Origin: Ralstonia sp. NFACC01
GTDB lineage: Bacteria; Pseudomonadota; Gammaproteobacteria; Burkholderiales; Burkholderiaceae
Assembly (NCBI RefSeq): GCF_900115545.1
Contig: NZ_FOWV01000005.1
Coordinates: 186,001-250,000 of the forward strand
Reading direction: 5' to 3'
DNA length: 64,000 nt
Position 1 is the stretch's first letter; the number at the start of each line of letters is the position of its first letter. Under the pieces are notes generated by a model. It was not told the origin of the DNA. It saw nothing but the letters and a program-made list of their open reading frames with translations, and did not search any database. Of this stretch, positions 1-64,000 are shown one piece after another. A program made the translations under genes and the position numbers.

Positions 1-669
1 CGCCTGGGGGTGATCTACACGATTGGGCCGTATCTGCTGCCCGCGCTCGTCAAGCAGATGATCGACACCGTCCCGCAGATGCCGCTGATGCTGCAGGAGA
101 ACTTCACCGTGCGGCTGGTGGAGCTGCTCAAGCAGGGCGAGATCGACTGCGCCATCATGGCCGAGCCGTTTCCCGAGGCCGGCCTGATGACGGTGCCGCT
201 GTACGACGAACCCTTTGTCGTGGCGGTGCCGCGCGGTCACGAGCTGGCCAAGGCGTCGTCGGTGGACCCGGAAGCGCTCAAGCAGCAGACCATGCTGCTG
301 CTCGGCAACGGGCATTGCTTCCGCGATCATGTGCTCGGGGTGTGCCCGGAGCTGTCGCGCTTCTCGCAGAACGCGGACGGTATTCAGAAGACGTTCGAAG
401 GTTCGTCGCTGGAAACGATCCGCCATATGGTCGCCAGCGGCGTGGGCATTACGGTGCTGCCGCGCACGTCGGTGCCCAGCATGCAGCCTGTCGCCACCGA
501 TCTGCTCAGTTACGTGCCCTTCCAGGAGCCTGTGCCCGACCGCCGCGTTGTTCTGGCCTGGCGCAAGAGCTTCACCCGCATTGCCGCGATCGAAGCGGTG
601 GCTAAGGCGGTCGCGCAATGCGAACTGCCCGGCATCAAGCTGTTGCCGCCCACCCCGCTGATTCATTGA
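1..669 (+). CDS. oxyR: OxyR peroxide-sensing LysR regulator, 3' part
   Basis: This is the C-terminal part of a LysR-type regulator; the reading frame is already open at the first base, so the helix-turn-helix end lies outside the window. The visible part is the effector/redox domain. The segment GNGHCFRDHVLGVC has two cysteines with the spacing of the H2O2-reactive pair of OxyR (Cys199/Cys208 in E. coli). The stretch VPQMPLMLQENFTVRL and the block FEGSSLETIRHMVASGVGIT are also typical of OxyR rather than generic LysR proteins. Peroxide oxidises the cysteine pair and switches the protein to an activator of catalase and Dps genes. Both targets, dps and katG, follow on the same strand, which supports the call. 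Confidence 0.9.
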   Translation, partial: RLGVIYTIGPYLLPALVKQMIDTVPQMPLMLQENFTVRLVELLKQGEIDCAIMAEPFPEAGLMTVPLYDEPFVVAVPRGHELAKASSVDPEALKQQTMLLLGNGHCFRDHVLGVCPELSRFSQNADGIQKTFEGSSLETIRHMVASGVGITVLPRTSVPSMQPVATDLLSYVPFQEPVPDRRVVLAWRKSFTRIAAIEAVAKAVAQCELPGIKLLPPTPLIH

Positions 670-825
670 TCCTCTGAGGTAGCCGCTGGCCGTCACTCCA
701 TGACGGCCATAGCGCACGTCTAATTAATAGATAAAAACAATCAAATATACGCATCGATAGCTCATTGGTAGACTGTTTTCCATGGTGAGCGCATCGCTCA
801 CTGCCCAATCACCGTGGAGCCCGTC
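670..825. other. AT-rich gap after oxyR, likely promoter region
   Basis: About 155 bases without a gene. The centre (roughly 721-765) is much richer in A and T than the surroundings and could hold a promoter for the small downstream ORFs. I could not fit a convincing -35/-10 pair or a full OxyR site (four ATAG-type repeats). A short tRNA D-arm-like string lies at about 757-775 but is not part of a tRNA. Confidence 0.35.
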
Positions 826-900
826 ATGTCCCTGCCGCTTGCCTCGAACACCGTCGCGACCGTGCTGGAATGGCTCGCTGCCTATGGTGAATCGCACTGA
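826..900 (+). CDS. Possible 24-residue small protein
   Basis: A 24-codon ORF starting MSLPLASN and ending AYGESH. A GGAG element at 816-819 sits six bases before the ATG, which is the main reason to list it. It lies between oxyR and another small gene in a gap otherwise without coding content. I recognise no family, it has no obvious membrane segment, and it is short enough to be chance. It could be a small peptide expressed with the peroxide regulon or a translated leader for the next gene. Confidence 0.3.
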   Translation: MSLPLASNTVATVLEWLAAYGESH

Positions 901-975
901 CCTGATGGATGCATGAAGCTGCCCGCGCTTGTCGTTCGGGCATCAGGAACGCGCGGGGTCGCAAGGAGAAAAAGC

Positions 976-1218
976 ATGGCAATGGTGCGGATGTTTGTTT
1001 CGGAATGGCAGGGGTTTGCGGGCACCGTGCGCGCGTCGCAGGCAGAGGTGCCGACGTTGTCCGGTATGCCCGGCAGTGCGGCTGGCGGGCTCGGCACCCG
1101 CGCTGCAGAATCCGCCCGCCTGCAACGCAAGTGGGTGCGCAAGCAGATCGGTCTAACGATCGTGGCTGCCGGCGCTATGATCGTGCTCCTGCACGGTACG
1201 GTGCAGCTCATGGTCTGA
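976..1218 (+). CDS. Small membrane-anchored hypothetical protein
   Basis: Eighty residues. The start at 976 is preferred over an in-frame ATG at 913 because AAGGAG lies at 963-968, well spaced. The N-terminal two thirds is polar and ends in a basic stretch (RLQRKWVRKQ). The last ~24 residues (QIGLTIVAAGAMIVLLHGTV region) form a single hydrophobic helix, so a tail-anchored topology with a cytoplasmic N-terminus is likely. I recognise no family. Its place between oxyR and dps suggests, but does not prove, a link to the oxidative-stress response. Confidence 0.55.
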   Translation: MAMVRMFVSEWQGFAGTVRASQAEVPTLSGMPGSAAGGLGTRAAESARLQRKWVRKQIGLTIVAAGAMIVLLHGTVQLMV

Positions 1219-1392
1219 TGACCGGCCGGATGCTCGGTTGCCATCCGCTGTGCGTTTCGTCATAGGACGATGGGACGATCGGAACTTGCTGCGCGAGCGG
1301 CAACCGAAAGAAGGCTTGAAGCACGCATGGCCCGACGCTGAATCAAGGCAAGGGCATCGCGTTTTTGCACACCACTTCATAGGGGAATCCAG

Positions 1393-4198
<2,806 letters not shown>

Positions 4199-4216
4199 GC
4201 TGCTTTCGGCGGGACT

Positions 4217-4250
4217 AAAATGGCGCCTTGCCTCGTGCAGGCGCCATTTT
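4217..4250 (+). terminator. Rho-independent terminator of katG
   Basis: A perfect 12-base inverted repeat (AAAATGGCGCCT / AGGCGCCATTTT) with a 10-base loop, beginning 18 bases after the katG stop and ending in a T-run. The A-tract on the 5' side could let it act in both directions. Confidence 0.85.
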
Positions 4251-4264
4251 CTTTGGTGATTTCC

Positions 4265-5140
4265 ATGCAATCGTCCGCTGCCCAACCCAGCCGCCTCGTG
4301 CTCTATGCGCGCCTGATGCGCATGGACAAACCGATCGGCACGCTGCTGCTGCTGTGGCCGACGCTGTGGGCGCTATGGATGGCCGCTGATGGCCATCCGC
4401 CGGTGTCGCTGGTGGTGATTTTCACGGTCGGCACATTCCTGATGCGCTCGGCTGGCTGCGCCGTCAACGACTGGGCCGATCGCGACTTTGACAAACACGT
4501 CAAACGCACCAAGGAGCGGCCGATTACCGCCGGCCTGATCGCCCCATGGGAAGCGCTGGCGGTTGCGGCGGTGCTGTCGCTCATCGCCTTCACGCTGATC
4601 CTGCCGCTCAATGCGCTGACCAAATGGATGTCGGTGGCGGCCATCGTGATTGCCGGCACGTATCCGTTCTTCAAGCGGTTCTTCGCGATTCCGCAGGCGT
4701 ACCTGGGTATTGCGTTCGGGTTCGGGATCCCGATGGCGTACGCGGCAGTGCAGGATCAGGTGCCGGTGCTGGCGTGGCTGATGCTCGCAGGCAATGTGTT
4801 CTGGGCGATTGCCTACGACACTGCGTATGCCATGGTCGATCGCGATGACGATCTGCTCATCGGCATCAAAACGTCGGCCATTACGTTCGGACGCTACGAC
4901 GTGGCGGCGATCATGCTGTGCTACGTCGGCTTCTTCGGGATCATGGCCTGGGCTGGCTATGTGATGGCGCTAGGCGTGGCGTACTGGATTGGATTTGCCG
5001 CTGCCGTGGCGTTGTCGCTTTGGTATTACCCGATGCTGCAGACGCGGGATCGGATGAAGTGTTTTTTTGTTTTCCGGCATAACAATTGGCTGGGGGCGTG
5101 TTTGTTTGCTGGTGTGGCGGGGGCGTATTTGATGCGGTAG
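4265..5140 (+). CDS. ubiA: 4-Hydroxybenzoate polyprenyltransferase UbiA
   Basis: A 291-residue integral membrane enzyme that attaches the polyprenyl tail to 4-hydroxybenzoate, an early step of ubiquinone synthesis. The first aspartate-rich motif NDWADRDFD is at residues 68-76 and the second, [13 protein letters not shown], at about 184-196; these bind the Mg-diphosphate of the prenyl donor. Around eight or nine hydrophobic helices follow the family pattern. The start is set at 4265 because an in-frame ATG at 4220 lies inside the stem of the katG terminator. The gene is followed by a repeat-rich gap containing a forward terminator. Confidence 0.95.
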
Positions 5141-5170
5141 GGCGTTTTTGGTGCATCCCTTGTTTCTCCC

Positions 5171-5640
5171 CCTGCCGGGGGCGACTCACTTTCTTTGTCT
5201 TGCCAAAGAAAGTAAGCAAAGAAAGGCGCGCCCGATGCGGCGAAAGACTCCTTGAATTTATGTCGCATGGAGGGAGGGGAGGCAAACTCGCTTCGCTCAG
5301 ACAGCCTCCCCTCTTTTTCCTCCTTGCAACAGAAATTCAAGGCGCCGCATAGGGCAGGGCAAGTCAAAGGACAACAGCCAAACCTCCGCGGCGCCAGCTC
5401 AAACGACAAAGGCCAACCTCGCGACGGGTTGGCCTTTTTCTTTTGACGTTGAGCCCTTGATGGCGACTTGAATTTGTGTGAGCGGGCGGATCAAGGAAGG
5501 AGGCTTGTCTGAGCGCAGCGAGTTTGCCTCCTTCCCCGCGCGGTCACACAAATTCAAGGGGAAGTCGCCATCTCGGGCGCGCCTTTCTTTTGCTTACTTT
5601 TCTTTGGCAAGACAAAGAAAAGTGAGTCGTGCCCGGCAGG
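5171..5640. repeat. Nested inverted-repeat element pair between ubiA and proC
   Basis: Most of the 529-base gap between ubiA and proC is one large dyad. Outer arms 5171-5232 and 5574-5640 are near-perfect inverted copies built around CTTTGTCTTGCCAAAGAAAG and ending in GGCGCGCCC. Each arm encloses a smaller palindromic unit. The right unit (5459-5572) has arms 5459-5481 and 5544-5572 around an inner perfect 10-base stem (5495-5504 with 5526-5535). The left unit (about 5236-5350) is a diverged copy in the opposite direction. Both units share a core containing GCTCAGACA and its surroundings. This looks like a paired REP/BIME- or MITE-like element. I see no transposase and no protein gene inside. 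Confidence 0.8.
5408..5440 (+). terminator. Terminator between the two repeat units
   Basis: An 11-base stem (AAAGGCCAACC / GGTTGGCCTTT) with a short loop and a following T-run, lying in the centre of the large repeat. It faces the plus strand and probably ends ubiA transcripts. Confidence 0.75.
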
Positions 5641-5669
5641 GTACGAAACAGGGATGGACCACCAAGGCT

Positions 5670-6494
5670 TCAATCCCTCCCAAACTCCTCCCCCATCTCC
5701 TTGCCCCGCGCGGCAGCAGCATGCATCGCGCGTACAAAGGCAGCCTTGATACTCGCCCCCTCCATTGAAGTGAGCGCCGCATAGGTCGTCCCACCCTTGG
5801 ACGTCACGCGCTCGCGCAGCACCTCAACCGGCTCAGACGATTGGCCTGCCAGCGTGGCCGCGCCAATAAATGTTTCGACCGCCAGCGTGCGCCCATCCTC
5901 CGCCGACAGCCCCAGCTCCTGCGCCGCCTGCTGCATCGCCTCGATGAAATAGAACACGTACGCCGGGCCGCTGCCCGAGATGGCGGTCACCGCATCAATC
6001 TGCGCCTCGGCGGGCACCCACACGCTTTTGCCGACGGCATTGGCGATGGCGCTGGCGGTCGCGCGGTCGGCGTCGGACAAGCCCGCGTTGGCGGCCAGGC
6101 CCGTCATACCCAGACCGGAGAGCGCTGGTGTATTCGGCATCGCCCGAACCACACGTGCGTGGCCATTCAGCCAGCGTGACAGATCCTGAATCCGGATGCC
6201 CGCCGCCACCGACAGCACCAGGCTGTTGCCCAGATGCGGGGCGAGTTGCGCGCAGACCTCACGCATCTGCTGCGGCTTGACGGCCAGGACGATCACGTCG
6301 CGGTCGGCCAGTTCTGCGCCCGGGGCGGCAGCGGTGTGGGCGCCCCAGGCCTGTTCGGCGCGGCTGCGGGCAGGCTCGGTCGGATCCACCACCACGATGT
6401 TGGCGCCGTGCGCGCCCTTGGCGATCAGGCCGCCGATGAGGGCCGCCGCCATGTTGCCGCCGCCGATGAAGCCGAGTTTCAGAGTGTCGAGCAT
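5670..6494 (-). CDS. proC: Pyrroline-5-carboxylate reductase
   Basis: A 274-residue enzyme that reduces 1-pyrroline-5-carboxylate to proline with NAD(P)H, the last step of proline synthesis. The N-terminal Rossmann motif GFIGGGNMA is at residues 8-16, the conserved VKPQQM is near residue 92, and the C-terminal family block includes ISGSGPAYVF and VTSKGGTTYAAL. Length is normal. The gene lies 30 bases downstream of yggS on the same strand, the classic yggS-proC pairing, so the two are probably co-transcribed. Its stop is close to the right arm of the palindromic element. Confidence 0.96.
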   Translation of the reverse strand: MLDTLKLGFIGGGNMAAALIGGLIAKGAHGANIVVVDPTEPARSRAEQAWGAHTAAAPGAELADRDVIVLAVKPQQMREVCAQLAPHLGNSLVLSVAAGIRIQDLSRWLNGHARVVRAMPNTPALSGLGMTGLAANAGLSDADRATASAIANAVGKSVWVPAEAQIDAVTAISGSGPAYVFYFIEAMQQAAQELGLSAEDGRTLAVETFIGAATLAGQSSEPVEVLRERVTSKGGTTYAALTSMEGASIKAAFVRAMHAAAARGKEMGEEFGRD

Positions 6495-6524
6495 GAGAGT
6501 GGTGGTGTGAGAGAAAACAGGAAT

Positions 6525-7241
6525 TCAGGCGTTGGCATACTGCCGCGCCCCGAAGATGGCGCTGCCGACACGCACAATGGTGGCGCCTTCGGCAATGGCG
6601 TCTTCCAGGTCGGCGGACATGCCCATTGACAGCGTATCGAGCGGGATGCCGGCCTCACCCAGCCGACCTGCCAGCGCACGCAGATCAGCAAACGGCTTGC
6701 GCTGCGCGGCAGGGTCATCGCTCGGCTCAGGCACGGCCATCAAGCCGCGCAATTGCAGACGGGGCAGCGCCGAGACGGCTTGTGCCACGGCAAGCACTTC
6801 ATCGAAATCTGGCATCAGACCATGTTTGCTGGCCTGGCGGCTGATGTTGATCTCAAGACAGACTTGCAGCGGCGGCAAGGTGTCGGGGCGCTGGGCCGAG
6901 AGGCGCTCGGCAATTTTGAGGCGGTCAACGCTGTGCACCCAGTCGAATTGTTCGGCCACGGCGCGCGTCTTGTTGCTCTGCAGGGGGCCGATGAAGTGCC
7001 AGCGGATCGGGTCAGGGCCCGTGCGCAGGTCGGCCAGCGCGTCGATCTTGGCGATGCCTTCCTGCACATAGTTTTCGCCGAAGAGGCGTTGCCCGGCGGC
7101 ATGCGCGGTGCGTACGGCATCGGCGTCGAACGTCTTGGAAACCGCCAGCAATGTGACACCCGCAGCATCGCGCGAAGCCAGTGTGCAGGCCGTTGTGATC
7201 CGTTGACGCACGGCTTGCAAGTTGGCGGCGATTACAGACAT
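6525..7241 (-). CDS. yggS: PLP homeostasis protein YggS/PROSC family
   Basis: A 238-residue protein of the YggS/PLPBP family, which binds pyridoxal 5'-phosphate in a TIM-barrel fold without known catalysis and controls cellular PLP supply. Lys36 in TLLAVSKTF is the PLP-binding lysine. FGENYVQE, HFIGPLQSNK and the C-terminal phosphate-site block SMGMSADLEDAI with VRVGSAIFG are all present. The start at 7241 (MSVIAANL) is preferred over an ATG ten codons upstream because it matches the usual length and N-terminus. It is divergent from pilT, an arrangement common in type IV pilus bacteria. Confidence 0.94.
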   Translation of the reverse strand: MSVIAANLQAVRQRITTACTLASRDAAGVTLLAVSKTFDADAVRTAHAAGQRLFGENYVQEGIAKIDALADLRTGPDPIRWHFIGPLQSNKTRAVAEQFDWVHSVDRLKIAERLSAQRPDTLPPLQVCLEINISRQASKHGLMPDFDEVLAVAQAVSALPRLQLRGLMAVPEPSDDPAAQRKPFADLRALAGRLGEAGIPLDTLSMGMSADLEDAIAEGATIVRVGSAIFGARQYANA

Positions 7242-7363
7242 AATCCGGCGACGTTTGTTACAAATAAACAAGGTTCCGGCACGTCAAAACAACGGCTCGG
7301 AGCGCGTCTGGAGGCGCCATTGCGACGCCCGGGCGACATAAAAAAGTCGGGGGTCATTATAAG

Positions 7364-8407
7364 ATGGACATCGCGCAGCTTCTGGCGTTTTCCGCCAAGA
7401 ACAAGGCGTCGGACTTGCACCTGTCGGCCGGACTGCCGCCGATGATCCGGATCCACGGCGACATGCGCCGGATCAACGTGCCACCGCTCACGCACCAAGA
7501 TGTGCACTCCATGGTGTACGACATCATGAGCGACGGGCAGCGCAAGGTCTACGAAGAAAACCTGGAAGTCGACTTCTCGTTTGAGATCCCCGGCCTCTCG
7601 CGTTTCCGGGTCAACGCGTTCAACCAGAACCGCGGCGCTTCGGCCGTATTCCGGACGATTCCGTCGAAGGTGCTCTCGCTGGACGACCTGAAGGCGCCTG
7701 CCGTGTTTGCGGACTTGGCGATGAAGCCGCGCGGCCTGGTGCTCGTCACGGGCCCGACCGGCTCGGGCAAGTCGACGACGCTTGCCGCGATGGTCAACCA
7801 CCGCAACGAAAACGACATGGGCCACATCCTCACGGTGGAGGACCCGATCGAATTCGTGCATGAATCGAAGAAGAGCCTGATCAACCAGCGCGAGCTTGGT
7901 CCGCATACACACTCGTTCGCCAATGCGCTGAAGTCGGCGCTGCGTGAAGACCCGGACGTGGTGCTGGTGGGCGAATTGCGTGATCTTGAGACCATTCGCC
8001 TGGCGCTCACGGCCGCAGAAACGGGCCACTTGGTGTTCGGCACGCTGCACACCAGCTCGGCTGCCAAGACCATCGACCGGGTCGTCGACGTGTTTCCGTC
8101 GGACGAAAAAGAGATGGTCCGGACCATGCTTTCCGAATCGCTGGAGGCGGTGATCTCGCAGACGCTGCTCAAGACGCGCGACGGGTCGGGCCGGATTGCG
8201 GCGCATGAAATCATGATTGCCACGCCGGCCATCCGTCACTTGATCCGCGAGAACAAGATCTCGCAGATGTACTCGATGATGCAGACGAGCAGCGGCATGG
8301 GCATGCAGACGCTCGACCAATGTCTGTCGGAGCTGATCAAGCGCTCGGCGATCAACTACGCAGACGCGCGCGCCATCGCCAAGAACCCGGACGCGTTCGC
8401 GAATTGA
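7364..8407 (+). CDS. pilT: Type IV pilus retraction ATPase PilT
   Basis: A 347-residue hexameric cytoplasmic ATPase that depolymerises type IV pili and powers twitching. The N-terminus (MDIAQLLAFSAKNKASDLHL) is typical of PilT. Walker A is GPTGSGKST at residues 130-138. The acidic box (TVEDPIEFVH), the Walker B region (DVVLVGELRD) and the His box (TLHTSSAAKTIDR) follow in order, then a C-terminal domain with the family LIRENKISQMYS motif. It is followed by pilU 67 bases downstream on the same strand. Confidence 0.97.
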   Translation: MDIAQLLAFSAKNKASDLHLSAGLPPMIRIHGDMRRINVPPLTHQDVHSMVYDIMSDGQRKVYEENLEVDFSFEIPGLSRFRVNAFNQNRGASAVFRTIPSKVLSLDDLKAPAVFADLAMKPRGLVLVTGPTGSGKSTTLAAMVNHRNENDMGHILTVEDPIEFVHESKKSLINQRELGPHTHSFANALKSALREDPDVVLVGELRDLETIRLALTAAETGHLVFGTLHTSSAAKTIDRVVDVFPSDEKEMVRTMLSESLEAVISQTLLKTRDGSGRIAAHEIMIATPAIRHLIRENKISQMYSMMQTSSGMGMQTLDQCLSELIKRSAINYADARAIAKNPDAFAN

Positions 8408-8474
8408 TACGTGAACTGATGCGCTGACTGATACGTCAAGCGCGCTTTCCAATTTTCTTCAGGAGGGGCACGCC

Positions 8475-9614
8475 ATGCTTGACCGCGAAGCCGCCACCAA
8501 ATACATCCACGAACTCTTGCAGTTGATGGTGAACAGCCGTGGCTCGGACTTGTTCATCACGTCGGAATTTCCGCCCGCGATCAAGGTGGACGGAAAGGTC
8601 ACGCCGATTTCGCAGCAGCCGCTGAATGCCGTGCAGGCCGTCGGTCTGGTCAAGTCGATCATGAACGAGAAGCAGCTGCGCGAGTACGAAGACAGCTCGG
8701 AATGCAACTTCGCCATCACGGCGCCGGGTGCGGGGCGTTTCCGTGTGTCGGCGTTCATGCAGCAGGGCCGCGCCGGCATGGTGCTGCGGACCATCAACAC
8801 AAAGATCCCGACGCTGGGCGAGCTGGATTTGCCGCCGATCCTGAACGAGATCGTGATGAGCAAGCGCGGGCTGGTGATCGTGGTGGGTGCTACGGGCTCG
8901 GGCAAGTCGACCTCGCTGGCGGCGATGGTGGGCTATCGCAACGCGAATTCGTATGGCCACATCATCACCATCGAAGATCCGGTGGAATACGTGCACACCC
9001 ACCAGAACTGCGTGGTGACGCAGCGTGAAGTGGGCGTGGATACCGAGTCCTGGCACGTGGCGCTGAAGAACACGCTGCGCCAGGCGCCGGATGTGATCCT
9101 GATCGGCGAAATCCGGGATCGCGACACGATGGAATACGCCATCCAGTACGCGGAAACCGGCCACTTGTGCCTCGCCACGCTGCACGCCAACAGCTCAAAC
9201 CAAGCGATCGACCGGATCATCAACTTCTTCCCGGAAGAGAAGCGTCAGCAGTTGCTGATCGACCTGTCGCTGAACCTTCGCGCGATGATCGCGCAGCGCC
9301 TGCTGCCACGTCAGGGCAGAAAAGGGCGCGTGCCGGCCGTCGAAATCATGCTGGCCACCCCGCTGGTGCAAGACCTCATCTTCAAGGGCGAGGTGCACGA
9401 GCTGAAGGAGGTCATGAAGAAATCCCGCGAGCAAGGGATGATCTCGTTCGATCAGGCGTTGTTCGAGCTGTACGAGGAAAACAAGATCACTTACGAGGAC
9501 GCGTTGCGCAATGCGGACTCCCTCAACGATCTGCGCTTGCAGATCAAGCTGCACAGCAAGCGTGGCGGCCAGACCGACCTGTCGGCCGGCACCGAGCATC
9601 TGAATGTTGTCTGA
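8475..9614 (+). CDS. pilU: PilT-like ATPase PilU
   Basis: A 379-residue paralogue of PilT that acts with PilT in forceful pilus retraction. Walker A is GATGSGKST at residues 138-146. The family blocks TIEDPVEYVH, DVILIGEIRD and TLHANSSNQAIDRI are present. The N-terminus (MLDREAATKYIHELLQLMV) and the longer C-terminal tail are typical of PilU rather than PilT. An AGGAGGGG element precedes the ATG. It lies directly downstream of pilT, probably in one transcript. Confidence 0.95.
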   Translation: MLDREAATKYIHELLQLMVNSRGSDLFITSEFPPAIKVDGKVTPISQQPLNAVQAVGLVKSIMNEKQLREYEDSSECNFAITAPGAGRFRVSAFMQQGRAGMVLRTINTKIPTLGELDLPPILNEIVMSKRGLVIVVGATGSGKSTSLAAMVGYRNANSYGHIITIEDPVEYVHTHQNCVVTQREVGVDTESWHVALKNTLRQAPDVILIGEIRDRDTMEYAIQYAETGHLCLATLHANSSNQAIDRIINFFPEEKRQQLLIDLSLNLRAMIAQRLLPRQGRKGRVPAVEIMLATPLVQDLIFKGEVHELKEVMKKSREQGMISFDQALFELYEENKITYEDALRNADSLNDLRLQIKLHSKRGGQTDLSAGTEHLNVV

Positions 9615-9799
9615 TGTGGCCCACGCGCTACACCATTTGAGGTAATTTGCGGCGCATAACGTTTGCGTCACTCGGAAGACCGCCCGGTCGTCATGATCTT
9701 TCCTTAATATTTGCTGAGAATTGCCGTTTAAGCGGTGAGCGGGCCTGCCAAGTCATCGGCGGGCGCGCATCAAAACGATAAAAGCAACAGCAAATCCGG

Positions 9800-10249
9800 G
9801 TGGGTAAAAACGTGGCAAGCAAGCCGAGGTATCAGCGCGCGCGGGCGGCGCGGGGTTTTACGCTGATTGAGCTCATGATCACAGTGGCCATTGTCGGCAT
9901 CCTGGCGATCATTGCTTATCCCAGCTACGTCCAGTACATCGTCCGCTCCAATCGGGCAGCGGCGGAATCCTTCATGCAGGAAGTTGCGGCCGCGCAGGAG
10001 CGCTTCCTGCTCGACAACCGTGCCTATGCGCCGAATCTGACCACGTTGCAATACGCGAGCAACGTGCCGGCCAACGTTTCGCCCAACTACACCTTCACGT
10101 TGAGCGCGAGCAGTGTGCCGCCGTCTTACCAACTGGCGGCGAGCCCGCAGGGGTCGCAGCAGGTGAATGACACTGCCTGCGGCACGCTCACCCTGACGAA
10201 CACCGGCGCCAAGGGAGCGTCCACTGGCGCCTCCAACTGCTGGAAGTGA
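9800..10249 (+). CDS. pilE: PilE-like minor pilin
   Basis: A 149-residue type IV pilin-like protein and first gene of the minor-pilin operon. After a basic leader, the prepilin peptidase site is GFTLIELM, with cleavage after Gly and the conserved Glu5 of the mature pilin, followed by a hydrophobic helix (TVAIVGILAIIAYPSYVQY). The C-terminal half has two cysteines (ACGTL and SNCWK) able to form the pilin D-loop disulphide. The start is a GTG at 9800; a GTG four codons later is possible. It resembles the PilE of minor-pilin clusters rather than a major pilin, but that choice rests on context. Confidence 0.85.
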   Translation: MGKNVASKPRYQRARAARGFTLIELMITVAIVGILAIIAYPSYVQYIVRSNRAAAESFMQEVAAAQERFLLDNRAYAPNLTTLQYASNVPANVSPNYTFTLSASSVPPSYQLAASPQGSQQVNDTACGTLTLTNTGAKGASTGASNCWK

Positions 10250-10257
10250 GGCGAGCC

Positions 10258-10731
10258 ATGAATCCCCTGCGCAAGCCCATTCAAGGTTTCACGCTGACCG
10301 AGCTGATGGTCACGCTGGCCGTGCTCGCCATCCTCGTCACGATTGCGGTGCCCTCGTTCTCGGGCATGATCGCGACCCAGGCCACACGCAATGCATCGTT
10401 CGACCTGTCGTCTGCCGTGTCGTTGGCGCGTGCGGAGGCTGTCAAGCAGAACACCATCGTCACCGTATCGACCAGCAGCACTTGGGCGGCCGGATGGACG
10501 CTGATGGCGGGCACGCCTGCCACGGTGATCCGCACATTCGGCCCGTACAGCGGCGTGACCATCGCGGCGAGCAACGGCAATACGCTGTCGTTCGGCAACG
10601 ATGGCCGACCGACTGCAGGCGGCGTTACGTTCCAGGTCACGCCGACGAGCGCGTCGCAATCCGTTTCCTCGAGCTGCGTACAGGTAGGCGGCACCGGCCG
10701 CGTCGCCGTGGTTTCGGGGACGTGCTCATGA
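10258..10731 (+). CDS. fimT: FimT/GspH-family minor pseudopilin
   Basis: A 157-residue protein with a class III leader and cleavage site QGFTLTELM, then a hydrophobic helix and a GspH/FimT domain. Thr replaces the Ile often seen at position 3 of the mature protein, but Glu5 is kept. The family signature near the N-terminal domain, NASFDLSSAVSLARAEAVKQ, supports FimT/FimU. Start at 10258 is preferred over an in-frame GTG at 10246 because of an AGGCGAG element before the ATG. The stop overlaps the pilV start (ATGA). FimU is an alternative name for the same role. Confidence 0.85.
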   Translation: MNPLRKPIQGFTLTELMVTLAVLAILVTIAVPSFSGMIATQATRNASFDLSSAVSLARAEAVKQNTIVTVSTSSTWAAGWTLMAGTPATVIRTFGPYSGVTIAASNGNTLSFGNDGRPTAGGVTFQVTPTSASQSVSSSCVQVGGTGRVAVVSGTCS

Positions 10732-11330
10732 GCGCCATCGCACATTTGTCACATCGCCGGTTACGCAAGGCCGGGCAGCGTGGGTCGACCCTGATCGAGA
10801 TCCTGATTTCGGTCGTGATCCTGCTGGTGGCGCTGCTGGGCGCGGCCGGCATGATGGTTCGCTCGAACCAGTCCGAGATGGAGTCCTACCAGCGCGTGCA
10901 GGCCCTGACGCTGTTGCAGGACATGGCCGCGCGGCTCAACGCCAACCGCCAGGTGGCCTCGTGCTACGCCGTGGCCGGCGCGATAACCACCGTCGGCACG
11001 GGCGGTGTCTCGGCTCCGAGTTGCACGACGGGCACGGCCGCGCAGCAAGCCACTGTCACCACCGATCTCGCGGCTTGGAACAGTGCGCTGCTCGGCAATA
11101 CGGAGACTGCCGCCAGCGGCACCGTGGCCTTGGGCGCCATGATCGGGGCGCGCGGCTGTATCGAGGCTGTCGACACGGTCAACCAGATCTATCGCGTGAC
11201 CGTCGCATGGCAAGGCTTGGTGCAGACCGTGGCGCCGGCGCTGCCTTGCGGCAGCGGCAGCGGCAATTACGGTAACGATGCCTATCGGCGCGCCATCAGC
11301 GTGCAGGTGCGCATGGGGGTGCTGTCATGA
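10728..11330 (+). CDS. pilV: Minor pilin PilV
   Basis: A 200-residue minor pilin. The leader ends in QRGSTLIEILISVVIL, a prepilin peptidase site in which Ser replaces the usual Phe at mature position 1, with Glu5 present. The TLIEVLIA-like helix and the C-terminal YRRAISVQVRMG match the PilV family. Two cysteine pairs are visible in the globular part. Its ATG overlaps the fimT stop and its stop overlaps the pilW start, so the three genes are translationally coupled. Confidence 0.85.
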   Translation: MSAIAHLSHRRLRKAGQRGSTLIEILISVVILLVALLGAAGMMVRSNQSEMESYQRVQALTLLQDMAARLNANRQVASCYAVAGAITTVGTGGVSAPSCTTGTAAQQATVTTDLAAWNSALLGNTETAASGTVALGAMIGARGCIEAVDTVNQIYRVTVAWQGLVQTVAPALPCGSGSGNYGNDAYRRAISVQVRMGVLS

Positions 11331-12364
11331 CGCCGAACCGCACGTTGCGCCGTCTGCAGCGCGGGATGTCGCTGGTCGAACTGATGGTCGGCATGGCGCT
11401 GGGGCTGCTGTTGCTGACCGCTCTGGCGAGCCTGTATGCGTCCACCTCGCAATCGCGCGTGCAACTGGGCAACAGCGCCACGCAGATCGAGAGCGGCCGC
11501 TACGCGCTCGACATCATCAGCCAGGAAGTCGGGCTCGGAGGCTTCCTTGGCGATCTGAATCTGCTGGGAACCTCAGCGGTGGCAACGCCCGATGTGTGCG
11601 CAAGCGCCACCAACGCACTTGGCTTTACCAACAGCCCTGCGACGGTGCCGGTGGCCATCTACGGTTACGTGCCCGGTGCGAACGCGGCGCCATGCCTGCC
11701 CAACCTGTCGCCCAACTCCGAAATCCTGGTGGTGCGGCGCGTGTCGAGCACCGTCACCTCCGCGAGCGCCGTAGCAGCAGGGCAAGCGTATCTGCAGGAT
11801 TCGTTCTGCAGTACGGACACCGCGCCCTTTGTGTTTAGCGCCACCGCAACGGACTTCACGCTCAAGGACAAGACCTGCGGCAAGCTGGCAGACCTTCGCC
11901 AAGTCAGCGTGCGAGCGTTCTACCTCGCCACGTGCGACCGCTGCGGCACGGGTGGCGACAGTATTCCCACGCTCAAGATGGTCGAGTTTTCCAGCGGTGC
12001 AATGCAACCGCCCAACTCGATCGCCCAAGGCATCGACGACGTGCATTTCGTCTATGGCGTCGATATGGACGGCAACGGTTCGCCCGATTGCTACGTGGCC
12101 AATCCAGGCATCGATAACAGCGCCGCCTGTACCACCGTGAGCGGCTACAACTGGCTCGCATCCGCCGCGACCAACTGGAGCAACGTGACGGCCGTGCGCA
12201 TCAACGTGCTCGCGCGCACGCTGGGCGTGTCGCCGGGCTGGACGGACACGCGGTCTTACGACATGGGCCGCGGCACGCTCACCGCCCCTTTCAACGATGG
12301 CTACAAGCGACACGTCTATGCGGAACTCGCGCGCGTCGCCAATGTGGCCGGCCCTCGGGAGTAG
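11327..12364 (+). CDS. pilW: Minor pilin PilW
   Basis: A 345-residue PilW-family minor pilin, much longer than the others as is usual. The leader QRGMSLVELMVGMALGLLLL carries the prepilin peptidase site and Glu5. Downstream come the family-typical region QIESGRYALDIISQEV, several cysteines (for example CDRCGTGGDS), and a C-terminal domain ending near YKRHVYAELARVAN. PilW joins PilV, PilX, FimU and PilE in the tip complex that primes pilus assembly and carries PilY1. It is coupled to pilV by a 4-base overlap. Confidence 0.87.
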   Translation: MTPNRTLRRLQRGMSLVELMVGMALGLLLLTALASLYASTSQSRVQLGNSATQIESGRYALDIISQEVGLGGFLGDLNLLGTSAVATPDVCASATNALGFTNSPATVPVAIYGYVPGANAAPCLPNLSPNSEILVVRRVSSTVTSASAVAAGQAYLQDSFCSTDTAPFVFSATATDFTLKDKTCGKLADLRQVSVRAFYLATCDRCGTGGDSIPTLKMVEFSSGAMQPPNSIAQGIDDVHFVYGVDMDGNGSPDCYVANPGIDNSAACTTVSGYNWLASAATNWSNVTAVRINVLARTLGVSPGWTDTRSYDMGRGTLTAPFNDGYKRHVYAELARVANVAGPRE

Positions 12365-12366
12365 CC

Positions 12367-12936
12367 ATGCGGCGCTTATCGGTTCGCCAATCGGCACGTC
12401 AGTCGGGCGTGACCCTTGTTGTCACGCTGATCTTCCTGGCGATCTTCATGGGCATCGTCGTGATGATGATGAACTCGGGCGTGATCAACACCAAGATCGC
12501 CGCCAACCAGCAATACGGCCTGGAAGCGCGCAGCGCCGCGCAGCAGGGCATTGAGCAAGTCATCAGTGTGGATTTCACCTCCAACCCGGTCGCCACCAGC
12601 GTGCCGGTGGACGTGAACGGCGATGGCAAGACGGATTACACCGCGCAGGTTGCCGCGCCCGCTTGCGTGGCAACCAAGGCGATCGCCAACACGCAATTGA
12701 CCACCGATACGACCAGCCCCAACTTTGCCGCCGACTCCTCTTGCTTCAGCGGCGTGAACAACAACTCCGACACCGGCATCCTGACTGCCGCCGGTACACC
12801 GGGTGGCATGTCGAATTGCAGTGCGACGCAGTGGGATGTCGCCGCCACCGTCAACGATGTGAACGGCACAGCCGTGAACACCACGCTGCATCAGGGCGTT
12901 GCGGTTCGCGTGCTGACCGGCGCGGCGTGTCCGTAA
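12367..12936 (+). CDS. pilX: Minor pilin PilX
   Basis: A 189-residue PilX-family protein. The leader RQSGVTLVVTLIFLAIFMGI gives a prepilin-like cleavage after Gly, but Glu5 of the mature pilin is replaced by Val (VTLVV), as is common in PilX. The NTKIAANQQYGLEARSAAQQ region is a PilX_N hallmark. The globular part is rich in Thr/Asn and has six or so cysteines. It lies two bases after pilW and 29 bases before pilY1, in one operon. Confidence 0.85.
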   Translation: MRRLSVRQSARQSGVTLVVTLIFLAIFMGIVVMMMNSGVINTKIAANQQYGLEARSAAQQGIEQVISVDFTSNPVATSVPVDVNGDGKTDYTAQVAAPACVATKAIANTQLTTDTTSPNFAADSSCFSGVNNNSDTGILTAAGTPGGMSNCSATQWDVAATVNDVNGTAVNTTLHQGVAVRVLTGAACP

Positions 12937-12965
12937 GCCAACGCGCAAAGCCAGGAAGAACTCAT

Positions 12966-15900
12966 ATGCGCTCATTTGCTCAACGATTTGCGTTTGCCGC
13001 CACGGCAACCGCCGCGCTCGCACTAGCGTGTGTCCAGCCTGCCGGGGCCGAGGATATTGATCTGTACACCGGGCTGCAACCGCAGGCGGGCAAGCCGAAC
13101 GTGCTGATCGTCATGGACAACGCGTCCACGTGGAATGCATCCGCGCCGTTTACCTGCGACACCAGTGGCGTCGTGTCGAGCAACAATGCAAACACCGATG
13201 TGGGTGCCGAGCAGTGCGCGCTCTATGACGCGGTGAATGCGTTCAAGAATTCGCCGTCGCTGCTGGGCAACCTGAATCTTGGTCTGATGATGTTCGGCAC
13301 CGGCAACAACGTCGGCGCGCAGTTCCAGTTTCCGTCGACGCCGCCGGCGCAGTTGCCGTTGATGGATCTCAACGGGATCAACAGCTTTCTCAACTACGTG
13401 TTGACGATCGATCGCCAGGCAAACAACTCGAACAATTCGCAGGTTGGCGGCGGCATGGAGGAGGCCTGGGCCTACTTCAACAGCGGGACGGGGCCTTCAG
13501 GGACGGATTATTCGTCTGTGCGCCCGATCAATAACCCGTGCCAGCGGACGTACGTCATCTACATTGGCAATGCCGTCAACAACGGCAAACCGCAGGACAC
13601 CGGCAAGAACATCCAGAGCGATCTGGCGACTGCGCTGGGCCTTTCGGCCAATACGACGCCGCCACAGATCGTCATACCGTCGCCCTATAACAAGTACCAG
13701 GCCAACTGGGGCGATGAGTGGGCGCAGTTCATGTACCGCTACGACCTGCAGACGAAGACGATCCCGAAGGATCATCCGCCGCAGAACATCATCACCTACA
13801 CGATTTCCGTCACAGACGGAAACAACCCGGACTACGTCGCGTTCGACCAGAGCATGGCCACGAACGGTGGCGGCAAAGCGTATGTCGCGCAGCTTGGGAA
13901 ACCGGACCAGCTGAAAGACATCCTGCTGCAGATCTTCAACGAAATTCAGGCCGTGAACAGCGTGTTTGCGTCTGTCAGCTTGCCGGCCGCCGTGAACGCG
14001 CAGGGGCAGTTCCTGAACCAGGTCTATGTCGGCATGTTTCGTCCGGACGCGACCGCCGCGCCGCGCTGGATGGGCAACCTCAAGCAGTACCAAGTGGGCT
14101 ACGACACCAACGGCAGCCTGCAACTGCTTGATTCGGTCGGCAAACCGGCGCTCAGCAGTGCAGGCACAGGTTTCATTTCACCCAACGCCATCAGTTTCTG
14201 GACGGCCGATCCTCCGCTCGCTTTTGGCACCAGTGGTTACGGATCCGGCGTGACGAACTGGCCTAAGAACGGATTCTGGATCAACAGCCCTTCTGGAGTT
14301 GGTGGCGCAAGTGATTCCCCCGACGGCGAGGTGGTAGAGAAGGGCGGAACCGGTGAAATGCTGCGGGCACAGTTCCTGACGGATCAGAGCACCCGTGTGC
14401 TGTATACATGCAACGGCGTCGGTACCTGCCCGACTAGCGGCGCCATGCCGACGTTCGACACCAGCAACACTTGGTTGACGGGCGGTACCGGCAAGGGGCT
14501 GGACGCGATCAATTCATACAACAGCGTCAACGGCGCCCCGGCGATCACCTCGACCGAGCAGAGCTACTTCATCAACTGGGTGCGCGGCCGTGACGTCTAT
14601 GCGATGGACGGAACCACGAAAGCGCCGACGGTGGGACAGGAAGCCGAGACAGGTCCGGGGTCTCCGGTGACGATTCGTCCGTCGATCCACGGCGACGTAC
14701 TGCATTCACGGCCGGTGGTGATCAACTACGGAACATCGACCACGCCGAATGTCGTCGTCTATTACGGCACCAACGACGGCGTGTTCCATGCCATCAACGG
14801 AAACCAGACAACCGGCATCAAGACCTCGTCGACAAATACCGTGCGTCCTGGCGGCGAGCTGTGGGGTTTCATCCCACCCGAGTTTATCGGCAAGTTGAGC
14901 CGGCTCTACGCCAACACGCCGGAGGTGGCCCTTTCCACCACACCGGGCGGCATCACGCCCAAACCGACACCGCGCGACGATTTCTTCGACGGCAGCACGA
15001 CCGTCATGCAGGATCAGCGCACAGCCGGCAGCCCGCGCACCGTCATCTACCTGACAGCGCGTCGTGGTGGCAGCCTTATTTATGCGCTGGACGTGACTGA
15101 TCCGGTCAATCCGCGCTATCTCTGGTCGCGAAGCAACACCGACATTCCGGAGCTGGGTCAGACGTGGTCGAAGCCTCGCCTGATGCGCGTGGCGGGCTAT
15201 GCCAACCCGGTGCTGATCATGGGCGCGGGCTACGATGCGGCTTCCGAAGACAGCGACCCGGCACCCGGCACCGACACCATGGGCCGCGGCATTGTCGTAC
15301 TCGATGCGTACAGCGGCGTGCCGGTGTGGAGCGCCTTGGCCAACTGCACCGGCGTGGCCGGCGTGTGCGTCAAGAACACCAGCCTCACGCGTTCGATTGC
15401 CTCCGACGTCACGGCGGTCGACCGCACAGGCAGCGGCTACATCCAGATGGCCTACGTGGGCGATGTGGGCGGCAACATCTGGCGTGTGGACTTCCAGAGC
15501 GCTGCCGGCAACACTCCCGCCAACTGGGCGTTGACGCAGTTCGCCGCGCTTGGCGGCGCAGCCAATACCAACAATGCGCGCAAGTTCTTCTATGCGCCGG
15601 ATGTGGTGCCGACGGCCGGCTTCAATGCAATCCTCGCCGGCACTGGCGACCGCGAGCATCCGCTGTTTTCGGCCTCGAACACGCCCGGTACTGCCTACAA
15701 CGTGGTCAACCGGTTCTACATGCTCAAGGATCCGAACCTCGGGCCGGTGCCGGCCGGGTGGACGCCGCTGACCGAAGCCAACCTCGTCGATGCGACCTCG
15801 GTGGCGTACAACGGCACGGGCTCCGGCTTCTTCATCACGTTGCCGAATCCGGGCGAGAAGGTTGTGAATGCGCCGCTGACCGTGGCGGGCTACACGACGT

Positions 15901-16235
15901 TCGGTACCAACACGCCGGCGGTGCCAAAGGCGGGCATGTGCTATCCGAACCTTGGGGTGGCGCGCACCTATTCCGTCAGTTTCCTGACTGGCGCCGGCCA
16001 GAACACCGACCGCTCCGTCATGCTCGATGGCGGCGGATTCCCGCCGTCCTCTGTGTACGGCGTGGTGCTCGTGAACAATGGCAACGGCGGCACGACGCCG
16101 GTTCCGGTGTGCTTTGGCTGCGGTAACCAAACGGGCACGGGCGGTGGATCGTCGCTGGCGCCGATCAAGGTCACCCCCACGGGCCTCGGCAAACGCAAGC
16201 GCACCTTCTGGTTCTCTGAAACCGACAAGCACTGA
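12966..16235 (+). CDS. pilY1: Pilus tip adhesin/assembly factor PilY1
   Basis: A 1089-residue secreted protein starting at the ATG after a cleavable signal peptide (MRSFAQRFAF... to about AGA-ED, residue 29). An N-terminal von Willebrand A-like domain begins at KPNVLIVMDNASTWN, but its metal site is degenerate (Asp51-Asn-Ala-Ser-Thr). The C-terminal half is the PilY1/PilC beta-propeller, with YYGTNDGVFHAINGNQ, SLIYALDVTDPVNPRYLWS and AYVGDVGGNIWRVDF. The EF-hand-like calcium loop of the family is represented by DRTGSGYIQ (Asp819-Gln827), which lacks most acidic ligands. PilY1 sits at the pilus tip with the minor pilins encoded upstream and supports assembly, adhesion and surface sensing. Confidence 0.92.
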   Translation: MRSFAQRFAFAATATAALALACVQPAGAEDIDLYTGLQPQAGKPNVLIVMDNASTWNASAPFTCDTSGVVSSNNANTDVGAEQCALYDAVNAFKNSPSLLGNLNLGLMMFGTGNNVGAQFQFPSTPPAQLPLMDLNGINSFLNYVLTIDRQANNSNNSQVGGGMEEAWAYFNSGTGPSGTDYSSVRPINNPCQRTYVIYIGNAVNNGKPQDTGKNIQSDLATALGLSANTTPPQIVIPSPYNKYQANWGDEWAQFMYRYDLQTKTIPKDHPPQNIITYTISVTDGNNPDYVAFDQSMATNGGGKAYVAQLGKPDQLKDILLQIFNEIQAVNSVFASVSLPAAVNAQGQFLNQVYVGMFRPDATAAPRWMGNLKQYQVGYDTNGSLQLLDSVGKPALSSAGTGFISPNAISFWTADPPLAFGTSGYGSGVTNWPKNGFWINSPSGVGGASDSPDGEVVEKGGTGEMLRAQFLTDQSTRVLYTCNGVGTCPTSGAMPTFDTSNTWLTGGTGKGLDAINSYNSVNGAPAITSTEQSYFINWVRGRDVYAMDGTTKAPTVGQEAETGPGSPVTIRPSIHGDVLHSRPVVINYGTSTTPNVVVYYGTNDGVFHAINGNQTTGIKTSSTNTVRPGGELWGFIPPEFIGKLSRLYANTPEVALSTTPGGITPKPTPRDDFFDGSTTVMQDQRTAGSPRTVIYLTARRGGSLIYALDVTDPVNPRYLWSRSNTDIPELGQTWSKPRLMRVAGYANPVLIMGAGYDAASEDSDPAPGTDTMGRGIVVLDAYSGVPVWSALANCTGVAGVCVKNTSLTRSIASDVTAVDRTGSGYIQMAYVGDVGGNIWRVDFQSAAGNTPANWALTQFAALGGAANTNNARKFFYAPDVVPTAGFNAILAGTGDREHPLFSASNTPGTAYNVVNRFYMLKDPNLGPVPAGWTPLTEANLVDATSVAYNGTGSGFFITLPNPGEKVVNAPLTVAGYTTFGTNTPAVPKAGMCYPNLGVARTYSVSFLTGAGQNTDRSVMLDGGGFPPSSVYGVVLVNNGNGGTTPVPVCFGCGNQTGTGGGSSLAPIKVTPTGLGKRKRTFWFSETDKH

Positions 16236-16249
16236 TCCGAATCGCCCCA

Positions 16250-16274
16250 AACGGCCCGCCCAGCGCGGGCCGTT
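16250..16274 (+). terminator. Hairpin after pilY1
   Basis: A perfect 10-base stem (AACGGCCCGC / GCGGGCCGTT) with a 5-base loop, 14 bases after the pilY1 stop. The following T-run is weak (TTACAATT), so termination is likely but not certain. Confidence 0.6.
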
Positions 16275-16330
16275 ACAATTCCGGACAGATGCCGGAGCAC
16301 CCCGTTCCCGCAACCATCCGGAGAGTAGCC

Positions 16331-16828
16331 ATGAGTGATGTCTACGCATTCGAGGCCGATTCGTTGACCGGCCAGCGCGTGCCGCTGTCGCAGTACAAAG
16401 GCAAGGTCCTGCTGATCGTGAACACGGCGAGCAAGTGCGGATTCACGCCGCAATACGCTGGGCTGGAAGCGGTGTACAAGCGGCTGCATGAGAAAGGCCT
16501 CGAGGTGCTCGGCTTTCCGTGCAACCAGTTCGGCAAGCAGGAGCCGGGCGGCGAAGACGAAATCGGCGCGTTCTGCGAGAAAAACTACGGCGTCTCGTTC
16601 CCGATGTTCGGCAAGATCGACGTGAATGGCTCGAACGCGCATCCGCTCTACAAGTGGCTGACCTCGGAAAAGCCCGGCGTGCTCGGCATCGAAGCGGTCA
16701 AATGGAACTTCACCAAGTTTCTGCTGCGCCGCGACGGCACGGTCTACAAGCGCTACGCGCCCATGACCAAGCCGGAAGAGATCGCCGACGATATTGAACG
16801 GCTGCTGGCGGAGCCCGATCCCGCCTGA
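16331..16828 (+). CDS. Glutathione peroxidase-family thiol peroxidase
   Basis: A 165-residue GPx-family enzyme that reduces peroxides, in bacteria usually with thioredoxin or glutathione. The peroxidatic Cys36 lies in NTASKCGFTPQY, followed by the conserved GFPCNQFGKQEPG block (Cys64 and Gln70) and KWNFTKFL with the catalytic Trp and Asn. It is a cysteine, not selenocysteine, enzyme. An in-frame ATG at 16289 would add 14 residues, but GGAGAG before 16331 and the alignment of the N-terminus favour the later start. It is convergent with the WYL regulator. Confidence 0.93.
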   Translation: MSDVYAFEADSLTGQRVPLSQYKGKVLLIVNTASKCGFTPQYAGLEAVYKRLHEKGLEVLGFPCNQFGKQEPGGEDEIGAFCEKNYGVSFPMFGKIDVNGSNAHPLYKWLTSEKPGVLGIEAVKWNFTKFLLRRDGTVYKRYAPMTKPEEIADDIERLLAEPDPA

Positions 16829-16839
16829 CGTTGCGGTCG

Positions 16840-17538
16840 TTAATCCTGCGAGCCTCGCACCTTGCGCATGAAATCCGCCAGCGAGCGCTCGGCGGATTCG
16901 GCAAAGTGGCGCTCCAGAATGTCGACCTTGACGCAGCGGTCGAGGCGGAAGGTGCGGTAGTCCTGACGGTGCTCGCACCAGGCGGCCACCAGCCAGACTT
17001 GTCCCCAGAAGAACAGGCCGAGCGGCTGGATGCAGCGCTCGGTCAACTGACCTTGCGCATCCCGGTAGGAGAGTCGCGCGACGGCGTGGCGCCCAAGCGC
17101 CGCATGCAGCGTGTCGAATACCTGCTTGACCTCGTTGCCCATGCCGTAGCCGGGCGCAAAGATGCGCGTGGTCTCGGCTTCGTTGCGGCGCTCCGCGGGC
17201 AGGGCGCCCATCAGTTTTTCCAGTGCCGCTTCCACCGAGTCGGCCATGGTGCCGCCGCCCCATGCCTTGATCATCCGCGCGCCGGCCACCAGGGCTTCAA
17301 CTTCATCGGCGGTGAACATGAGCGGTGCGAGGTCGAAGCCTGCGCGCATGCGGTAGCCGATACCGGCTTCGCCTTCGATCGGCACGCCTGAGACGGACAG
17401 ATCGCGGATGTCGCGATACACCGTGCGCTCGGACACGCCGAGGCGCTCGGCTAGCATGGCCGCCGTGGTCAAACGGCGGCCTCGCAGGATCTGGGCAATC
17501 TGGAACAGGCGGTCGGCGCGGCGGGTCATGCGCGGCAT
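16840..17538 (-). CDS. HTH/WYL-domain transcriptional regulator (YafY family)
   Basis: About 232 residues. The N-terminus carries a DeoR-like winged helix (RADRLFQIAQILRG, then LAERLGVSERTVYRDIRDL) and the C-terminal part is a WYL domain with the aromatic core GLFFWGQVWLVAAWCEH and the basic block YRTFRLDRC. Such proteins bind small ligands or nucleic acid through WYL and usually act as repressors or activators of nearby genes. The start is uncertain (17538 or 17529). It lies 41 bases downstream of a cupin gene on the same strand. The target is unknown. Confidence 0.88.
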   Translation of the reverse strand: MPRMTRRADRLFQIAQILRGRRLTTAAMLAERLGVSERTVYRDIRDLSVSGVPIEGEAGIGYRMRAGFDLAPLMFTADEVEALVAGARMIKAWGGGTMADSVEAALEKLMGALPAERRNEAETTRIFAPGYGMGNEVKQVFDTLHAALGRHAVARLSYRDAQGQLTERCIQPLGLFFWGQVWLVAAWCEHRQDYRTFRLDRCVKVDILERHFAESAERSLADFMRKVRGSQD

Positions 17539-17579
17539 TGTAGTGGCCTTCGGCCCGGGTGCAATGCGCGCCATATCCC

Positions 17580-18059
17580 CTACGCGCCGAAGGGCGTCAG
17601 CTCACGTTGCGGGTGGATTTCGACCACATCGACCTGTTCGCCACGGCGCAGCATGCGCTTGCCCAGTCGCGGGAAATCGGCAATCTCGATGTTGAGATGT
17701 TCGCCGCCGCACAGATAGACGAGGTCTTCCTTGCCGCAGTTGCGCAGGTGGTGCGCGATGCCCGTGGGGAACGCCATGAAGTCACCGGGGCGCACGGTGA
17801 ACATGCTGTCGGCGATTTCAGCTTGCGCTTCGCCCGAGAGGATGTAGATCCATTCCTCTTCGCGCTGGTGCGAGTGATAGACGAATGATTCCTTGCCCGG
17901 CGGCACGCGCGCGAAATTCACGCCGGTGCGCTTGAGCCCGAGCAGCCGGCCCATCATGGTGCCGTGGATTTCCGACAGGCTGTTCCAGGGGTGCGAAAAC
18001 GACTGCGTGCGCGCGGTGATATCCGCGGCACGCATGAGATACGGGGATTGACTCGGCAT
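17580..18059 (-). CDS. Cupin-domain protein
   Basis: A 159-residue single-domain cupin. The first cupin motif is visible as HSHQREEEWIYILSGEAQ (two His and a Glu as likely metal ligands) and the second as PGDFMAFPTGIAHHLRN, with the last ligand His. No DNA-binding domain is attached, so it may be a small enzyme or a sugar/ligand-binding protein; I cannot name the substrate. It lies between a VOC-family gene and the WYL regulator on the same strand. Confidence 0.85.
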   Translation of the reverse strand: MPSQSPYLMRAADITARTQSFSHPWNSLSEIHGTMMGRLLGLKRTGVNFARVPPGKESFVYHSHQREEEWIYILSGEAQAEIADSMFTVRPGDFMAFPTGIAHHLRNCGKEDLVYLCGGEHLNIEIADFPRLGKRMLRRGEQVDVVEIHPQRELTPFGA

Positions 18060-18119
18060 GGTGTTCTTCTTCTCTGTCTCGTAGTAAAGGCCGGCGCCCG
18101 CGCACCGGCCCTGGGGGCG

Positions 18120-18515
18120 TTACTGCTGTAGCAGGTACGCCTGCGTCTTGGCATCCGGCTCATGTAGGCCGACGCGGTTGCCTTCGGTGTCGACGATGTG
18201 GGCGATGCGGCCCATATGGTCGGGCAGCGTCATCGGGCCGAATACGCATTGGCCGCCACTGCCGTTCACGCGTTCCAGCACCGCATCCAGATTGGGTGCG
18301 TTCAGGTAGACCACGCTGCCCTTGTCGGACGGCGCAAAGCCTTCGCCCTTGACCAGCGCACCGTGGATGGTCGTCTCACCTGCCGGAAACACGCCCATGG
18401 TCAGGTCGCCCATGTCTTCCTGCTTGAGCTGCGTGTCGAAGACGTTCTCGTAAAACTTCACCGCACGCGGGAAATCGTTGGCGGGGATTTCAAACCAGTT
18501 GATGACGCTTGCCAT
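18120..18515 (-). CDS. VOC-superfamily protein (glyoxalase/bleomycin-resistance-like)
   Basis: A 131-residue protein of one VOC module in two beta-alpha-beta-beta-beta repeats. It starts MASVINWFEIPANDFPRAVK, with a FYENVFDTQL helix typical of the family, and has the second-half block FGPMTLPDHMGRIAHIVDTEGNRVGLHEP. Substrate is not predictable. The start is chosen from the GGAG element just upstream of 18515; the frame stays open further upstream. It is followed by a cupin gene 60 bases away on the same strand. Confidence 0.85.
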   Translation of the reverse strand: MASVINWFEIPANDFPRAVKFYENVFDTQLKQEDMGDLTMGVFPAGETTIHGALVKGEGFAPSDKGSVVYLNAPNLDAVLERVNGSGGQCVFGPMTLPDHMGRIAHIVDTEGNRVGLHEPDAKTQAYLLQQ

Positions 18516-18682
18516 GTTGTCGCTCCGGTTGATGAGGCAGGCGGTTGGGGGAACCTGTCTCGTTAAGGTGGAGCGATTCTGGCGGGGGGCTCCTGACAGC
18601 GTTCTGTCAGGAGCATTCAGGAGGATTGCGGAGTGTGTTGTACGTTGCCCAGGCAGTGAAAGCTGGGCGGAGGGGAAACAGC

Positions 18683-19414
18683 TCAGTGCGGAATCCAGCC
18701 CGCCAGCAGCGGCACCAGCACCGCCGTCAGCACGCCGTTCAGTCCCATGCCCAGCGCCGAGAACGCACCCGCCTCCGGATTGACCTGAAACGCGCGCGCT
18801 GTGCCGATGCCGTGCGCCGCAATGCCGGTCGCAAAGCCACGCACGCTGTATTCGCGCACGCGCAGCAGGTTCAGCAGCCGCGTCGTGGTGGTCGCACCGA
18901 CAATGCCGGTAATGAGCACCAGCACCGCCGTAATGGTCGGTGCGCCGCCGATCTTCTCCGAGATGCCCATCGCGATCGGGATCGTTACCGATTTCGGCGC
19001 CATGGAGCGTAGCGTTTCGGGCGATGCGCCCAGCAGCCATGCGATGCCTACGGCTGACACCACCGCCACGACCGACCCCGCAAGGAGCCCGCCCATCAGC
19101 GGCAGCGCGTGGCGGCGCAGCTTCGCCCATTGCTGGAACAGTGGTACCGCCAGCGCAACCGTGGCCGGCCCCAGCAGGAAGTGCACGAACTGCGCGCCGT
19201 CAAAGTACGTCTTGTACGGCGTGCCCGTCAGCGTCAGGAGTGTGCCCAGGATGACGACCGCAATCAGCAGCGGATTGACCATCGGGTTGAAGCGGCTGCG
19301 TTCATGCAGGCGTACGCCAATCAGGTAAGCGATGAGCGTGGCGGTCAGGCCCAGCAGCGGGCTGGCGGCCAGGTAGACCCAGAGTTGATGAAGGTTCGGA
19401 GCCATCGCGTTCAT
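18683..19414 (-). CDS. lrgB: LrgB/CidB-family membrane protein
   Basis: A 243-residue multi-pass membrane protein of the LrgB/CidB/YohK family. Family blocks include NPLLIAVVILG, LLGPATVALAVPL, PKSVTIPIAMGISEKIGGAP and ATGIAAHGIGTARAF. The start ATG overlaps the lrgA stop (ATGA). LrgAB was first described as holin-like, but homologues transport small monocarboxylates (PftAB of B. subtilis for pyruvate; plant PLGG1, an LrgA-LrgB fusion, for glycolate/glycerate). Its place behind glcDEF makes a glycolate-type carrier role attractive, though that is inference. Confidence 0.92.
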   Translation of the reverse strand: MNAMAPNLHQLWVYLAASPLLGLTATLIAYLIGVRLHERSRFNPMVNPLLIAVVILGTLLTLTGTPYKTYFDGAQFVHFLLGPATVALAVPLFQQWAKLRRHALPLMGGLLAGSVVAVVSAVGIAWLLGASPETLRSMAPKSVTIPIAMGISEKIGGAPTITAVLVLITGIVGATTTTRLLNLLRVREYSVRGFATGIAAHGIGTARAFQVNPEAGAFSALGMGLNGVLTAVLVPLLAGWIPH

Positions 19415-19800
19415 GGGGCCAGCTCCTCGTGGCCTTCGCCGCCGCCGTGGTCAATGCGGCCCATGCGGCGCATCAGGGCGCGGGTGACGAGCGCACCGGC
19501 AGCAATCGACAGCCACGTCGACACGACGGTCGCCACCACGATCGGCAGCCATTCCTGCCCGATGCGGTTCAGTTGCGTCATGACGCCCACGCCGGCCGGT
19601 ACGAACAGGATGGTCAGGTGCCGCAGCAATTCGCTGACGGTGCCCTGCATGACTTCGAGCACGCGGCCCTTGTCCACCAGCAGGTAGATGACCAGCAGCA
19701 CCATGCCGATCACCGGACCGGGCACCGGCAGGTGCATCGAATACGTCAGCAGCTCACCCACCGACTGGAACGTCAGCAGGATCGCGAAGGTTTGCAGCAT
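19411..19800 (-). CDS. lrgA: LrgA/CidA-family membrane protein
   Basis: A 129-residue, four-helix membrane protein of the LrgA/CidA family, with FQSVGELLTYSMHLPVPGPVIGM in two adjoining family blocks and LFVPAGVGVM. The start at 19800 follows a strong GGAGG; the longer open frame upstream has no family similarity. It partners LrgB, with which it overlaps by four bases. It lies 52 bases after glcF, so it is probably the fifth gene of the glcD operon. Confidence 0.92.
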   Translation of the reverse strand: MLQTFAILLTFQSVGELLTYSMHLPVPGPVIGMVLLVIYLLVDKGRVLEVMQGTVSELLRHLTILFVPAGVGVMTQLNRIGQEWLPIVVATVVSTWLSIAAGALVTRALMRRMGRIDHGGGEGHEELAP

Positions 19801-19852
19801 GGGGCCTCCGGGCAAAACGAAGCGCCAAGTATAGAACCCGGCTGCGTTCGCT

Positions 19853-21097
19853 TCAGGCCAGCATGCGGTCGACCAGCTCGATCCAGTGTTCAACCGGAGT
19901 GTCCGTGCCGCTCTGCAGATGCGTCACGCAGCCGATGTTGGCGGTGACGATGCACTCGGGCTGCGTCGCTTGCAGCTTGGCGAGCTTGTCGTCGCGCAGG
20001 CGGTAGGCCAGCTCCGGTTGCAGCACCGAATACGTGCCCGCCGAACCGCAGCACAGGTGGCTGTCGGCGCAGAGCTTGACGTCTACGCCCAGCGACGTGA
20101 GGAGCGTTTCAACCGCGCCGCGGATCTGCTGACCGTGCTGCAGCGTGCAGGGCGGGTGCCACGCCACGCGCGGCCGTTGCGCTTCCGGTTTGGCCTTCTG
20201 CAGAAGCTGTTGCGAGAACGCCGGCAGCACCTCGCACAGGTCACGCGTCATGGCGGACACGCGCACCGCACGCTCGGCATAGGCCGGATCGTCGCGCAGC
20301 AGGTGTCCGTATTCCTTGACCATCGCGCCGCAGCCGGAAGCGGTCATGACGATGGCCTCGGCGCCGGCTTCGATATGCGGCCACCACGCATCGATGTTGG
20401 CGCGCATGTTGCCGAGGCCGCCTGCGTGGTCGTTCATGTGATAGCGGATGGCGCCGCAGCAGCCTGCGCGGTCTGCGCTGATGAGCTGCACGCCCAGCTT
20501 GTCGAATACGCGCGCCGTGGCTGCATTGATGTTGGGCGACATGGCGGGTTGTACGCAGCCTTCGAGCAGCAGCATCTTGCGCGCGTGCACGGTGTTTGGT
20601 CGCACGCCGGCGTGGGGTTGCTTGGCCGGGACCTTGTTGCGCAGCACTTGCGGCAACATCGGCCGCACCGCCTGCCCGAGCTTGAGCGCGGAGCCAAACA
20701 GCGCCGGCCGTGTCAGCCCCTCGCGCAGCGCCCAGCGCACGGCGCGTTCGCCCAGCGGGCGCGACTCTCCTTTCGCGTCGAGCTGGTCATCGACGATCTT
20801 GCGGCCGATCTCCACCAGGCGCCCGTACGTTACGCCGGACGGGCAGGTCGATTCGCAGTTGCGGCAGGTCAGACAGCGGTCCAGGTGCAGGCGTGTAGCG
20901 GCGCCGGCGGGTTGTCCCTCCAGCACCTGCTTCATCAGGTAGATGCGCCCGCGCGGGCCGTCCAGCTCATCGCCGAGCAGTTGGTAGGTCGGGCAGGTGG
21001 CCGTGCAGAAACCGCAGTGCACGCACTTCTGCACGATGCTTTGGGCTTCTTCGCCGTCGGGGGTGTTGCGCAGGAACGCCGCGAGCGTGATTTGCAT
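19853..21097 (-). CDS. glcF: Glycolate oxidase iron-sulfur subunit GlcF
   Basis: A 414-residue electron-transfer subunit of glycolate oxidase. Two ferredoxin-type [4Fe-4S] motifs are visible: Cys25, 28, 31 and 35 (KCVHCGFCTATCP) and Cys75, 78, 81 and 85 (DRCLTCRNCESTCP). The two CCG-domain motifs of this family (AGCCGAIRYH and HLCCGSAGTY) follow. Length is normal. With GlcD and GlcE it oxidises glycolate to glyoxylate and passes electrons to the respiratory chain. It lies 26 bases after glcE. Confidence 0.95.
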   Translation of the reverse strand: MQITLAAFLRNTPDGEEAQSIVQKCVHCGFCTATCPTYQLLGDELDGPRGRIYLMKQVLEGQPAGAATRLHLDRCLTCRNCESTCPSGVTYGRLVEIGRKIVDDQLDAKGESRPLGERAVRWALREGLTRPALFGSALKLGQAVRPMLPQVLRNKVPAKQPHAGVRPNTVHARKMLLLEGCVQPAMSPNINAATARVFDKLGVQLISADRAGCCGAIRYHMNDHAGGLGNMRANIDAWWPHIEAGAEAIVMTASGCGAMVKEYGHLLRDDPAYAERAVRVSAMTRDLCEVLPAFSQQLLQKAKPEAQRPRVAWHPPCTLQHGQQIRGAVETLLTSLGVDVKLCADSHLCCGSAGTYSVLQPELAYRLRDDKLAKLQATQPECIVTANIGCVTHLQSGTDTPVEHWIELVDRMLA

Positions 21098-21123
21098 GAT
21101 GGGCTTGCGTTAGAAGTCGGCAG

Positions 21124-22257
21124 TCAGAACGCTGAATACAGACGGCCCGGGTTGAAGATGCCGTGCGGATCAAAGCTGTCTTTCAGGCGTTTGTGCACCG
21201 CCATCAACGGCGCGGCGACGGGCGTGAAGATGTCGCTGGCGCGGTCGCCGTTGCGGAACAGCGTGGCGTGGCCGCCGGCCTTGCGTGCTGCATCGCGGAT
21301 GACATCGGCCGAGGTGTTGGCGGTGTCGATCCACCAGCGCTGGCCGCCGCCCCATTCGACGAGTTGTTCGTCGGCAGAAGCATGTCCGAGCGCCAGCGGC
21401 GGCGTGGCCGGGGGCAGGGCGATGCGCCATAGCGGCAGGCTGCCGTGCACGGCACGCGAAAAAAACGCATGTGATTGTTCGCGCAGGTCGTGCCAGAACG
21501 CCGCTGCTTCTGAGTCATCAACACGCTCGCCGCCGAGCTTGGCAATGGCTGCGCGCACGGCTGCATCAGCGCCGCTCAGGCGCACCCACAGCGCACCGTC
21601 GATCCACGCAGACGCCGCAATCGGCAGTGGCTGGCCGCCCCAGCGGTTCAGGGTGTCGATGGCTTCGCCTTGCGCCATGGCAAAGCGCAGCGTTGCATCG
21701 CAGAACGGCATCGGCAGCACCTTGAGCGACACCTGCACGATCAGGCCGAGCGTGCCGAGCGCGCCGGCCATCAAGCGCGAGACGTCGTAGCCGGCCACGT
21801 TCTTCATCACCTGGCCGCCGAAGTTCAGCATGTCGCCGCGGCCGTCCATGACGACGGCGCCGAGCACGAAATCGCGCAGCGCACCCACCGACTGCCGGCG
21901 CGGCCCGGACAGGCCGGATGAAAACGCACCGCCGACGGTCGCCTGCTTGCCGTCCGCAGCAAAGTGCGGCGGTTCGAACGCCAGCATCTGCCGGTGCTCG
22001 GCCAGCGCAGCTTCGATCTCGACGAGCGGCGTGCCGCTGCGCGCGGTGACGACAAGTTCGGCGCAGTCGTAATCGACGATGCCGGACCATTCGCGTGTGT
22101 CGAGCACGGTGCCGTGGGGTGCCGGTGCGCGGCCGTAGAAATCCTTCGTGCCGCCGCCACGCAAGGTCAGTGGCGTGTGGCTGTCGGCTGCGTGTGCGAT
22201 GGCCTCACGAAACCGTGCGAGCGTGGGCGAAAGGGCTGTGTCTGGCGTGCTTGGCAT
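21124..22257 (-). CDS. glcE: Glycolate oxidase FAD-binding subunit GlcE
   Basis: A 377-residue FAD-binding subunit of glycolate oxidase. The PCMH-type FAD domain starts with TPLTLRGGGTKDFYGR and continues through FEPPHFAADGKQATVGGAFSS in two family blocks, LRDFVLGAVVMDGRGDML and MKNVAGYDVSRLMAGALGTLG. The C-terminus ends FDPHGIFNPGRL, a family hallmark. Unlike the usual glcDEF order, a potassium-channel gene separates it from glcD. Confidence 0.95.
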   Translation of the reverse strand: MPSTPDTALSPTLARFREAIAHAADSHTPLTLRGGGTKDFYGRAPAPHGTVLDTREWSGIVDYDCAELVVTARSGTPLVEIEAALAEHRQMLAFEPPHFAADGKQATVGGAFSSGLSGPRRQSVGALRDFVLGAVVMDGRGDMLNFGGQVMKNVAGYDVSRLMAGALGTLGLIVQVSLKVLPMPFCDATLRFAMAQGEAIDTLNRWGGQPLPIAASAWIDGALWVRLSGADAAVRAAIAKLGGERVDDSEAAAFWHDLREQSHAFFSRAVHGSLPLWRIALPPATPPLALGHASADEQLVEWGGGQRWWIDTANTSADVIRDAARKAGGHATLFRNGDRASDIFTPVAAPLMAVHKRLKDSFDPHGIFNPGRLYSAF

Positions 22258-22279
22258 GGCGAACCTTCAGGTGCGCAGC

Positions 22280-23209
22280 TCACTGGCTGTGCGCGGTCTC
22301 GATGGGGTGGAGCGGAAGCTTGGTGCCGCAGCGCTTGCAGAATGCGGCGTCAGTGTCGTGACGGTCGAGCGTGCAGCCGCTGCACGCGCGGGCCTGCGGT
22401 GGGACGGCCGAGGCAGATCCTTCGCGCATGGTGTTCACTAGTTCGGCGCCGATGATGCCGGTCGGGAACGCGATGATGCTGTAGCCGAGGAGGATGGTGA
22501 GCGAGGTAATGAACTGGCCCAGCGGCGTGCGGGGCACGAGGTCGCCAAAGCCTGTGGTGGTGAGCGTGACCACCGCCCAGTACATGCTGACCGGAATGCT
22601 GGTGAAGCCATGCTGCGGCCCCTCCACCACGTACATCACCGTGCCGAGGATGATGGTGATGATGAAGACGGTACCCAGGAACACGAAGATCTTGTGCCGC
22701 GCGTTCAACAGCGCACGCAGGAGGATCTGCGCCTCTTCAAAGTAGACCGTGATCTTCAGTATCCGGAAGATGCGCAGCAGACGCAGCAGCCGCACATCGA
22801 GCAGGTAGGCCAGCTCGGGCACAAAGATCGCCAGCCACGTCGGCAGGATCGAGATGAAATCGATGACGCCGTAAAAGCTGAGCACGTAACGCCAGGGCCT
22901 GCGCACCACGAGGATGCGCATGACGTACTCCCCCGTGAACAGCAGTGTGAAGAGCCACTCGAGCACCGTGAAGAGCGTGCCTGCGCGGCCGCTGACGCTC
23001 GGCAGGCTGTCGAGCATCACTACCAGCACGCTGGCGAGGATGGCGCCAAGCAGGGTCAGGTCGAACAGCCTGCCGGATCGTGTTTCGGCTTCAAAGATGA
23101 TGGCGTACCAATGCGCGCGCCAGCCGCTCTCGGGTTTGCCGAGATATTCGCCAAGGCGCGCATTGTGGGCGTGCCAGCGGTTCCGGACGGTACGGGGCGG
23201 ATTCTTCAT
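22280..23209 (-). CDS. Voltage-gated K+ channel with C-terminal zinc ribbon
   Basis: A 309-residue six-helix cation channel. S1-S3 span about residues 50-130. S4 is a clear voltage sensor with Arg140, 143, 146 and 149 then Lys152 at every third position (VRLLRLLRIFRILK). The pore loop carries the K+ selectivity filter TTTGFGD at 217-223, followed by S6. After S6 a short tail has Cys276, Cys279, Cys291 and Cys294, a likely zinc ribbon, instead of an RCK or cyclic-nucleotide domain. It lies 11 bases after glcD and 22 bases before glcE, so it is embedded in the glycolate oxidase operon. Confidence 0.93.
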   Translation of the reverse strand: MKNPPRTVRNRWHAHNARLGEYLGKPESGWRAHWYAIIFEAETRSGRLFDLTLLGAILASVLVVMLDSLPSVSGRAGTLFTVLEWLFTLLFTGEYVMRILVVRRPWRYVLSFYGVIDFISILPTWLAIFVPELAYLLDVRLLRLLRIFRILKITVYFEEAQILLRALLNARHKIFVFLGTVFIITIILGTVMYVVEGPQHGFTSIPVSMYWAVVTLTTTGFGDLVPRTPLGQFITSLTILLGYSIIAFPTGIIGAELVNTMREGSASAVPPQARACSGCTLDRHDTDAAFCKRCGTKLPLHPIETAHSQ

Positions 23210-23220
23210 GGCTACGTGCT

Positions 23221-24714
23221 TCAGAAGCGCGGTAGGTCCGGATGCGGCAGCAGGCCGTTGCGCACGTGCAGCTTGCCGTATTCGGCGCAGCGCGCGAGCG
23301 TGGGGATAGCCTTGTCGGGGTTCAGCAGGCGCACCGGGTCGAAAGCCGTTTTTACGCGCAAAAAGGCGTCACGTTCTTCCGCCGAGAACTGCACGCACAT
23401 CGAGCTGAGCTTTTCCACGCCCACGCCGTGTTCGCCCGTCACGGTGCCGCCGAGTTCAACGCAGGTCTCGAGGATGTCGGAGCCGAACAGTTCGGCGCGG
23501 TGCCATTCGTCCTGGTCTTCGCCGTTGAAGAGGATGAGCGGGTGCATGTTGCCGTCGCCGGCGTGGAACACGTTGATGCAACGCAGGGCGTACTTCTGCT
23601 CCATCTGCTGGATCCGCCGCAGCAGCGTACCGATGTGCTTGCGCGGGATGGTGCCGTCCATGCAGTAGTAGTCCGGCGAGATGCGCCCGGCTGCCGGGAA
23701 GGCGTTCTTGCGTCCGCTCCAGAACTTCAGGCGCTCGGCCTCGCTTTGCGAGACCTGGATCCGCGTGGCACCCGAGGCGCGCAGCACTTCGCTCATGCGC
23801 GCGATTTCTTCGGCCACTTCTTCGGGCGTGCCGTCGGACTCGCACAGCAGGATGGCGGCCGCATCGAGGTCGTAGCCGGCGCAGACGAATTCCTCAACAG
23901 CCGCGGTGGCAGGCTTGTCCATCATTTCCAGCCCGGCCGGGATGATGCCGGCGGCAATCACGTCGGCCACGGCGTTGCCGCCGGATTCCACGTTGTCGAA
24001 GCTCGCCATGATCACCTGCGCCAACTGCGGCTTTGGGATCAGGCGCACGGTCACTTCCGTCACCACGGCCAGCATGCCTTCGGAGCCGATCACCGTGGCC
24101 AGCAGATCCAGGCCGGGTGCGTCGGGCGCTTCGCTGCCGAACTCGACCACCTCGCCATCCATCATCACCGCGCGCACGCGCAGCACGTTGTGCACCGTCA
24201 GGCCGTATTTCAGGCAATGCACGCCGCCCGAGTTCTCATTGACGTTGCCGCCAATGGTGCAGGCGATCTGCGAGGACGGATCGGGCGCGTAATACAGCCC
24301 GTGCGGATTGGCTGCTTCCGAGATGGCGAGGTTGCGTACGCCCGGCTGCACGACCGCCGTACGCGTATACGGGTCGACTTTGCTGATGCGCTTGAACTTG
24401 GCCAGCGACAGCACCAGCCCGCCCGGCGTGGGCATCGCGCCGCCCGACAGGCTCGTCCCGGCGCCGCGCGGCACCACGGGCACGCCCATGCGGTGGCACA
24501 CGCGCAGGATTTCGACGACTTGCGCTTCGGTATCTGGCAGCACCACGGCCAGCGGCACCTGCCGGTAAGCGGCGAGGCCATCGCATTCATACGGGGTGGT
24601 GTCTTCGCGCTCCCAGAGCAGCGCGTCGTCGGACACGATCTGGGACAGCGCAGCGGTCAGCTCGGCCTGCAGGGCAGATTGATCGCGGGCGGTGGCGGGC
24701 AGCGACGCGTTCAT
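23221..24714 (-). CDS. glcD: Glycolate oxidase FAD-linked subunit GlcD
   Basis: A 497-residue FAD-linked catalytic subunit of glycolate oxidase. The PCMH FAD domain contains VPVVPRGAGTSLSGGAMP and ACTIGGNVNENSGGVHCLKYG in adjoining family blocks. The C-terminal FAD-oxidase domain has INVFHAGDGNMHPLI and GGTVTGEHGVGVEK, and the tail ends near FDPVRLLNPDKAIP. The start at 24714 (MNASLPA) gives the family length; the frame is open 17 codons further. It is first gene of a run that continues through a K+ channel, glcE, glcF, lrgA and lrgB. Confidence 0.95.
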   Translation of the reverse strand: MNASLPATARDQSALQAELTAALSQIVSDDALLWEREDTTPYECDGLAAYRQVPLAVVLPDTEAQVVEILRVCHRMGVPVVPRGAGTSLSGGAMPTPGGLVLSLAKFKRISKVDPYTRTAVVQPGVRNLAISEAANPHGLYYAPDPSSQIACTIGGNVNENSGGVHCLKYGLTVHNVLRVRAVMMDGEVVEFGSEAPDAPGLDLLATVIGSEGMLAVVTEVTVRLIPKPQLAQVIMASFDNVESGGNAVADVIAAGIIPAGLEMMDKPATAAVEEFVCAGYDLDAAAILLCESDGTPEEVAEEIARMSEVLRASGATRIQVSQSEAERLKFWSGRKNAFPAAGRISPDYYCMDGTIPRKHIGTLLRRIQQMEQKYALRCINVFHAGDGNMHPLILFNGEDQDEWHRAELFGSDILETCVELGGTVTGEHGVGVEKLSSMCVQFSAEERDAFLRVKTAFDPVRLLNPDKAIPTLARCAEYGKLHVRNGLLPHPDLPRF

Positions 24715-24952
24715 GGGGTGTCTCTCATCGTTGTGCCCGGCAGCGGTGGCCGGGGTGGGAGGCACTATAGCCCGGCCGCCGCGCCATGCGGCGTGTTAAG
24801 GACTTTTGCTGCGATGAATTTGGCTCGCCGAGGCGGCCAATGCGGTTCATCGCGTTGCGGCAAGGTTTTACCGCTCGTTCGTGGAGGTCCGACCTCCATG
24901 ATCGAGCCTTCGACCGTCGATGGTGGGGCTCAAACCATCGAGCTTCACACTA

Positions 24953-25158
24953 AAAGTTTCGAATCCGAGGTTCGGGTACCTCACGCGTGAGGCAAATATG
25001 GTCAGCGTTGATGAAAAAAGCAGCAGCGATGAGGTTCAGAACGTCGACTTCGAGGCCCGGAGGCTCGGCCCATGCCCCTTTCTGCTCCGACGTTGCTGCT
25101 TTTTTCATCAACGCTGGGGTTCCGAGCCTCAACGTCGATACTGAAAGTTTCGAATCCG
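24953..25158. repeat. Palindromic element bounded by 15-bp direct repeats
   Basis: Lies in the ~490-base gene-free gap upstream of glcD (24715-25206). The sequence AAAGTTTCGAATCCG occurs as a perfect direct repeat at 24953-24967 and 25144-25158. Between them is a 26-base inverted repeat (25003-25028 with 25090-25115, one mismatch), a second inverted pair (25060-25068 with 25122-25130) and the perfect palindrome CCTCACGCGTGAGG at 24979-24992. Short open frames crossing it look accidental. It resembles a miniature mobile element or repeated palindrome, without a transposase. The rest of the gap shows no clear gene. Confidence 0.7.
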
Positions 25159-25206
25159 GTGGTTTGAGGGCCAGTTACGAGGCTTGGCTGCCCACGGCTG
25201 ACCGGT

Positions 25207-26097
25207 TTACCAATCCAGCCCAAGCAACCAATCCACAAACTGCCGCGCCTCGGGCTTCATCGGCGCCTGTTCGCGCTGGACGATGTAATAAGCATGTGGC
25301 GACGTCGATTCGATGTCCAGTAGCCGGACGATCTGCCCCGAGCCCAGCCAGTTGCGCGCCATCGCCTGCCGCACCAGCGCAACGCCCTGGTTGGAGGCCA
25401 CCGCTTCGAGCATCAGGCCGATGTCGTTGAACAGCGAGCCGGTGGCGGGCTCGGGTGCGTCCAGCCCCGCCGCCTCAAACCACGGGCGCCACGGCTCCAG
25501 CGGGCTGCGCAGCAGCGTGAGGTTCAGCAACTGCGATGCTTCGGTGATGGTGTTGCCGCTGATCTGCTCGAAGTAGCCGCGCCCGCACGCCGGGAACACC
25601 GGCTCGTTGAGCAGCAGCGTGGTCTTCAGGTCCGGATAGCGGCCGGTGCCGTAGCGGATCTCGACATCGGTGTCCTCGGCTTTCACATCAAGGAACGGGA
25701 TGGAGAGATGCAATTCCAGATCAATGTGCGGGTACAGCGCGTTGAATTCCGGCAGACGAGGCACGAGGTGCTGGCGGCCGAACGTGGGCGGAATCGCCAC
25801 GCGAAGCCGCGCGCGCTGCTTGCTGAACTCCGGCCGCGCCAGTTCGTGCAGCGTGTCGAGCGCGACTTGCACGCTGCGCAGGTAGCGCGTGCCCGCGGCG
25901 GTCAGCCGCAGCGCCGTGCCGGTGCGCACGAACAGGTCTTCGCCCCATAGTTCTTCGAGGTTCTTGATGCGGTGCGATACCGCGCTGGGCGTGACAGAAA
26001 GCTCTTCGGCCGCACGCGCGAAGCTCGCATGGCGCGCCCCCGCCTCAAAGGCAATCAACAGATGCAGTGGAGGAACGCGCTTGAAGACGGAGGACAT
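25207..26097 (-). CDS. LysR-type regulator, GcvA-like
   Basis: A 296-residue LysR-family regulator. The N-terminal helix-turn-helix is clear (FEAGARHASFARAAEELSVTPSAVSHRIKNLEE), given here as family similarity across residues ~17-49, and is followed by the effector-binding domain of the GcvA/AmpR-like type (PHIDLELHLSIPFLDVKAEDTDVEIRYG region). It lies 28 bases downstream of the D-lactate dehydrogenase-like gene on the same strand and may control it or the glc operon on its other side. The ligand is unknown. Confidence 0.88.
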   Translation of the reverse strand: MSSVFKRVPPLHLLIAFEAGARHASFARAAEELSVTPSAVSHRIKNLEELWGEDLFVRTGTALRLTAAGTRYLRSVQVALDTLHELARPEFSKQRARLRVAIPPTFGRQHLVPRLPEFNALYPHIDLELHLSIPFLDVKAEDTDVEIRYGTGRYPDLKTTLLLNEPVFPACGRGYFEQISGNTITEASQLLNLTLLRSPLEPWRPWFEAAGLDAPEPATGSLFNDIGLMLEAVASNQGVALVRQAMARNWLGSGQIVRLLDIESTSPHAYYIVQREQAPMKPEARQFVDWLLGLDW

Positions 26098-26124
26098 GCG
26101 GGCGGTCGCTGGTGGGTGAGTCGG

Positions 26125-27543
26125 TTAGAGGTGGAAGATCTTGCCGGGGTTGAGGATGTGCTTCGGGTCCAGCGCCAGCTTGACGCTGCGCATCAGGTCG
26201 ATCGCATCGTTGCCGTGTTCCGCGATGAGGAAGTCCATCTTGTGCAGGCCCACGCCATGCTCGCCAGTGCAGGTGCCGTCCATGGCGATTGCACGCGCGA
26301 CGATGCGCTGGTTGATGCGCTCGGCTTCTTCCAGTTCTTCCGGTTTGTTCGGGTCGATCAGCAGCGCAACGTGGAAGTTGCCGTCGCCCACGTGGCCGAC
26401 GATGGGCGCGGGCAGCTGGAGCGCGCTGGCGAGCAGGTCCTTCTCGGTTTCCACCACGCAGTCGGCCAGGCGCGAGATCGGCACGCACACGTCTGTGGTG
26501 ACGGCGCGGCAGCCGGGCTTGAGCTGCAGGAACGCAAAGTAGGCGTTGTGGCGGGCGTTCCACAGGCGGCTGCGGTCTTCGGGGCGCGTGGCCCATTCGA
26601 AGCCCTGGCCCTTGTGTTCGGCGGCGATCTGCTGGACGGTCTCGGCCTGTTCCTGCACGCCGTGCTCCGAGCCATGAAACTCGAAGAACAACGTCGGCAT
26701 TTCGGGCAGCGTGAGCTTGTCGTATTGGTTGATCGCGCGGATGGCAAGCGCGTCGACAAACTCCACGCGCGCAATCGGCACGCCCATCTGGATGGTGTCG
26801 ATCACAGCGGACACCGCATCGCCCATGCTCGGGAACGCGCACACAGCCGCGGACACGGCTTCCGGCTGCGGATACAGCTTCAGCGTGATCTCCGTGATGA
26901 TGCCAAGCGTGCCTTCGCTGCCGATGAAGAGGCGGGTGAGGTCATAGCCCGCCGACGATTTGCGCGCGCGGTTGGCCGTCTTGATGATGCGGCCGTCAGC
27001 GGTGACCACTGTCAGGTTCAGCACGTTCTCGCGCATCGTGCCGTAACGCACGGCGTTGGTGCCGGACGCGCGCGTCGCGCACATACCGCCGATGGACGCG
27101 TCCGCCCCCGGGTCGATCGGGAAGAACAAACCGGTATCGCGAATCTCGGTATTGAGCTGCTTGCGCGTGACGCCCGGCTCGACCGTCACCGTCAGGTCTT
27201 CGGGGTACACCGACAGCACGTGGTTCATCTGCGAGAGATCGAGGCTCACGCCGCCGGCCACGGCCAGCAGATGGCCTTCGAGCGACGAGCCGGCGCCATA
27301 CGGGATCAGCGGAATCTCATGTTCAAAGCAGAGTTTGGCGACGGCGGCGACTTCCTCGGTGGTCTGCGCGAAGACGACGGCGTCGGGCAGCATCGGGTCG
27401 TAGGCGGATTCATCGCGGCCGTGGTGGGCGCGTACGGCTTCGGTGGTGGAGATGCGGTCGCCGAAGCGGGTGCGCAGCGCGTCGAGCATCGCAGGCGGAA
27501 TCGGCTTGCGGATGCACTGGGAGGGAGGGGCTGGATGGTTCAT
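26125..27543 (-). CDS. FAD-linked D-lactate dehydrogenase-like oxidoreductase
   Basis: A 472-residue FAD-linked oxidase of the D-lactate dehydrogenase (cytochrome)/LDHD group, related to GlcD. The FAD site includes IPLIPYGAGSSLEGHLLA and DPGADASIGGMCATRASGTN, and the C-terminal domain has GHVGDGNFHVALLI and GTCTGEHGVGLHK. The C-terminus ends LDPKHILNPGKIFHL. It probably oxidises D-lactate or another D-2-hydroxy acid and passes electrons to cytochrome or quinone. It sits next to a LysR gene and 3 kb from the glycolate operon, giving two 2-hydroxy-acid oxidases close together. Confidence 0.88.
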   Translation of the reverse strand: MNHPAPPSQCIRKPIPPAMLDALRTRFGDRISTTEAVRAHHGRDESAYDPMLPDAVVFAQTTEEVAAVAKLCFEHEIPLIPYGAGSSLEGHLLAVAGGVSLDLSQMNHVLSVYPEDLTVTVEPGVTRKQLNTEIRDTGLFFPIDPGADASIGGMCATRASGTNAVRYGTMRENVLNLTVVTADGRIIKTANRARKSSAGYDLTRLFIGSEGTLGIITEITLKLYPQPEAVSAAVCAFPSMGDAVSAVIDTIQMGVPIARVEFVDALAIRAINQYDKLTLPEMPTLFFEFHGSEHGVQEQAETVQQIAAEHKGQGFEWATRPEDRSRLWNARHNAYFAFLQLKPGCRAVTTDVCVPISRLADCVVETEKDLLASALQLPAPIVGHVGDGNFHVALLIDPNKPEELEEAERINQRIVARAIAMDGTCTGEHGVGLHKMDFLIAEHGNDAIDLMRSVKLALDPKHILNPGKIFHL

Positions 27544-27661
27544 GGCGTCTCGCGTGGGGCGGCGGTCTGAAGCCGGCTCGGGCTGTCATTCTAACGCCGG
27601 GGCCATGCCGCCCTTGCGATAATGGCGCCACCAACATTGACGCTATACAGGGAGACGCACC

Positions 27662-28219
27662 GTGGGCAACCGCCTATCCAAAATCGCTACCCGCACCGGC
27701 GACGACGGCACCACCGGCCTCGGAGACGGCAGCCGCACGGCCAAGGACAGCCTGCGCATCGCCGCCATCGGCGACGTCGACGAGCTGAACTCGCACATCG
27801 GCGTGCTGCTCACGGAAACGCTGCCCGACGGCGTGCGCGCCGCGCTGACGGCCATCCAGCATGACCTGTTCGATCTGGGTGGCGAACTGTGCATTCCCGG
27901 CTACACCATGGTGACGACCGCGCACGTGCTGCGGCTCGACCAATGGCTGGCCGATTACAACGCCGATCTTCCCCGGCTGGCCGAATTCATCCTGCCCGGC
28001 GGCAGCCGCGCTGCGGCACAGGCGCATGTCTGTCGCACCGTCGCACGCCGTGCCGAGCGGAGCATCGTGGCGCTCGGCCGCGCAGAGTCCATCGGCGAGG
28101 CGCCGCGCCAGTACGTCAATCGCCTGTCGGACCTGTTGTTCGTGCTGGCGCGCGTGCTCAATCGTGCGGATGGCGGCACGGATGTGCTGTGGAAACGCGA
28201 CGAGCACAAGCCGACCTGA
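27662..28219 (+). CDS. PduO-type cob(I)alamin adenosyltransferase
   Basis: A 185-residue ATP:cob(I)alamin adenosyltransferase of the PduO family, which makes adenosylcobalamin as a trimer. The ATP-binding N-terminal motif TRTGDDGTTGLGDGSR is present, then GDVDELNSHIGV, and the C-terminal block RTVARRAERSIVAL with YVNRLSDLLFVLAR. The start is a GTG at 27662 with AGGGAG upstream. No other B12 gene or cobalamin riboswitch is visible here. It converges with an MscS gene at a shared terminator. Confidence 0.94.
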   Translation: MGNRLSKIATRTGDDGTTGLGDGSRTAKDSLRIAAIGDVDELNSHIGVLLTETLPDGVRAALTAIQHDLFDLGGELCIPGYTMVTTAHVLRLDQWLADYNADLPRLAEFILPGGSRAAAQAHVCRTVARRAERSIVALGRAESIGEAPRQYVNRLSDLLFVLARVLNRADGGTDVLWKRDEHKPT

Positions 28220-28239
28220 TCGGCGTCCACACCATAAAG

Positions 28240-28278
28240 AAACGGCCCGGCGAGGTTGCCACCTCGGCCGGGCCGTTT
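28240..28278. terminator. Bidirectional terminator between adenosyltransferase and mscS-like gene
   Basis: A 17-18-base stem (AAACGGCCCGGC-GAGGT with ACCTCGGCCGGGCCGTTT, one bulge) and a 4-base loop, between two convergent genes. Confidence 0.8.
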
Positions 28279-28296
28279 GCTTTGCAGCGCGCCGAA

Positions 28297-29199
28297 TCAG
28301 TTCACGATCGTCGGCGTCGTGGTGCTTTGTGCCACAGCAGCCAGCCCCGCCAATTGCCCCGGCGTGGTGATGGTCAGCGCCTGCGATGGCGTCGGCGCCG
28401 GGAAGCCGGCTTCGGCCAGCGCTTCCTTGATGGTGCGGTTGGTGTCGAAATAGACCTGCCAGTAGTTGTCGTTGTGCGTGTACGGGCGCACGGCCAGCAC
28501 GGGCCCGACCAGGTTGAACTCCAGAATCTCAACATCGACCGCCGGATCGGTCAGCACGTTCGGAATGGCGGCCACCTTTTCCTTGAGCAGCGCGATGGCG
28601 GCGCGGTGATCGGCGCTGCCGGCCAATTGCGCCTTCAGCTCGACGCGGCGGAACGGGTTGGAGGTGTAGTTCTGGATCGTGTCGGCGAAGATTTTGCCGT
28701 TGCCGACAATCGTGACGACGTTGTCCGGCGTGTTGATGGTCGTGGCAAACAGGCCGATCTCCTTGATCGTGCCCGTCACGCCACCGGCCGTCACGAAGTC
28801 GCCCACCTTGAACGGCCGCAGCACGATCAGGAACGCGCCCGCCGCAAAGTTCGACAGCAGCCCCGACCACGCCATGCCAACCGCCACGCCGGCGGCGGCA
28901 ATCAGCGCAGCGAACGTCGTCGTCTGAATGCCGAAATAGCCCAGGATGCCGATCACCAGCAGCACGTTCAGCGTAACGGTGATGATTGACCCGACGTAGC
29001 GAAGCACGGTCGGATCGACCTTCTGCCGGGTCAGCGAGCCTTCCACCATGCGTACCGCCAGATGGATCAGCCAGCGGCCGACCACCCAGAAAACGATGGC
29101 AGCGAGGATCTTCATACCGACGTCGGTGGCGTATTGCGCCACGATCGCCTGGTACTTGCTTGCGGTGTTGACGGCGGTTTCTGCCAGGGTGTCTGCCAT
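28297..29199 (-). CDS. MscS-family mechanosensitive channel
   Basis: A 300-residue small-conductance mechanosensitive channel of the MscS type, a heptameric safety valve opened by membrane tension. Three N-terminal helices are followed by the pore-helix motif AAAGVAVGMAWSGLLSNFAAG and then LRPFKVGDFV of the beta domain. The cytoplasmic domain includes NTPDNVVTIVGNGKI and the C-terminal alpha-beta part. Length is close to E. coli MscS (286). It is transcribed alone after the terminator it shares with the convergent neighbour. Confidence 0.93.
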   Translation of the reverse strand: MADTLAETAVNTASKYQAIVAQYATDVGMKILAAIVFWVVGRWLIHLAVRMVEGSLTRQKVDPTVLRYVGSIITVTLNVLLVIGILGYFGIQTTTFAALIAAAGVAVGMAWSGLLSNFAAGAFLIVLRPFKVGDFVTAGGVTGTIKEIGLFATTINTPDNVVTIVGNGKIFADTIQNYTSNPFRRVELKAQLAGSADHRAAIALLKEKVAAIPNVLTDPAVDVEILEFNLVGPVLAVRPYTHNDNYWQVYFDTNRTIKEALAEAGFPAPTPSQALTITTPGQLAGLAAVAQSTTTPTIVN

Positions 29200-29390
29200 G
29201 GATGCCTCCGGGGGGAGCAGGGAGAATCCACCTACGATATGTCAAAGACAACGCACTTGTGTGACTTTGATGCGTCTTGCTCACATTTGTTATATGTTGC
29301 GCCGCACCAGCGCCCGCACCGGCAACAGAAGGCGCCCCGATGGCCTTCGCCGTCATTTCATGGCGCCTATGTTGCATGCGAGGGCCGTGG

Positions 29391-31652
29391 TCAATAGCGA
29401 GCATCGCCAGGTTTCTTATCCTTCGGCCAGTCATTGACCTTGGGCGCAAAATCCGGGCGGGGCATGTGTGAGAAGAACTGCGCCACATCCACTGCCTCTT
29501 GATCCGTCAGCCCGCCTTGACCTAGCGGGAAGCGATTGTGAAATGCGATCGGCATGTTGTGCTTCACAAAGGCTGCCGCGGTGTAGGTGCGCGCCATGCC
29601 TGCGCCAATGTTGAACGACTGGTCACCCCAAAGCGGCGGATAGACATATTGGCCTTGTGCGTTCGTGATGCCTTCTCCGTTGGCACCGTGGCACAGCGCA
29701 CACTGGGCCGTATAGATGTTCCGTCCATTTTCCACATTGGGCACCAGACTCTTGTCGATCTTGCCCACGCCGCGTCCAGGGACCTTGTCTTCCGGCTTGG
29801 CCTCACGCTTCATCCAGTCGAAATAGGCGACCATGGCTTTCATCTCTTCGGAATTCACCGGCAAAGGCTTGCCGTTCATCGAGCGAAGGAAGCAACCATT
29901 GATGCGCTCTTCGAGCGTTATGACACGCCCGGCGCGCGGTGCGTAGCTGGGGAAGAAGGCGGAGATTCCGACATAGGGCGACCCGTCGGCAACCGTGCCT
30001 GCATTGAGGTGACAACTGGCGCAATTGAGCTTGTTGCCAACGTTCTTGGGCAGCATGTTGTGCGTATCGATGTTCAGGCGCGCGCCCAGCACCAACTGCT
30101 TGGCGTTGGGTTCATCGAGCACGGCTGCCAAGCGCGGTGTTTCGAACGGGGTGGCATCCAGTTTCCTGACCTCCAGTTCCTTGCGTGCCTTGCCCACGTC
30201 GGATGCAGCCACTTGTTGCTGCTTGGCGCTGCCCCAGCTTTCGCGCGTGAAGTTCACGATCTCGGCGATTTCCTGGTCGCCCAGCCGAGCAAACGAAGGC
30301 ATGGTCAGCACTCGGGCATGGCTGACCGTCTGTGCAGTGGCAGAGCCAGTCAGCAGAATATGCAGCAGTGTGGCCGGATTGCTCTCGCCCAGTACCGGGT
30401 TGCCTGCCAGTGGCGGGAACACGTTGGGCACGCCATCGCCGTTGCTGCGGTGGCAATCGGCACAGAACTGCAGATACCCCAAGCCGCCGCGGCTGGTGTA
30501 GAGATTTGGCGGCGGGTTGGGCGTGCCGGTGGCATGCTGCACCGGCTGTGTCGATGCCCCCGGGGAAGGTGGGACGATCATGGGCGCAGGCCCTTGCGCA
30601 ATCTGCATCGGCTTGTCGATTTTGCTGGTGGGCAAAGACTTCAGGTACTCGCCAATCGCCAGCAAATCGCCGTCCGTCATGTACTGCGTGCTGTGCTGTA
30701 CTACGTCCACCATGTTGCCCGAGACGGCGCCATGGCGGTTGCGCCCGGTCTTGAGCATTTCAGCGACATCCTGCGGTGTCCAGAGGCTGCGCAGACTCAG
30801 GGCCCGCCAGCCTTCGACCGTTTCACCGGCCAGGAAGTATCTGCCGCTGGAGTCGGCCTCCGTCATGGTCTTTTCCTGAAAGCCGATACCGCGCGGCGTA
30901 TGACAGGCGCCGCAGTGCCCCAGGCCTTGCACGATGTAAGCCCCCCGGTTCCACTCCTGAGCTTGCGAAGCATTCGGCCGGAACGGCTGGCTATCCAGAA
31001 AAGCCCAGTTCCACAGCGACAACCCCCAGCGCTGGTTGAAAGGAAACGACATACCCAGCGGCCTGTTGGTCTGCTGCACTGGCGCCACACCCTTCATCAG
31101 ATAGGCGTACAGCGCCCGCATGTCCTCCGGCGTCATCTTGGCGTAGGACGGATACGGCATGGCCGGATACAGGTTGTGACCATCCGCGGCGATGCCCCTA
31201 CGCATCACGCGATCAAACTGGTCAAAGGTATAGCGCCCGATGCCTGTTGTGGTTTCTGGCGTGATGTTGGTGGAATACAGCACGCCAAACGGCGTCTGCA
31301 GTGCAAGCCCGCCGGCCATCGGCTTGGATTTATCGCTGGTATGACATGCGACGCAGTCGCCCAGCCGCGCCACATAACGCCCTCGCGCCACTTGCGCGCG
31401 CGTCGCATCGTCCATGGTCTTCGCATCGCTCGCAGGCAGGTCGTCAATCACCTGGGGCAACTGCGTATGCGCAGCGGCGATGGTACGAGCCGCGGGTGTC
31501 GTCGTACCCAGCGAAGCGCCAGAGGCATGCGTAGGCGCGACCGGCTGTAGTTGGGCTTGCGCCCCGCACTGCCACGCGGCAAATGTCGCGGTCATGAGCA
31601 TGAACTGCAAAAGCCGCTTTTTCGTACGCTTGGCTGTGTGGGAGTTGGGCAT
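29391..31652 (-). CDS. Exported pentahaem cytochrome c, probable fusion
   Basis: A 753-residue exported cytochrome with a basic N-terminus and hydrophobic signal segment, and five CXXCH haem sites: 100-104 (CVACH), 247-251 (CGACH), 397-401 (CADCH), 544-548 (CASCH) and 651-655 (CALCH). The first three lie in a region like the trihaem subunit of membrane alcohol/gluconate-type dehydrogenases. The last two lie in a region like the dihaem thiosulfate dehydrogenase TsdA, with a lone Cys587 in RINGCFLRSMNGK where TsdA has its active-site haem-ligand Cys. No partner dehydrogenase is adjacent. The substrate is unknown; thiosulfate or tetrathionate chemistry is a hypothesis. Confidence 0.85.
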   Translation of the reverse strand: MPNSHTAKRTKKRLLQFMLMTATFAAWQCGAQAQLQPVAPTHASGASLGTTTPAARTIAAAHTQLPQVIDDLPASDAKTMDDATRAQVARGRYVARLGDCVACHTSDKSKPMAGGLALQTPFGVLYSTNITPETTTGIGRYTFDQFDRVMRRGIAADGHNLYPAMPYPSYAKMTPEDMRALYAYLMKGVAPVQQTNRPLGMSFPFNQRWGLSLWNWAFLDSQPFRPNASQAQEWNRGAYIVQGLGHCGACHTPRGIGFQEKTMTEADSSGRYFLAGETVEGWRALSLRSLWTPQDVAEMLKTGRNRHGAVSGNMVDVVQHSTQYMTDGDLLAIGEYLKSLPTSKIDKPMQIAQGPAPMIVPPSPGASTQPVQHATGTPNPPPNLYTSRGGLGYLQFCADCHRSNGDGVPNVFPPLAGNPVLGESNPATLLHILLTGSATAQTVSHARVLTMPSFARLGDQEIAEIVNFTRESWGSAKQQQVAASDVGKARKELEVRKLDATPFETPRLAAVLDEPNAKQLVLGARLNIDTHNMLPKNVGNKLNCASCHLNAGTVADGSPYVGISAFFPSYAPRAGRVITLEERINGCFLRSMNGKPLPVNSEEMKAMVAYFDWMKREAKPEDKVPGRGVGKIDKSLVPNVENGRNIYTAQCALCHGANGEGITNAQGQYVYPPLWGDQSFNIGAGMARTYTAAAFVKHNMPIAFHNRFPLGQGGLTDQEAVDVAQFFSHMPRPDFAPKVNDWPKDKKPGDARY

Positions 31653-31963
31653 GCTGACTTGTTCTTCCCGGGGGGGGAGGGTGGACTTAAGGGGGAGTCA
31701 CCATTTTATTAAGAGGGGTAACCGTAAGAGCACATCGTGCTCGCTTCTATTTGATCTATCGCACGATTGCCCCGTTGGGTGGGTTGCTCGCTTCAAGCGC
31801 GGTGATCGGGGGCCGATCCAGGTGCGGCAAGACGACAGAGAGAACAACTTGTCCATCGTGGTTCTGGTCAGCCTCCGGATCGCCCCGGCGTGCGGCGTTC
31901 GTCCTGCGCGGAAACAAAAAAGGACGCCCTAAGGCGTCCTTCTTTGCGTCACTCTTGCGTGAC
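31653..31963. other. Gene-free gap between cytochrome c and aroG
   Basis: About 310 bases. The aroG-side end holds an aroG terminator. The cytochrome-side end has GC-rich and short A/T-rich tracts and a small inverted repeat (GAGCAC at 31728-31733 with GTGCTC at 31737-31742), likely promoter or operator material. I see no ORF with ribosome-binding site. Confidence 0.4.
31915..31941 (-). terminator. Terminator of aroG
   Basis: A 9-base stem (AAGGACGCC / GGCGTCCTT) with a 4-base loop; on the minus strand a T-run follows. It lies 22 bases after the aroG stop. Confidence 0.85.
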
Positions 31964-33043
31964 TCAGTTGCCGCTGCCCGGTACCAGACGGCGCTTGCGT
32001 ACAGCGTCGGCCAGCGTTTCCAGCACCTTCACCGAATCGTCCCAGCCGATGCACGCATCAGTCACGCTCTGGCCGTAGACCAGGTCCGACACCGGCGTGC
32101 CCTGCACGTGGTCCTGGCGACCAGCGTTGATGTGCGACTCCACCATCACCCCCACGATGCGGTTGTCGCCGGCAGCCATCTGGCGGCCGATGTCTTCGCA
32201 CACCGGGATCTGGTTCTCGTGCTTCTTGCTGCTGTTGGCGTGCGAAGCGTCGATCATCAGGCGAGCGGCCAGGCCCGACTTGGAGATGGCGTCGCAGGCT
32301 TCCTGCACGCTGGCGGCGTCATAGTTGGGCGCCTTGCCGCCGCGCAGGATGATGTGGCAATCCTCGTTGCCCGCCGTCGACACGATGGCCGAGTGGCCGC
32401 CCTTGGTGACTGACAGGAAGTGGTGCGGCTGCGATGCGGCCTTGATGGCGTCCACGGCGATCTTCACGTTGCCATCGGTGCCGTTCTTGAAGCCGACCGG
32501 GCACGACAGGCCGGAAGCCAGCTCGCGGTGTACCTGGCTTTCGGTGGTGCGCGCGCCGATGGCACCCCAGCTCACCAGATCGGCGATGTACTGCGGGCTG
32601 ATCACGTCGAGGTATTCGGTGCCGGCGGGCAGGCCCAGCTCGTTGATGTTCATCAGCAGCTCGCGCGCGGTGCGCAGGCCGTCGTTGATCTTGAAGCTGC
32701 CATCCATGTGCGGGTCGTTGATCAGACCCTTCCAGCCGACCGTGGTGCGCGGCTTCTCGAAGTACACGCGCATCACGATTTCCAGCTCGTTCTTGAAGCG
32801 CTCGCGCTGCTCGACCAGGCGGCGGGCGTAGTCCATCGCTGCCTTGGTGTCGTGAATGGAGCAGGGGCCGATGATGACGATCAGGCGGTCATCCATGCCG
32901 TGCAGGATGCGGTGCATCGCGTTCCGGCTTTGGTAGATAAGGTCGGACACGGTGTCGCTGCACGGGAATTCGCGGATCAGATGCGACGGCGGCGTCAGCT
33001 CTTTCAGTTCGCGAATGCGCAAATCATCGGTGTTCTTCGGCAT
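31964..33043 (-). CDS. aroG: DAHP synthase (Phe/Tyr-type, AroG class I)
   Basis: A 359-residue class I 3-deoxy-7-phosphoheptulonate synthase, the first step of aromatic amino-acid synthesis from phosphoenolpyruvate and erythrose 4-phosphate. Family motifs include IGPCSIHD (Cys metal ligand), RVYFEKPRTTVGWKGLINDP (20 residues), SVTKGGHSAIV, and MIDASHANSSKKH. Length matches the Phe/Tyr-feedback E. coli enzymes; which amino acid inhibits this isozyme cannot be read from the sequence. A GGAG element lies before the ATG. A Phe/Tyr-rich leader peptide and an attenuator-type terminator sit upstream, so expression is probably controlled by aminoacyl-tRNA supply. Confidence 0.95.
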   Translation of the reverse strand: MPKNTDDLRIRELKELTPPSHLIREFPCSDTVSDLIYQSRNAMHRILHGMDDRLIVIIGPCSIHDTKAAMDYARRLVEQRERFKNELEIVMRVYFEKPRTTVGWKGLINDPHMDGSFKINDGLRTARELLMNINELGLPAGTEYLDVISPQYIADLVSWGAIGARTTESQVHRELASGLSCPVGFKNGTDGNVKIAVDAIKAASQPHHFLSVTKGGHSAIVSTAGNEDCHIILRGGKAPNYDAASVQEACDAISKSGLAARLMIDASHANSSKKHENQIPVCEDIGRQMAAGDNRIVGVMVESHINAGRQDHVQGTPVSDLVYGQSVTDACIGWDDSVKVLETLADAVRKRRLVPGSGN

Positions 33044-33146
33044 GGAAAGCTCCGGGGATGTGTCTTGAGTTCTATTGGAAACGTCTACTGTGTTCGGATC
33101 ATGTTTCGCGTCGGTGCCGGGGTGGGGCAGGTGACTGGGCGAAAAA

Positions 33147-33173
33147 AAAACCGCCAGGGTCGCTGGCGGTTTT
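33147..33173 (-). terminator. Attenuator terminator hairpin upstream of aroG
   Basis: An 11-base perfect stem (AAAACCGCCAG / CTGGCGGTTTT on the minus strand), five-base loop and nine consecutive T in the transcript sense. It lies about 100 bases before the aroG start, not after a gene, which is why it is read as an attenuator. It could also stop read-through from tldD, 260 bases upstream. Confidence 0.85.
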
Positions 33174-33191
33174 CGGTATCTGCTGGGTGCT

Positions 33192-33275
33192 TTATTTTTG
33201 CTGCAAGCGCCCCTCTCCTTCCGCCAGCGGTGCGAGATGCCAAAAGTAAAAGTAAAAAAACTTGGCGAAGGACAT
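33192..33275 (-). CDS. aroG leader peptide, Phe/Tyr/Trp rich
   Basis: A 27-residue ORF beginning MSFAKFFYFYFWHL and ending RLQQK. Eight of its first twelve residues are aromatic: Phe3, 6, 7, 9 and 11, Tyr8 and 10, Trp12. That composition at this place, before a terminator and an aromatic-pathway gene, is the signature of a ribosome-mediated attenuator. I see no good Shine-Dalgarno before the ATG, the main weakness of the call. The ORF contains segments 1 and 2 of the attenuator RNA. Confidence 0.75.
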   Translation of the reverse strand: MSFAKFFYFYFWHLAPLAEGEGRLQQK

Positions 33276-33355
33276 GAGAGGAAAACGAGTCGATGCAGGA
33301 AAAATTGTGGCGCAGAGGTGACTTGAAACTACTGCGCCGCACCAATCGAACCGTC

Positions 33356-33384
33356 TTTATAAACCCTTTCTTTGAGGGCCGCAA
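33356..33384 (-). promoter_or_regulatory. Probable sigma-70 promoter of the aroG leader
   Basis: On the minus strand, TTGCGG (33384-33379) and TATAAA (33361-33356) are separated by exactly 17 bases. Transcription would start near 33350, about 75 bases before the leader peptide. Confidence 0.5.
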
Positions 33385-33432
33385 GCGCGGATTTTCCGGG
33401 CCTGCGGCGCCAAAACGACGTTTTCAGGGCAA

Positions 33433-34896
33433 TCAAACCGTGCCGCCCACCGTCATGTTCTCCATGCGCAGCGTCGGCTGACCGACGCCCACCGGCACGC
33501 TCTGGCCTTCCTTGCCGCACACGCCAATGCCCGAATCGAGGCGCATGTCGTTGCCGATCATGGTCACGTGCTTGAGCGATTCCGGGCCGCTGCCGACCAG
33601 CGTCGCGCCCTTGACCGGGGCGGTGATCTTGCCGTCTTCGATCAGGTAGGCCTCGCTGGCCGAGAACACGAACTTGCCGTTGGTGATGTCGACCTGGCCA
33701 CCGCCAAAGTTGACCGCGTACAGGCCCTTCTTGACGCTGGCGATGATCTCTTGCGGGTCCTTGTCGCCGCCGAGCATGTAGGTGTTGGTCATGCGGGGCA
33801 TGGGCAGGGCGGCGTAGCTCTCGCGGCGGGCGTTGCCAGTCACGGGCATCTTCATCAGGCGCGCGTTGAGCGTGTCCTGCATGTAGCCCGTGAGGATACC
33901 GTCTTCGATGAGCGTGTTGCACTGCGTGGGGTTGCCCTCGTCGTCGAGGTTCAGGGAGCCGCGGCGGTTGGCCAGCGTGCCGTCGTCCACCACGGTGACG
34001 CCCTTGGCCGCCACGCGCTCGCCTATGCGTCCGGAGAACGCCGACGAGCCCTTGCGGTTGAAGTCGCCTTCCAGCCCGTGGCCGATGGCCTCGTGCAACA
34101 GCACGCCGGGCCAGCCCGGGCCGAGCACCACGGTCATCGTGCCAGCCGGGGCCGGCTTGGCTTCCAGGTTGACGAGTGCGGAGGAGACTGCCTCGTCCAC
34201 GTATTCGCGCAGCAGTTCGTCGGTGAAGTAGCCGTAGGCATAGCGGCCGCCACCGCCGGAGCTGCCCATCTCGCGGCGCCCGTTCTGCTCGGCAATGACG
34301 GTGACGGAGATGCGCACCAGCGGGCGCACATCCGCGGCAATAACGCCGTCGCTGCGCGCCACCAGCATGACGTCGTATTCACCGGCCAGGCCGGCCATCA
34401 CCTGCACGACGCGCGGGTCTTTGGCGCGGGCGAGCTTTTCGATCCGCTCCAGGAGCGCAACCTTCTCTGACGCTGTCATCGAATCGAGCGGGTCGTTCGG
34501 CGCATACAGCGAGTGGCTGCCGGGGGTGCTGGCCAAGCTGCTCGCCACCTTCACGCGGCCGGCGCCGGCCTTGCCGATGGTGCGTGTGGCGCCGGCGGCC
34601 TGCATCAGCGCGGGCAGGCTGATGTCGTCAGAATAGGCAAACGCGGTGCGGTCGCCCGAGACGGCGCGCACGCCCACACCCTGGTCGATGCTGAAGCTGC
34701 CGGATTTGACGATGCCTTCTTCCAGGCTCCACGCCTCGTTGCGTGTGTACTGGAAGTAGAGATCGGCATAGTTCACGCGGTGCGTGAAGATGTCGGCCAG
34801 CGCGCGCTGCAGGTGCGCTTCATCAAGGCCGTACGGATCGAGCAGCACGCGGCGCGCGATGGACAGATTCTGGATGGCGATGTCGCCTGCGTTCAT
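33433..34896 (-). CDS. tldD: Metalloprotease subunit TldD
   Basis: A 487-residue TldD, partner of TldE/PmbA in a cytoplasmic heterodimeric zinc protease that degrades unfolded peptides and matures modified peptides such as microcins. The zinc motif HEAIGH is at residues 268-273, followed by [18 protein letters not shown] in the usual place. The C-terminus ends GGTV. The start at 34896 (MNAGDIAI) is preferred over an ATG five codons upstream. TldE is not in the window. The next minus-strand gene upstream is a nitrilase-family amidase, a frequent neighbour of tldD. Confidence 0.94.
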
Positions 34897-34926
34897 GATC
34901 GGTTCTCGCAAAAAAATTCGATTGGC

Positions 34927-35796
34927 TTACATCACGCGGTGCTTGAGCGCCGGCAGATCCCGGCGCACTTGTGCGATGCGGGCGGGGTCCATGTCGCCGA
35001 TGGCAACGCCTTCGCCCTCGGGCACGGAGGCAATGACTTCGCCCCACGGGTCGACCAGCATGGAATGGCCCCACGTGCGGCGGCCGTTCTCATGGCGCCC
35101 GCCCTGAGCAGCGGCGAGCACGTAACACTGGTTCTCGATGGCGCGGGCGCGCAGGAGGATTTCCCAGTGCGCGGCGCCCGTCACGTACGTGAAGGCCGCC
35201 GGCATCAGAATCAAGTTCAGGTTGCCTTGCGACGCCAGCGCCCGGTACAGCTCGGGAAAGCGCAGGTCGTAGCACACCGACATGCCCACACGGCCGCACG
35301 GCGCATCGAAGGCCACCGGCGCGGCGCCGGGCTCGATGGTGCGGGCCTCGTCGTAGCGCTCTTCACCGCGTACGAAGTTGAACAGGTGGATCTTGTCGTA
35401 GCGTGCGACACGCAATCCGGCCGGGTTGAATGCGAGCGACGTATTGCGCACGCGCTGTTCGTCTTCGCACCACATCGGCAACGTGCCGCCGACGAGCCAC
35501 AGCTTGTGGCGGCGCGCGGCATCGGCGAGGAATGTCTGGATCGGGCCATCCTGATCGTCCTCACGGATGGCGACCTTGTCGCTGTCCTTGCGGCCCATCA
35601 TGCAGAAATATTCAGGCAGCAACGCGAGTTGCGCGCCCTGGGCGGCCGCCTCCGCAAGCAGCGCGTCTGCGCGCGCCAGGTTGGCGTCCACGTCGATGGC
35701 CGTCACGGTCTGGATGGCGGCAACGCGAAAAGGTGCATCGAAAGGCGCATCCATACCGGATGCGACGGGGGCCGGAGCAACGGTGGTCGAGGTCAT
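34927..35796 (-). CDS. Nitrilase-superfamily amidase (Nit-like)
   Basis: A 289-residue carbon-nitrogen hydrolase. The catalytic Glu-Lys-Cys triad is visible as Glu62 (LLPEYF), Lys135 (YDKIHLF) and Cys175 (MSVCYDLRFPELYR). The sequence resembles the Nit1/YbeM group, whose members remove the amide from deaminated glutathione, or omega-amidases. It lies between tldD and a yhdP-like gene, all on the minus strand, with 30 bases to tldD and 5 bases from the large upstream gene, so the three may form one operon. Confidence 0.9.
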   Translation of the reverse strand: MTSTTVAPAPVASGMDAPFDAPFRVAAIQTVTAIDVDANLARADALLAEAAAQGAQLALLPEYFCMMGRKDSDKVAIREDDQDGPIQTFLADAARRHKLWLVGGTLPMWCEDEQRVRNTSLAFNPAGLRVARYDKIHLFNFVRGEERYDEARTIEPGAAPVAFDAPCGRVGMSVCYDLRFPELYRALASQGNLNLILMPAAFTYVTGAAHWEILLRARAIENQCYVLAAAQGGRHENGRRTWGHSMLVDPWGEVIASVPEGEGVAIGDMDPARIAQVRRDLPALKHRVM

Positions 35797-35801
35797 GGCG
35801 C

Positions 35802-38800
35802 CTATTTTGCCGAGGTTTGCGATTGGCTGCCCGAATTACCGTTGGATGCGACTTTCTCGATCTTCGGATCCGCCCAGCTACCGGTCACGTGGTATTGCGT
35901 GACGAATGCCTTCGACAACTGATCGCCCAGGACCAGCTGCGCGGCCAGCGTGCCCAGCCCGATGGCCGGGTTGATGAACGCCGCCGCCAGCGAGGCCGAC
36001 GTGGCGTCCACCTTGGGCGTGACCTTCACGCGTAGATCCTGCGTTTCATCGAGGATGTTTGCCGACCCCTGCATGGCCACCTGGAACTGCGGGCCCTTGA
36101 CGGCGAAATCTTCGGTGTGGGCAACGCCGCTGGCGATGGTGCCGGTGGCCGCCACGCTCTCGAACGGCGTGCCGCGCCCGGTGGCGCTGCGCAGGTCGGT
36201 CGCGAAATGCAGCAACCCCTGCAGGCTCAGCACACCGGCCAGCTTGGCCAGGCCCGGATCGACCGGCAGGAACTGGCCGCGCTCCAGGTTCAGCGCCATG
36301 CGGCCGTTGAGCGTCGGGTAGTCGATCGACATGGGCGAGCCGCGCCAGACCACGCGGCCTTCCAACTTGCCCTTGGCACCGTCGATCACCTTGGCGAAGC
36401 CCATCTTCTGCAGCAGGTCGCCGGTGTCGCGCAGGTCGAGGCTGAAGTCGAGCAGCGTCCGGCGCTCCGGATCATCACCGCCGCCGCGCAGGCGCCGCGG
36501 GATGCGCCACGTGCCATGCGCCGTCAGCGTGGCAGCGGGCTGCTCGATCTTCAGCGTCTCAAGCGTCCAGACGGGCGCGCCCTCGGTGATCTGGCTGCGC
36601 GCCTTGATCTCCAGCTTGCCGAGCGCCTTGCCACGCAGGTCGAATTTGTCGGCGACGAGGTCGAGCGACGGAATTTCCTGCGAACTGCTGGCCAGCGATT
36701 CGGTGAGCGCCGTCTCTTCCTTCGCGTCTGGGATGCTCATGCGAGACAGCCGCATCGTCAGCTCGCCAAAGGGCACGGCGGCGCTTTCGGCGTGCCAGCG
36801 CGCGCTACCTGCAATTTCGCGTGAATCGATGGTCGATTGCCAGTTGGCGCCGTCGCGCGTGGCATCGATGCGCACGGCGTTGAAGTCGCGGCCCAGGATG
36901 CGCAGCGTTTGCGCGCGGGCGCTCAGGCGGCTGGGCAGATACGCGCTATGGCTATCGGAGGCGTTGGTGGCATTGGCCGCATGTTCGGTGGCAATCTGGC
37001 TGGCGCTCTTGTCAGCCGCGGGTGTGGCAAAGGCATGGCGCCAGGCGTCGACGTCCAGCTGATCCAGCGCCAGGTTGGCCTGCACGCCGTCCTGCGGCTG
37101 CGGCACCGGTTGCCGTACGCCGATGCCGCCTCGCAGCACCTCGATGCCGTTGCCTGTGCTGCGTTGTTCGTAGCGCGCGCTGACGATATTGCCGACCTGC
37201 AGAACGATTTCGTCGATGGCGTTGTTCGAAGCCAGCGGCTGCATCTCGAAGCGCACCGGCAGCGGTTGCCCGGCGGCCTTGTTGAGCGGCGCCGGCAGAC
37301 GCACCGTCATCGGCGTCAGATCAGACTGCACCTGGATGAGAGGCCGATGCTGCTTGACGCTGATGATCGCGCTGTACGGTGCGCTGCCCTCCAGCGAGCG
37401 GGCGACGGCGGCCACCGGGCTGTTCTCGGGCGTCGTCTCACGCAGCCCTTGCGCGGAAGCGGTGCCCGCCACCTGGATGCGGATCGTACCGTCGGGCGCG
37501 GTGCCGCCCGTGGGGCGGATTTCGCCGCCGGCAAAGCGCGCGCGCAGGTTATCGAAACCGATGCCCTTCTGCGTAAAGGTCAGCGCGCCGTTCACATCGG
37601 TGAGCGGCGGCGCCTGCGGCACGAGCGTGACGTCATTGCGCAGAAACGTGACGCTGCCCTGGGCGCGCGTCGAATGCATCTCGTGCAGAGGCAGGTCCAG
37701 CTTGAGTGCCAGCGTAGCGTTGCCCTGGGCGCGTGCGTCCTTGGTGAAATGCCCGATCCACTGGCCGATGGGACTGGCCTCGACGTATTGCAGGAAGTTT
37801 TGCGTGGCGCCGTCACCGCGGCCGTCGATGGTGAGCAGCGGGTTGTGGTCGCCCATGTCGGGCAGGCTGCCATTCACGTCCTGCAGGTTCACGCCCATCA
37901 CCTTGGCGCGCGCCACCTTGAACGCCAGGGATGCCCGATCGAAGATGACCGTGCCGTCGATGCTGGTGAACGCCGGCCAGTCACCCGGGTGCGTGGGCAC
38001 GCGGCCCGGAGGGTTGTGCGCGGCTTCGGGCGGCGCCGATTGGTATGTCACGTCCTGGATCGGCACTTCCACACGGAAGACGCCCTTGTGCGGCGGCCGG
38101 AACGGGAAGTCGTGCAGATCCCCCGCCAGTGCGAAATCGACGTTGCTGGCCGTACCCGCTTGCAACGCACCGCCCAGGTAGTCGCGCAGATGCTGGCCAA
38201 TCGACAGCGGCAGGTAGCGCGGCACACGTGGAACGTTGGCGCGGTCCAGCGTGCCCTTCAGGTCGATGGTCCCGAGATGGCTGGTGTCTGGTGCGTGACG
38301 ATAGCTGCCCGTGATGCGCGCTGACAGATCATCGTTGGAGAATGCAAGGTTGTCACTGCTGACAACCAGTTCCTGCTTGCGATATGTCCAGTTGAACGTG
38401 CCTTGCAGCCGGTCCAGCGGCACGCGGGCATCGGCAAAGGTGCCGGGCAGCAGCAGCGCGGTGTCGTTGGACTCGATGCGCAGCGTGCCCTTGTCGTTGG
38501 AGAAGACGGCGTTGCCGGAGACGTTTTCAACGCCGGGCACGGCTGGCTCGGGATGCTGGCCCGGCGGCACCGCGGGCAGCGCGCCCGGGCCGAACGACAC
38601 TTGACGCATCGTGGCGCGGCCGGTGAAGTGCACGGGCGCCGGCGCATTTGGCCGCCAGCGGGAAACATCGCGCTGCCAGTTGATGTCGAGATCGTCGATG
38701 CGGCCGGACGGTTGCTTCGAACGCAGCGGTTCGAGCACGCCGGCAGGCAGCGGCAGCGCGGTGGCGATGTTGCGCAGGTCCGCCAAATCCAGCGTTGTGG

Positions 38801-40082
38801 CTTTGACTTGCAGGCTGCGCAGGGCGTCGCGCGAGTCGAGCGCCCACCCCACGGTGACATTGCGCAAGCCGCGCGGCGTGCCGGCTGGGTTGGCCGGCGC
38901 CTGGATGCCGGGGCCTGCCAGTTCGGGCACCGACGGCGGTTGGGCGGGCGGGTTCAGCGGCTGCCAGAGCAGCGTGTCGAGGCGCAAGGTGTGCTCACCG
39001 CGCGCATTGCGCTGATGCGTGGCCAGCGCCTGGAGGCTGCGCAGCTGCAGCGGGTCCAGATCCTTGCGGACCTGCAGATCGAGCTGCTGCCCTGTCAGCC
39101 GTGCCTGGCTGCGCGTGAACACGCCGTCGGCAAACTCCACCGAGCCGTCGGAGGTGAGCGTGCCGCTGTTGGCGGCGGCCAGCACGGGCACATAGCGCTG
39201 TACGGAGGCTAACTGAAGCGTATCGACCTGCCAGGAGGCCTGGCCGTGCCAGTGGCGCCAGTCGCCTGGGCGGGCCAGCAGGTCGTGACGGAAATCCGCG
39301 TGCAGTTTGATGGGGCCGTTGAACAGCGTGGGCGAGGTCCCGCTGGCCTCCAGCCGGTGCCGCGTCGGGCCGCTGCGTAGCTGCACCCGCACATTGCCCA
39401 GCGCCACTTCGGGCAGCTTCTGCTGCTCGTCGAGCCAGCGGACGGCACCTTGCTGGAAATCGATGTCGCCTTGGGAGAGGAGCTGGTCGAGGAAATCGCT
39501 GTCGCCGCCGGTGCTCGGGCCGAGCGGCATGCCCGCGACGAGCAAGGCACCCTGCGCATTGCGCCGTACCAGCACGTCGGCCTGGCTGGCGTGCAGGGCG
39601 GCAAAGGTGATCTGCATGCGCAGCAACGAGCGCCAGGACAGCCGCGCCTGCACGTCCTGTACCGCGAAGGTGCGACGGCCCGCGGTGTCGTGCGCGTCGA
39701 TGCGCTGGGCGCGGAAGGCCGGGTGCCAGCCCTCCCAGTAGGTCTCAAGCGAGCCGATGCCGACGGTGGCGTGCAGTGCGCTGGACGCCTCGCGCTCCAT
39801 CCAGTCGCGCGCCAGGCTTGCGCGCGGCCAGAGGATGAAGCGCACTGCCAGCATGCCCACGACCGCCAGGACGGCCAGCGCTGCCGCCGTCTTCCAGAGC
39901 ACGCGCCACAGCTTGCGCCAGATCGGGGCGCGGAAAACAATCCCAATGCCCGTGCCGATCCGGCTGACGAATCGCACCAGCCACGCCCAGGCCGTGGGCC
40001 GGCCCACCCCGCGTGTGGACAGGGTGCTGGCGTGTCCACCATCGGACTTCGGCGATTCTGGGGGCTGGGACGGGCGGGGCAT
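35802..40082 (-). CDS. yhdP: YhdP-family AsmA-like envelope protein
   Basis: About 1426 residues, a large AsmA-like protein of the YhdP (TIGR02099) type. A basic N-terminal stretch precedes a single transmembrane helix (KTAAALAVLAVVGMLAVRFILWP). The long remainder is a repetitive beta-rich domain expected in the periplasm, including typical C-terminal pieces MSIDYPTLNGRMALNLERGQ and GIASGVAHTEDFAVKGP-like sequence, and a C-terminal AsmA-like block. YhdP and relatives bridge the envelope and are linked to phospholipid transport to the outer membrane. The exact start is uncertain; 40082 is chosen and no convincing ribosome-binding site is seen. It is divergent from glnE. Confidence 0.85.
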   Translation of the reverse strand: MPRPSQPPESPKSDGGHASTLSTRGVGRPTAWAWLVRFVSRIGTGIGIVFRAPIWRKLWRVLWKTAAALAVLAVVGMLAVRFILWPRASLARDWMEREASSALHATVGIGSLETYWEGWHPAFRAQRIDAHDTAGRRTFAVQDVQARLSWRSLLRMQITFAALHASQADVLVRRNAQGALLVAGMPLGPSTGGDSDFLDQLLSQGDIDFQQGAVRWLDEQQKLPEVALGNVRVQLRSGPTRHRLEASGTSPTLFNGPIKLHADFRHDLLARPGDWRHWHGQASWQVDTLQLASVQRYVPVLAAANSGTLTSDGSVEFADGVFTRSQARLTGQQLDLQVRKDLDPLQLRSLQALATHQRNARGEHTLRLDTLLWQPLNPPAQPPSVPELAGPGIQAPANPAGTPRGLRNVTVGWALDSRDALRSLQVKATTLDLADLRNIATALPLPAGVLEPLRSKQPSGRIDDLDINWQRDVSRWRPNAPAPVHFTGRATMRQVSFGPGALPAVPPGQHPEPAVPGVENVSGNAVFSNDKGTLRIESNDTALLLPGTFADARVPLDRLQGTFNWTYRKQELVVSSDNLAFSNDDLSARITGSYRHAPDTSHLGTIDLKGTLDRANVPRVPRYLPLSIGQHLRDYLGGALQAGTASNVDFALAGDLHDFPFRPPHKGVFRVEVPIQDVTYQSAPPEAAHNPPGRVPTHPGDWPAFTSIDGTVIFDRASLAFKVARAKVMGVNLQDVNGSLPDMGDHNPLLTIDGRGDGATQNFLQYVEASPIGQWIGHFTKDARAQGNATLALKLDLPLHEMHSTRAQGSVTFLRNDVTLVPQAPPLTDVNGALTFTQKGIGFDNLRARFAGGEIRPTGGTAPDGTIRIQVAGTASAQGLRETTPENSPVAAVARSLEGSAPYSAIISVKQHRPLIQVQSDLTPMTVRLPAPLNKAAGQPLPVRFEMQPLASNNAIDEIVLQVGNIVSARYEQRSTGNGIEVLRGGIGVRQPVPQPQDGVQANLALDQLDVDAWRHAFATPAADKSASQIATEHAANATNASDSHSAYLPSRLSARAQTLRILGRDFNAVRIDATRDGANWQSTIDSREIAGSARWHAESAAVPFGELTMRLSRMSIPDAKEETALTESLASSSQEIPSLDLVADKFDLRGKALGKLEIKARSQITEGAPVWTLETLKIEQPAATLTAHGTWRIPRRLRGGGDDPERRTLLDFSLDLRDTGDLLQKMGFAKVIDGAKGKLEGRVVWRGSPMSIDYPTLNGRMALNLERGQFLPVDPGLAKLAGVLSLQGLLHFATDLRSATGRGTPFESVAATGTIASGVAHTEDFAVKGPQFQVAMQGSANILDETQDLRVKVTPKVDATSASLAAAFINPAIGLGTLAAQLVLGDQLSKAFVTQYHVTGSWADPKIEKVASNGNSGSQSQTSAK

Positions 40083-40257
40083 GATGCGGATTATCCGATA
40101 TTCAGGAGGCGGCGCCATATTTGGAGTGAGGCGTCGCGCCTGCCCAGCGGCAAGCACGCCCAATGCCCGTGGACGTTGGTGATCACGAATTGGCCTACTT
40201 ATACCGGCGCGCATTTCAGCGAGAATGGATGTTTCCGCCAATGCTCGACGCGCCCGC

Positions 40258-43101
40258 ATGACTGATTCCGCCTTGTCCGCCCAGCCGTTTTTGCAAGCTC
40301 CGGCCCGCGCGCCGGAGGCTCCCGCTGCTGCACTGCCTTTTGCGCTTGCGTATTCGCGCTATCTCCAGCGCCAGGCGCAAGCGCGCGAGGGCTGGGCCGA
40401 GCGCGTGCAGGCCGGCGCAGGCCGTCCGATTGACATGGCGTGGCTATCCGCGCGGTTTACCGAGCTGTTCGACACCCTGGCCGTGGAGGTCGAGGCTGCG
40501 CTCAAGCGCGCCTTGCGCCTGCTGCGCAATGAAGTCTTCGGCACACTGGTCGAGCGCGATTTGTCCGGCGCCGCGACGCTCGATGAGGTCACGGGCACGA
40601 TGACCGACCTGGCCGAGTTTGCGGTGCGCACGGCCATTTCCGTGATCGGCCAGGAACTGAGCGCACTGCACGGCCAGCCGATCGGGCAATCCTCCGGCGA
40701 GGTGCAGGAGTTGGTGGTGGTCGGCATGGGCAAGCTGGGCGGGCGCGAGCTGAACGTCTCGTCCGACATCGACCTGATTTTTCTCTACGACGATGACGGC
40801 GACACGCAGGGCGGCCCGCGACCGCTCTCCAACCACGAATATTTCACCAAGCTTGGCCGGCGGCTGATCAACGCGCTGGCCGATGTGACGGAGGACGGCT
40901 ATGTCTTCCGCGTCGACATGCGCCTGCGCCCCAACGGCGATGCGGGGCCGCTCGCGTGCAGCCTGGGCATGCTCGAGGAGTATTTCGTCGTGCAGGGCCG
41001 CGAGTGGGAGCGCTACGCCTGGATCAAGGGCCGGGTGATCACCGACCCGGCCAGCCCGCATGCGGCCCGGGTGATTCAACAGTTGGAGCGCGTGACCGGC
41101 CCGTTCGTCTTCCGGCGCTATCTCGATTACGGCGTGATCTCCGCCATTCGCGCGCTGCATGCACAGATCCGCAGCGAGGCCGCCAAGCGCAGCAATGGTG
41201 CCAACCAGCAGCGCGATAACGCGGGCCACGTGCAGGCGCGCTCGCCCAACATCAAGCTCGGGCGCGGCGGTATCCGCGAGATCGAATTCGTCGCGCAGGT
41301 GTTTCAGCTCATTCGCGGCGGACAGGACTTCGGGCTGCGTGTGCGGCCCACGCTGGAGGTGCTGCGGGCGGCGTCGGAACGCGGCCTGATCGACGCCGAA
41401 GCCGTGGCGCGCCTGACTGAGGCTTATCGCTTCCTGCGCCAGCTCGAGCACCGGCTGCAGTACATCGAAGACGCGCAGACGCACAACCTGCCGGGCTCGC
41501 CGGAAGACCAGTTGCGCGTGGCGCGCATGATGGGTTTTGACGACTATGTGGCGCTGGTCGCCAAGCTTGAGGCATACCAGGACGAAGTCGCACAGCATTT
41601 TGAGCAGACCTTTTCCGACAAGCAGGACAGCCAGCCGCCGTGCACGGCCGTCTGGCACGCAGACCTGCTCGACGATGAACACACGGAAACCGCTCGCGCG
41701 CAGCTCGCCGAACTCGGCTATGCCGAGCCCGTCAGTGTGCTGGAGCGTCTGCGTGCGACGCGCAATTCGCCGCGTTACCGCGCGTTGTCCGAAGTCAGCC
41801 GCCAGCGTTTCGACTTGCTGATCAACCGTGCGCTTGATCAGGCATCGCGGCAGACCGATGCCGATGTCACCATCGCGCGCTTTCTCGATTTCTTTGATGC
41901 GATCAGCCGGCGCTCCTCGTACCTGTCGCTGCTGAGCGAATATCCGCAGGCCATGGAGCGCGTGGCCCACACGCTGCACGCGTCGCGCTGGGCGGCGGAC
42001 TACCTCACGCGCCATCCGCAACTGCTCGATGAACTGCTCGACGTGGAGGCGCTGTCAGCCGAGCCCGACTGGCCGGCGTTCAGGGCGCGCGTGCGGGAAC
42101 GCCTGGAGGCCGCGTCCGACCATGTCGAAATGCAGATGGACATCCTGCGCCAGGAGCACCATGCGGAAACCTTCCGCGTGCTGCTGCAGGACCTGCAGGG
42201 CATGCTGAGCGTCGAGCACATCAGCGACCGGCTTTCGGATCTTGCCGACGCCATGCTGGACCTCACGCTGGAAACGGTCTGGAAGCAGGTCGCCACGCGC
42301 CACCGGGAGGTGCCGCGCTTTGCCGTGGTTGCCTATGGGCGGCTGGGCGGCAAGGAACTCGGCTATGCGTCGGACCTCGACATCATCTTCCTGTATGACG
42401 ACGATGACGAACGCGCGCCCGATGTCTACGCGTCATTTGCGCGCAAGCTCATCACGTGGCTGACGAGCCATACCGCCGCGGGCATGCTGTTCGACGTCGA
42501 TACGCGCTTGCGGCCGAACGGCGCCGCGGGTTTGATGGTCACGCACTTCGAAGCCTTCCGCCGTTATCAGATGCGCGAGGGCGACAACGCGGCGTGGGTG
42601 TGGGAGCACCAGGCGCTCACGCGCGCACGGTTCTGCGCGGGCGATGCGGAAATTGGCGGGCGCTTCGAGGCGCTGCGCACGGCCGTGTTGCGCCAGGCGC
42701 GCGAACCCGGCCCGCTGCGCCACGAGATCGTGGCGATGCGCGAGCGCGTTGCGGAAGGCCATGCGAATCCGACTGGGCTGTTTGATCTCAAGCACGATCG
42801 CGGCGGCATGGTCGATATCGAATTCACCGTGCAATTTCTGGTGCTTCTGCACAGCGCAGCGCATGCCGAGCTGACCCTCAACAAGGGCAACATCGCGCTC
42901 CTGCGCATGGCTGGCGAACTCGGGCTGATCGATGCGACGGCAGCTGCGCAAGTGGCCGATGCCTATCGGGACTTCCGCGCGCGCCAGCACAAGTTACGGC
43001 TCGACGGACAACCCGCTGCGCGCGTACCGGTCGACACCTGCGCGCACGAGGCCGCTCACGTACGTGCGTTGTGGGAGCAGGTGTTCGGGCCTGCGCAATG
43101 A
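40258..43101 (+). CDS. glnE: Glutamine synthetase adenylyltransferase/deadenylase GlnE
   Basis: A ~947-residue bifunctional enzyme that adenylylates and deadenylylates glutamine synthetase in nitrogen control. It carries the two nucleotidyltransferase domains of the family: an N-terminal one at GMGKLGGRELNVSSDIDLIF (residues 156-175) for removal and a C-terminal one at GRLGGKELGYASDLDIIF (from residue 694) for addition of AMP. The RGGIREIEF and RGGMVDIEF helical regions follow each. An upstream ATG at 40225 would add 11 residues and cannot be excluded. The stop overlaps the next gene's start by four bases. Confidence 0.95.
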   Translation: MTDSALSAQPFLQAPARAPEAPAAALPFALAYSRYLQRQAQAREGWAERVQAGAGRPIDMAWLSARFTELFDTLAVEVEAALKRALRLLRNEVFGTLVERDLSGAATLDEVTGTMTDLAEFAVRTAISVIGQELSALHGQPIGQSSGEVQELVVVGMGKLGGRELNVSSDIDLIFLYDDDGDTQGGPRPLSNHEYFTKLGRRLINALADVTEDGYVFRVDMRLRPNGDAGPLACSLGMLEEYFVVQGREWERYAWIKGRVITDPASPHAARVIQQLERVTGPFVFRRYLDYGVISAIRALHAQIRSEAAKRSNGANQQRDNAGHVQARSPNIKLGRGGIREIEFVAQVFQLIRGGQDFGLRVRPTLEVLRAASERGLIDAEAVARLTEAYRFLRQLEHRLQYIEDAQTHNLPGSPEDQLRVARMMGFDDYVALVAKLEAYQDEVAQHFEQTFSDKQDSQPPCTAVWHADLLDDEHTETARAQLAELGYAEPVSVLERLRATRNSPRYRALSEVSRQRFDLLINRALDQASRQTDADVTIARFLDFFDAISRRSSYLSLLSEYPQAMERVAHTLHASRWAADYLTRHPQLLDELLDVEALSAEPDWPAFRARVRERLEAASDHVEMQMDILRQEHHAETFRVLLQDLQGMLSVEHISDRLSDLADAMLDLTLETVWKQVATRHREVPRFAVVAYGRLGGKELGYASDLDIIFLYDDDDERAPDVYASFARKLITWLTSHTAAGMLFDVDTRLRPNGAAGLMVTHFEAFRRYQMREGDNAAWVWEHQALTRARFCAGDAEIGGRFEALRTAVLRQAREPGPLRHEIVAMRERVAEGHANPTGLFDLKHDRGGMVDIEFTVQFLVLLHSAAHAELTLNKGNIALLRMAGELGLIDATAAAQVADAYRDFRARQHKLRLDGQPAARVPVDTCAHEAAHVRALWEQVFGPAQ

Positions 43102-43715
43102 GGGTGCATCGACACACGTTGCACACGTGGGGCGCGTGCACCGGTGTGGCTGCGCTGTCGGCGACGTTCTCGTTCGTGCCGTGGCTGTACGCGGTTGGAC
43201 TGTATCAACGCGAGGCCGTGCGCGCGGGTCAGTGGTGGCGCATCGTGACCGCCATGTGGGTGCATCTGGACACGTGGCATTGGTTGGCGGATGCGATGGC
43301 GGCGGCAGGGCTCATCTTGCTGCTCGCGCGCGTGTTGCGGCCGCATGTCATCGTTGGAGCGCTGGTGGTGTGCGGGGTGCTCGTGCAGATCGCACTGCTC
43401 AATCAGCCGACGGTGCAGTGGTACGGCGGGCTCTCCGGTGCACTGCATGGCTTGGCGGCATGGGGCGGCCTGCGGTTGCTGAAGCCGTCCGCGGACGGGG
43501 CCGAGGATCGTTTCTCACGCTGGATTGGTGTGGCGCTGTGTGTGGGCGTGCTGGTGAAGGTATGGCTCGAGCAATCGTGGCTATCGCCCATTGCCTATGA
43601 CCCGCACTGGGGGTTTGGCGTGGTGCGCATTGCGCATGCCTTTGGCGCGGTGAGCGGGTTGCTGATTTGGGTGTTGGGGGAGTGGCGTCTTCGAGACGAT
43701 CGGCTGAACATGTAA
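43098..43715 (+). CDS. rrtA: Rhombosortase (rhomboid-family intramembrane protease)
   Basis: A 205-residue multi-pass membrane protein of the rhombosortase group of rhomboid proteases. The catalytic Ser113 lies in YGGLSGALHG and the partner His180 in VRIAHAFGAVSG. The region MWVHLDTWHWLADAM corresponds to the conserved His/Trp block of rhomboids. Rhombosortases are known to pair with proteins ending in a GlyGly-CTERM signal and to cut near the glycines. Two such proteins, both subtilases, are encoded immediately downstream on the opposite strand. Its start overlaps the glnE stop (ATGA). A hairpin at 43758-43782 lies between it and the first subtilase. Confidence 0.9.
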   Translation: MRVHRHTLHTWGACTGVAALSATFSFVPWLYAVGLYQREAVRAGQWWRIVTAMWVHLDTWHWLADAMAAAGLILLLARVLRPHVIVGALVVCGVLVQIALLNQPTVQWYGGLSGALHGLAAWGGLRLLKPSADGAEDRFSRWIGVALCVGVLVKVWLEQSWLSPIAYDPHWGFGVVRIAHAFGAVSGLLIWVLGEWRLRDDRLNM

Positions 43716-43757
43716 GCAACCGAGCACCGAAGGGAACGGAGTGGAGGTCGGAAAAAT

Positions 43758-43782
43758 GCCCGCGCCCAATGAAGGCGCGGGC
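43758..43782 (-). terminator. Terminator of the first subtilase gene
   Basis: A 9-base stem (GCCCGCGCC / GGCGCGGGC) with 7-base loop, followed by a T-run on the minus strand. It lies 17 bases after the subtilase stop and in the gap between convergent genes. Confidence 0.8.
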
Positions 43783-43798
43783 CAAAGTACCAATAGGC

Positions 43799-45805
43799 TT
43801 ACTTCACACGACGACGGCGGCCGGCCAAACCGGCGGCCAGCAGCAATGCTGCGCCGCCCAGGCCGATAGCGCCGCCGCCGCCACCACCGCTGGAGGTGGT
43901 CGTCGCAGGCGGGGTAGTGGTGCCGGTTCCGGTGCTTGCTGCAGCAGTGACTGTCACGTTAGCGGTATCGGTGGCGGTCGCGCCGGTGTTGTTCGTCAGC
44001 GTTACCGTGAAGGCGTAGGTGCCCTCGGCCGACGGCGTGAATGCGGCGGTGTAATTGCCGTTGCTATCGGGGCCGGCAGTGGTGAGGCTGACGGACGGCC
44101 CCGAAGTCTGCGCCCATTGCACACTCGCGATGGTATTGACGAGGCCGGCATTGCCGCTCGCTGTGAGCGTGACCGCGTTGTTTGCGACCACTGTGCTTGC
44201 CGACGTTGACGCGTGCACAGTCGGATTGCCCTTCGCCAGCGCAACGGCCGCACCCGCATCCAGCATGCCGGCGCCGCAGACGCCCGTATGCGTTGCGCAG
44301 TATGTGCCCGCCGGGAACGGTCGAGCGGACTGCTGGAGGACGGTGGCAATCTGATCAGGCGTCAGCGAGCTGTTGACCGAGAGCATCAGCGCCGCGACGC
44401 CTGCGACGTGCGGGGTCGCCATCGAAGTGCCGATTTCCGTCCCATACGTGTCTGCGACCGGCCCTTGCGTGCCGGTATTTGACAACGACGTGATCGGGGT
44501 CCCGCTACCAGGCACTATCGTGCCCGAGCCGCCGCCCGGCGCGCTAATCGTGGTGCCGGTACCGACATTGGCATAGTTCGCACTATCGCCATCCATCGTA
44601 TGTGCCGTCACCGCGATGACGCCGTTACAGTTGGCCGGCGACCCAATGACGCCTGCGCCATCGTTGCCAGTCGCGACAACGATCGTGGCACCTCGTGCGC
44701 GTGCCGCCGTGATGGCTGCCTGCTCGGCGGAGAGGCAGTTGCCCGCTCCACCAAGGCTCATGTTCACCACTTTTGCAACGGGCGAGTTGACCGGTAGTGG
44801 CATGCCGTTAGCGCCAAGTACGCTGCTGTCGCCGGTTACCCAGGCCATGGCGTCAATAATGTCAGATGCTACGCCGCCGCACTTGCCGAGGGCGCGAGCC
44901 ATCTGGATGGTTACGCTGGGCGCAATGCCGGCAACCCCAAGCGAATTGTGTTGCGCAACGATCTGGCCCGTCACGAACGTGCCATGCCAGCTGCTGTTGC
45001 GCTGGGTCGAGCCGCAGTAGGTCGGATAGTTGGTGGTATCCGTATTGCTGACCCAGTCACCCGGATCCGACGGGTTGCTGTCGCGGCCAACTGGCGTGTC
45101 GGACGGATCGTTCTCGACGAAGCCCAGTGGGACAGTGTTGTGGCTGGAAGGATCGGGCGTGCCGTTGTAGACGTTGTGGCTGATGAAGTCGTATCCAGAG
45201 CGGATGTTCGCGCCCGCGAGATCTTCATGGTTGGCAAGCAGGCCGGTATCGATGACGGCGACGTAGACCGAATTCACACCCTTGGTCTTATCCCATGCGG
45301 TCGTGATGTTCGCTCCGCCGACTGCTGTCGTCGCGGGTCCGTTGGCGACCGTCGTGCTCGGCCACAGGTTCCACTGATTGGCAAATTGAGGGTCGCTGGC
45401 CACCGCCGTAGGACGCATGATCCGGTCGGGGGAGACATACTCGAATTGGCCGCTCGCCTCCATTCGATGTGCCACCGTTTGAGCGTCTGCAAACGACATG
45501 ACGTTAGGTAGCGTGACCACATGAGCCCCCCCTGACATGGGCCGCTTATACGTCACTTGAAGTTGTGCGGCGGCCGACCAGCGTTGCACCGTTGCGACGT
45601 CCGGGCGCGCAGCCGTGCTATCAGTCCCATTGGATTGCGGCTTCAACCCGCTGCTTTTTTCCTTCACGATGAGCTGCGTCACCCACTGCAATTGGGCTGT
45701 TGGTGTGGCGACCTTTCCGACGGCCAGCGCCGGCGCAGCTTGATACGAAATCAGTCCGAGCGCGACGAGCGCGCGGACAATACCCCCCTGGGCAATCAAT
45801 TTCAT
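43799..45805 (-). CDS. Secreted subtilisin-like protease, GlyGly-CTERM
   Basis: A 668-residue S8 protease. A signal peptide (to about residue 29) is followed by a propeptide (~40-131) ending in PDRIM, then the catalytic domain with Asp186 (VAVIDTGLL), His274 (SSWHGTFVTG) and Ser461 (IGTSMATPHVAG). Residues ~526-622 form a PKD/Ig-like beta domain. The tail is Ser-Ser, six glycines (640-645), a hydrophobic helix, and GRRRRVK: a GlyGly-CTERM sorting signal recognised by rhombosortase. A rhombosortase gene lies just beside it. The protein should be exported, sorted and released or anchored at the surface. Start at 45805 (MKLIAQGG) is preferred over a TTG upstream. Confidence 0.93.
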   Translation of the reverse strand: MKLIAQGGIVRALVALGLISYQAAPALAVGKVATPTAQLQWVTQLIVKEKSSGLKPQSNGTDSTAARPDVATVQRWSAAAQLQVTYKRPMSGGAHVVTLPNVMSFADAQTVAHRMEASGQFEYVSPDRIMRPTAVASDPQFANQWNLWPSTTVANGPATTAVGGANITTAWDKTKGVNSVYVAVIDTGLLANHEDLAGANIRSGYDFISHNVYNGTPDPSSHNTVPLGFVENDPSDTPVGRDSNPSDPGDWVSNTDTTNYPTYCGSTQRNSSWHGTFVTGQIVAQHNSLGVAGIAPSVTIQMARALGKCGGVASDIIDAMAWVTGDSSVLGANGMPLPVNSPVAKVVNMSLGGAGNCLSAEQAAITAARARGATIVVATGNDGAGVIGSPANCNGVIAVTAHTMDGDSANYANVGTGTTISAPGGGSGTIVPGSGTPITSLSNTGTQGPVADTYGTEIGTSMATPHVAGVAALMLSVNSSLTPDQIATVLQQSARPFPAGTYCATHTGVCGAGMLDAGAAVALAKGNPTVHASTSASTVVANNAVTLTASGNAGLVNTIASVQWAQTSGPSVSLTTAGPDSNGNYTAAFTPSAEGTYAFTVTLTNNTGATATDTANVTVTAAASTGTGTTTPPATTTSSGGGGGGAIGLGGAALLLAAGLAGRRRRVK

Positions 45806-46016
45806 GTAATGAACCTGTTGTTGTAGGAAACGGAGGCGCAATTATCACAAGAATTGCGCGTTTCCTTCCTTAAACAGGCTAACAGCGTTGTTTAGTAATT
45901 TTTATATCAGCTCAAGTCACGCGTACGGTACGGTCAATTGGCGTCACCAGCCAAAAGCCGCGTCCCGCCCAGCGTTGCACGGGAAAAGCGCAAGGGCCTT
46001 TTAGGAGTGCGTGCGG

Positions 46017-47660
46017 TCAATGCGTCTTCAGGCGACGGCGACCGCAGTACATGCCAGCCGCCAGCAGCAACGCCGCCCCAACCAGCGGCACGGCCCCGCC
46101 GCCTCCGCCACCACCGCTGCTGGTAGTCCCCCCGGTTGATCCGCCCGACCCCGTGCCGCTGCCCGCGCCGGCCGGCGCCGTGTTCTGGGCATAACTGACG
46201 GCACCTGCGGTATCCAGCAGGCCTGCACCGCAGATGCCGGTGTTCACGGCGCAGAATGTGCCGCTCGGGTGCGGCCGCGCGGTCTGCTTCAGGCCCGCCA
46301 ATACCTGCGCATTGGACAACTGCGGTTGCACGCTCAGCATCAGCGCGATGGTGGCCGCTGTTTCAGGCGTGGAGAAGCTCGTACCAGCCACTGACTTGAC
46401 CGTGGGGTTGCCGACAGTCTGTGCACCGTCGTTGGAGTCGGCCTGGATAACGGAAACGGGTTCCGCGCAAGTTGCCGGATTTGTCGTTGTGACGACCTTC
46501 GAGTTGCCGCAGCCGCCCCCCGGCGCGGACAACGCCACCTGGGGCCCCACGTTTGCGTAGCTGGCGTTCTCGCCGCTGTCGACGTGCGCGGTGACGGCGA
46601 TGGCGCCCGTGCAATTGGCCGGCGCGTCAACGGTCTGTGCGGCTTCGTTGCCCGCGGCGGCCACTACGATGGCGCCACGTGCGGCCAACTGGTTGACGGC
46701 GTCCTGTTCTGCCGCAGAGCACTGCGTTGTGCTGCCCAGGCTCACGTTCACCACGCGGGCCGGGTTGGCGTTGGTCGGCACGCCTGACACGTTGATGCCG
46801 CCTGCCCACAACATGCCGTCGACCGTGTCAGACAGCAACGCGCCGCATTTGCCCGACACGCGCACCGGCACGATCGGCGTGTTCCAGCCGACCCCTGCGA
46901 TATCCAGCGTGTTGTTTGTCTGGGCGGCGAGCACGCTGCTGACCTCCGTGCCGTGCCAGCTGCTGTTGGCGACGTCGTTGCTGGTGCAGCCCGAAATGTT
47001 CTGCCATTGCGTGCTGGTTACGCCATCGCCCAGGTCATGCGCGTCCGTGCCGCGACCGAAGGTGTTACCGGCCCGCGCCGGGTCCGAAATGAAGTTGTAG
47101 CCCGGCAGGATCTTGGCTGAGAGATCGGGATGATCGGTGTAGCCGGTATCGACCACCGCCACCACGATGCCCGTCGAGCCCTGCGTGATGCTCCACGCCG
47201 CGGCCGCGTTAATGCCGCCGGGCACCAGCGCCGGTGCGGCCAGGTTGTTCTGCGTGGCAAACAGCGGATCGTTCGGAATGGTGTTGGGCCGCAGGATGCG
47301 ATCTGGCACCACATAGGCCACGCGGGCGTCCTTCGCGATCTTGTCGACGGTCGCCTGGATGCTGGCGGCATCGGTCAGGCCCGTGTGCATGAGCTGCGCA
47401 TTGGTAGCCAGCGTACGCTTGATCTGCAGCGTGCTCCCCGCCGCTTGCGCTACCGACAACAAGCGGTTGCTAGCCTCGCTGGCAGAGAGCGCCTTGCGCG
47501 TGCCGCTCGTGTCGTCGCGCCATTTGATGATCAGGTCACCGGTGTATTGCGGCTGCGGTGTGGCAGCTGCGGCGACTTGGCTGCCCATCGCCGAGGCAAG
47601 GCAGACAAGGCCGGCGCCAGCGCACAGCCAAGACTTCAACCGGAAGAGGGAGGGGGTCAT
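46017..47660 (-). CDS. Secreted subtilisin-like protease, GlyGly-CTERM, second copy
   Basis: A 547-residue S8 protease. After a signal peptide (~33 residues) comes a propeptide ending in VVPDRILRP, then the catalytic domain with Asp171 (VVDTGYTDHPDL), His236 (SSWHGTEVSS) and Ser428 (AGTSFSTPETAA). The serine block is unusual: Phe-Ser-Thr-Pro-Glu replaces the normal Met-Ala-x-Pro-His. Unlike the neighbour it lacks the PKD-like domain. The C-terminus is a Ser/Thr-Gly stretch, seven glycines (516-522), a hydrophobic helix and GRRRLKTH, a GlyGly-CTERM signal. It lies about 210 bases before the other subtilase on the same strand. Confidence 0.92.
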   Translation of the reverse strand: MTPSLFRLKSWLCAGAGLVCLASAMGSQVAAAATPQPQYTGDLIIKWRDDTSGTRKALSASEASNRLLSVAQAAGSTLQIKRTLATNAQLMHTGLTDAASIQATVDKIAKDARVAYVVPDRILRPNTIPNDPLFATQNNLAAPALVPGGINAAAAWSITQGSTGIVVAVVDTGYTDHPDLSAKILPGYNFISDPARAGNTFGRGTDAHDLGDGVTSTQWQNISGCTSNDVANSSWHGTEVSSVLAAQTNNTLDIAGVGWNTPIVPVRVSGKCGALLSDTVDGMLWAGGINVSGVPTNANPARVVNVSLGSTTQCSAAEQDAVNQLAARGAIVVAAAGNEAAQTVDAPANCTGAIAVTAHVDSGENASYANVGPQVALSAPGGGCGNSKVVTTTNPATCAEPVSVIQADSNDGAQTVGNPTVKSVAGTSFSTPETAATIALMLSVQPQLSNAQVLAGLKQTARPHPSGTFCAVNTGICGAGLLDTAGAVSYAQNTAPAGAGSGTGSGGSTGGTTSSGGGGGGGAVPLVGAALLLAAGMYCGRRRLKTH

Positions 47661-47802
47661 CAGCGCGTGCTCCGTGGTGTCTCGTTGTAATGAGAAACGT
47701 CGTCAGGATGTGATCGTTGACAGACCGTTACACAAAACCAAAGGTAGCATGCGACTCGCCCGCTTGGTGTGGTGGCGGTGGCCGATCACGTTTGCGAGGG
47801 GG

Positions 47803-47826
47803 AAAAGGCCGGTCTGTGCGCCGGCC
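47803..47826 (-). terminator. Probable terminator after the propeptide-like lipoprotein gene
   Basis: A 6-base GC stem (GGCCGG / CCGGCC) with an 8-base loop and TTTT on the minus strand. It suggests the lipoprotein transcript ends before the second subtilase, which would then need its own promoter. Confidence 0.5.
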
Positions 47827-47919
47827 CCAGCAGAATGCAGGCCTGCCAGGGGAAATGAGATGGAAGCGGGCCGCCCCGCAGCGCCCGATCATTCACAGTG
47901 TGGAGTGGTGCTGGGCAGT

Positions 47920-48384
47920 TCAGCGTTGGATCTTCATGATGCGATCCGGGTCGGCCGAGGCGATGCCGGGCGTGCTGCGCAACGCTGCCACCGCGCCATC
48001 CAGCGTGGCCGATGCATCGCCCGAGCTGGCGCGCACCACCCAGAATCCACCCGACATCGGACGTACCACCGCAAACGCAAGCCGTGGCGTTGCGCGTGCG
48101 CCCGCAGCATCCAGCACGCCTTGCACGGTGGCGGACGAGGTGGTCGGCGTGCTCAGGCCGATGATGACGTCGCCCAGACTGTGTGCAGCCGACACGGAAG
48201 CCGGAGGCTGGGTGTTGACCGAGGCCGGGTCCATGGCAGGCGGCTTGCCCGGGTCAATGGCCGGCACGGACTTGCACGCGGCCAGCAGGCACAGGCCTAG
48301 AGCCACCGCCAGCGCGGGCTTGACGGTCGACAGCAGTGATCGAGGGCGGGCAGCCGGTTGGATCGTGCGGGCCATGCGGGCCAT
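47920..48384 (-). CDS. Lipoprotein resembling a subtilase propeptide
   Basis: A 154-residue predicted lipoprotein. The start at 48384 has a strong AAGGAG. The signal peptide ends in a lipobox LLAAC with Cys37 as lipidation site, followed by Lys rather than an inner-membrane-retention Asp. A Pro-rich linker (~40-65) leads into an ~85-residue domain. This domain carries RPMSGG (108-113) and PDRIM (146-150) with exactly the spacing found in the propeptide of the first subtilase (88-93 and 126-130), and it ends four residues later, near where the protease's mature part would begin. It may be a membrane-tethered inhibitor or folding helper for the adjacent proteases. Confidence 0.75.
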   Translation of the reverse strand: MARMARTIQPAARPRSLLSTVKPALAVALGLCLLAACKSVPAIDPGKPPAMDPASVNTQPPASVSAAHSLGDVIIGLSTPTTSSATVQGVLDAAGARATPRLAFAVVRPMSGGFWVVRASSGDASATLDGAVAALRSTPGIASADPDRIMKIQR

Positions 48385-48477
48385 GAGGTTCTCCTTGGAT
48401 TCGGTAGAGGATGTTTGTCGCGTGTGCAGCCGGAACCGTTGTGCCAACTCTGGCGGCAATGGTTCCGGTATAGATGA

Positions 48478-50184
48478 TCACTGTGCCGCGCGGCGGGATT
48501 TCCGCGCTGAAGATTCCGGTGCCGATGGCGCACGGCCCGCGGTAAGCATCTCGTCTGCATGACGGCGCGTGGTGTCGGTGAGCGACGCGCCGCCCAACAT
48601 GCGGGCAATCTCATCCACCCGGCCCGTGGTGTCCAGCACCACGAGGTCGGACCGCGTGCTGCCTGCCACCGTCTGCTTGGCGACCTGAATATGGTGATTG
48701 GCGAGCGCGGCCACTTGCGGCAGGTGCGTGACGCACAGCACCTGGCGGCGCATGCCGAGTTCGCGCAGGCGCCGGCCCACGACTTCTGCCACTGCACCGC
48801 CAATGCCGGAGTCCACTTCGTCGAAGATGAGCGTGGGCGTGGGGCTCGCCTCACTGGCAATCACCGAGATGGCCAGGCTGATCCGCGCCAGCTCGCCGCC
48901 TGAGGCGACTTTCGCCAAAGGCCGCGGCGAAACGCCCGCATGCCCGGCGACGAGGAATTCGATCTGCTCCAGCCCCGCCGCGCCGCTGTGCTCCAACGCA
49001 TGCAGCGCGATGTCGAAGCGCCCGCCGGCCATTGAAAGACCTTGCATGGCGCCGGTCACCGCGTCGGCCAGCTCGCGCGCGGCCTTTGCGCGGTCGCGCG
49101 ACAGCGATTGCGCGACCACCATATATGCGGCGTGGGTTTGCGCTTCCTGGGCCTGCAGCGCCTCAAGATCGGATGCAGCTTGAAGCGCGGCGAGTTGCGC
49201 CTGGCGTTCCGCCAGTTCAGCTGGCAGCGTTTCGGGGGCGACGCGGTATTTGCGCGCCATGGTGTGCAACGCTTGCATGCGCGCGTCGACTTCGGCCAGG
49301 CGGTCCGGGTCCAGCTCCGCGCGATCGGCATAGCGGGCAAGCGTGTGCACGGCTTCCTGGATCTGCACCTCGGCCGGCTCCAGCGCGGCCAGCACCTCGG
49401 CCAGCGCCGGGTCGATCTCGGCCAGTTCACGCAGCGTATGGAGCGTCGCGCCCAGTTGCGTGAGCACCGCACCTTCCGACTCGGACAAACCGTCCAGCGC
49501 CGTGCGCGTGCCTTCGATCAGGCTGGCCGCATGCGACAGGCGGTGGTGCTCGGCCTGCACCTCTTCCCACTCGCCCGGCTGGGGGCCAAGCTTCTGCAAT
49601 TCGTTGACCTGCCATTCGATGCGCTCGCGCTCGAGCTGGACTTCGCGCGAGTGCTGCTCGGCAGCTTCGCGTGCGCGCACCACGGCGTGCCATTCCCGGT
49701 AGCGTTCGCCGACCACGCGCACGGCACCTTCCAGGCCCGCGTGAGCGTCGAGCAGGCTGCGCTGCGCATCCGCCTTGAGCAGCAACTGATGCGCGTGCTG
49801 GCCGTGGATGTCGACCAGTTGCTCGCCCACTTCGCGCAGTTGCGCCAGTGTGACGGCCGCGCCGTTGATGAAGGCCTTGCTGCGGCCTGCTGCATCGACC
49901 GTGCGGCGTAGCAGAATCACGCCCTCGTCGTCGTGCAGTTCATGCGCCTCGAGCCATGCGGCCACCTGCGGGTGCACGTCGAACTCGGCGGTGATGTCAG
50001 CGCGCGGCGCACCTTCGCGCACGACGGCCGCATCGGCGCGCTCGCCCAGCGTGAGCGCGAGTGCATCGATCAGGATGGATTTGCCCGCGCCGGTCTCGCC
50101 CGTGAATACGGTAAAGCCGTCGGCCAGATCGAGATCCAGCGCGTGAACGATGACGAAATCGCGGATGGTGAGGCTGCGCAGCAT
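48478..50184 (-). CDS. recN: DNA repair ATPase RecN
   Basis: A 568-residue SMC-like repair protein acting early in double-strand-break repair. Walker A is GETGAGKS at residues 29-36 (start MLRSLTIRDF). The middle is long coiled coil, and the C-terminal half has the signature ASGGELARISLAISVIA followed by Walker B LIFDEVDSGIGG. Length and order match the family. It lies downstream of nadK, from which it is separated by a palindromic element, and 93 bases before the lipoprotein gene. Confidence 0.96.
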   Translation of the reverse strand: MLRSLTIRDFVIVHALDLDLADGFTVFTGETGAGKSILIDALALTLGERADAAVVREGAPRADITAEFDVHPQVAAWLEAHELHDDEGVILLRRTVDAAGRSKAFINGAAVTLAQLREVGEQLVDIHGQHAHQLLLKADAQRSLLDAHAGLEGAVRVVGERYREWHAVVRAREAAEQHSREVQLERERIEWQVNELQKLGPQPGEWEEVQAEHHRLSHAASLIEGTRTALDGLSESEGAVLTQLGATLHTLRELAEIDPALAEVLAALEPAEVQIQEAVHTLARYADRAELDPDRLAEVDARMQALHTMARKYRVAPETLPAELAERQAQLAALQAASDLEALQAQEAQTHAAYMVVAQSLSRDRAKAARELADAVTGAMQGLSMAGGRFDIALHALEHSGAAGLEQIEFLVAGHAGVSPRPLAKVASGGELARISLAISVIASEASPTPTLIFDEVDSGIGGAVAEVVGRRLRELGMRRQVLCVTHLPQVAALANHHIQVAKQTVAGSTRSDLVVLDTTGRVDEIARMLGGASLTDTTRRHADEMLTAGRAPSAPESSARKSRRAAQ

Positions 50185-50207
50185 GGAAAGGGTCAGCGTG
50201 GAGTTTT

Positions 50208-50330
50208 AGAACCTGCCCATGATTCGTAGCGAGCGGCTCGATGTTGAAGCGAGAAGCGCAGCTGTACATGCGTACGGCGAGCATCGCAGGTTCAAGATCG
50301 GGCTGCGCAGTAGGATCATGGGCAGGTTCT
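50208..50330. repeat. Palindromic repeat at the nadK stop
   Basis: Perfect 16-base inverted repeats (AGAACCTGCCCATGAT at 50208-50223 and its complement at 50315-50330) bound a ~123-base unit that fills the gap between nadK and recN. The inner sequence also has partial dyads. The right arm touches the first base of the nadK stop codon. No gene is contained. It looks like a repeated palindrome or miniature element; copies elsewhere in the genome are expected but cannot be checked here. Confidence 0.7.
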
Positions 50331-51271
50331 TAGAGCCGGTTGTCTTCGGTCGGGTACTCGTGCCAGTGCAGCTTCTTGCGTAGCGTGGCGTAGTAGTTGT
50401 ACCCGATCGGGTGCAGCAGCCGCACCGTGCGTTCCGAGCGGCGCACCACGATGCGGTCACCGGGTAGCAAGGACGTGAGCGACTGCATGTCGAAGTTGAC
50501 GCTGGCATCGCGCCCGCTGGTGACCTGAATGACCACCTCCGCGTCTTGCGGAATGACGATCGGGCGGTTCGACAGCGAGTGCGGTGCGATGGGCACCAGC
50601 ACCAGACCCGAGAGCGCCGGGTGCAGGATCGGCCCGCCTGCGGACAGCGCATACGCCGTCGAGCCCGTGGGGGTGGAAACGATCAAGCCGTCCGAACGCT
50701 GGTTGTACATGAAGAAGCCGTCGACCGACACGGCCAATTCCACCATGCCCGAAGTGCCCGAGCGGTTGACCACGACGTCGTTGAAGGCGAGGGCAGAGAA
50801 GATGACTTCGTCGTCTCGCACGACCTGGGCCTGCAGCAGCGTGCGGGTTTCGGCCTCGTAGCGGCCCGACAGCATGTCGGGCAGCACGGTGTGCACGTCG
50901 TCGAACGGGATGTCGGTCATGAAGCCGAGCCGCCCGTGGTTGACGCCGATCACGGGAACGCTGGCACCGGCCAGGTGGCGCCCGATGCCGAGCAGCGTGC
51001 CGTCGCCGCCGAGCACGACGGCCACATCGGCGTGGCGCGCCATCTCTTCGGGCGGCAGGGCAGGGTAATCCTGGACGCCGATGTTGAGCGCCGTTTCGCG
51101 CTCGAACACGATGTCATGCCCGCGCGCGGCAATGCACGACGCCAGTTCCATGAGGGGGCCGGCAATGTTGGCGGCCGAATACCGGCCGACCAGCGCAACG
51201 GTCTTGAAAGGCGAAACAGGCGAAGACGAGGCGGGAGCTTGCGGGGCCACGGCAGACGGGGGAATCGACAT
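50330..51271 (-). CDS. nadK: NAD kinase
   Basis: A 313-residue NAD kinase that phosphorylates NAD to NADP. The GGDG motif is in [11 protein letters not shown], with the downstream family block [25 protein letters not shown], and the C-terminal [19 protein letters not shown]. The start at 51271 (MSIPPS) is chosen; the frame is open 12 codons further. It is divergent from hrcA, and recN follows on the same strand, the usual arrangement in Burkholderiales. Confidence 0.95.
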
Positions 51272-51382
51272 GCGCGCATTACACCATATCGATATGACCG
51301 TCGCCACGTCAGCGCGTGTTTAGTGGAGAAACGCCGACATCACCCGTAGATTGGCGCCGATTTTGCGTAAAATTGAAGAATT

Positions 51383-52441
51383 ATGGACAAGCGCGCCACC
51401 ATCCTCCTCAAGACCCTGATCGAACGGTATATCGCCGAGGGCCAGCCCGTGGGCTCGCGCACCTTGTCGAAGTATTCAGGGCTCGATCTTTCGCCGGCCA
51501 CTATCCGCAATGTGATGTCCGACCTCGAGGAGATGGGCTTCATCGCCAGCCCTCACACCTCGGCCGGACGCGTGCCGACGCCGCGCGGCTACCGCCTCTT
51601 TGTCGACACGATGCTGACGGCCAGCCCGCTGGATGTGCTGAGCACGCAGGACCGCATGGCGCAGCAGATGGTGGGTGCGATTGCAGAGCAGGTGCGCACG
51701 CAACTGGCGTCGCATGGGTCGGAATCGTCGCAGCGGGTGATTGCGGCGGCGGCGCAGACCTTGTCCAACCTCTCGCAGTTTGCCGGCATCGTGATGACGC
51801 CGCGTCGCACACATACGTTCCGGCAGATCGAATTCCTGAGGTTGTCGGAGTCTCGCATCCTGCTGATCGTCGTCACGCCCGAAGGCGACGTCCAGAACCG
51901 CATCATCCATACCGATACGCCTTACACCCCGTCGCAATTGGTGGAAGCGGCCAACTACATCAACGCGCACTATGGCGGCCAGACGTTCGATGCGGTGCGC
52001 GAAAGCCTGCGCGGCGAGCTGTCTGCGCTGCAGGCCGATATGACCGCACTGATGCAGGCGGCCGTGGAGGCGGGCAGCAGCGCGGCGTCGGAGGAAGAAC
52101 CGGTCGTCATCTCGGGCGAGCGCAAGCTGCTGGATGTAGAGGACCTGTCTTCGTCCATGGACAAGCTGCGCCGGCTCTTTGCCGTGTTCGAGCAGAAGAC
52201 CGGCTTGCTGCAGTTGCTCGATGTATCGAGCCGCGCCGAGGGCGTGCAGATCTTCATCGGCGGCGAAAGCAGCCTTGTGCCGCACGAAGACATGGCGGTC
52301 ATCACCGCGCCGTACGAGGTGGACGGCAAGATCGTCGGCACACTTGGCGTGATTGGGCCGATGCGCATGGCATATGAGCGCGTGATCCCAATTGTGGATA
52401 TCACGGCCAAGCTGCTGTCCAGCACGCTCAGCCAGTATTGA
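51383..52441 (+). CDS. hrcA: Heat-shock repressor HrcA
   Basis: A 352-residue repressor that binds the CIRCE element and represses groESL/dnaK-type operons. The N-terminal winged helix contains [17 protein letters not shown] and [16 protein letters not shown], followed by [16 protein letters not shown]. The C-terminal domain ends [14 protein letters not shown]. Length is normal. No CIRCE inverted repeat is visible in its own upstream gap. It is divergent from nadK. Confidence 0.95.
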
Positions 52442-52482
52442 GGCAGCGCGGCCTGCGGCGGGCGAAGCGGCCCGCCAATGTC

Positions 52483-52830
52483 TCAGGCCGAGAATTGCTC
52501 AAACGCCGCCAGCGCATGCGTGGCGTACATCATCGAAGGGCCGCCTCCCATATAGACGGCTGTTCCCAGTACCTCTTCCAGTTCAGCGCGGGTTGTGCCG
52601 AGTTTGACCAGCGCCTGGACATGGAAGCCGATGCAGTCGTCGCAGCGGCTGGCGATGGCGATTCCCAGCGCCACCAGTTCTCGCGTCTTCTTGCTCAGTG
52701 CACCGTCTTTTGTGCCGGCCGCCGCCAGTTGGCTGAACGCAGCCATCAGCTCTGGCTGCGATTCGCGCAAGTTGCGCATGTGCGCAGACACATCTTTGAC
52801 CACGCTTTTGAATTCGGGCATGCCGCTCAT
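52483..52830 (-). CDS. AhpD-like carboxymuconolactone decarboxylase-family protein
   Basis: A 115-residue single-domain protein of the AhpD/CMD fold. The redox motif SRCDDCIGFH (Cys63, Cys66, His70) is typical of AhpD-like proteins, which help reduce peroxides or act as disulfide carriers. GGAGAG precedes the ATG at 52830 with good spacing. It converges with hrcA and lies downstream of hutC on the same strand. The cellular partner is not known. Confidence 0.85.
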   Translation of the reverse strand: MSGMPEFKSVVKDVSAHMRNLRESQPELMAAFSQLAAAGTKDGALSKKTRELVALGIAIASRCDDCIGFHVQALVKLGTTRAELEEVLGTAVYMGGGPSMMYATHALAAFEQFSA

Positions 52831-52970
52831 GACAGTGCTCTCCTGGGCCGGGTGTGGAGTGTGGGAGTAGCGGGCAGGGCGTATCGGAGCAACCCGCCGC
52901 GCATCCTTTCCCTTTCGAGCATTCTCGTCCGCACCCAGGGACAAGGTCATGATGTAGCGCAACGAGGCGC

Positions 52971-53684
52971 TCAGAAACTGCCCGTGAACTGATAACGCCC
53001 GCCCGGATGCCACATCGTCGCCACCGAGGCGACCTGGCCTTGCGACAGCGTCTTGCGCCGCAGCATCAGGCAGGGTTCACGCACGTCCATGTGCAGCATC
53101 TCCGCAATCTCGCGCGGAGGCAGTCGGGCCTCGATGCCGTAATCCACACCCTGCAACGGGGCGGCACGCATCAGGTAGGCGTTCGGCGTGGTCTGCGTGA
53201 AATCCTGCTCCATGTATTCGGGCGCCAACGCCGCGTTCACCCAACGGTCTTCCACCTGGATCGGCAGGTCGTTTTCGAAGTGCACGATCAGTGAATGAAA
53301 GAGCACGCGGCCGGCCGGCACGCCAAACGAAGCCGCCATCGCTTCGTTGGCGCGGGCGCGCTCCAACTTGTGCAGTTCGGCGCGATGTTGATGACCGCGC
53401 GCTGCAATTTCCTCCGCGATGTTGCGGATCGCCACCAGCGTCGCCTGGTACTTCTGCTGTGCGACGAACGTTCCCAACCCCTGCACGCGCGTGAGGATCT
53501 GCTCGGCGGTCAGCTCGCGCAGCGCGCGGTTGACCGTCATGCGCGAGACGCCAAAGGTCTGCGCGAGCGTGGTCTCTCCCGGAATCATCTCGCCCTCTTG
53601 CCACTCGCCGCTGCGGATGCGCGTGAGGATGTCTTCCTTGATGCGCTGGAAGGCGGGGGTGCTGGCGGACGGGTCGTGTGACAT
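52971..53684 (-). CDS. hutC: Histidine-utilization repressor HutC (GntR family)
   Basis: A 237-residue GntR/HutC-family repressor. The winged helix (GEMIPGETTLAQTFGVSRMTV and RALRELTAEQILTRVQGLGTFVA, given as consecutive family blocks) is followed by a UbiC-transcription-regulator-like ligand domain (GRVLFHSLIVHFENDLPIQ and CLMLRRKTLSQGQVASVATMWHPGG). Urocanate is the usual inducer of HutC. It is divergent from hutU and a palindromic operator lies in the shared promoter gap, so it should repress the hut operon and probably itself. Confidence 0.93.
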   Translation of the reverse strand: MSHDPSASTPAFQRIKEDILTRIRSGEWQEGEMIPGETTLAQTFGVSRMTVNRALRELTAEQILTRVQGLGTFVAQQKYQATLVAIRNIAEEIAARGHQHRAELHKLERARANEAMAASFGVPAGRVLFHSLIVHFENDLPIQVEDRWVNAALAPEYMEQDFTQTTPNAYLMRAAPLQGVDYGIEARLPPREIAEMLHMDVREPCLMLRRKTLSQGQVASVATMWHPGGRYQFTGSF

Positions 53685-53773
53685 GGGCGTGGCTTGCGGT
53701 GCGGTTAGGGCCGCGGAAGTGATGTGCGGATGGCGGTCATCATCAGGGTTTGCTCTTGGCTTGTAAAGTTTTC

Positions 53774-53802
53774 TTGCCTAAGTTGTATATACAACATAAG
53801 AT
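53774..53802 (+). promoter_or_regulatory. hutU promoter with HutC operator in the spacer
   Basis: TTGCCT (53774-53779) and TAAGAT (53797-53802) are spaced 17 bases apart. The perfect 14-base palindrome GTTGTATATACAAC (53782-53795) occupies the spacer and resembles known HutC sites. Binding there would block RNA polymerase directly. Confidence 0.75.
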
Positions 53803-53838
53803 ACGCTCCATGACAAAGGAGTTCGCAGGAGACCTCAC

Positions 53839-55557
<1,719 letters not shown>

Positions 55558-55582
55558 GTTAAAGACATCTTCTTGTATTGCT

Positions 55583-57139
55583 ATGAACACCATGACCACG
55601 CCCCCCATCATCACGTTGCAGCCGGGCGCAATGTCCTTTGCCGACCTGCGCCGCGTCTGGCTCGCCCCGACGCCTGTTGCGCTGTCGGGCGATTGCGCGG
55701 CCGCCATTGAAGCCTCGGCGGCCACTGTGCAGGCCATCGTCGCCAAGGGTGCGCCGGCCTACGGCATCAACACCGGATTCGGCCTGCTGGCCAAGACGCA
55801 GATCGCCACACATGAGCTGGAGCGCCTGCAACGCAACCTGATCCTGTCGCACGCGGTCGGCACCGGCGCAGACCTGAGCGACAGCGTGGCGCGCCTCGTG
55901 TTGCTGATGAAGGCAGCGAGCCTGGCGCGCGGCTATTCGGGCGTGCGCCGTGTCGTGATCGACACGCTGCTGGCGCTCCTGAACGCCGGCATCGTGCCGT
56001 GCATTCCGTCCAAGGGTTCGGTGGGCGCGTCTGGCGATCTGGCACCGCTGGCGCACATGACGCTGGCGCTGCTGGGCGAGGGCGACGTGCGCGTGAATGG
56101 CGTGCGCACGCCGGCACGTGCGGCACTGGCTGCGGCCGGGATCGAGCCGATTGCGCTGGCTGCCAAGGAAGGCCTGGCGCTCATCAACGGCACGCAGGTG
56201 TCGACTGCGCTGGCGCTCAACGGCCTGTTCCTGGCCGAGCGTCTGCTGCAAGCTGCCACCGTGTCGGGTGCGTTGTCGGTGGATGCCGCCAAGGGCAGCG
56301 ATGCACCGTTCGACCCGCGCGTGCACAGCGTGCGTGGCCAGCCAGGCCAGAGTGCGACCGCCGCGGTGTACCGCAACCTGCTGGCCGGTAGCGCCATCCG
56401 CCAGTCGCACCTCGTGGGCGACAAGCGCGTGCAAGACCCGTACAGCCTGCGCTGCCAGCCGCAAGTCATGGGTGCATGTTTCGATCTGATCCGCCAAGCC
56501 GGCGCCACGCTGCTCACCGAAGCCAACGCAGTCACCGACAATCCGCTGGTCTATGCCGACGCCGGTGAAGTGATTTCGGGCGGCAACTTCCACGCCGAAC
56601 CGGTAGCGTTTGCTGCCGACATGCTTGCGCTGGCGATTGCCGAGATCGGTGCGCTGTCGGAACGCCGCATCGCGTTGCTGATCGACTCCACGCTGTCGGG
56701 CCTGCCGCCGTTCCTGGTCGAGCAGCCGGGTCTGAACTCGGGTTTCATGATTGCGCACGTCACTGCGGCCGCGCTGGCTTCGGAAAACAAGACGTTCGCC
56801 CACCCGGCCAGCGTCGACAGCCTGCCGACTTCCGCCAACCAGGAAGACCACGTCAGCATGGCGACCTTTGCCGGCCGCCGTCTGCAGGACATGGCAGAGA
56901 ACACTGCCACCATCGTCGGTATCGAAGCGCTGGCGGCAGCGCAAGGCATTGACTTCCACAAGCCGCTGGCGACGTCCGACACGCTGCAGAAGGCACATGG
57001 CTGCATCCGCGCGCGCGTGGCCTACTACGGTGAAGATCGCCTGTTCGCCCCCGACATCGAAGCCGCCCGGCGCCTCGTCCTCGACGGTGCCCTCGGCGAT
57101 TCGTGCCGCGCGCACGTCGGCGAACTCGCACTCGTCTGA
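55583..57139 (+). CDS. hutH: Histidine ammonia-lyase
   Basis: A 518-residue histidase that removes ammonia from histidine to give urocanate. The MIO prosthetic group would form from Ala149-Ser150-Gly151 in [14 protein letters not shown]. Other blocks are [31 protein letters not shown] and [12 protein letters not shown]. Length is near the usual 510. A second ATG three codons in is an alternative start. It lies 25 bases after hutU and 2 bases before hutG. Confidence 0.97.
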
Positions 57140-57141
57140 CC

Positions 57142-58116
57142 ATGCTTGCCCAAGCCGAACCGAACGTCTGGCAAGGCCGCGTCGATGCGGAGGAAGGCCC
57201 GCTGGGCTTGCGTTGGCACCAGACGGTGCGCCGTATCGATGCATCGACGCCGCTGGCCAACACCGTCGCCCTGGCGGGCTTTGCCTGCGATGCGGGCGTC
57301 GCACGCAATCACGGGCGAACCGGTGCACAGGCGGGCCCCGCCGCCATCCGCAAGATGCTCGCGAACTTGCCTGCGCGTGCCGGCCGTGTGGTCGTCGACG
57401 CGGGCGATGTGACTTGCCAGGGCGATGCGCTGGAAGACGCGCAGAGCGCGTTGTCCGGTGTGCTGCAGGACTTGCTCGACCGCGGTGCGTTTCCGATCGC
57501 CCTAGGCGGCGGGCACGAGATCGCGTGGGCCTCGTTTGGCGGCTTGGCGCGGCATCTGGCGGCGAAATCCGATCAGCCCCCGCGTATCGGCATTCTCAAC
57601 CTCGACGCGCATTTCGATCTGCGCGCCGGCGAGCGCGGCAGCTCGGGCACACCTTTCCGCCAGATCGCCGAAGATTGCGCGCGGCGCGGCTGGCCGTTCC
57701 ACTACGCCTGCCTGGGCGTGAGCACCTACGCCAACACCGAAGCGCTGTTCGCGCGTGCGCGCCAGCTCGGCGTGCGCTGGATGCACGACGACGAGATGGA
57801 CGTCATGCAACTCGCCCACGTGCTGAAGGTGGTCGAGGTGTTCCTGAGCCAGGTCGATCACGTTTATTTGACGATGTGCCTGGACGTGCTGCCGGCCGCT
57901 GTTGCCCCTGGGGTGAGCGCGCCATCCGCACGCGGCGTGGGGATGGACGTGATCGAGCCCATCGTCGATCGCGTGGTCAGCTCGGGCAAGCTAAGGCTGG
58001 CGGATGTGGCGGAGCTGAACCCGTCGCTCGACATCGATCACCACACGGCACGTGTTGCTGCCCGTCTCGTGGCGCGCGTGGCAGACGGCATTGGCCTGCA
58101 GGGGGGGCGCACATGA
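57142..58116 (+). CDS. hutG: Formimidoylglutamase (ureohydrolase-type HutG)
   Basis: A 324-residue ureohydrolase-family enzyme that splits N-formimidoyl-glutamate to glutamate and formamide. Metal-ligand motifs are GGGHE (His125) and NLDAHFDLR (Asp155, His157, Asp159). In the later motif the sequence reads LTMCLDVLP, so Cys247 stands where many ureohydrolases have the first Asp of a DxD pair; Asp249 is kept. This may be a lineage variant. The start at 57142 follows hutH by two bases; the stop overlaps the hutI start. The type of HutG implies the direct formamide route without HutF. Confidence 0.9.
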
Positions 58117-59348
58117 CTGATCCGGCCAACCCGCCCTGGGATGCGCTCTGGACCAACGTCCACCTCGCCACGCTCGCCGCCGATGCCGACGGCTACGGCG
58201 AGATTCGCGACGGCGCCATCGCTGTCAAGGACGGGCGCATTGCGTGGCTTGGCTACCGCGTCGATCTGCCTGCCAGTGCCCGCGCGACAAGCGAGCACGA
58301 TGGCGGCGGCGCGTGGCTCACGCCCGGCCTGATCGATTGCCACACGCACCTCGTCTACGCCGGCAATCGCAGCAATGAATTCGAAGCGCGCCTGAACGGC
58401 GTGCCATACGAAGAGATCGCGCGGGCGGGCGGGGGCATTCTCTCCACCGTGCGCGCCACGCGTGCGGCCAGCGAAGACGCGTTGGCCGAAGCCAGTCGGC
58501 CTCGCTTGAATGCTCTGCGCGCCGAAGGTGTCACCACCGTCGAAATTAAGTCCGGCTACGGCTTGAACCTGGAAACCGAGCGCAGCATGCTGCGGGTTGC
58601 GCGCCGCTTCGGCCAGGCGTTGCCGGTGCGCGTGCGGACAACGTTCCTCGGTGCGCATGCCGTGCCGCCTGAATTCGCCGGCCGCGCGGATGACTACATC
58701 GATCAACTCTGCACCGACGTGCTGCCCGCGCTCGCTGCAGAAGGTCTCGTCGATGCCGTCGACGCCTTCTGCGAAACCATTGGCTTCACGCCTGCACAAA
58801 CGGCGCGTATGTTCGATGCCGCGCAGCGCCTGGGCCTGCCGGTAAAGTTGCACGCCGAGCAGCTCTCCGATCAGGGTGGCGCGGCATTGGTCGCACGCTA
58901 TGGTGGCCTTTCTGCGGATCACCTCGAATGTCTGACCGATGCAGGTGTTGCCGCCATGGCGCAAGCCGGCACGGTGGCCGTGCTGCTGCCCGGCGCGTTC
59001 TACTGCCTGCGCGAGACGCGCCTGCCGCCGATGGCCGCGCTGCGCGCCGCCGGTGTGCCTATGGCCGTGTCGACCGACTGCAACCCTGGCACATCGCCGC
59101 TGTCGTCGCTGCTGCTGGCGATGAACATGGCCTGCACGCTGTTCCGCCTGACGCCGCTGGAAGCGCTGACCGGCGCCACGCGTCATGCTGCCGCAGCGCT
59201 GGGCCTGTCAGGTACGTGTGGCGTGCTGGCTCCAGGCTGCGCCGCCGATTTCGCGCTCTGGCGCATCGATCGGCCCGCCGATCTGGCGTACGCGATGGGG
59301 CTGAACCCGTGTGTGGGCGTGGTCAAGGACGGCGCCTTGGTGGCGTAA
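58113..59348 (+). CDS. hutI: Imidazolonepropionase
   Basis: A 411-residue zinc amidohydrolase that opens imidazolone propionate to formimidoyl-glutamate. The metal motif is [12 protein letters not shown], with the later blocks [25 protein letters not shown] and [10 protein letters not shown]. Length is normal. The start overlaps the hutG stop (ATGA), so it is translationally coupled and is the last hut gene here. Hut genes commonly include hutD or hutF; none is seen. Confidence 0.96.
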
Positions 59349-59371
59349 GGAACACGCGACGACGCGGCTCG

Positions 59372-59377
59372 TATAAT
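59372..59377 (+). promoter_or_regulatory. Possible -10 box of hemH
   Basis: A perfect TATAAT lies 27 bases before the hemH ATG, in the gap after hutI. I do not see a good -35 at the right distance, so it may depend on an extended or activator-assisted promoter. Confidence 0.4.
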
Positions 59378-59404
59378 CGGCCGGTCTATCGCGAACCCGC
59401 GCCC

Positions 59405-60520
59405 ATGCCCTTCCTGCCCGAACCCCTGTTCCAGCACGGCCAGCCCGATCGCACGGCGATCCTGCTCGTCAACCTCGGTACGCCTGACGGCACGTCGCCG
59501 CGCGAGGTCGGCCGCTACCTGCGTCAGTTCCTGTCCGACCCCCGCGTTGTGGAAATTCCGCGCGCCGCATGGTGGTTCATCCTCAACGTGCTGATCGTGC
59601 CGCTGCGTTCGCGGGCGTCGGCGCACAAGTACGAAAGCATCTGGCTGCGTGAGGCCAACATGACCGGCTCGCCGCTGCTTGTCTACAGCGAGCGCCAGGC
59701 GCATGCGCTGCAGCAACTGCTGAACGCGCAGGGCCACGATGTGGTGGTTGCCTGTGCGATGCGCTATGGCAATCCTTCGATTCCGTCCGTCATGCAGGCG
59801 CTGCGCAAGCAGGGCGTCGAGCGCATCCTCGTGTTGCCGATGTATCCGCAGTATTCCGGCACCACCACCGCCACGGCCTTCGACGAAGTTTTCCGCGTGC
59901 TGGGCGAAATGCGCAATCAGCCGGAGTTGCGGCTGGTCAAGCATTTCCACGATGACCCTGCCTACATCAATGCGCTGCACCAGCAGGTGGGGGCGTATTG
60001 GGCACAGCACGGCGCACCTGATTTTGCGCATGGCGACAAACTGGTGCTGTCGTTCCATGGCGTGCCGCGACGAACGCTGGAGTTGGGTGACCCCTACCAC
60101 TGCGAATGCCTGAAGACCGGCCGCTTGTTGGGCGAAGCGCTCAGTCTGCAGCCGGGTCAGTACCTGGTCACGTTCCAGTCACGCTTTGGCCGCGCCGAAT
60201 GGCTGCAGCCGTACACCGCGCCCACGCTGGAAGAGCTTGGCCGCGTCGGCACCAATCGCGTCGACGTGTTCTGCCCGGGTTTTCCGGCCGATTGCCTGGA
60301 AACGCTGGAAGAGATCGCCATGGAAGGGCAGTCGACCTTCCGCGTCGCCGGCGGCAAGGAATTCCATTACATCCCGTGCCTGAACGACAGCGAGGCATGG
60401 ATCGCCGGCATTGCCGACATTGCGCTGGCGCATCTGCAGGGCTGGCCCCTCACGCTGACGCATCCGCATGTGCTGGAAGCGAGTCGCACGCGCGCGCAGA
60501 GCAAGGGCGCTGCCGCATGA
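59405..60520 (+). CDS. hemH: Ferrochelatase
   Basis: A 371-residue ferrochelatase, the last step of haem synthesis, inserting Fe(II) into protoporphyrin IX. The family motif [18 protein letters not shown] contains the proposed metal-binding His, and the C-terminal block [15 protein letters not shown] carries the acidic partner. [19 protein letters not shown] at the N-terminus also fits. The start at 59405 follows a likely promoter. The stop overlaps the hslR start by four bases. Confidence 0.95.
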
Positions 60521-60915
60521 AAGTGAGCACCGACGCGGCTGACCGCGTGCGCATCGACAAATGGCTGTGGGCGGCGCGTTTCTTCAAGACGCGGTCGCAG
60601 GCGACTGATGCGGTGGAGCGCGGTCGCGTGCAGATCAACGATCAGCCGGTTCGCCCCGCCAAGGATGTCAAGATTGGCGACCGCGTGCGAGTGCACGCGC
60701 ATGAACAACAGTGGGAAGTGGAAGTACTGGCACTGGCCGAAGTGCGCGGCCCTGCGTCGGTCGCACAAACGCTTTACGCCGAGACGGACATCAGCCGCTT
60801 AAAACGCGAAGAGAGTGCGGACAAACGTCGACTGTATCGGGAACCGGCCACACAAATCGCCGGCCGGCCGACCAAGCGGGACCGGCGGCGCATCGATAAA
60901 CTCGGCGGAGAATGA
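60517..60915 (+). CDS. hslR: S4-domain RNA-binding protein HslR (Hsp15)
   Basis: A 132-residue Hsp15-like protein with an N-terminal S4 RNA-binding domain ([19 protein letters not shown] and [20 protein letters not shown]) and a strongly basic C-terminus ([13 protein letters not shown]). Hsp15 binds stalled 50S subunits carrying nascent chains and helps recycle them. It is coupled to hemH by a 4-base overlap. Heat-shock links are consistent with hrcA and grpE being nearby. Confidence 0.9.
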
Positions 60916-60936
60916 CGCACTCCGCGCGAGTGTGTG

Positions 60937-61131
60937 CTAACTTGATACGCTCAAGCCGCGCGGCATCTGCTGCATCTGCGCAGGCTTGATGATGTAGTGC
61001 TTGAAGAATGCCTTGCCGCTACCGTACTCCGTATAACGCGGTGTGACGGCCCCAGACAGGCAAATGAACGTTGTGGCTGCGGTCAGGGTCAACAGCAGGA
61101 GCACGGTCAGAACGGGCAGCTTGTTGTGCAT
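60937..61131 (-). CDS. Small exported or membrane hypothetical protein
   Basis: Sixty-four residues with a basic N-terminus (MHNKLP) and a hydrophobic segment VLTVLLLLTLTAATTFIC that fits a signal peptide or single membrane anchor, followed by ~40 polar residues. GAGGG lies eight bases before the ATG. It is convergent with hslR and divergent from grpE. I recognise no family. Confidence 0.55.
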   Translation of the reverse strand: MHNKLPVLTVLLLLTLTAATTFICLSGAVTPRYTEYGSGKAFFKHYIIKPAQMQQMPRGLSVSS

Positions 61132-61287
61132 GGTACGAACCCTCAAAGAAGCTCGCGCCCCCCAGTTTTTTCTTGCATCATAGGCGGCCCATAAGGGCCT
61201 CGCAATTGCTGTGCCGTTGCATTCTGATGAAAGTTGTAACCCCATATTTCGTGATGCACGGCGCACAGTTGTCGCGCATCCGGCGCC

Positions 61288-61315
61288 CTTGAAAAGCGCG
61301 CCAAATGCCCCATAA
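61288..61315 (+). promoter_or_regulatory. Sigma-32 heat-shock promoter of grpE
   Basis: CTTGAAA (61288-61294), a 13-base spacer and CCCCATAA (61308-61315) match the sigma-32 consensus closely. It lies about 80 bases before the grpE start. Confidence 0.85.
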
Positions 61316-61394
61316 CGGGGACAAATCGTTTGTAAAAATCCAGCGGATCGTCTTCAGGCACATGCCGTGCGTCGATTCCCTTTTATCCAGCGCT

Positions 61395-62042
61395 ATGAAA
61401 CACACTCCGGACACCCCCTCGAACTCGGACATGCCAGCGGACACCCAAGCCACCCAGCCGAACCAGTCGGCGACGGGCCAGGCGGCCCACGCTTATTCGA
61501 GCCAGGCTCAGCGCGCAAGCGCCGACGCTCAGGCTGTCGCCGGTGACGAAGCCGCCGTGGCAGAAGCCGTGGCCGACATGGACATCGCTGAACTGCGCCG
61601 TCAACTGGAAGCCGCTGAAGAAAAGGCGCGCCAGAATTATGAAAACTGGGCGCGCGCCACGGCCGAAGGCGAGAACATCCGCCGCCGTGGTCAGGACGAT
61701 GTGGCGAAGGCCCACAAGTTCGCCATCGAAGGTTTTGCGGAATACCTGCTGCCGGTGATGGACAGCCTTCAGGCCGCTTTGGCCGACACGTCGGGCGACG
61801 CCACCAAGCTGCGTGAGGGCGTTGAACTTACGCTCAAGCAGCTTTACGCCGCGTTCGAAAAGGGGCGTGTGACCGAGCTGAACCCCGTGGGTGAAAAGTT
61901 CGATCCGCATCGCCATCAAGCGATCTCGATGGTCCCCGCTGATCAGGAAGCCAATACCGTGGTGGCGGTGCTTCAGCGCGGCTACACGTTGGCCGACCGC
62001 GTGCTGCGCCCCGCGCTCGTGACGGTGGCGGCGCCCAAGTAA
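61395..62042 (+). CDS. grpE: DnaK nucleotide-exchange factor GrpE
   Basis: A 215-residue GrpE, which releases ADP from DnaK. An N-terminal Ala/Gln-rich disordered tail leads into the coiled-coil ([20 protein letters not shown]), then the beta domain with [20 protein letters not shown] and the C-terminal [20 protein letters not shown]. The start at 61395 (MKHTPDTP) follows the sigma-32 promoter; the frame is open further upstream. dnaK and dnaJ do not follow it in this window, unlike many genomes. Confidence 0.95.
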
Positions 62043-62053
62043 GCTGACGCCCC

Positions 62054-62482
62054 GTGATCCTCCAGAGCACCACCACTTCGCAAGACGCCAACGGCGCGAT
62101 CCCGGTCGATAAGACCGCGTTCGCGGCGTTTGGCATGCGCGAGGTGAACACCGAGACCTTCGACGCAGCCATTGCGGCGGCGGGCGATGCGCTCGTGTGC
62201 CTATTCTTCTGGGGCGTGGATTGCTTCAACTGCGAGATGGCCAAGAAAGCCATGCTCGCGCAACCGGCCGCTGTGCGTGAGCATGAGCTGAACTGGCTCC
62301 ATGCCAACGTCTACGCACACCCGGAATTGGGCCAGCGCTTTGGCCTGCATGGCGTTCCGGTGTTCATGTTCTTCCATCGTGGCAAGAAGCTCGGCCGGGC
62401 GACCGGTTGGCATGGCCACGCGCAGTTTGCCGCCGCCGTTGCCAATGCGCGCAACAAGCTGGCGGGCAAGCCGCTTATCTGA
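62054..62482 (+). CDS. Thioredoxin-like protein
   Basis: A 142-residue thioredoxin-fold protein. The active-site-like CFNC (Cys57, Cys60) lies in FFWGVDCFNCEMAK, followed by a cis-Pro loop (GVPVFMFF). The N-terminus is longer than classical thioredoxin. No signal peptide is evident, so it is probably cytoplasmic. It starts with GTG 11 bases after grpE and is likely co-transcribed with it; its partner is not known. Confidence 0.85.
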   Translation: MILQSTTTSQDANGAIPVDKTAFAAFGMREVNTETFDAAIAAAGDALVCLFFWGVDCFNCEMAKKAMLAQPAAVREHELNWLHANVYAHPELGQRFGLHGVPVFMFFHRGKKLGRATGWHGHAQFAAAVANARNKLAGKPLI

Positions 62483-62495
62483 GGCAGCGACCATC

Positions 62496-62636
62496 ATGAC
62501 GTCGATGCCGATGGTTGCGGCCTTCCTTATCGTTTCGTCCGTCCGTGCCGTGCGCCGCAAGCGTGTGGCGCGCACCTCGCCGCGCGCCCCCCAGGCGATG
62601 ACCGCGGCCCTTGCCGCCGCCCGGCGGTTGTTCTAG
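62496..62636 (+). CDS. Possible small basic ORF
   Basis: A 46-codon ORF (MTSMPMVAAFLIV..., ending AAARRLF) in the gap between the thioredoxin-like gene and rnk. It has a short hydrophobic start and an Arg-rich middle (RAVRRKRVAR). GAGG lies about ten bases before the ATG. I recognise no family and the GC-rich sequence makes chance ORFs common; low confidence. Confidence 0.25.
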   Translation: MTSMPMVAAFLIVSSVRAVRRKRVARTSPRAPQAMTAALAAARRLF

Positions 62637-62813
62637 TGCCCCTGCGGCACGTCGCCGCCGGGCTCTCTTCACTCCCACCAGAAGTTTCAGTTTCGTATCA
62701 CCGCCGGCCGGCTTGTGTGCCCGCCGGTTTTCTTGCCGCTGCGTTGCATTGGCCCGGAAGGCCATCGGCAGCGGCTTTGCCTAGTGTTGAACATTGACCT
62801 GTAGGAGATCGTC

Positions 62814-63221
62814 ATGTCCAAAGCAGCCGCCATCTACCTGACCGAGCTGGACCTCACCCGCCTGGAAAACGCCGCCACCCGCGCGGGCAGCAACTCGCCG
62901 CTGGCCGATCTGGTCGACGACCTGATTACCCGTGCCAACGTGGTGCCCGGCAACAAGATTCCCGCCGATGTGGTGACCATGAACTCCGTCGTCTGCGTGG
63001 TTGATGACGCCGGCGCAGAGCAAGAGTGGACGCTCGTCTACCCGGAAGACGCCAACGTGACCTCGGCCAAGCTGTCGGTGCTCTCGCCGATGGGCGCAGC
63101 GCTGCTGGGTGCGCGTGCGGGCAAGTCGGTCAAATACTCGGCGCCCAATGGTGCCGAGCGTTCCTTGCGCATCGATCGCGTTGCGTTCCAGCCCGAGGCC
63201 AGCGGCCAGCACACCCTGTAA
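62814..63221 (+). CDS. rnk: Nucleoside diphosphate kinase regulator Rnk
   Basis: A 135-residue Rnk-family protein, related to the C-terminal domain of GreA, that binds RNA polymerase and influences nucleoside diphosphate kinase levels. The FKBP-like C-terminal domain is clear (VVTMNSVVCVVDDAGAEQEW, ANVTSAKLSVLSPMGAALLG and ERSLRIDRVAFQPEASGQ). Length is normal. It lies in a gap of its own, after a TAGGAG element, and converges with pldA. Confidence 0.92.
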   Translation: MSKAAAIYLTELDLTRLENAATRAGSNSPLADLVDDLITRANVVPGNKIPADVVTMNSVVCVVDDAGAEQEWTLVYPEDANVTSAKLSVLSPMGAALLGARAGKSVKYSAPNGAERSLRIDRVAFQPEASGQHTL

Positions 63222-63233
63222 GCCGGCCGCGTC

Positions 63234-64000
63234 CTATCGCGAGAGGCTGTACCCGACACGCAACTGCGAGCCCAGCTTGTGGTTGTAGTCGAGCAGGCTC
63301 TCGCCGTAGCCGGTGAAATACTGAATGAATAGGTAGCCGGCCGTGCCGGTGAAGATCCGGCTCATCGGATATGTCAATTGCGCGTCGACGCTGCCATAGG
63401 CTTTGCGGGTGCCTTTGCGTAGCGTGGCGGCCAATTCCCAGCCATTGGGGGCGCCGTAGGACACGCGGAAATCCCCAAAACCACGGTAGTGCGCGATGTC
63501 AGTGTTGCCGGTGCGCGTGAGGTACGCGTACAGCTTGGGCTCGAACTTCCAGTGGTAATCGTTCAGATCACCAAAGTGAAACGTCGGGCGTACGAACACG
63601 GTGTTGATGGCGCGTGAGGCGTCGCCGTCGCGGCCGTTCGATTCGTGCTCGATGCCGCCCGCGAACGATAGCCGCGTGAGGGCGCCGCCATGGATGCCCG
63701 TATCGGGACGGTAATAGAACACGCTGGGCCGGTAGTTCGTATCGCGGAACGGCGCCGATTCCTTGCCCACATCCCACAGAGAGAACTGCGTATAACCGAA
63801 GTACACGTTATCCAGCAGTGCTGCCGATGCCGGGTTCTCTGGCTGAAAAATCCGGAATTTGAAGCTCAACTGGAACTTGGCGTTCAGGCCCCCGTGTGCG
63901 CCCACTGCGGCGAACATGGGTTCGTGGAAAGTCAGGCGCGCGGTTTCTTCGGGCGGGCGGGATGCCTCGCCGTTGCCGGCCACTGTCAGGGGAGTGGGCT
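63234..64000 (-). CDS. pldA: Outer-membrane phospholipase A, 3' part
   Basis: The frame continues open to the end of the window, so the N-terminus is missing. What is visible is the beta-barrel enzyme: the catalytic motif GIEHESNGRDG with the active-site His and Ser, a later Asn-containing strand (RAINTVFVRP), and a C-terminal strand ending SQLRVGYSLSR, typical of outer-membrane proteins. PldA dimerises and hydrolyses outer-leaflet phospholipids in a calcium-dependent way. Confidence 0.9.
   Translation of the reverse strand, partial: PTPLTVAGNGEASRPPEETARLTFHEPMFAAVGAHGGLNAKFQLSFKFRIFQPENPASAALLDNVYFGYTQFSLWDVGKESAPFRDTNYRPSVFYYRPDTGIHGGALTRLSFAGGIEHESNGRDGDASRAINTVFVRPTFHFGDLNDYHWKFEPKLYAYLTRTGNTDIAHYRGFGDFRVSYGAPNGWELAATLRKGTRKAYGSVDAQLTYPMSRIFTGTAGYLFIQYFTGYGESLLDYNHKLGSQLRVGYSLSR

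Follow-up and report, generated by a model that had tools for sequence, protein, structure and literature searches.

The logic of the Escherichia coli trpL leader rests on four RNA segments, 1–4, of which segment 2 is masked by the translating ribosome; trpL carries Trp codons, precedes the trp operon, has a clear ribosome-binding site and places its stop codon between segments 1 and 2. The element described here shares this logic, but differs in having Phe and Tyr codons ahead of aroG, the gene for a DAHP synthase, and in lacking a Shine-Dalgarno sequence. It also resembles the E. coli pheL-pheA and pheST systems, which combine a Phe-rich leader with competing hairpins and a terminator (as outlined in the available part of PMC11802643). 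There the gene is a different one, whereas here the run of codons mixes Phe and Tyr (in some cases with Trp), again without a Shine-Dalgarno sequence.

Attenuation of a DAHP synthase gene is known, and the sole precedent found in the open literature is actinobacterial. In Corynebacterium glutamicum, a leader peptide with Phe-Tyr-Phe, aroR, precedes the DAHP synthase gene aroF (excerpts of PMC11802643 and PMC4046766), and read-through increases when the ribosome stalls under Phe limitation (Neshat et al., 2014, as cited in the available part of PMC11802643). The F-Y-F motif of that system is short, whereas the run here has six to eight residues; the two were compared by description only. In Sinorhizobium meliloti, the trpL leader-peptide mRNA is leaderless, its 5′ end being the start codon (according to the part of PMC7298713 available), as we predict below for several families; that RNA, rnTrpL, concerns Trp and trpE(G), whereas the leader described here has a 5′ UTR of about 75 nt. 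The ilvBNC operon of Corynebacterium has also been discussed as leaderless (excerpt of PMC11857589).

For gammaproteobacterial lineages, a large regulon study describes, in the part available, how these genes are controlled by transcription factors (PMC5343134). Among the matches listed for open PubMed Central papers, none described attenuation of a proteobacterial aroG, and the word aroG was absent from the main text of the papers examined on start sites and small RNAs of Burkholderia cenocepacia, of two Sinorhizobium papers and of a survey of premature terminators. Table S3 of PMC5688073, with 82 short 5′ UTRs of B. cenocepacia, may list the leader.

The window, by which we mean the whole 64-kb stretch of DNA analysed, comes from a genome of 5.37 Mb and contains the attenuator region on its minus strand, with tldD upstream and aroG downstream. 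Both gene names had been proposed from the sequence in a first-pass annotation, and protein family matches bear them out: the aroG product (359 aa; 31964..33043, minus strand), which is the predicted target of regulation, matches the NCBIfam AroG equivalog NF006723 at 590 bits (cut-off 568) and Pfam DAHP_synth_1, and the upstream neighbour matches TldD. Ralstonia pickettii SSH4 has the identical AroG (100%). The host genome encodes a second DAHP synthase (L002, G000:C16:824196-825239), 59% identical to the first, and the 450 nt upstream of it contain no ORF with more than three aromatic residues in ten. A search of plasmid records with the leader DNA of the window found no match.

The leader ORF (33192..33275, minus strand) has 27 codons and encodes MSFAKFFYFYFWHLAPLAEGEGRLQQK; translation confirmed that eight of its first 12 residues are Phe, Tyr or Trp, as the annotation had it. 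The putative control codons, F6 F7 Y8 F9 Y10 F11 W12, occupy 33240..33260 on the same strand. Runs of Phe and Tyr are not enriched in the host genome, which has 12 such sites against 17 for the backward control pattern. At the eight other sites there is no short ORF that begins ahead of the run and has a terminator downstream of it. The evidence therefore rests on conservation and not on the run itself.

We then compared the locus with the best 80 of 584 confirmed AroG matches, from a scan that took one genome per species. These include Ralstonia, Cupriavidus, Burkholderia, Paraburkholderia, Caballeronia, Trinickia, Pandoraea, Mycetohabitans, Robbsia, Pararobbsia, Herbaspirillum, Collimonas, Janthinobacterium, Massilia and others, some being metagenome bins, and we take them to belong to Burkholderiaceae and Oxalobacteraceae. 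A homologous aromatic ORF, with an ATG start and at least five Phe, Tyr or Trp residues in twelve, is present at all 80 fetched loci, so that the conservation expected for Ralstonia, Cupriavidus and Burkholderia was found and the element reaches beyond these genera. Measured from the ATG nearest the run, the leader starts 164–282 nt upstream of aroG. The peptides of Burkholderiaceae have the core KFYFYFFWHLxPLADREG, those of Oxalobacteraceae YFYFSYSSPxAVEKR.

Among leaders of the common type (41, with 31 distinct sequences), the codons for FYFYFF vary at five of six third positions, one of six second positions and no first position. From this position pattern, a descriptive count, we judge the conservation of the aromatic run to be of the coding type; taken by itself, the third-position contrast between the run (5/6) and the codons of segment 2 (1/4) does not reach significance (p 0.19). 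Phe is encoded by TTT in 286 of 353 cases in the leaders and by TTC in 442 of 497 in aroG of the same loci, a preference that might reflect slowing at rare codons or a requirement that the RNA stay unstructured. In two leaders, from Caballeronia megalochromosomata (L024) and Candidatus Burkholderia humilis (L034), the frame shifts just past the aromatic run; the peptide ends differ and the RNA segments are kept.

Upstream of the leader, a −35 hexamer TTGCGG (33379..33384) and a −10 hexamer TATAAA (33356..33361), separated by a 17-nt spacer, can be read on the minus strand. From these, transcription is predicted to start near 33349–33351, giving the 5′ UTR of about 75 nt. The intrinsic terminator, formed by segment 4 and a T run, lies at 33142..33157 on the same strand, with nine T at 33150–33142, four of which are paired in the stem. 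Generic promoter and terminator scans of the window returned neither of these two signals. On our reading of the scan rules, the promoter was missed because TTGCGG matches TTGACA at just three of six positions, and the terminator because a G-T pair extends the stem and leaves fewer than five T. The promoter is nevertheless conserved: TTGnnn-16..18-TATAWW was found upstream of the leader at 58 of the 79 loci with enough sequence, as against ten of 1580 shuffles. The −10 box of the conserved promoter lies a median of 38 nt from the leader ATG (range 35–152).

The lack of a Shine-Dalgarno sequence had been named as the weak point of the locus. The absence is real, but it is common to 78 of 80 leaders: an anti-Shine-Dalgarno duplex of −4.5 kcal/mol or better precedes two of the 80 leaders, 78 of the 80 aroG starts and 8% of shuffled upstream stretches. 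It is therefore no defect peculiar to the window copy. At six Paraburkholderia loci (L015, L026, L027, L029, L032 and L035), the leader frame stays open for about 30 codons further upstream, through the promoter region, and a longer ORF is possible there.

The promoter, the leader ORF, the terminator and four RNA segments all lie on the minus strand where the annotation had placed them. Segment 1 (CCTTCGCCA, 33263..33271) can pair with segment 2 (CGCTGGCGGAAGG, 33229–33217, including the stretch CGCTGGCGG at 33221..33229), segment 2 through a GGCGG core with segment 3 (AAAACCGCCAGCG, 33161..33173), and segment 3, common to antiterminator and terminator, with segment 4 (CTGGCGGTTTT, 33147..33157). 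The helix energies in the window are −6.1 kcal/mol for 1:2 (−8.2 when extended), −15.2 for 2:3 and −16.0 for 3:4. Folding of the 214-nt leader RNA, which had been proposed as a check, was favourable: the fold is 3.7 standard deviations better than those of dinucleotide shuffles, none of 200 being as good. The 134-nt core alone has a less remarkable fold (z −1.75, 11 of 200 shuffles).

In 57 leaders of the Burkholderiaceae type, 99.8% of cells are paired for 3:4, where two pairs, with 11 cells, show two-sided changes; for 2:3 the figure is 98.9%, with one-sided G-U changes only. The exclusive pairings 2:3 and 3:4 of the first-pass annotation thus stand. The third that it named, 1:2, is the least conserved, with 91.2% of cells paired and no two-sided change in any pair, and a local hairpin over segment 2 (33214..33237, minus strand; UCUC:GAGA and CCG:CGG) had been overlooked. 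This hairpin is paired in 99.7% of cells; being nearly invariant, it shows no covariation. The RNAalifold consensus picked it in place of 1:2, and the Oxalobacteraceae alignment has a comparable hairpin, 1:2 there seeming by eye to be replaced by other pairings. The alignments omit L045, L049 and L066, which duplicate other loci, and the window takes the place of L003.

Because segment 3 pairs with both segment 2 and segment 4, its covariation is constrained, and we therefore made the comparison across families. Of 50 diverse leaders, 46 have exact cores GGCGG/CCGCC/GGCGG for segments 2/3/4 in aligned columns. Beside the cores, 19 of these 46 carry the flanking triple U-A-U, from six family labels, and ten carry C-G-C, from five. 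The flanking pair forms for 3:4 in 43 of 46 and for 2:3 in 33 (it fails in 13), with both forming in 32; the association gives Fisher p values of 8e-5 for 2:3 and 6e-10 for 3:4, uncorrected for kinship. Segments 2, 3 and 4 thus covary three ways across families, so that the covariation sought in relatives was found there as well as in the two-sided changes of 3:4.

To place the ribosome on these structures we used a model in which its footprint is masked at each codon and the transcript is folded up to segment 3, at equilibrium and ignoring kinetics. Seventy-six leaders were modelled; L064 was dropped, its segments not being located. With the middle of three footprints, the probability of 2:3 exceeded 0.5 at 466 of 509 Phe/Tyr stall positions, and with the smaller and larger footprints at 473 and 459 of 509 respectively. 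The codon at which 2:3 is switched off lay between −1 and +3 codons from the last Phe/Tyr codon in 73 of 76 leaders (middle footprint). The mean 2:3 probability at Phe/Tyr codons was below 0.6 in five of the 76. With the ribosome at the stop codon, segment 2 was masked in 50 of 76 leaders, or 33 with the smaller footprint. In untranslated RNA the antiterminator was favoured in 60 of 76 leaders, unlike textbook superattenuation; the remaining 16 are L067 and 15 leaders from the Oxalobacteraceae alignment.

For the window leader with its 5′ UTR, the modelled probability of 2:3 is 0.97–1.00 at codons 6–10, and no value above 0.05 was obtained at any of the six codons sampled over 11–24. The last Phe, codon 11, belongs to the off state when the 5′ UTR is included and to the on state when it is left out. 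When the ribosome rests on the stop codon, segment 2 is free and 2:3 reaches 0.97. The stop codon lies far downstream, and with segment 2 free there, termination would depend on timing, with the ribosome still travelling along the leader at the moment segment 3 appears.

Ribosome stalling, the amino acids sensed and the size of the effect are what we infer from these data. The transcript would start near 33349, and a ribosome would begin to translate the leader. Under a shortage of Phe or Tyr, the ribosome would stall within codons 6–10, with codon 11 borderline, and leave segment 2 exposed; segment 2 would then pair with segment 3, no terminator would form and aroG would be transcribed. If both amino acids are plentiful, the ribosome would move past codon 11 to about codon 24 and cover segment 2 just as segment 3 appears; in its wake, 1:2 or the local hairpin would form again. 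Segment 3 would then pair with segment 4 and transcription would stop before aroG. In the folding model, the decisive event appears to be the exposure or masking of segment 2 by the ribosome. The exact version given by the first-pass annotation is that termination needs the 1:2 helix, with the segment just past the start codon. The window leader with its 5′ UTR is in agreement with this: with codons 11–13 in the A site, 1:2 forms at about 0.7. We nevertheless consider the requirement unlikely, since 1:2 is the least conserved pairing, is seemingly replaced in Oxalobacteraceae, and direct masking of segment 2 yields a switch in the model.

The occurrence of the element was then surveyed within Burkholderiales. 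A covariance model built from the 57 leaders matched in 38 of 200 genomes, and by coordinate comparison 35 of the 38 matches are followed within 300 nt by a DAHP-synthase gene in the same orientation. Three matches lie elsewhere (L097, L098 and G013:C1); the first two, weak matches that we read as sequence, proved to be plain terminators without an aromatic ORF and were rejected. We surveyed 131 of the 154 genomes with a DAHP-synthase match; at L122, the upstream stretch ends at a contig edge. An aromatic leader was present in all 22 genomes that were chosen by model match and read as sequence. Among 109 genomes scored by their upstream stretch, 22 had at least five aromatic residues in ten together with a terminator, and two more had four. 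By the main criterion, the element is thus present in 44 of 131 genomes and 14 of 33 family labels, and 87 of 131 genomes are without it. The same scoring returned none of 360 mononucleotide shuffles, none of 120 reverse complements and none of 11 second DAHP-synthase copies. Absence is common, and includes small genomes of the window's own family (G031 and G076). At two loci of one family (f23; L099 and L100, in G152 and G022), two tandem DAHP-synthase genes follow a single aromatic leader.

The start signals of leaders from other families differ from those of the window. An anti-Shine-Dalgarno duplex at the −4.5 kcal/mol cut-off precedes four of 42 such leaders and is lacking in 38. A TANNNT box ends 6–9 nt before the ATG in 21 of the 42, from eight family labels, as against 5% of shuffles, and none was found at 0–5 or 10–21 nt; in 13 of the 21 leaders with this close −10 box, a TTG −35 at 15–19 nt is also present. 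We therefore predict leaderless transcripts for these leaders. At the 80 fetched AroG loci, no −10 box was placed for a leaderless start. In the folding model, 278 of 300 aromatic stalls in the other-family leaders exceeded 0.5, by a looser measure in which every pairing of segment 3 with upstream sequence is counted and the antiterminator is thereby overestimated; 13 of 42 mask segment 2 at the stop codon. The alignment of these leaders (A3) holds 36 of the 42, omitting L101, L102, L109, L117, L125 and L168.

Neither the window nor any of ten relatives matched an Rfam family at the gathering threshold. The best match of the leader below threshold is RF01859, Phe_leader, over its full length and at the same place (24.3 bits, E 0.076), and Phe_leader also appears below threshold in two of six relatives (L065, 32.0 bits; L061, 27.1 bits), with no match listed for the other four. 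We rejected membership in RF01859, as the score falls short of the gathering score of 55; the element would work like a Phe leader but is not filed under that family. No NCBIfam family was found for five leader peptides and no Pfam family for three.

Could the RNA sense a ligand or a protein directly, as a riboswitch or binding-protein attenuator with an incidental ORF? The nearly invariant hairpin over segment 2, the missing Shine-Dalgarno sequence and the antiterminator already favoured without translation in 60 of 76 leaders would fit such a mechanism. We nevertheless regard it as very improbable: the aromatic run varies at five of six third positions and hardly elsewhere, the pattern on which we rejected a riboswitch working without translation, while families differ in their RNA flanks, spacer lengths and peptide ends and neither the window nor the ten relatives hold an Rfam family at the gathering threshold. 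It is more doubtful still that the terminated leader RNA or the peptide acts also or mainly in trans, in the manner of Sinorhizobium rnTrpL/peTrpL. That precedent exists (available part of PMC7298713), and termination would yield an RNA of about 210 nt, but the peptide end past the aromatic run tracks RNA segment 2 and differs between families, and the peptides tested match no NCBIfam (five) or Pfam (three) family. In addition to attenuation, such a role may still exist. Finally, an ordinary tldD terminator with a chance aromatic ORF, aroG being transcribed from elsewhere, is barely credible even though the terminator lies about 260 nt past the tldD stop on the same strand and the segment 3/4 hairpin scores weakly on the other strand too, because a promoter stands between tldD and the terminator, nothing comparable occurs in shuffles or before 11 paralogues, and the conservation across families of ORF, antiterminator and control-codon placement, for which we rejected a plain tldD terminator, makes it unlikely.

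The conserved ORF, the third-position pattern and the three-way covariation together make a ribosome-mediated attenuator sensing Phe and Tyr the highly probable reading, one that would tune AroG to the supply of charged tRNA-Phe and tRNA-Tyr. The ORF with its coding-type conservation, the exclusive pairings with their covariation, the promoter and the link to aroG are seen directly in the sequence and in the comparison. The proposal that trp/phe-type logic is applied here to a DAHP synthase is supported by the conserved ORF, the covarying pairings and the conserved promoter, and its operation would agree with the modelled ribosome positions. Against the attenuator count the failures of masking at the stop codon, the antiterminator default of untranslated RNA, the lack of a Shine-Dalgarno sequence and the patchy occurrence, and also the five leaders with a low mean 2:3 probability, the one-sided changes and failing flanking pairs of 2:3, and the Rfam score short of the gathering score.

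The attenuator also occurs outside the order. With a second covariance model, built from 50 diverse leaders and counting full-length matches with E ≤ 1.1e-9, two of 274 genomes of a class sample and 14 of 200 of a phylum sample were matched; together these matches comprise three genomes from one other family of Gammaproteobacteria (f63) and 11 that belong to another class (f242, f245 and f249). Weaker matches, from E 9.5e-6 upward, were not counted; most cover the terminator part of the model and some the whole of it. All 14 out-of-order loci, read as sequence, carry an aromatic leader, for example MIHLTASFWYFYYSSLAAGGLRSI and MNAAATRFYWYYFPKPLAEEGLRSP; an AroG-type ORF follows the leader in 12 and is present in the other two. 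By script, a −10-like box lies 6–7 nt before the ATG at five of 12 out-of-order loci; at four more a TATAT box, by eye, overlaps an earlier in-frame ATG, and the rest have weaker boxes.

Among the Alphaproteobacteria, Paracoccus ferrooxidans (CP038201.1, E 1.1e-9) and P. denitrificans (NC_008688.1, E 5.3e-10), both matched in a 5.4-kb search, have a leader, MSHRMPCTISFYWFRCPQRSRV, with just four aromatic residues in ten. In Paracoccus (L294 and L295), aroG and its leader are on plasmids of 650–835 kb and adjoin a gene for 5-formyltetrahydrofolate cyclo-ligase.

In a 24-row AroG tree, the proteins of f63 and of the other class group with a family of the window's order (f4) with support 99/98, the root being arbitrary and three branches long. 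This grouping hints that gene and leader may have been transferred together. A broader scenario, which we offer tentatively as possible but doubtful, is that one ancient aromatic attenuator travels with aroG across Pseudomonadota. Its original form would have been leaderless, reading both aromatic-tRNA charging and the capacity for leaderless initiation, and Burkholderiaceae and Oxalobacteraceae would later have gained a 5′ UTR without a Shine-Dalgarno sequence, the untranslated state coming to mean read-through in Burkholderiaceae and termination in many Oxalobacteraceae.

The attenuator belongs to the known trp/phe kind; its distribution is wide but patchy and its start signal unusual. It is a conserved RNA element with no Rfam match at the gathering threshold and with clear predictions, and its relatives form a natural set for the study of leader peptides that lack a Shine-Dalgarno sequence or have leaderless starts. 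It also offers an engineering target for aromatic production in Cupriavidus, Paraburkholderia and rhizobia. The entry step of the shikimate pathway would have RNA-level control in many betaproteobacteria and in some alphaproteobacteria.
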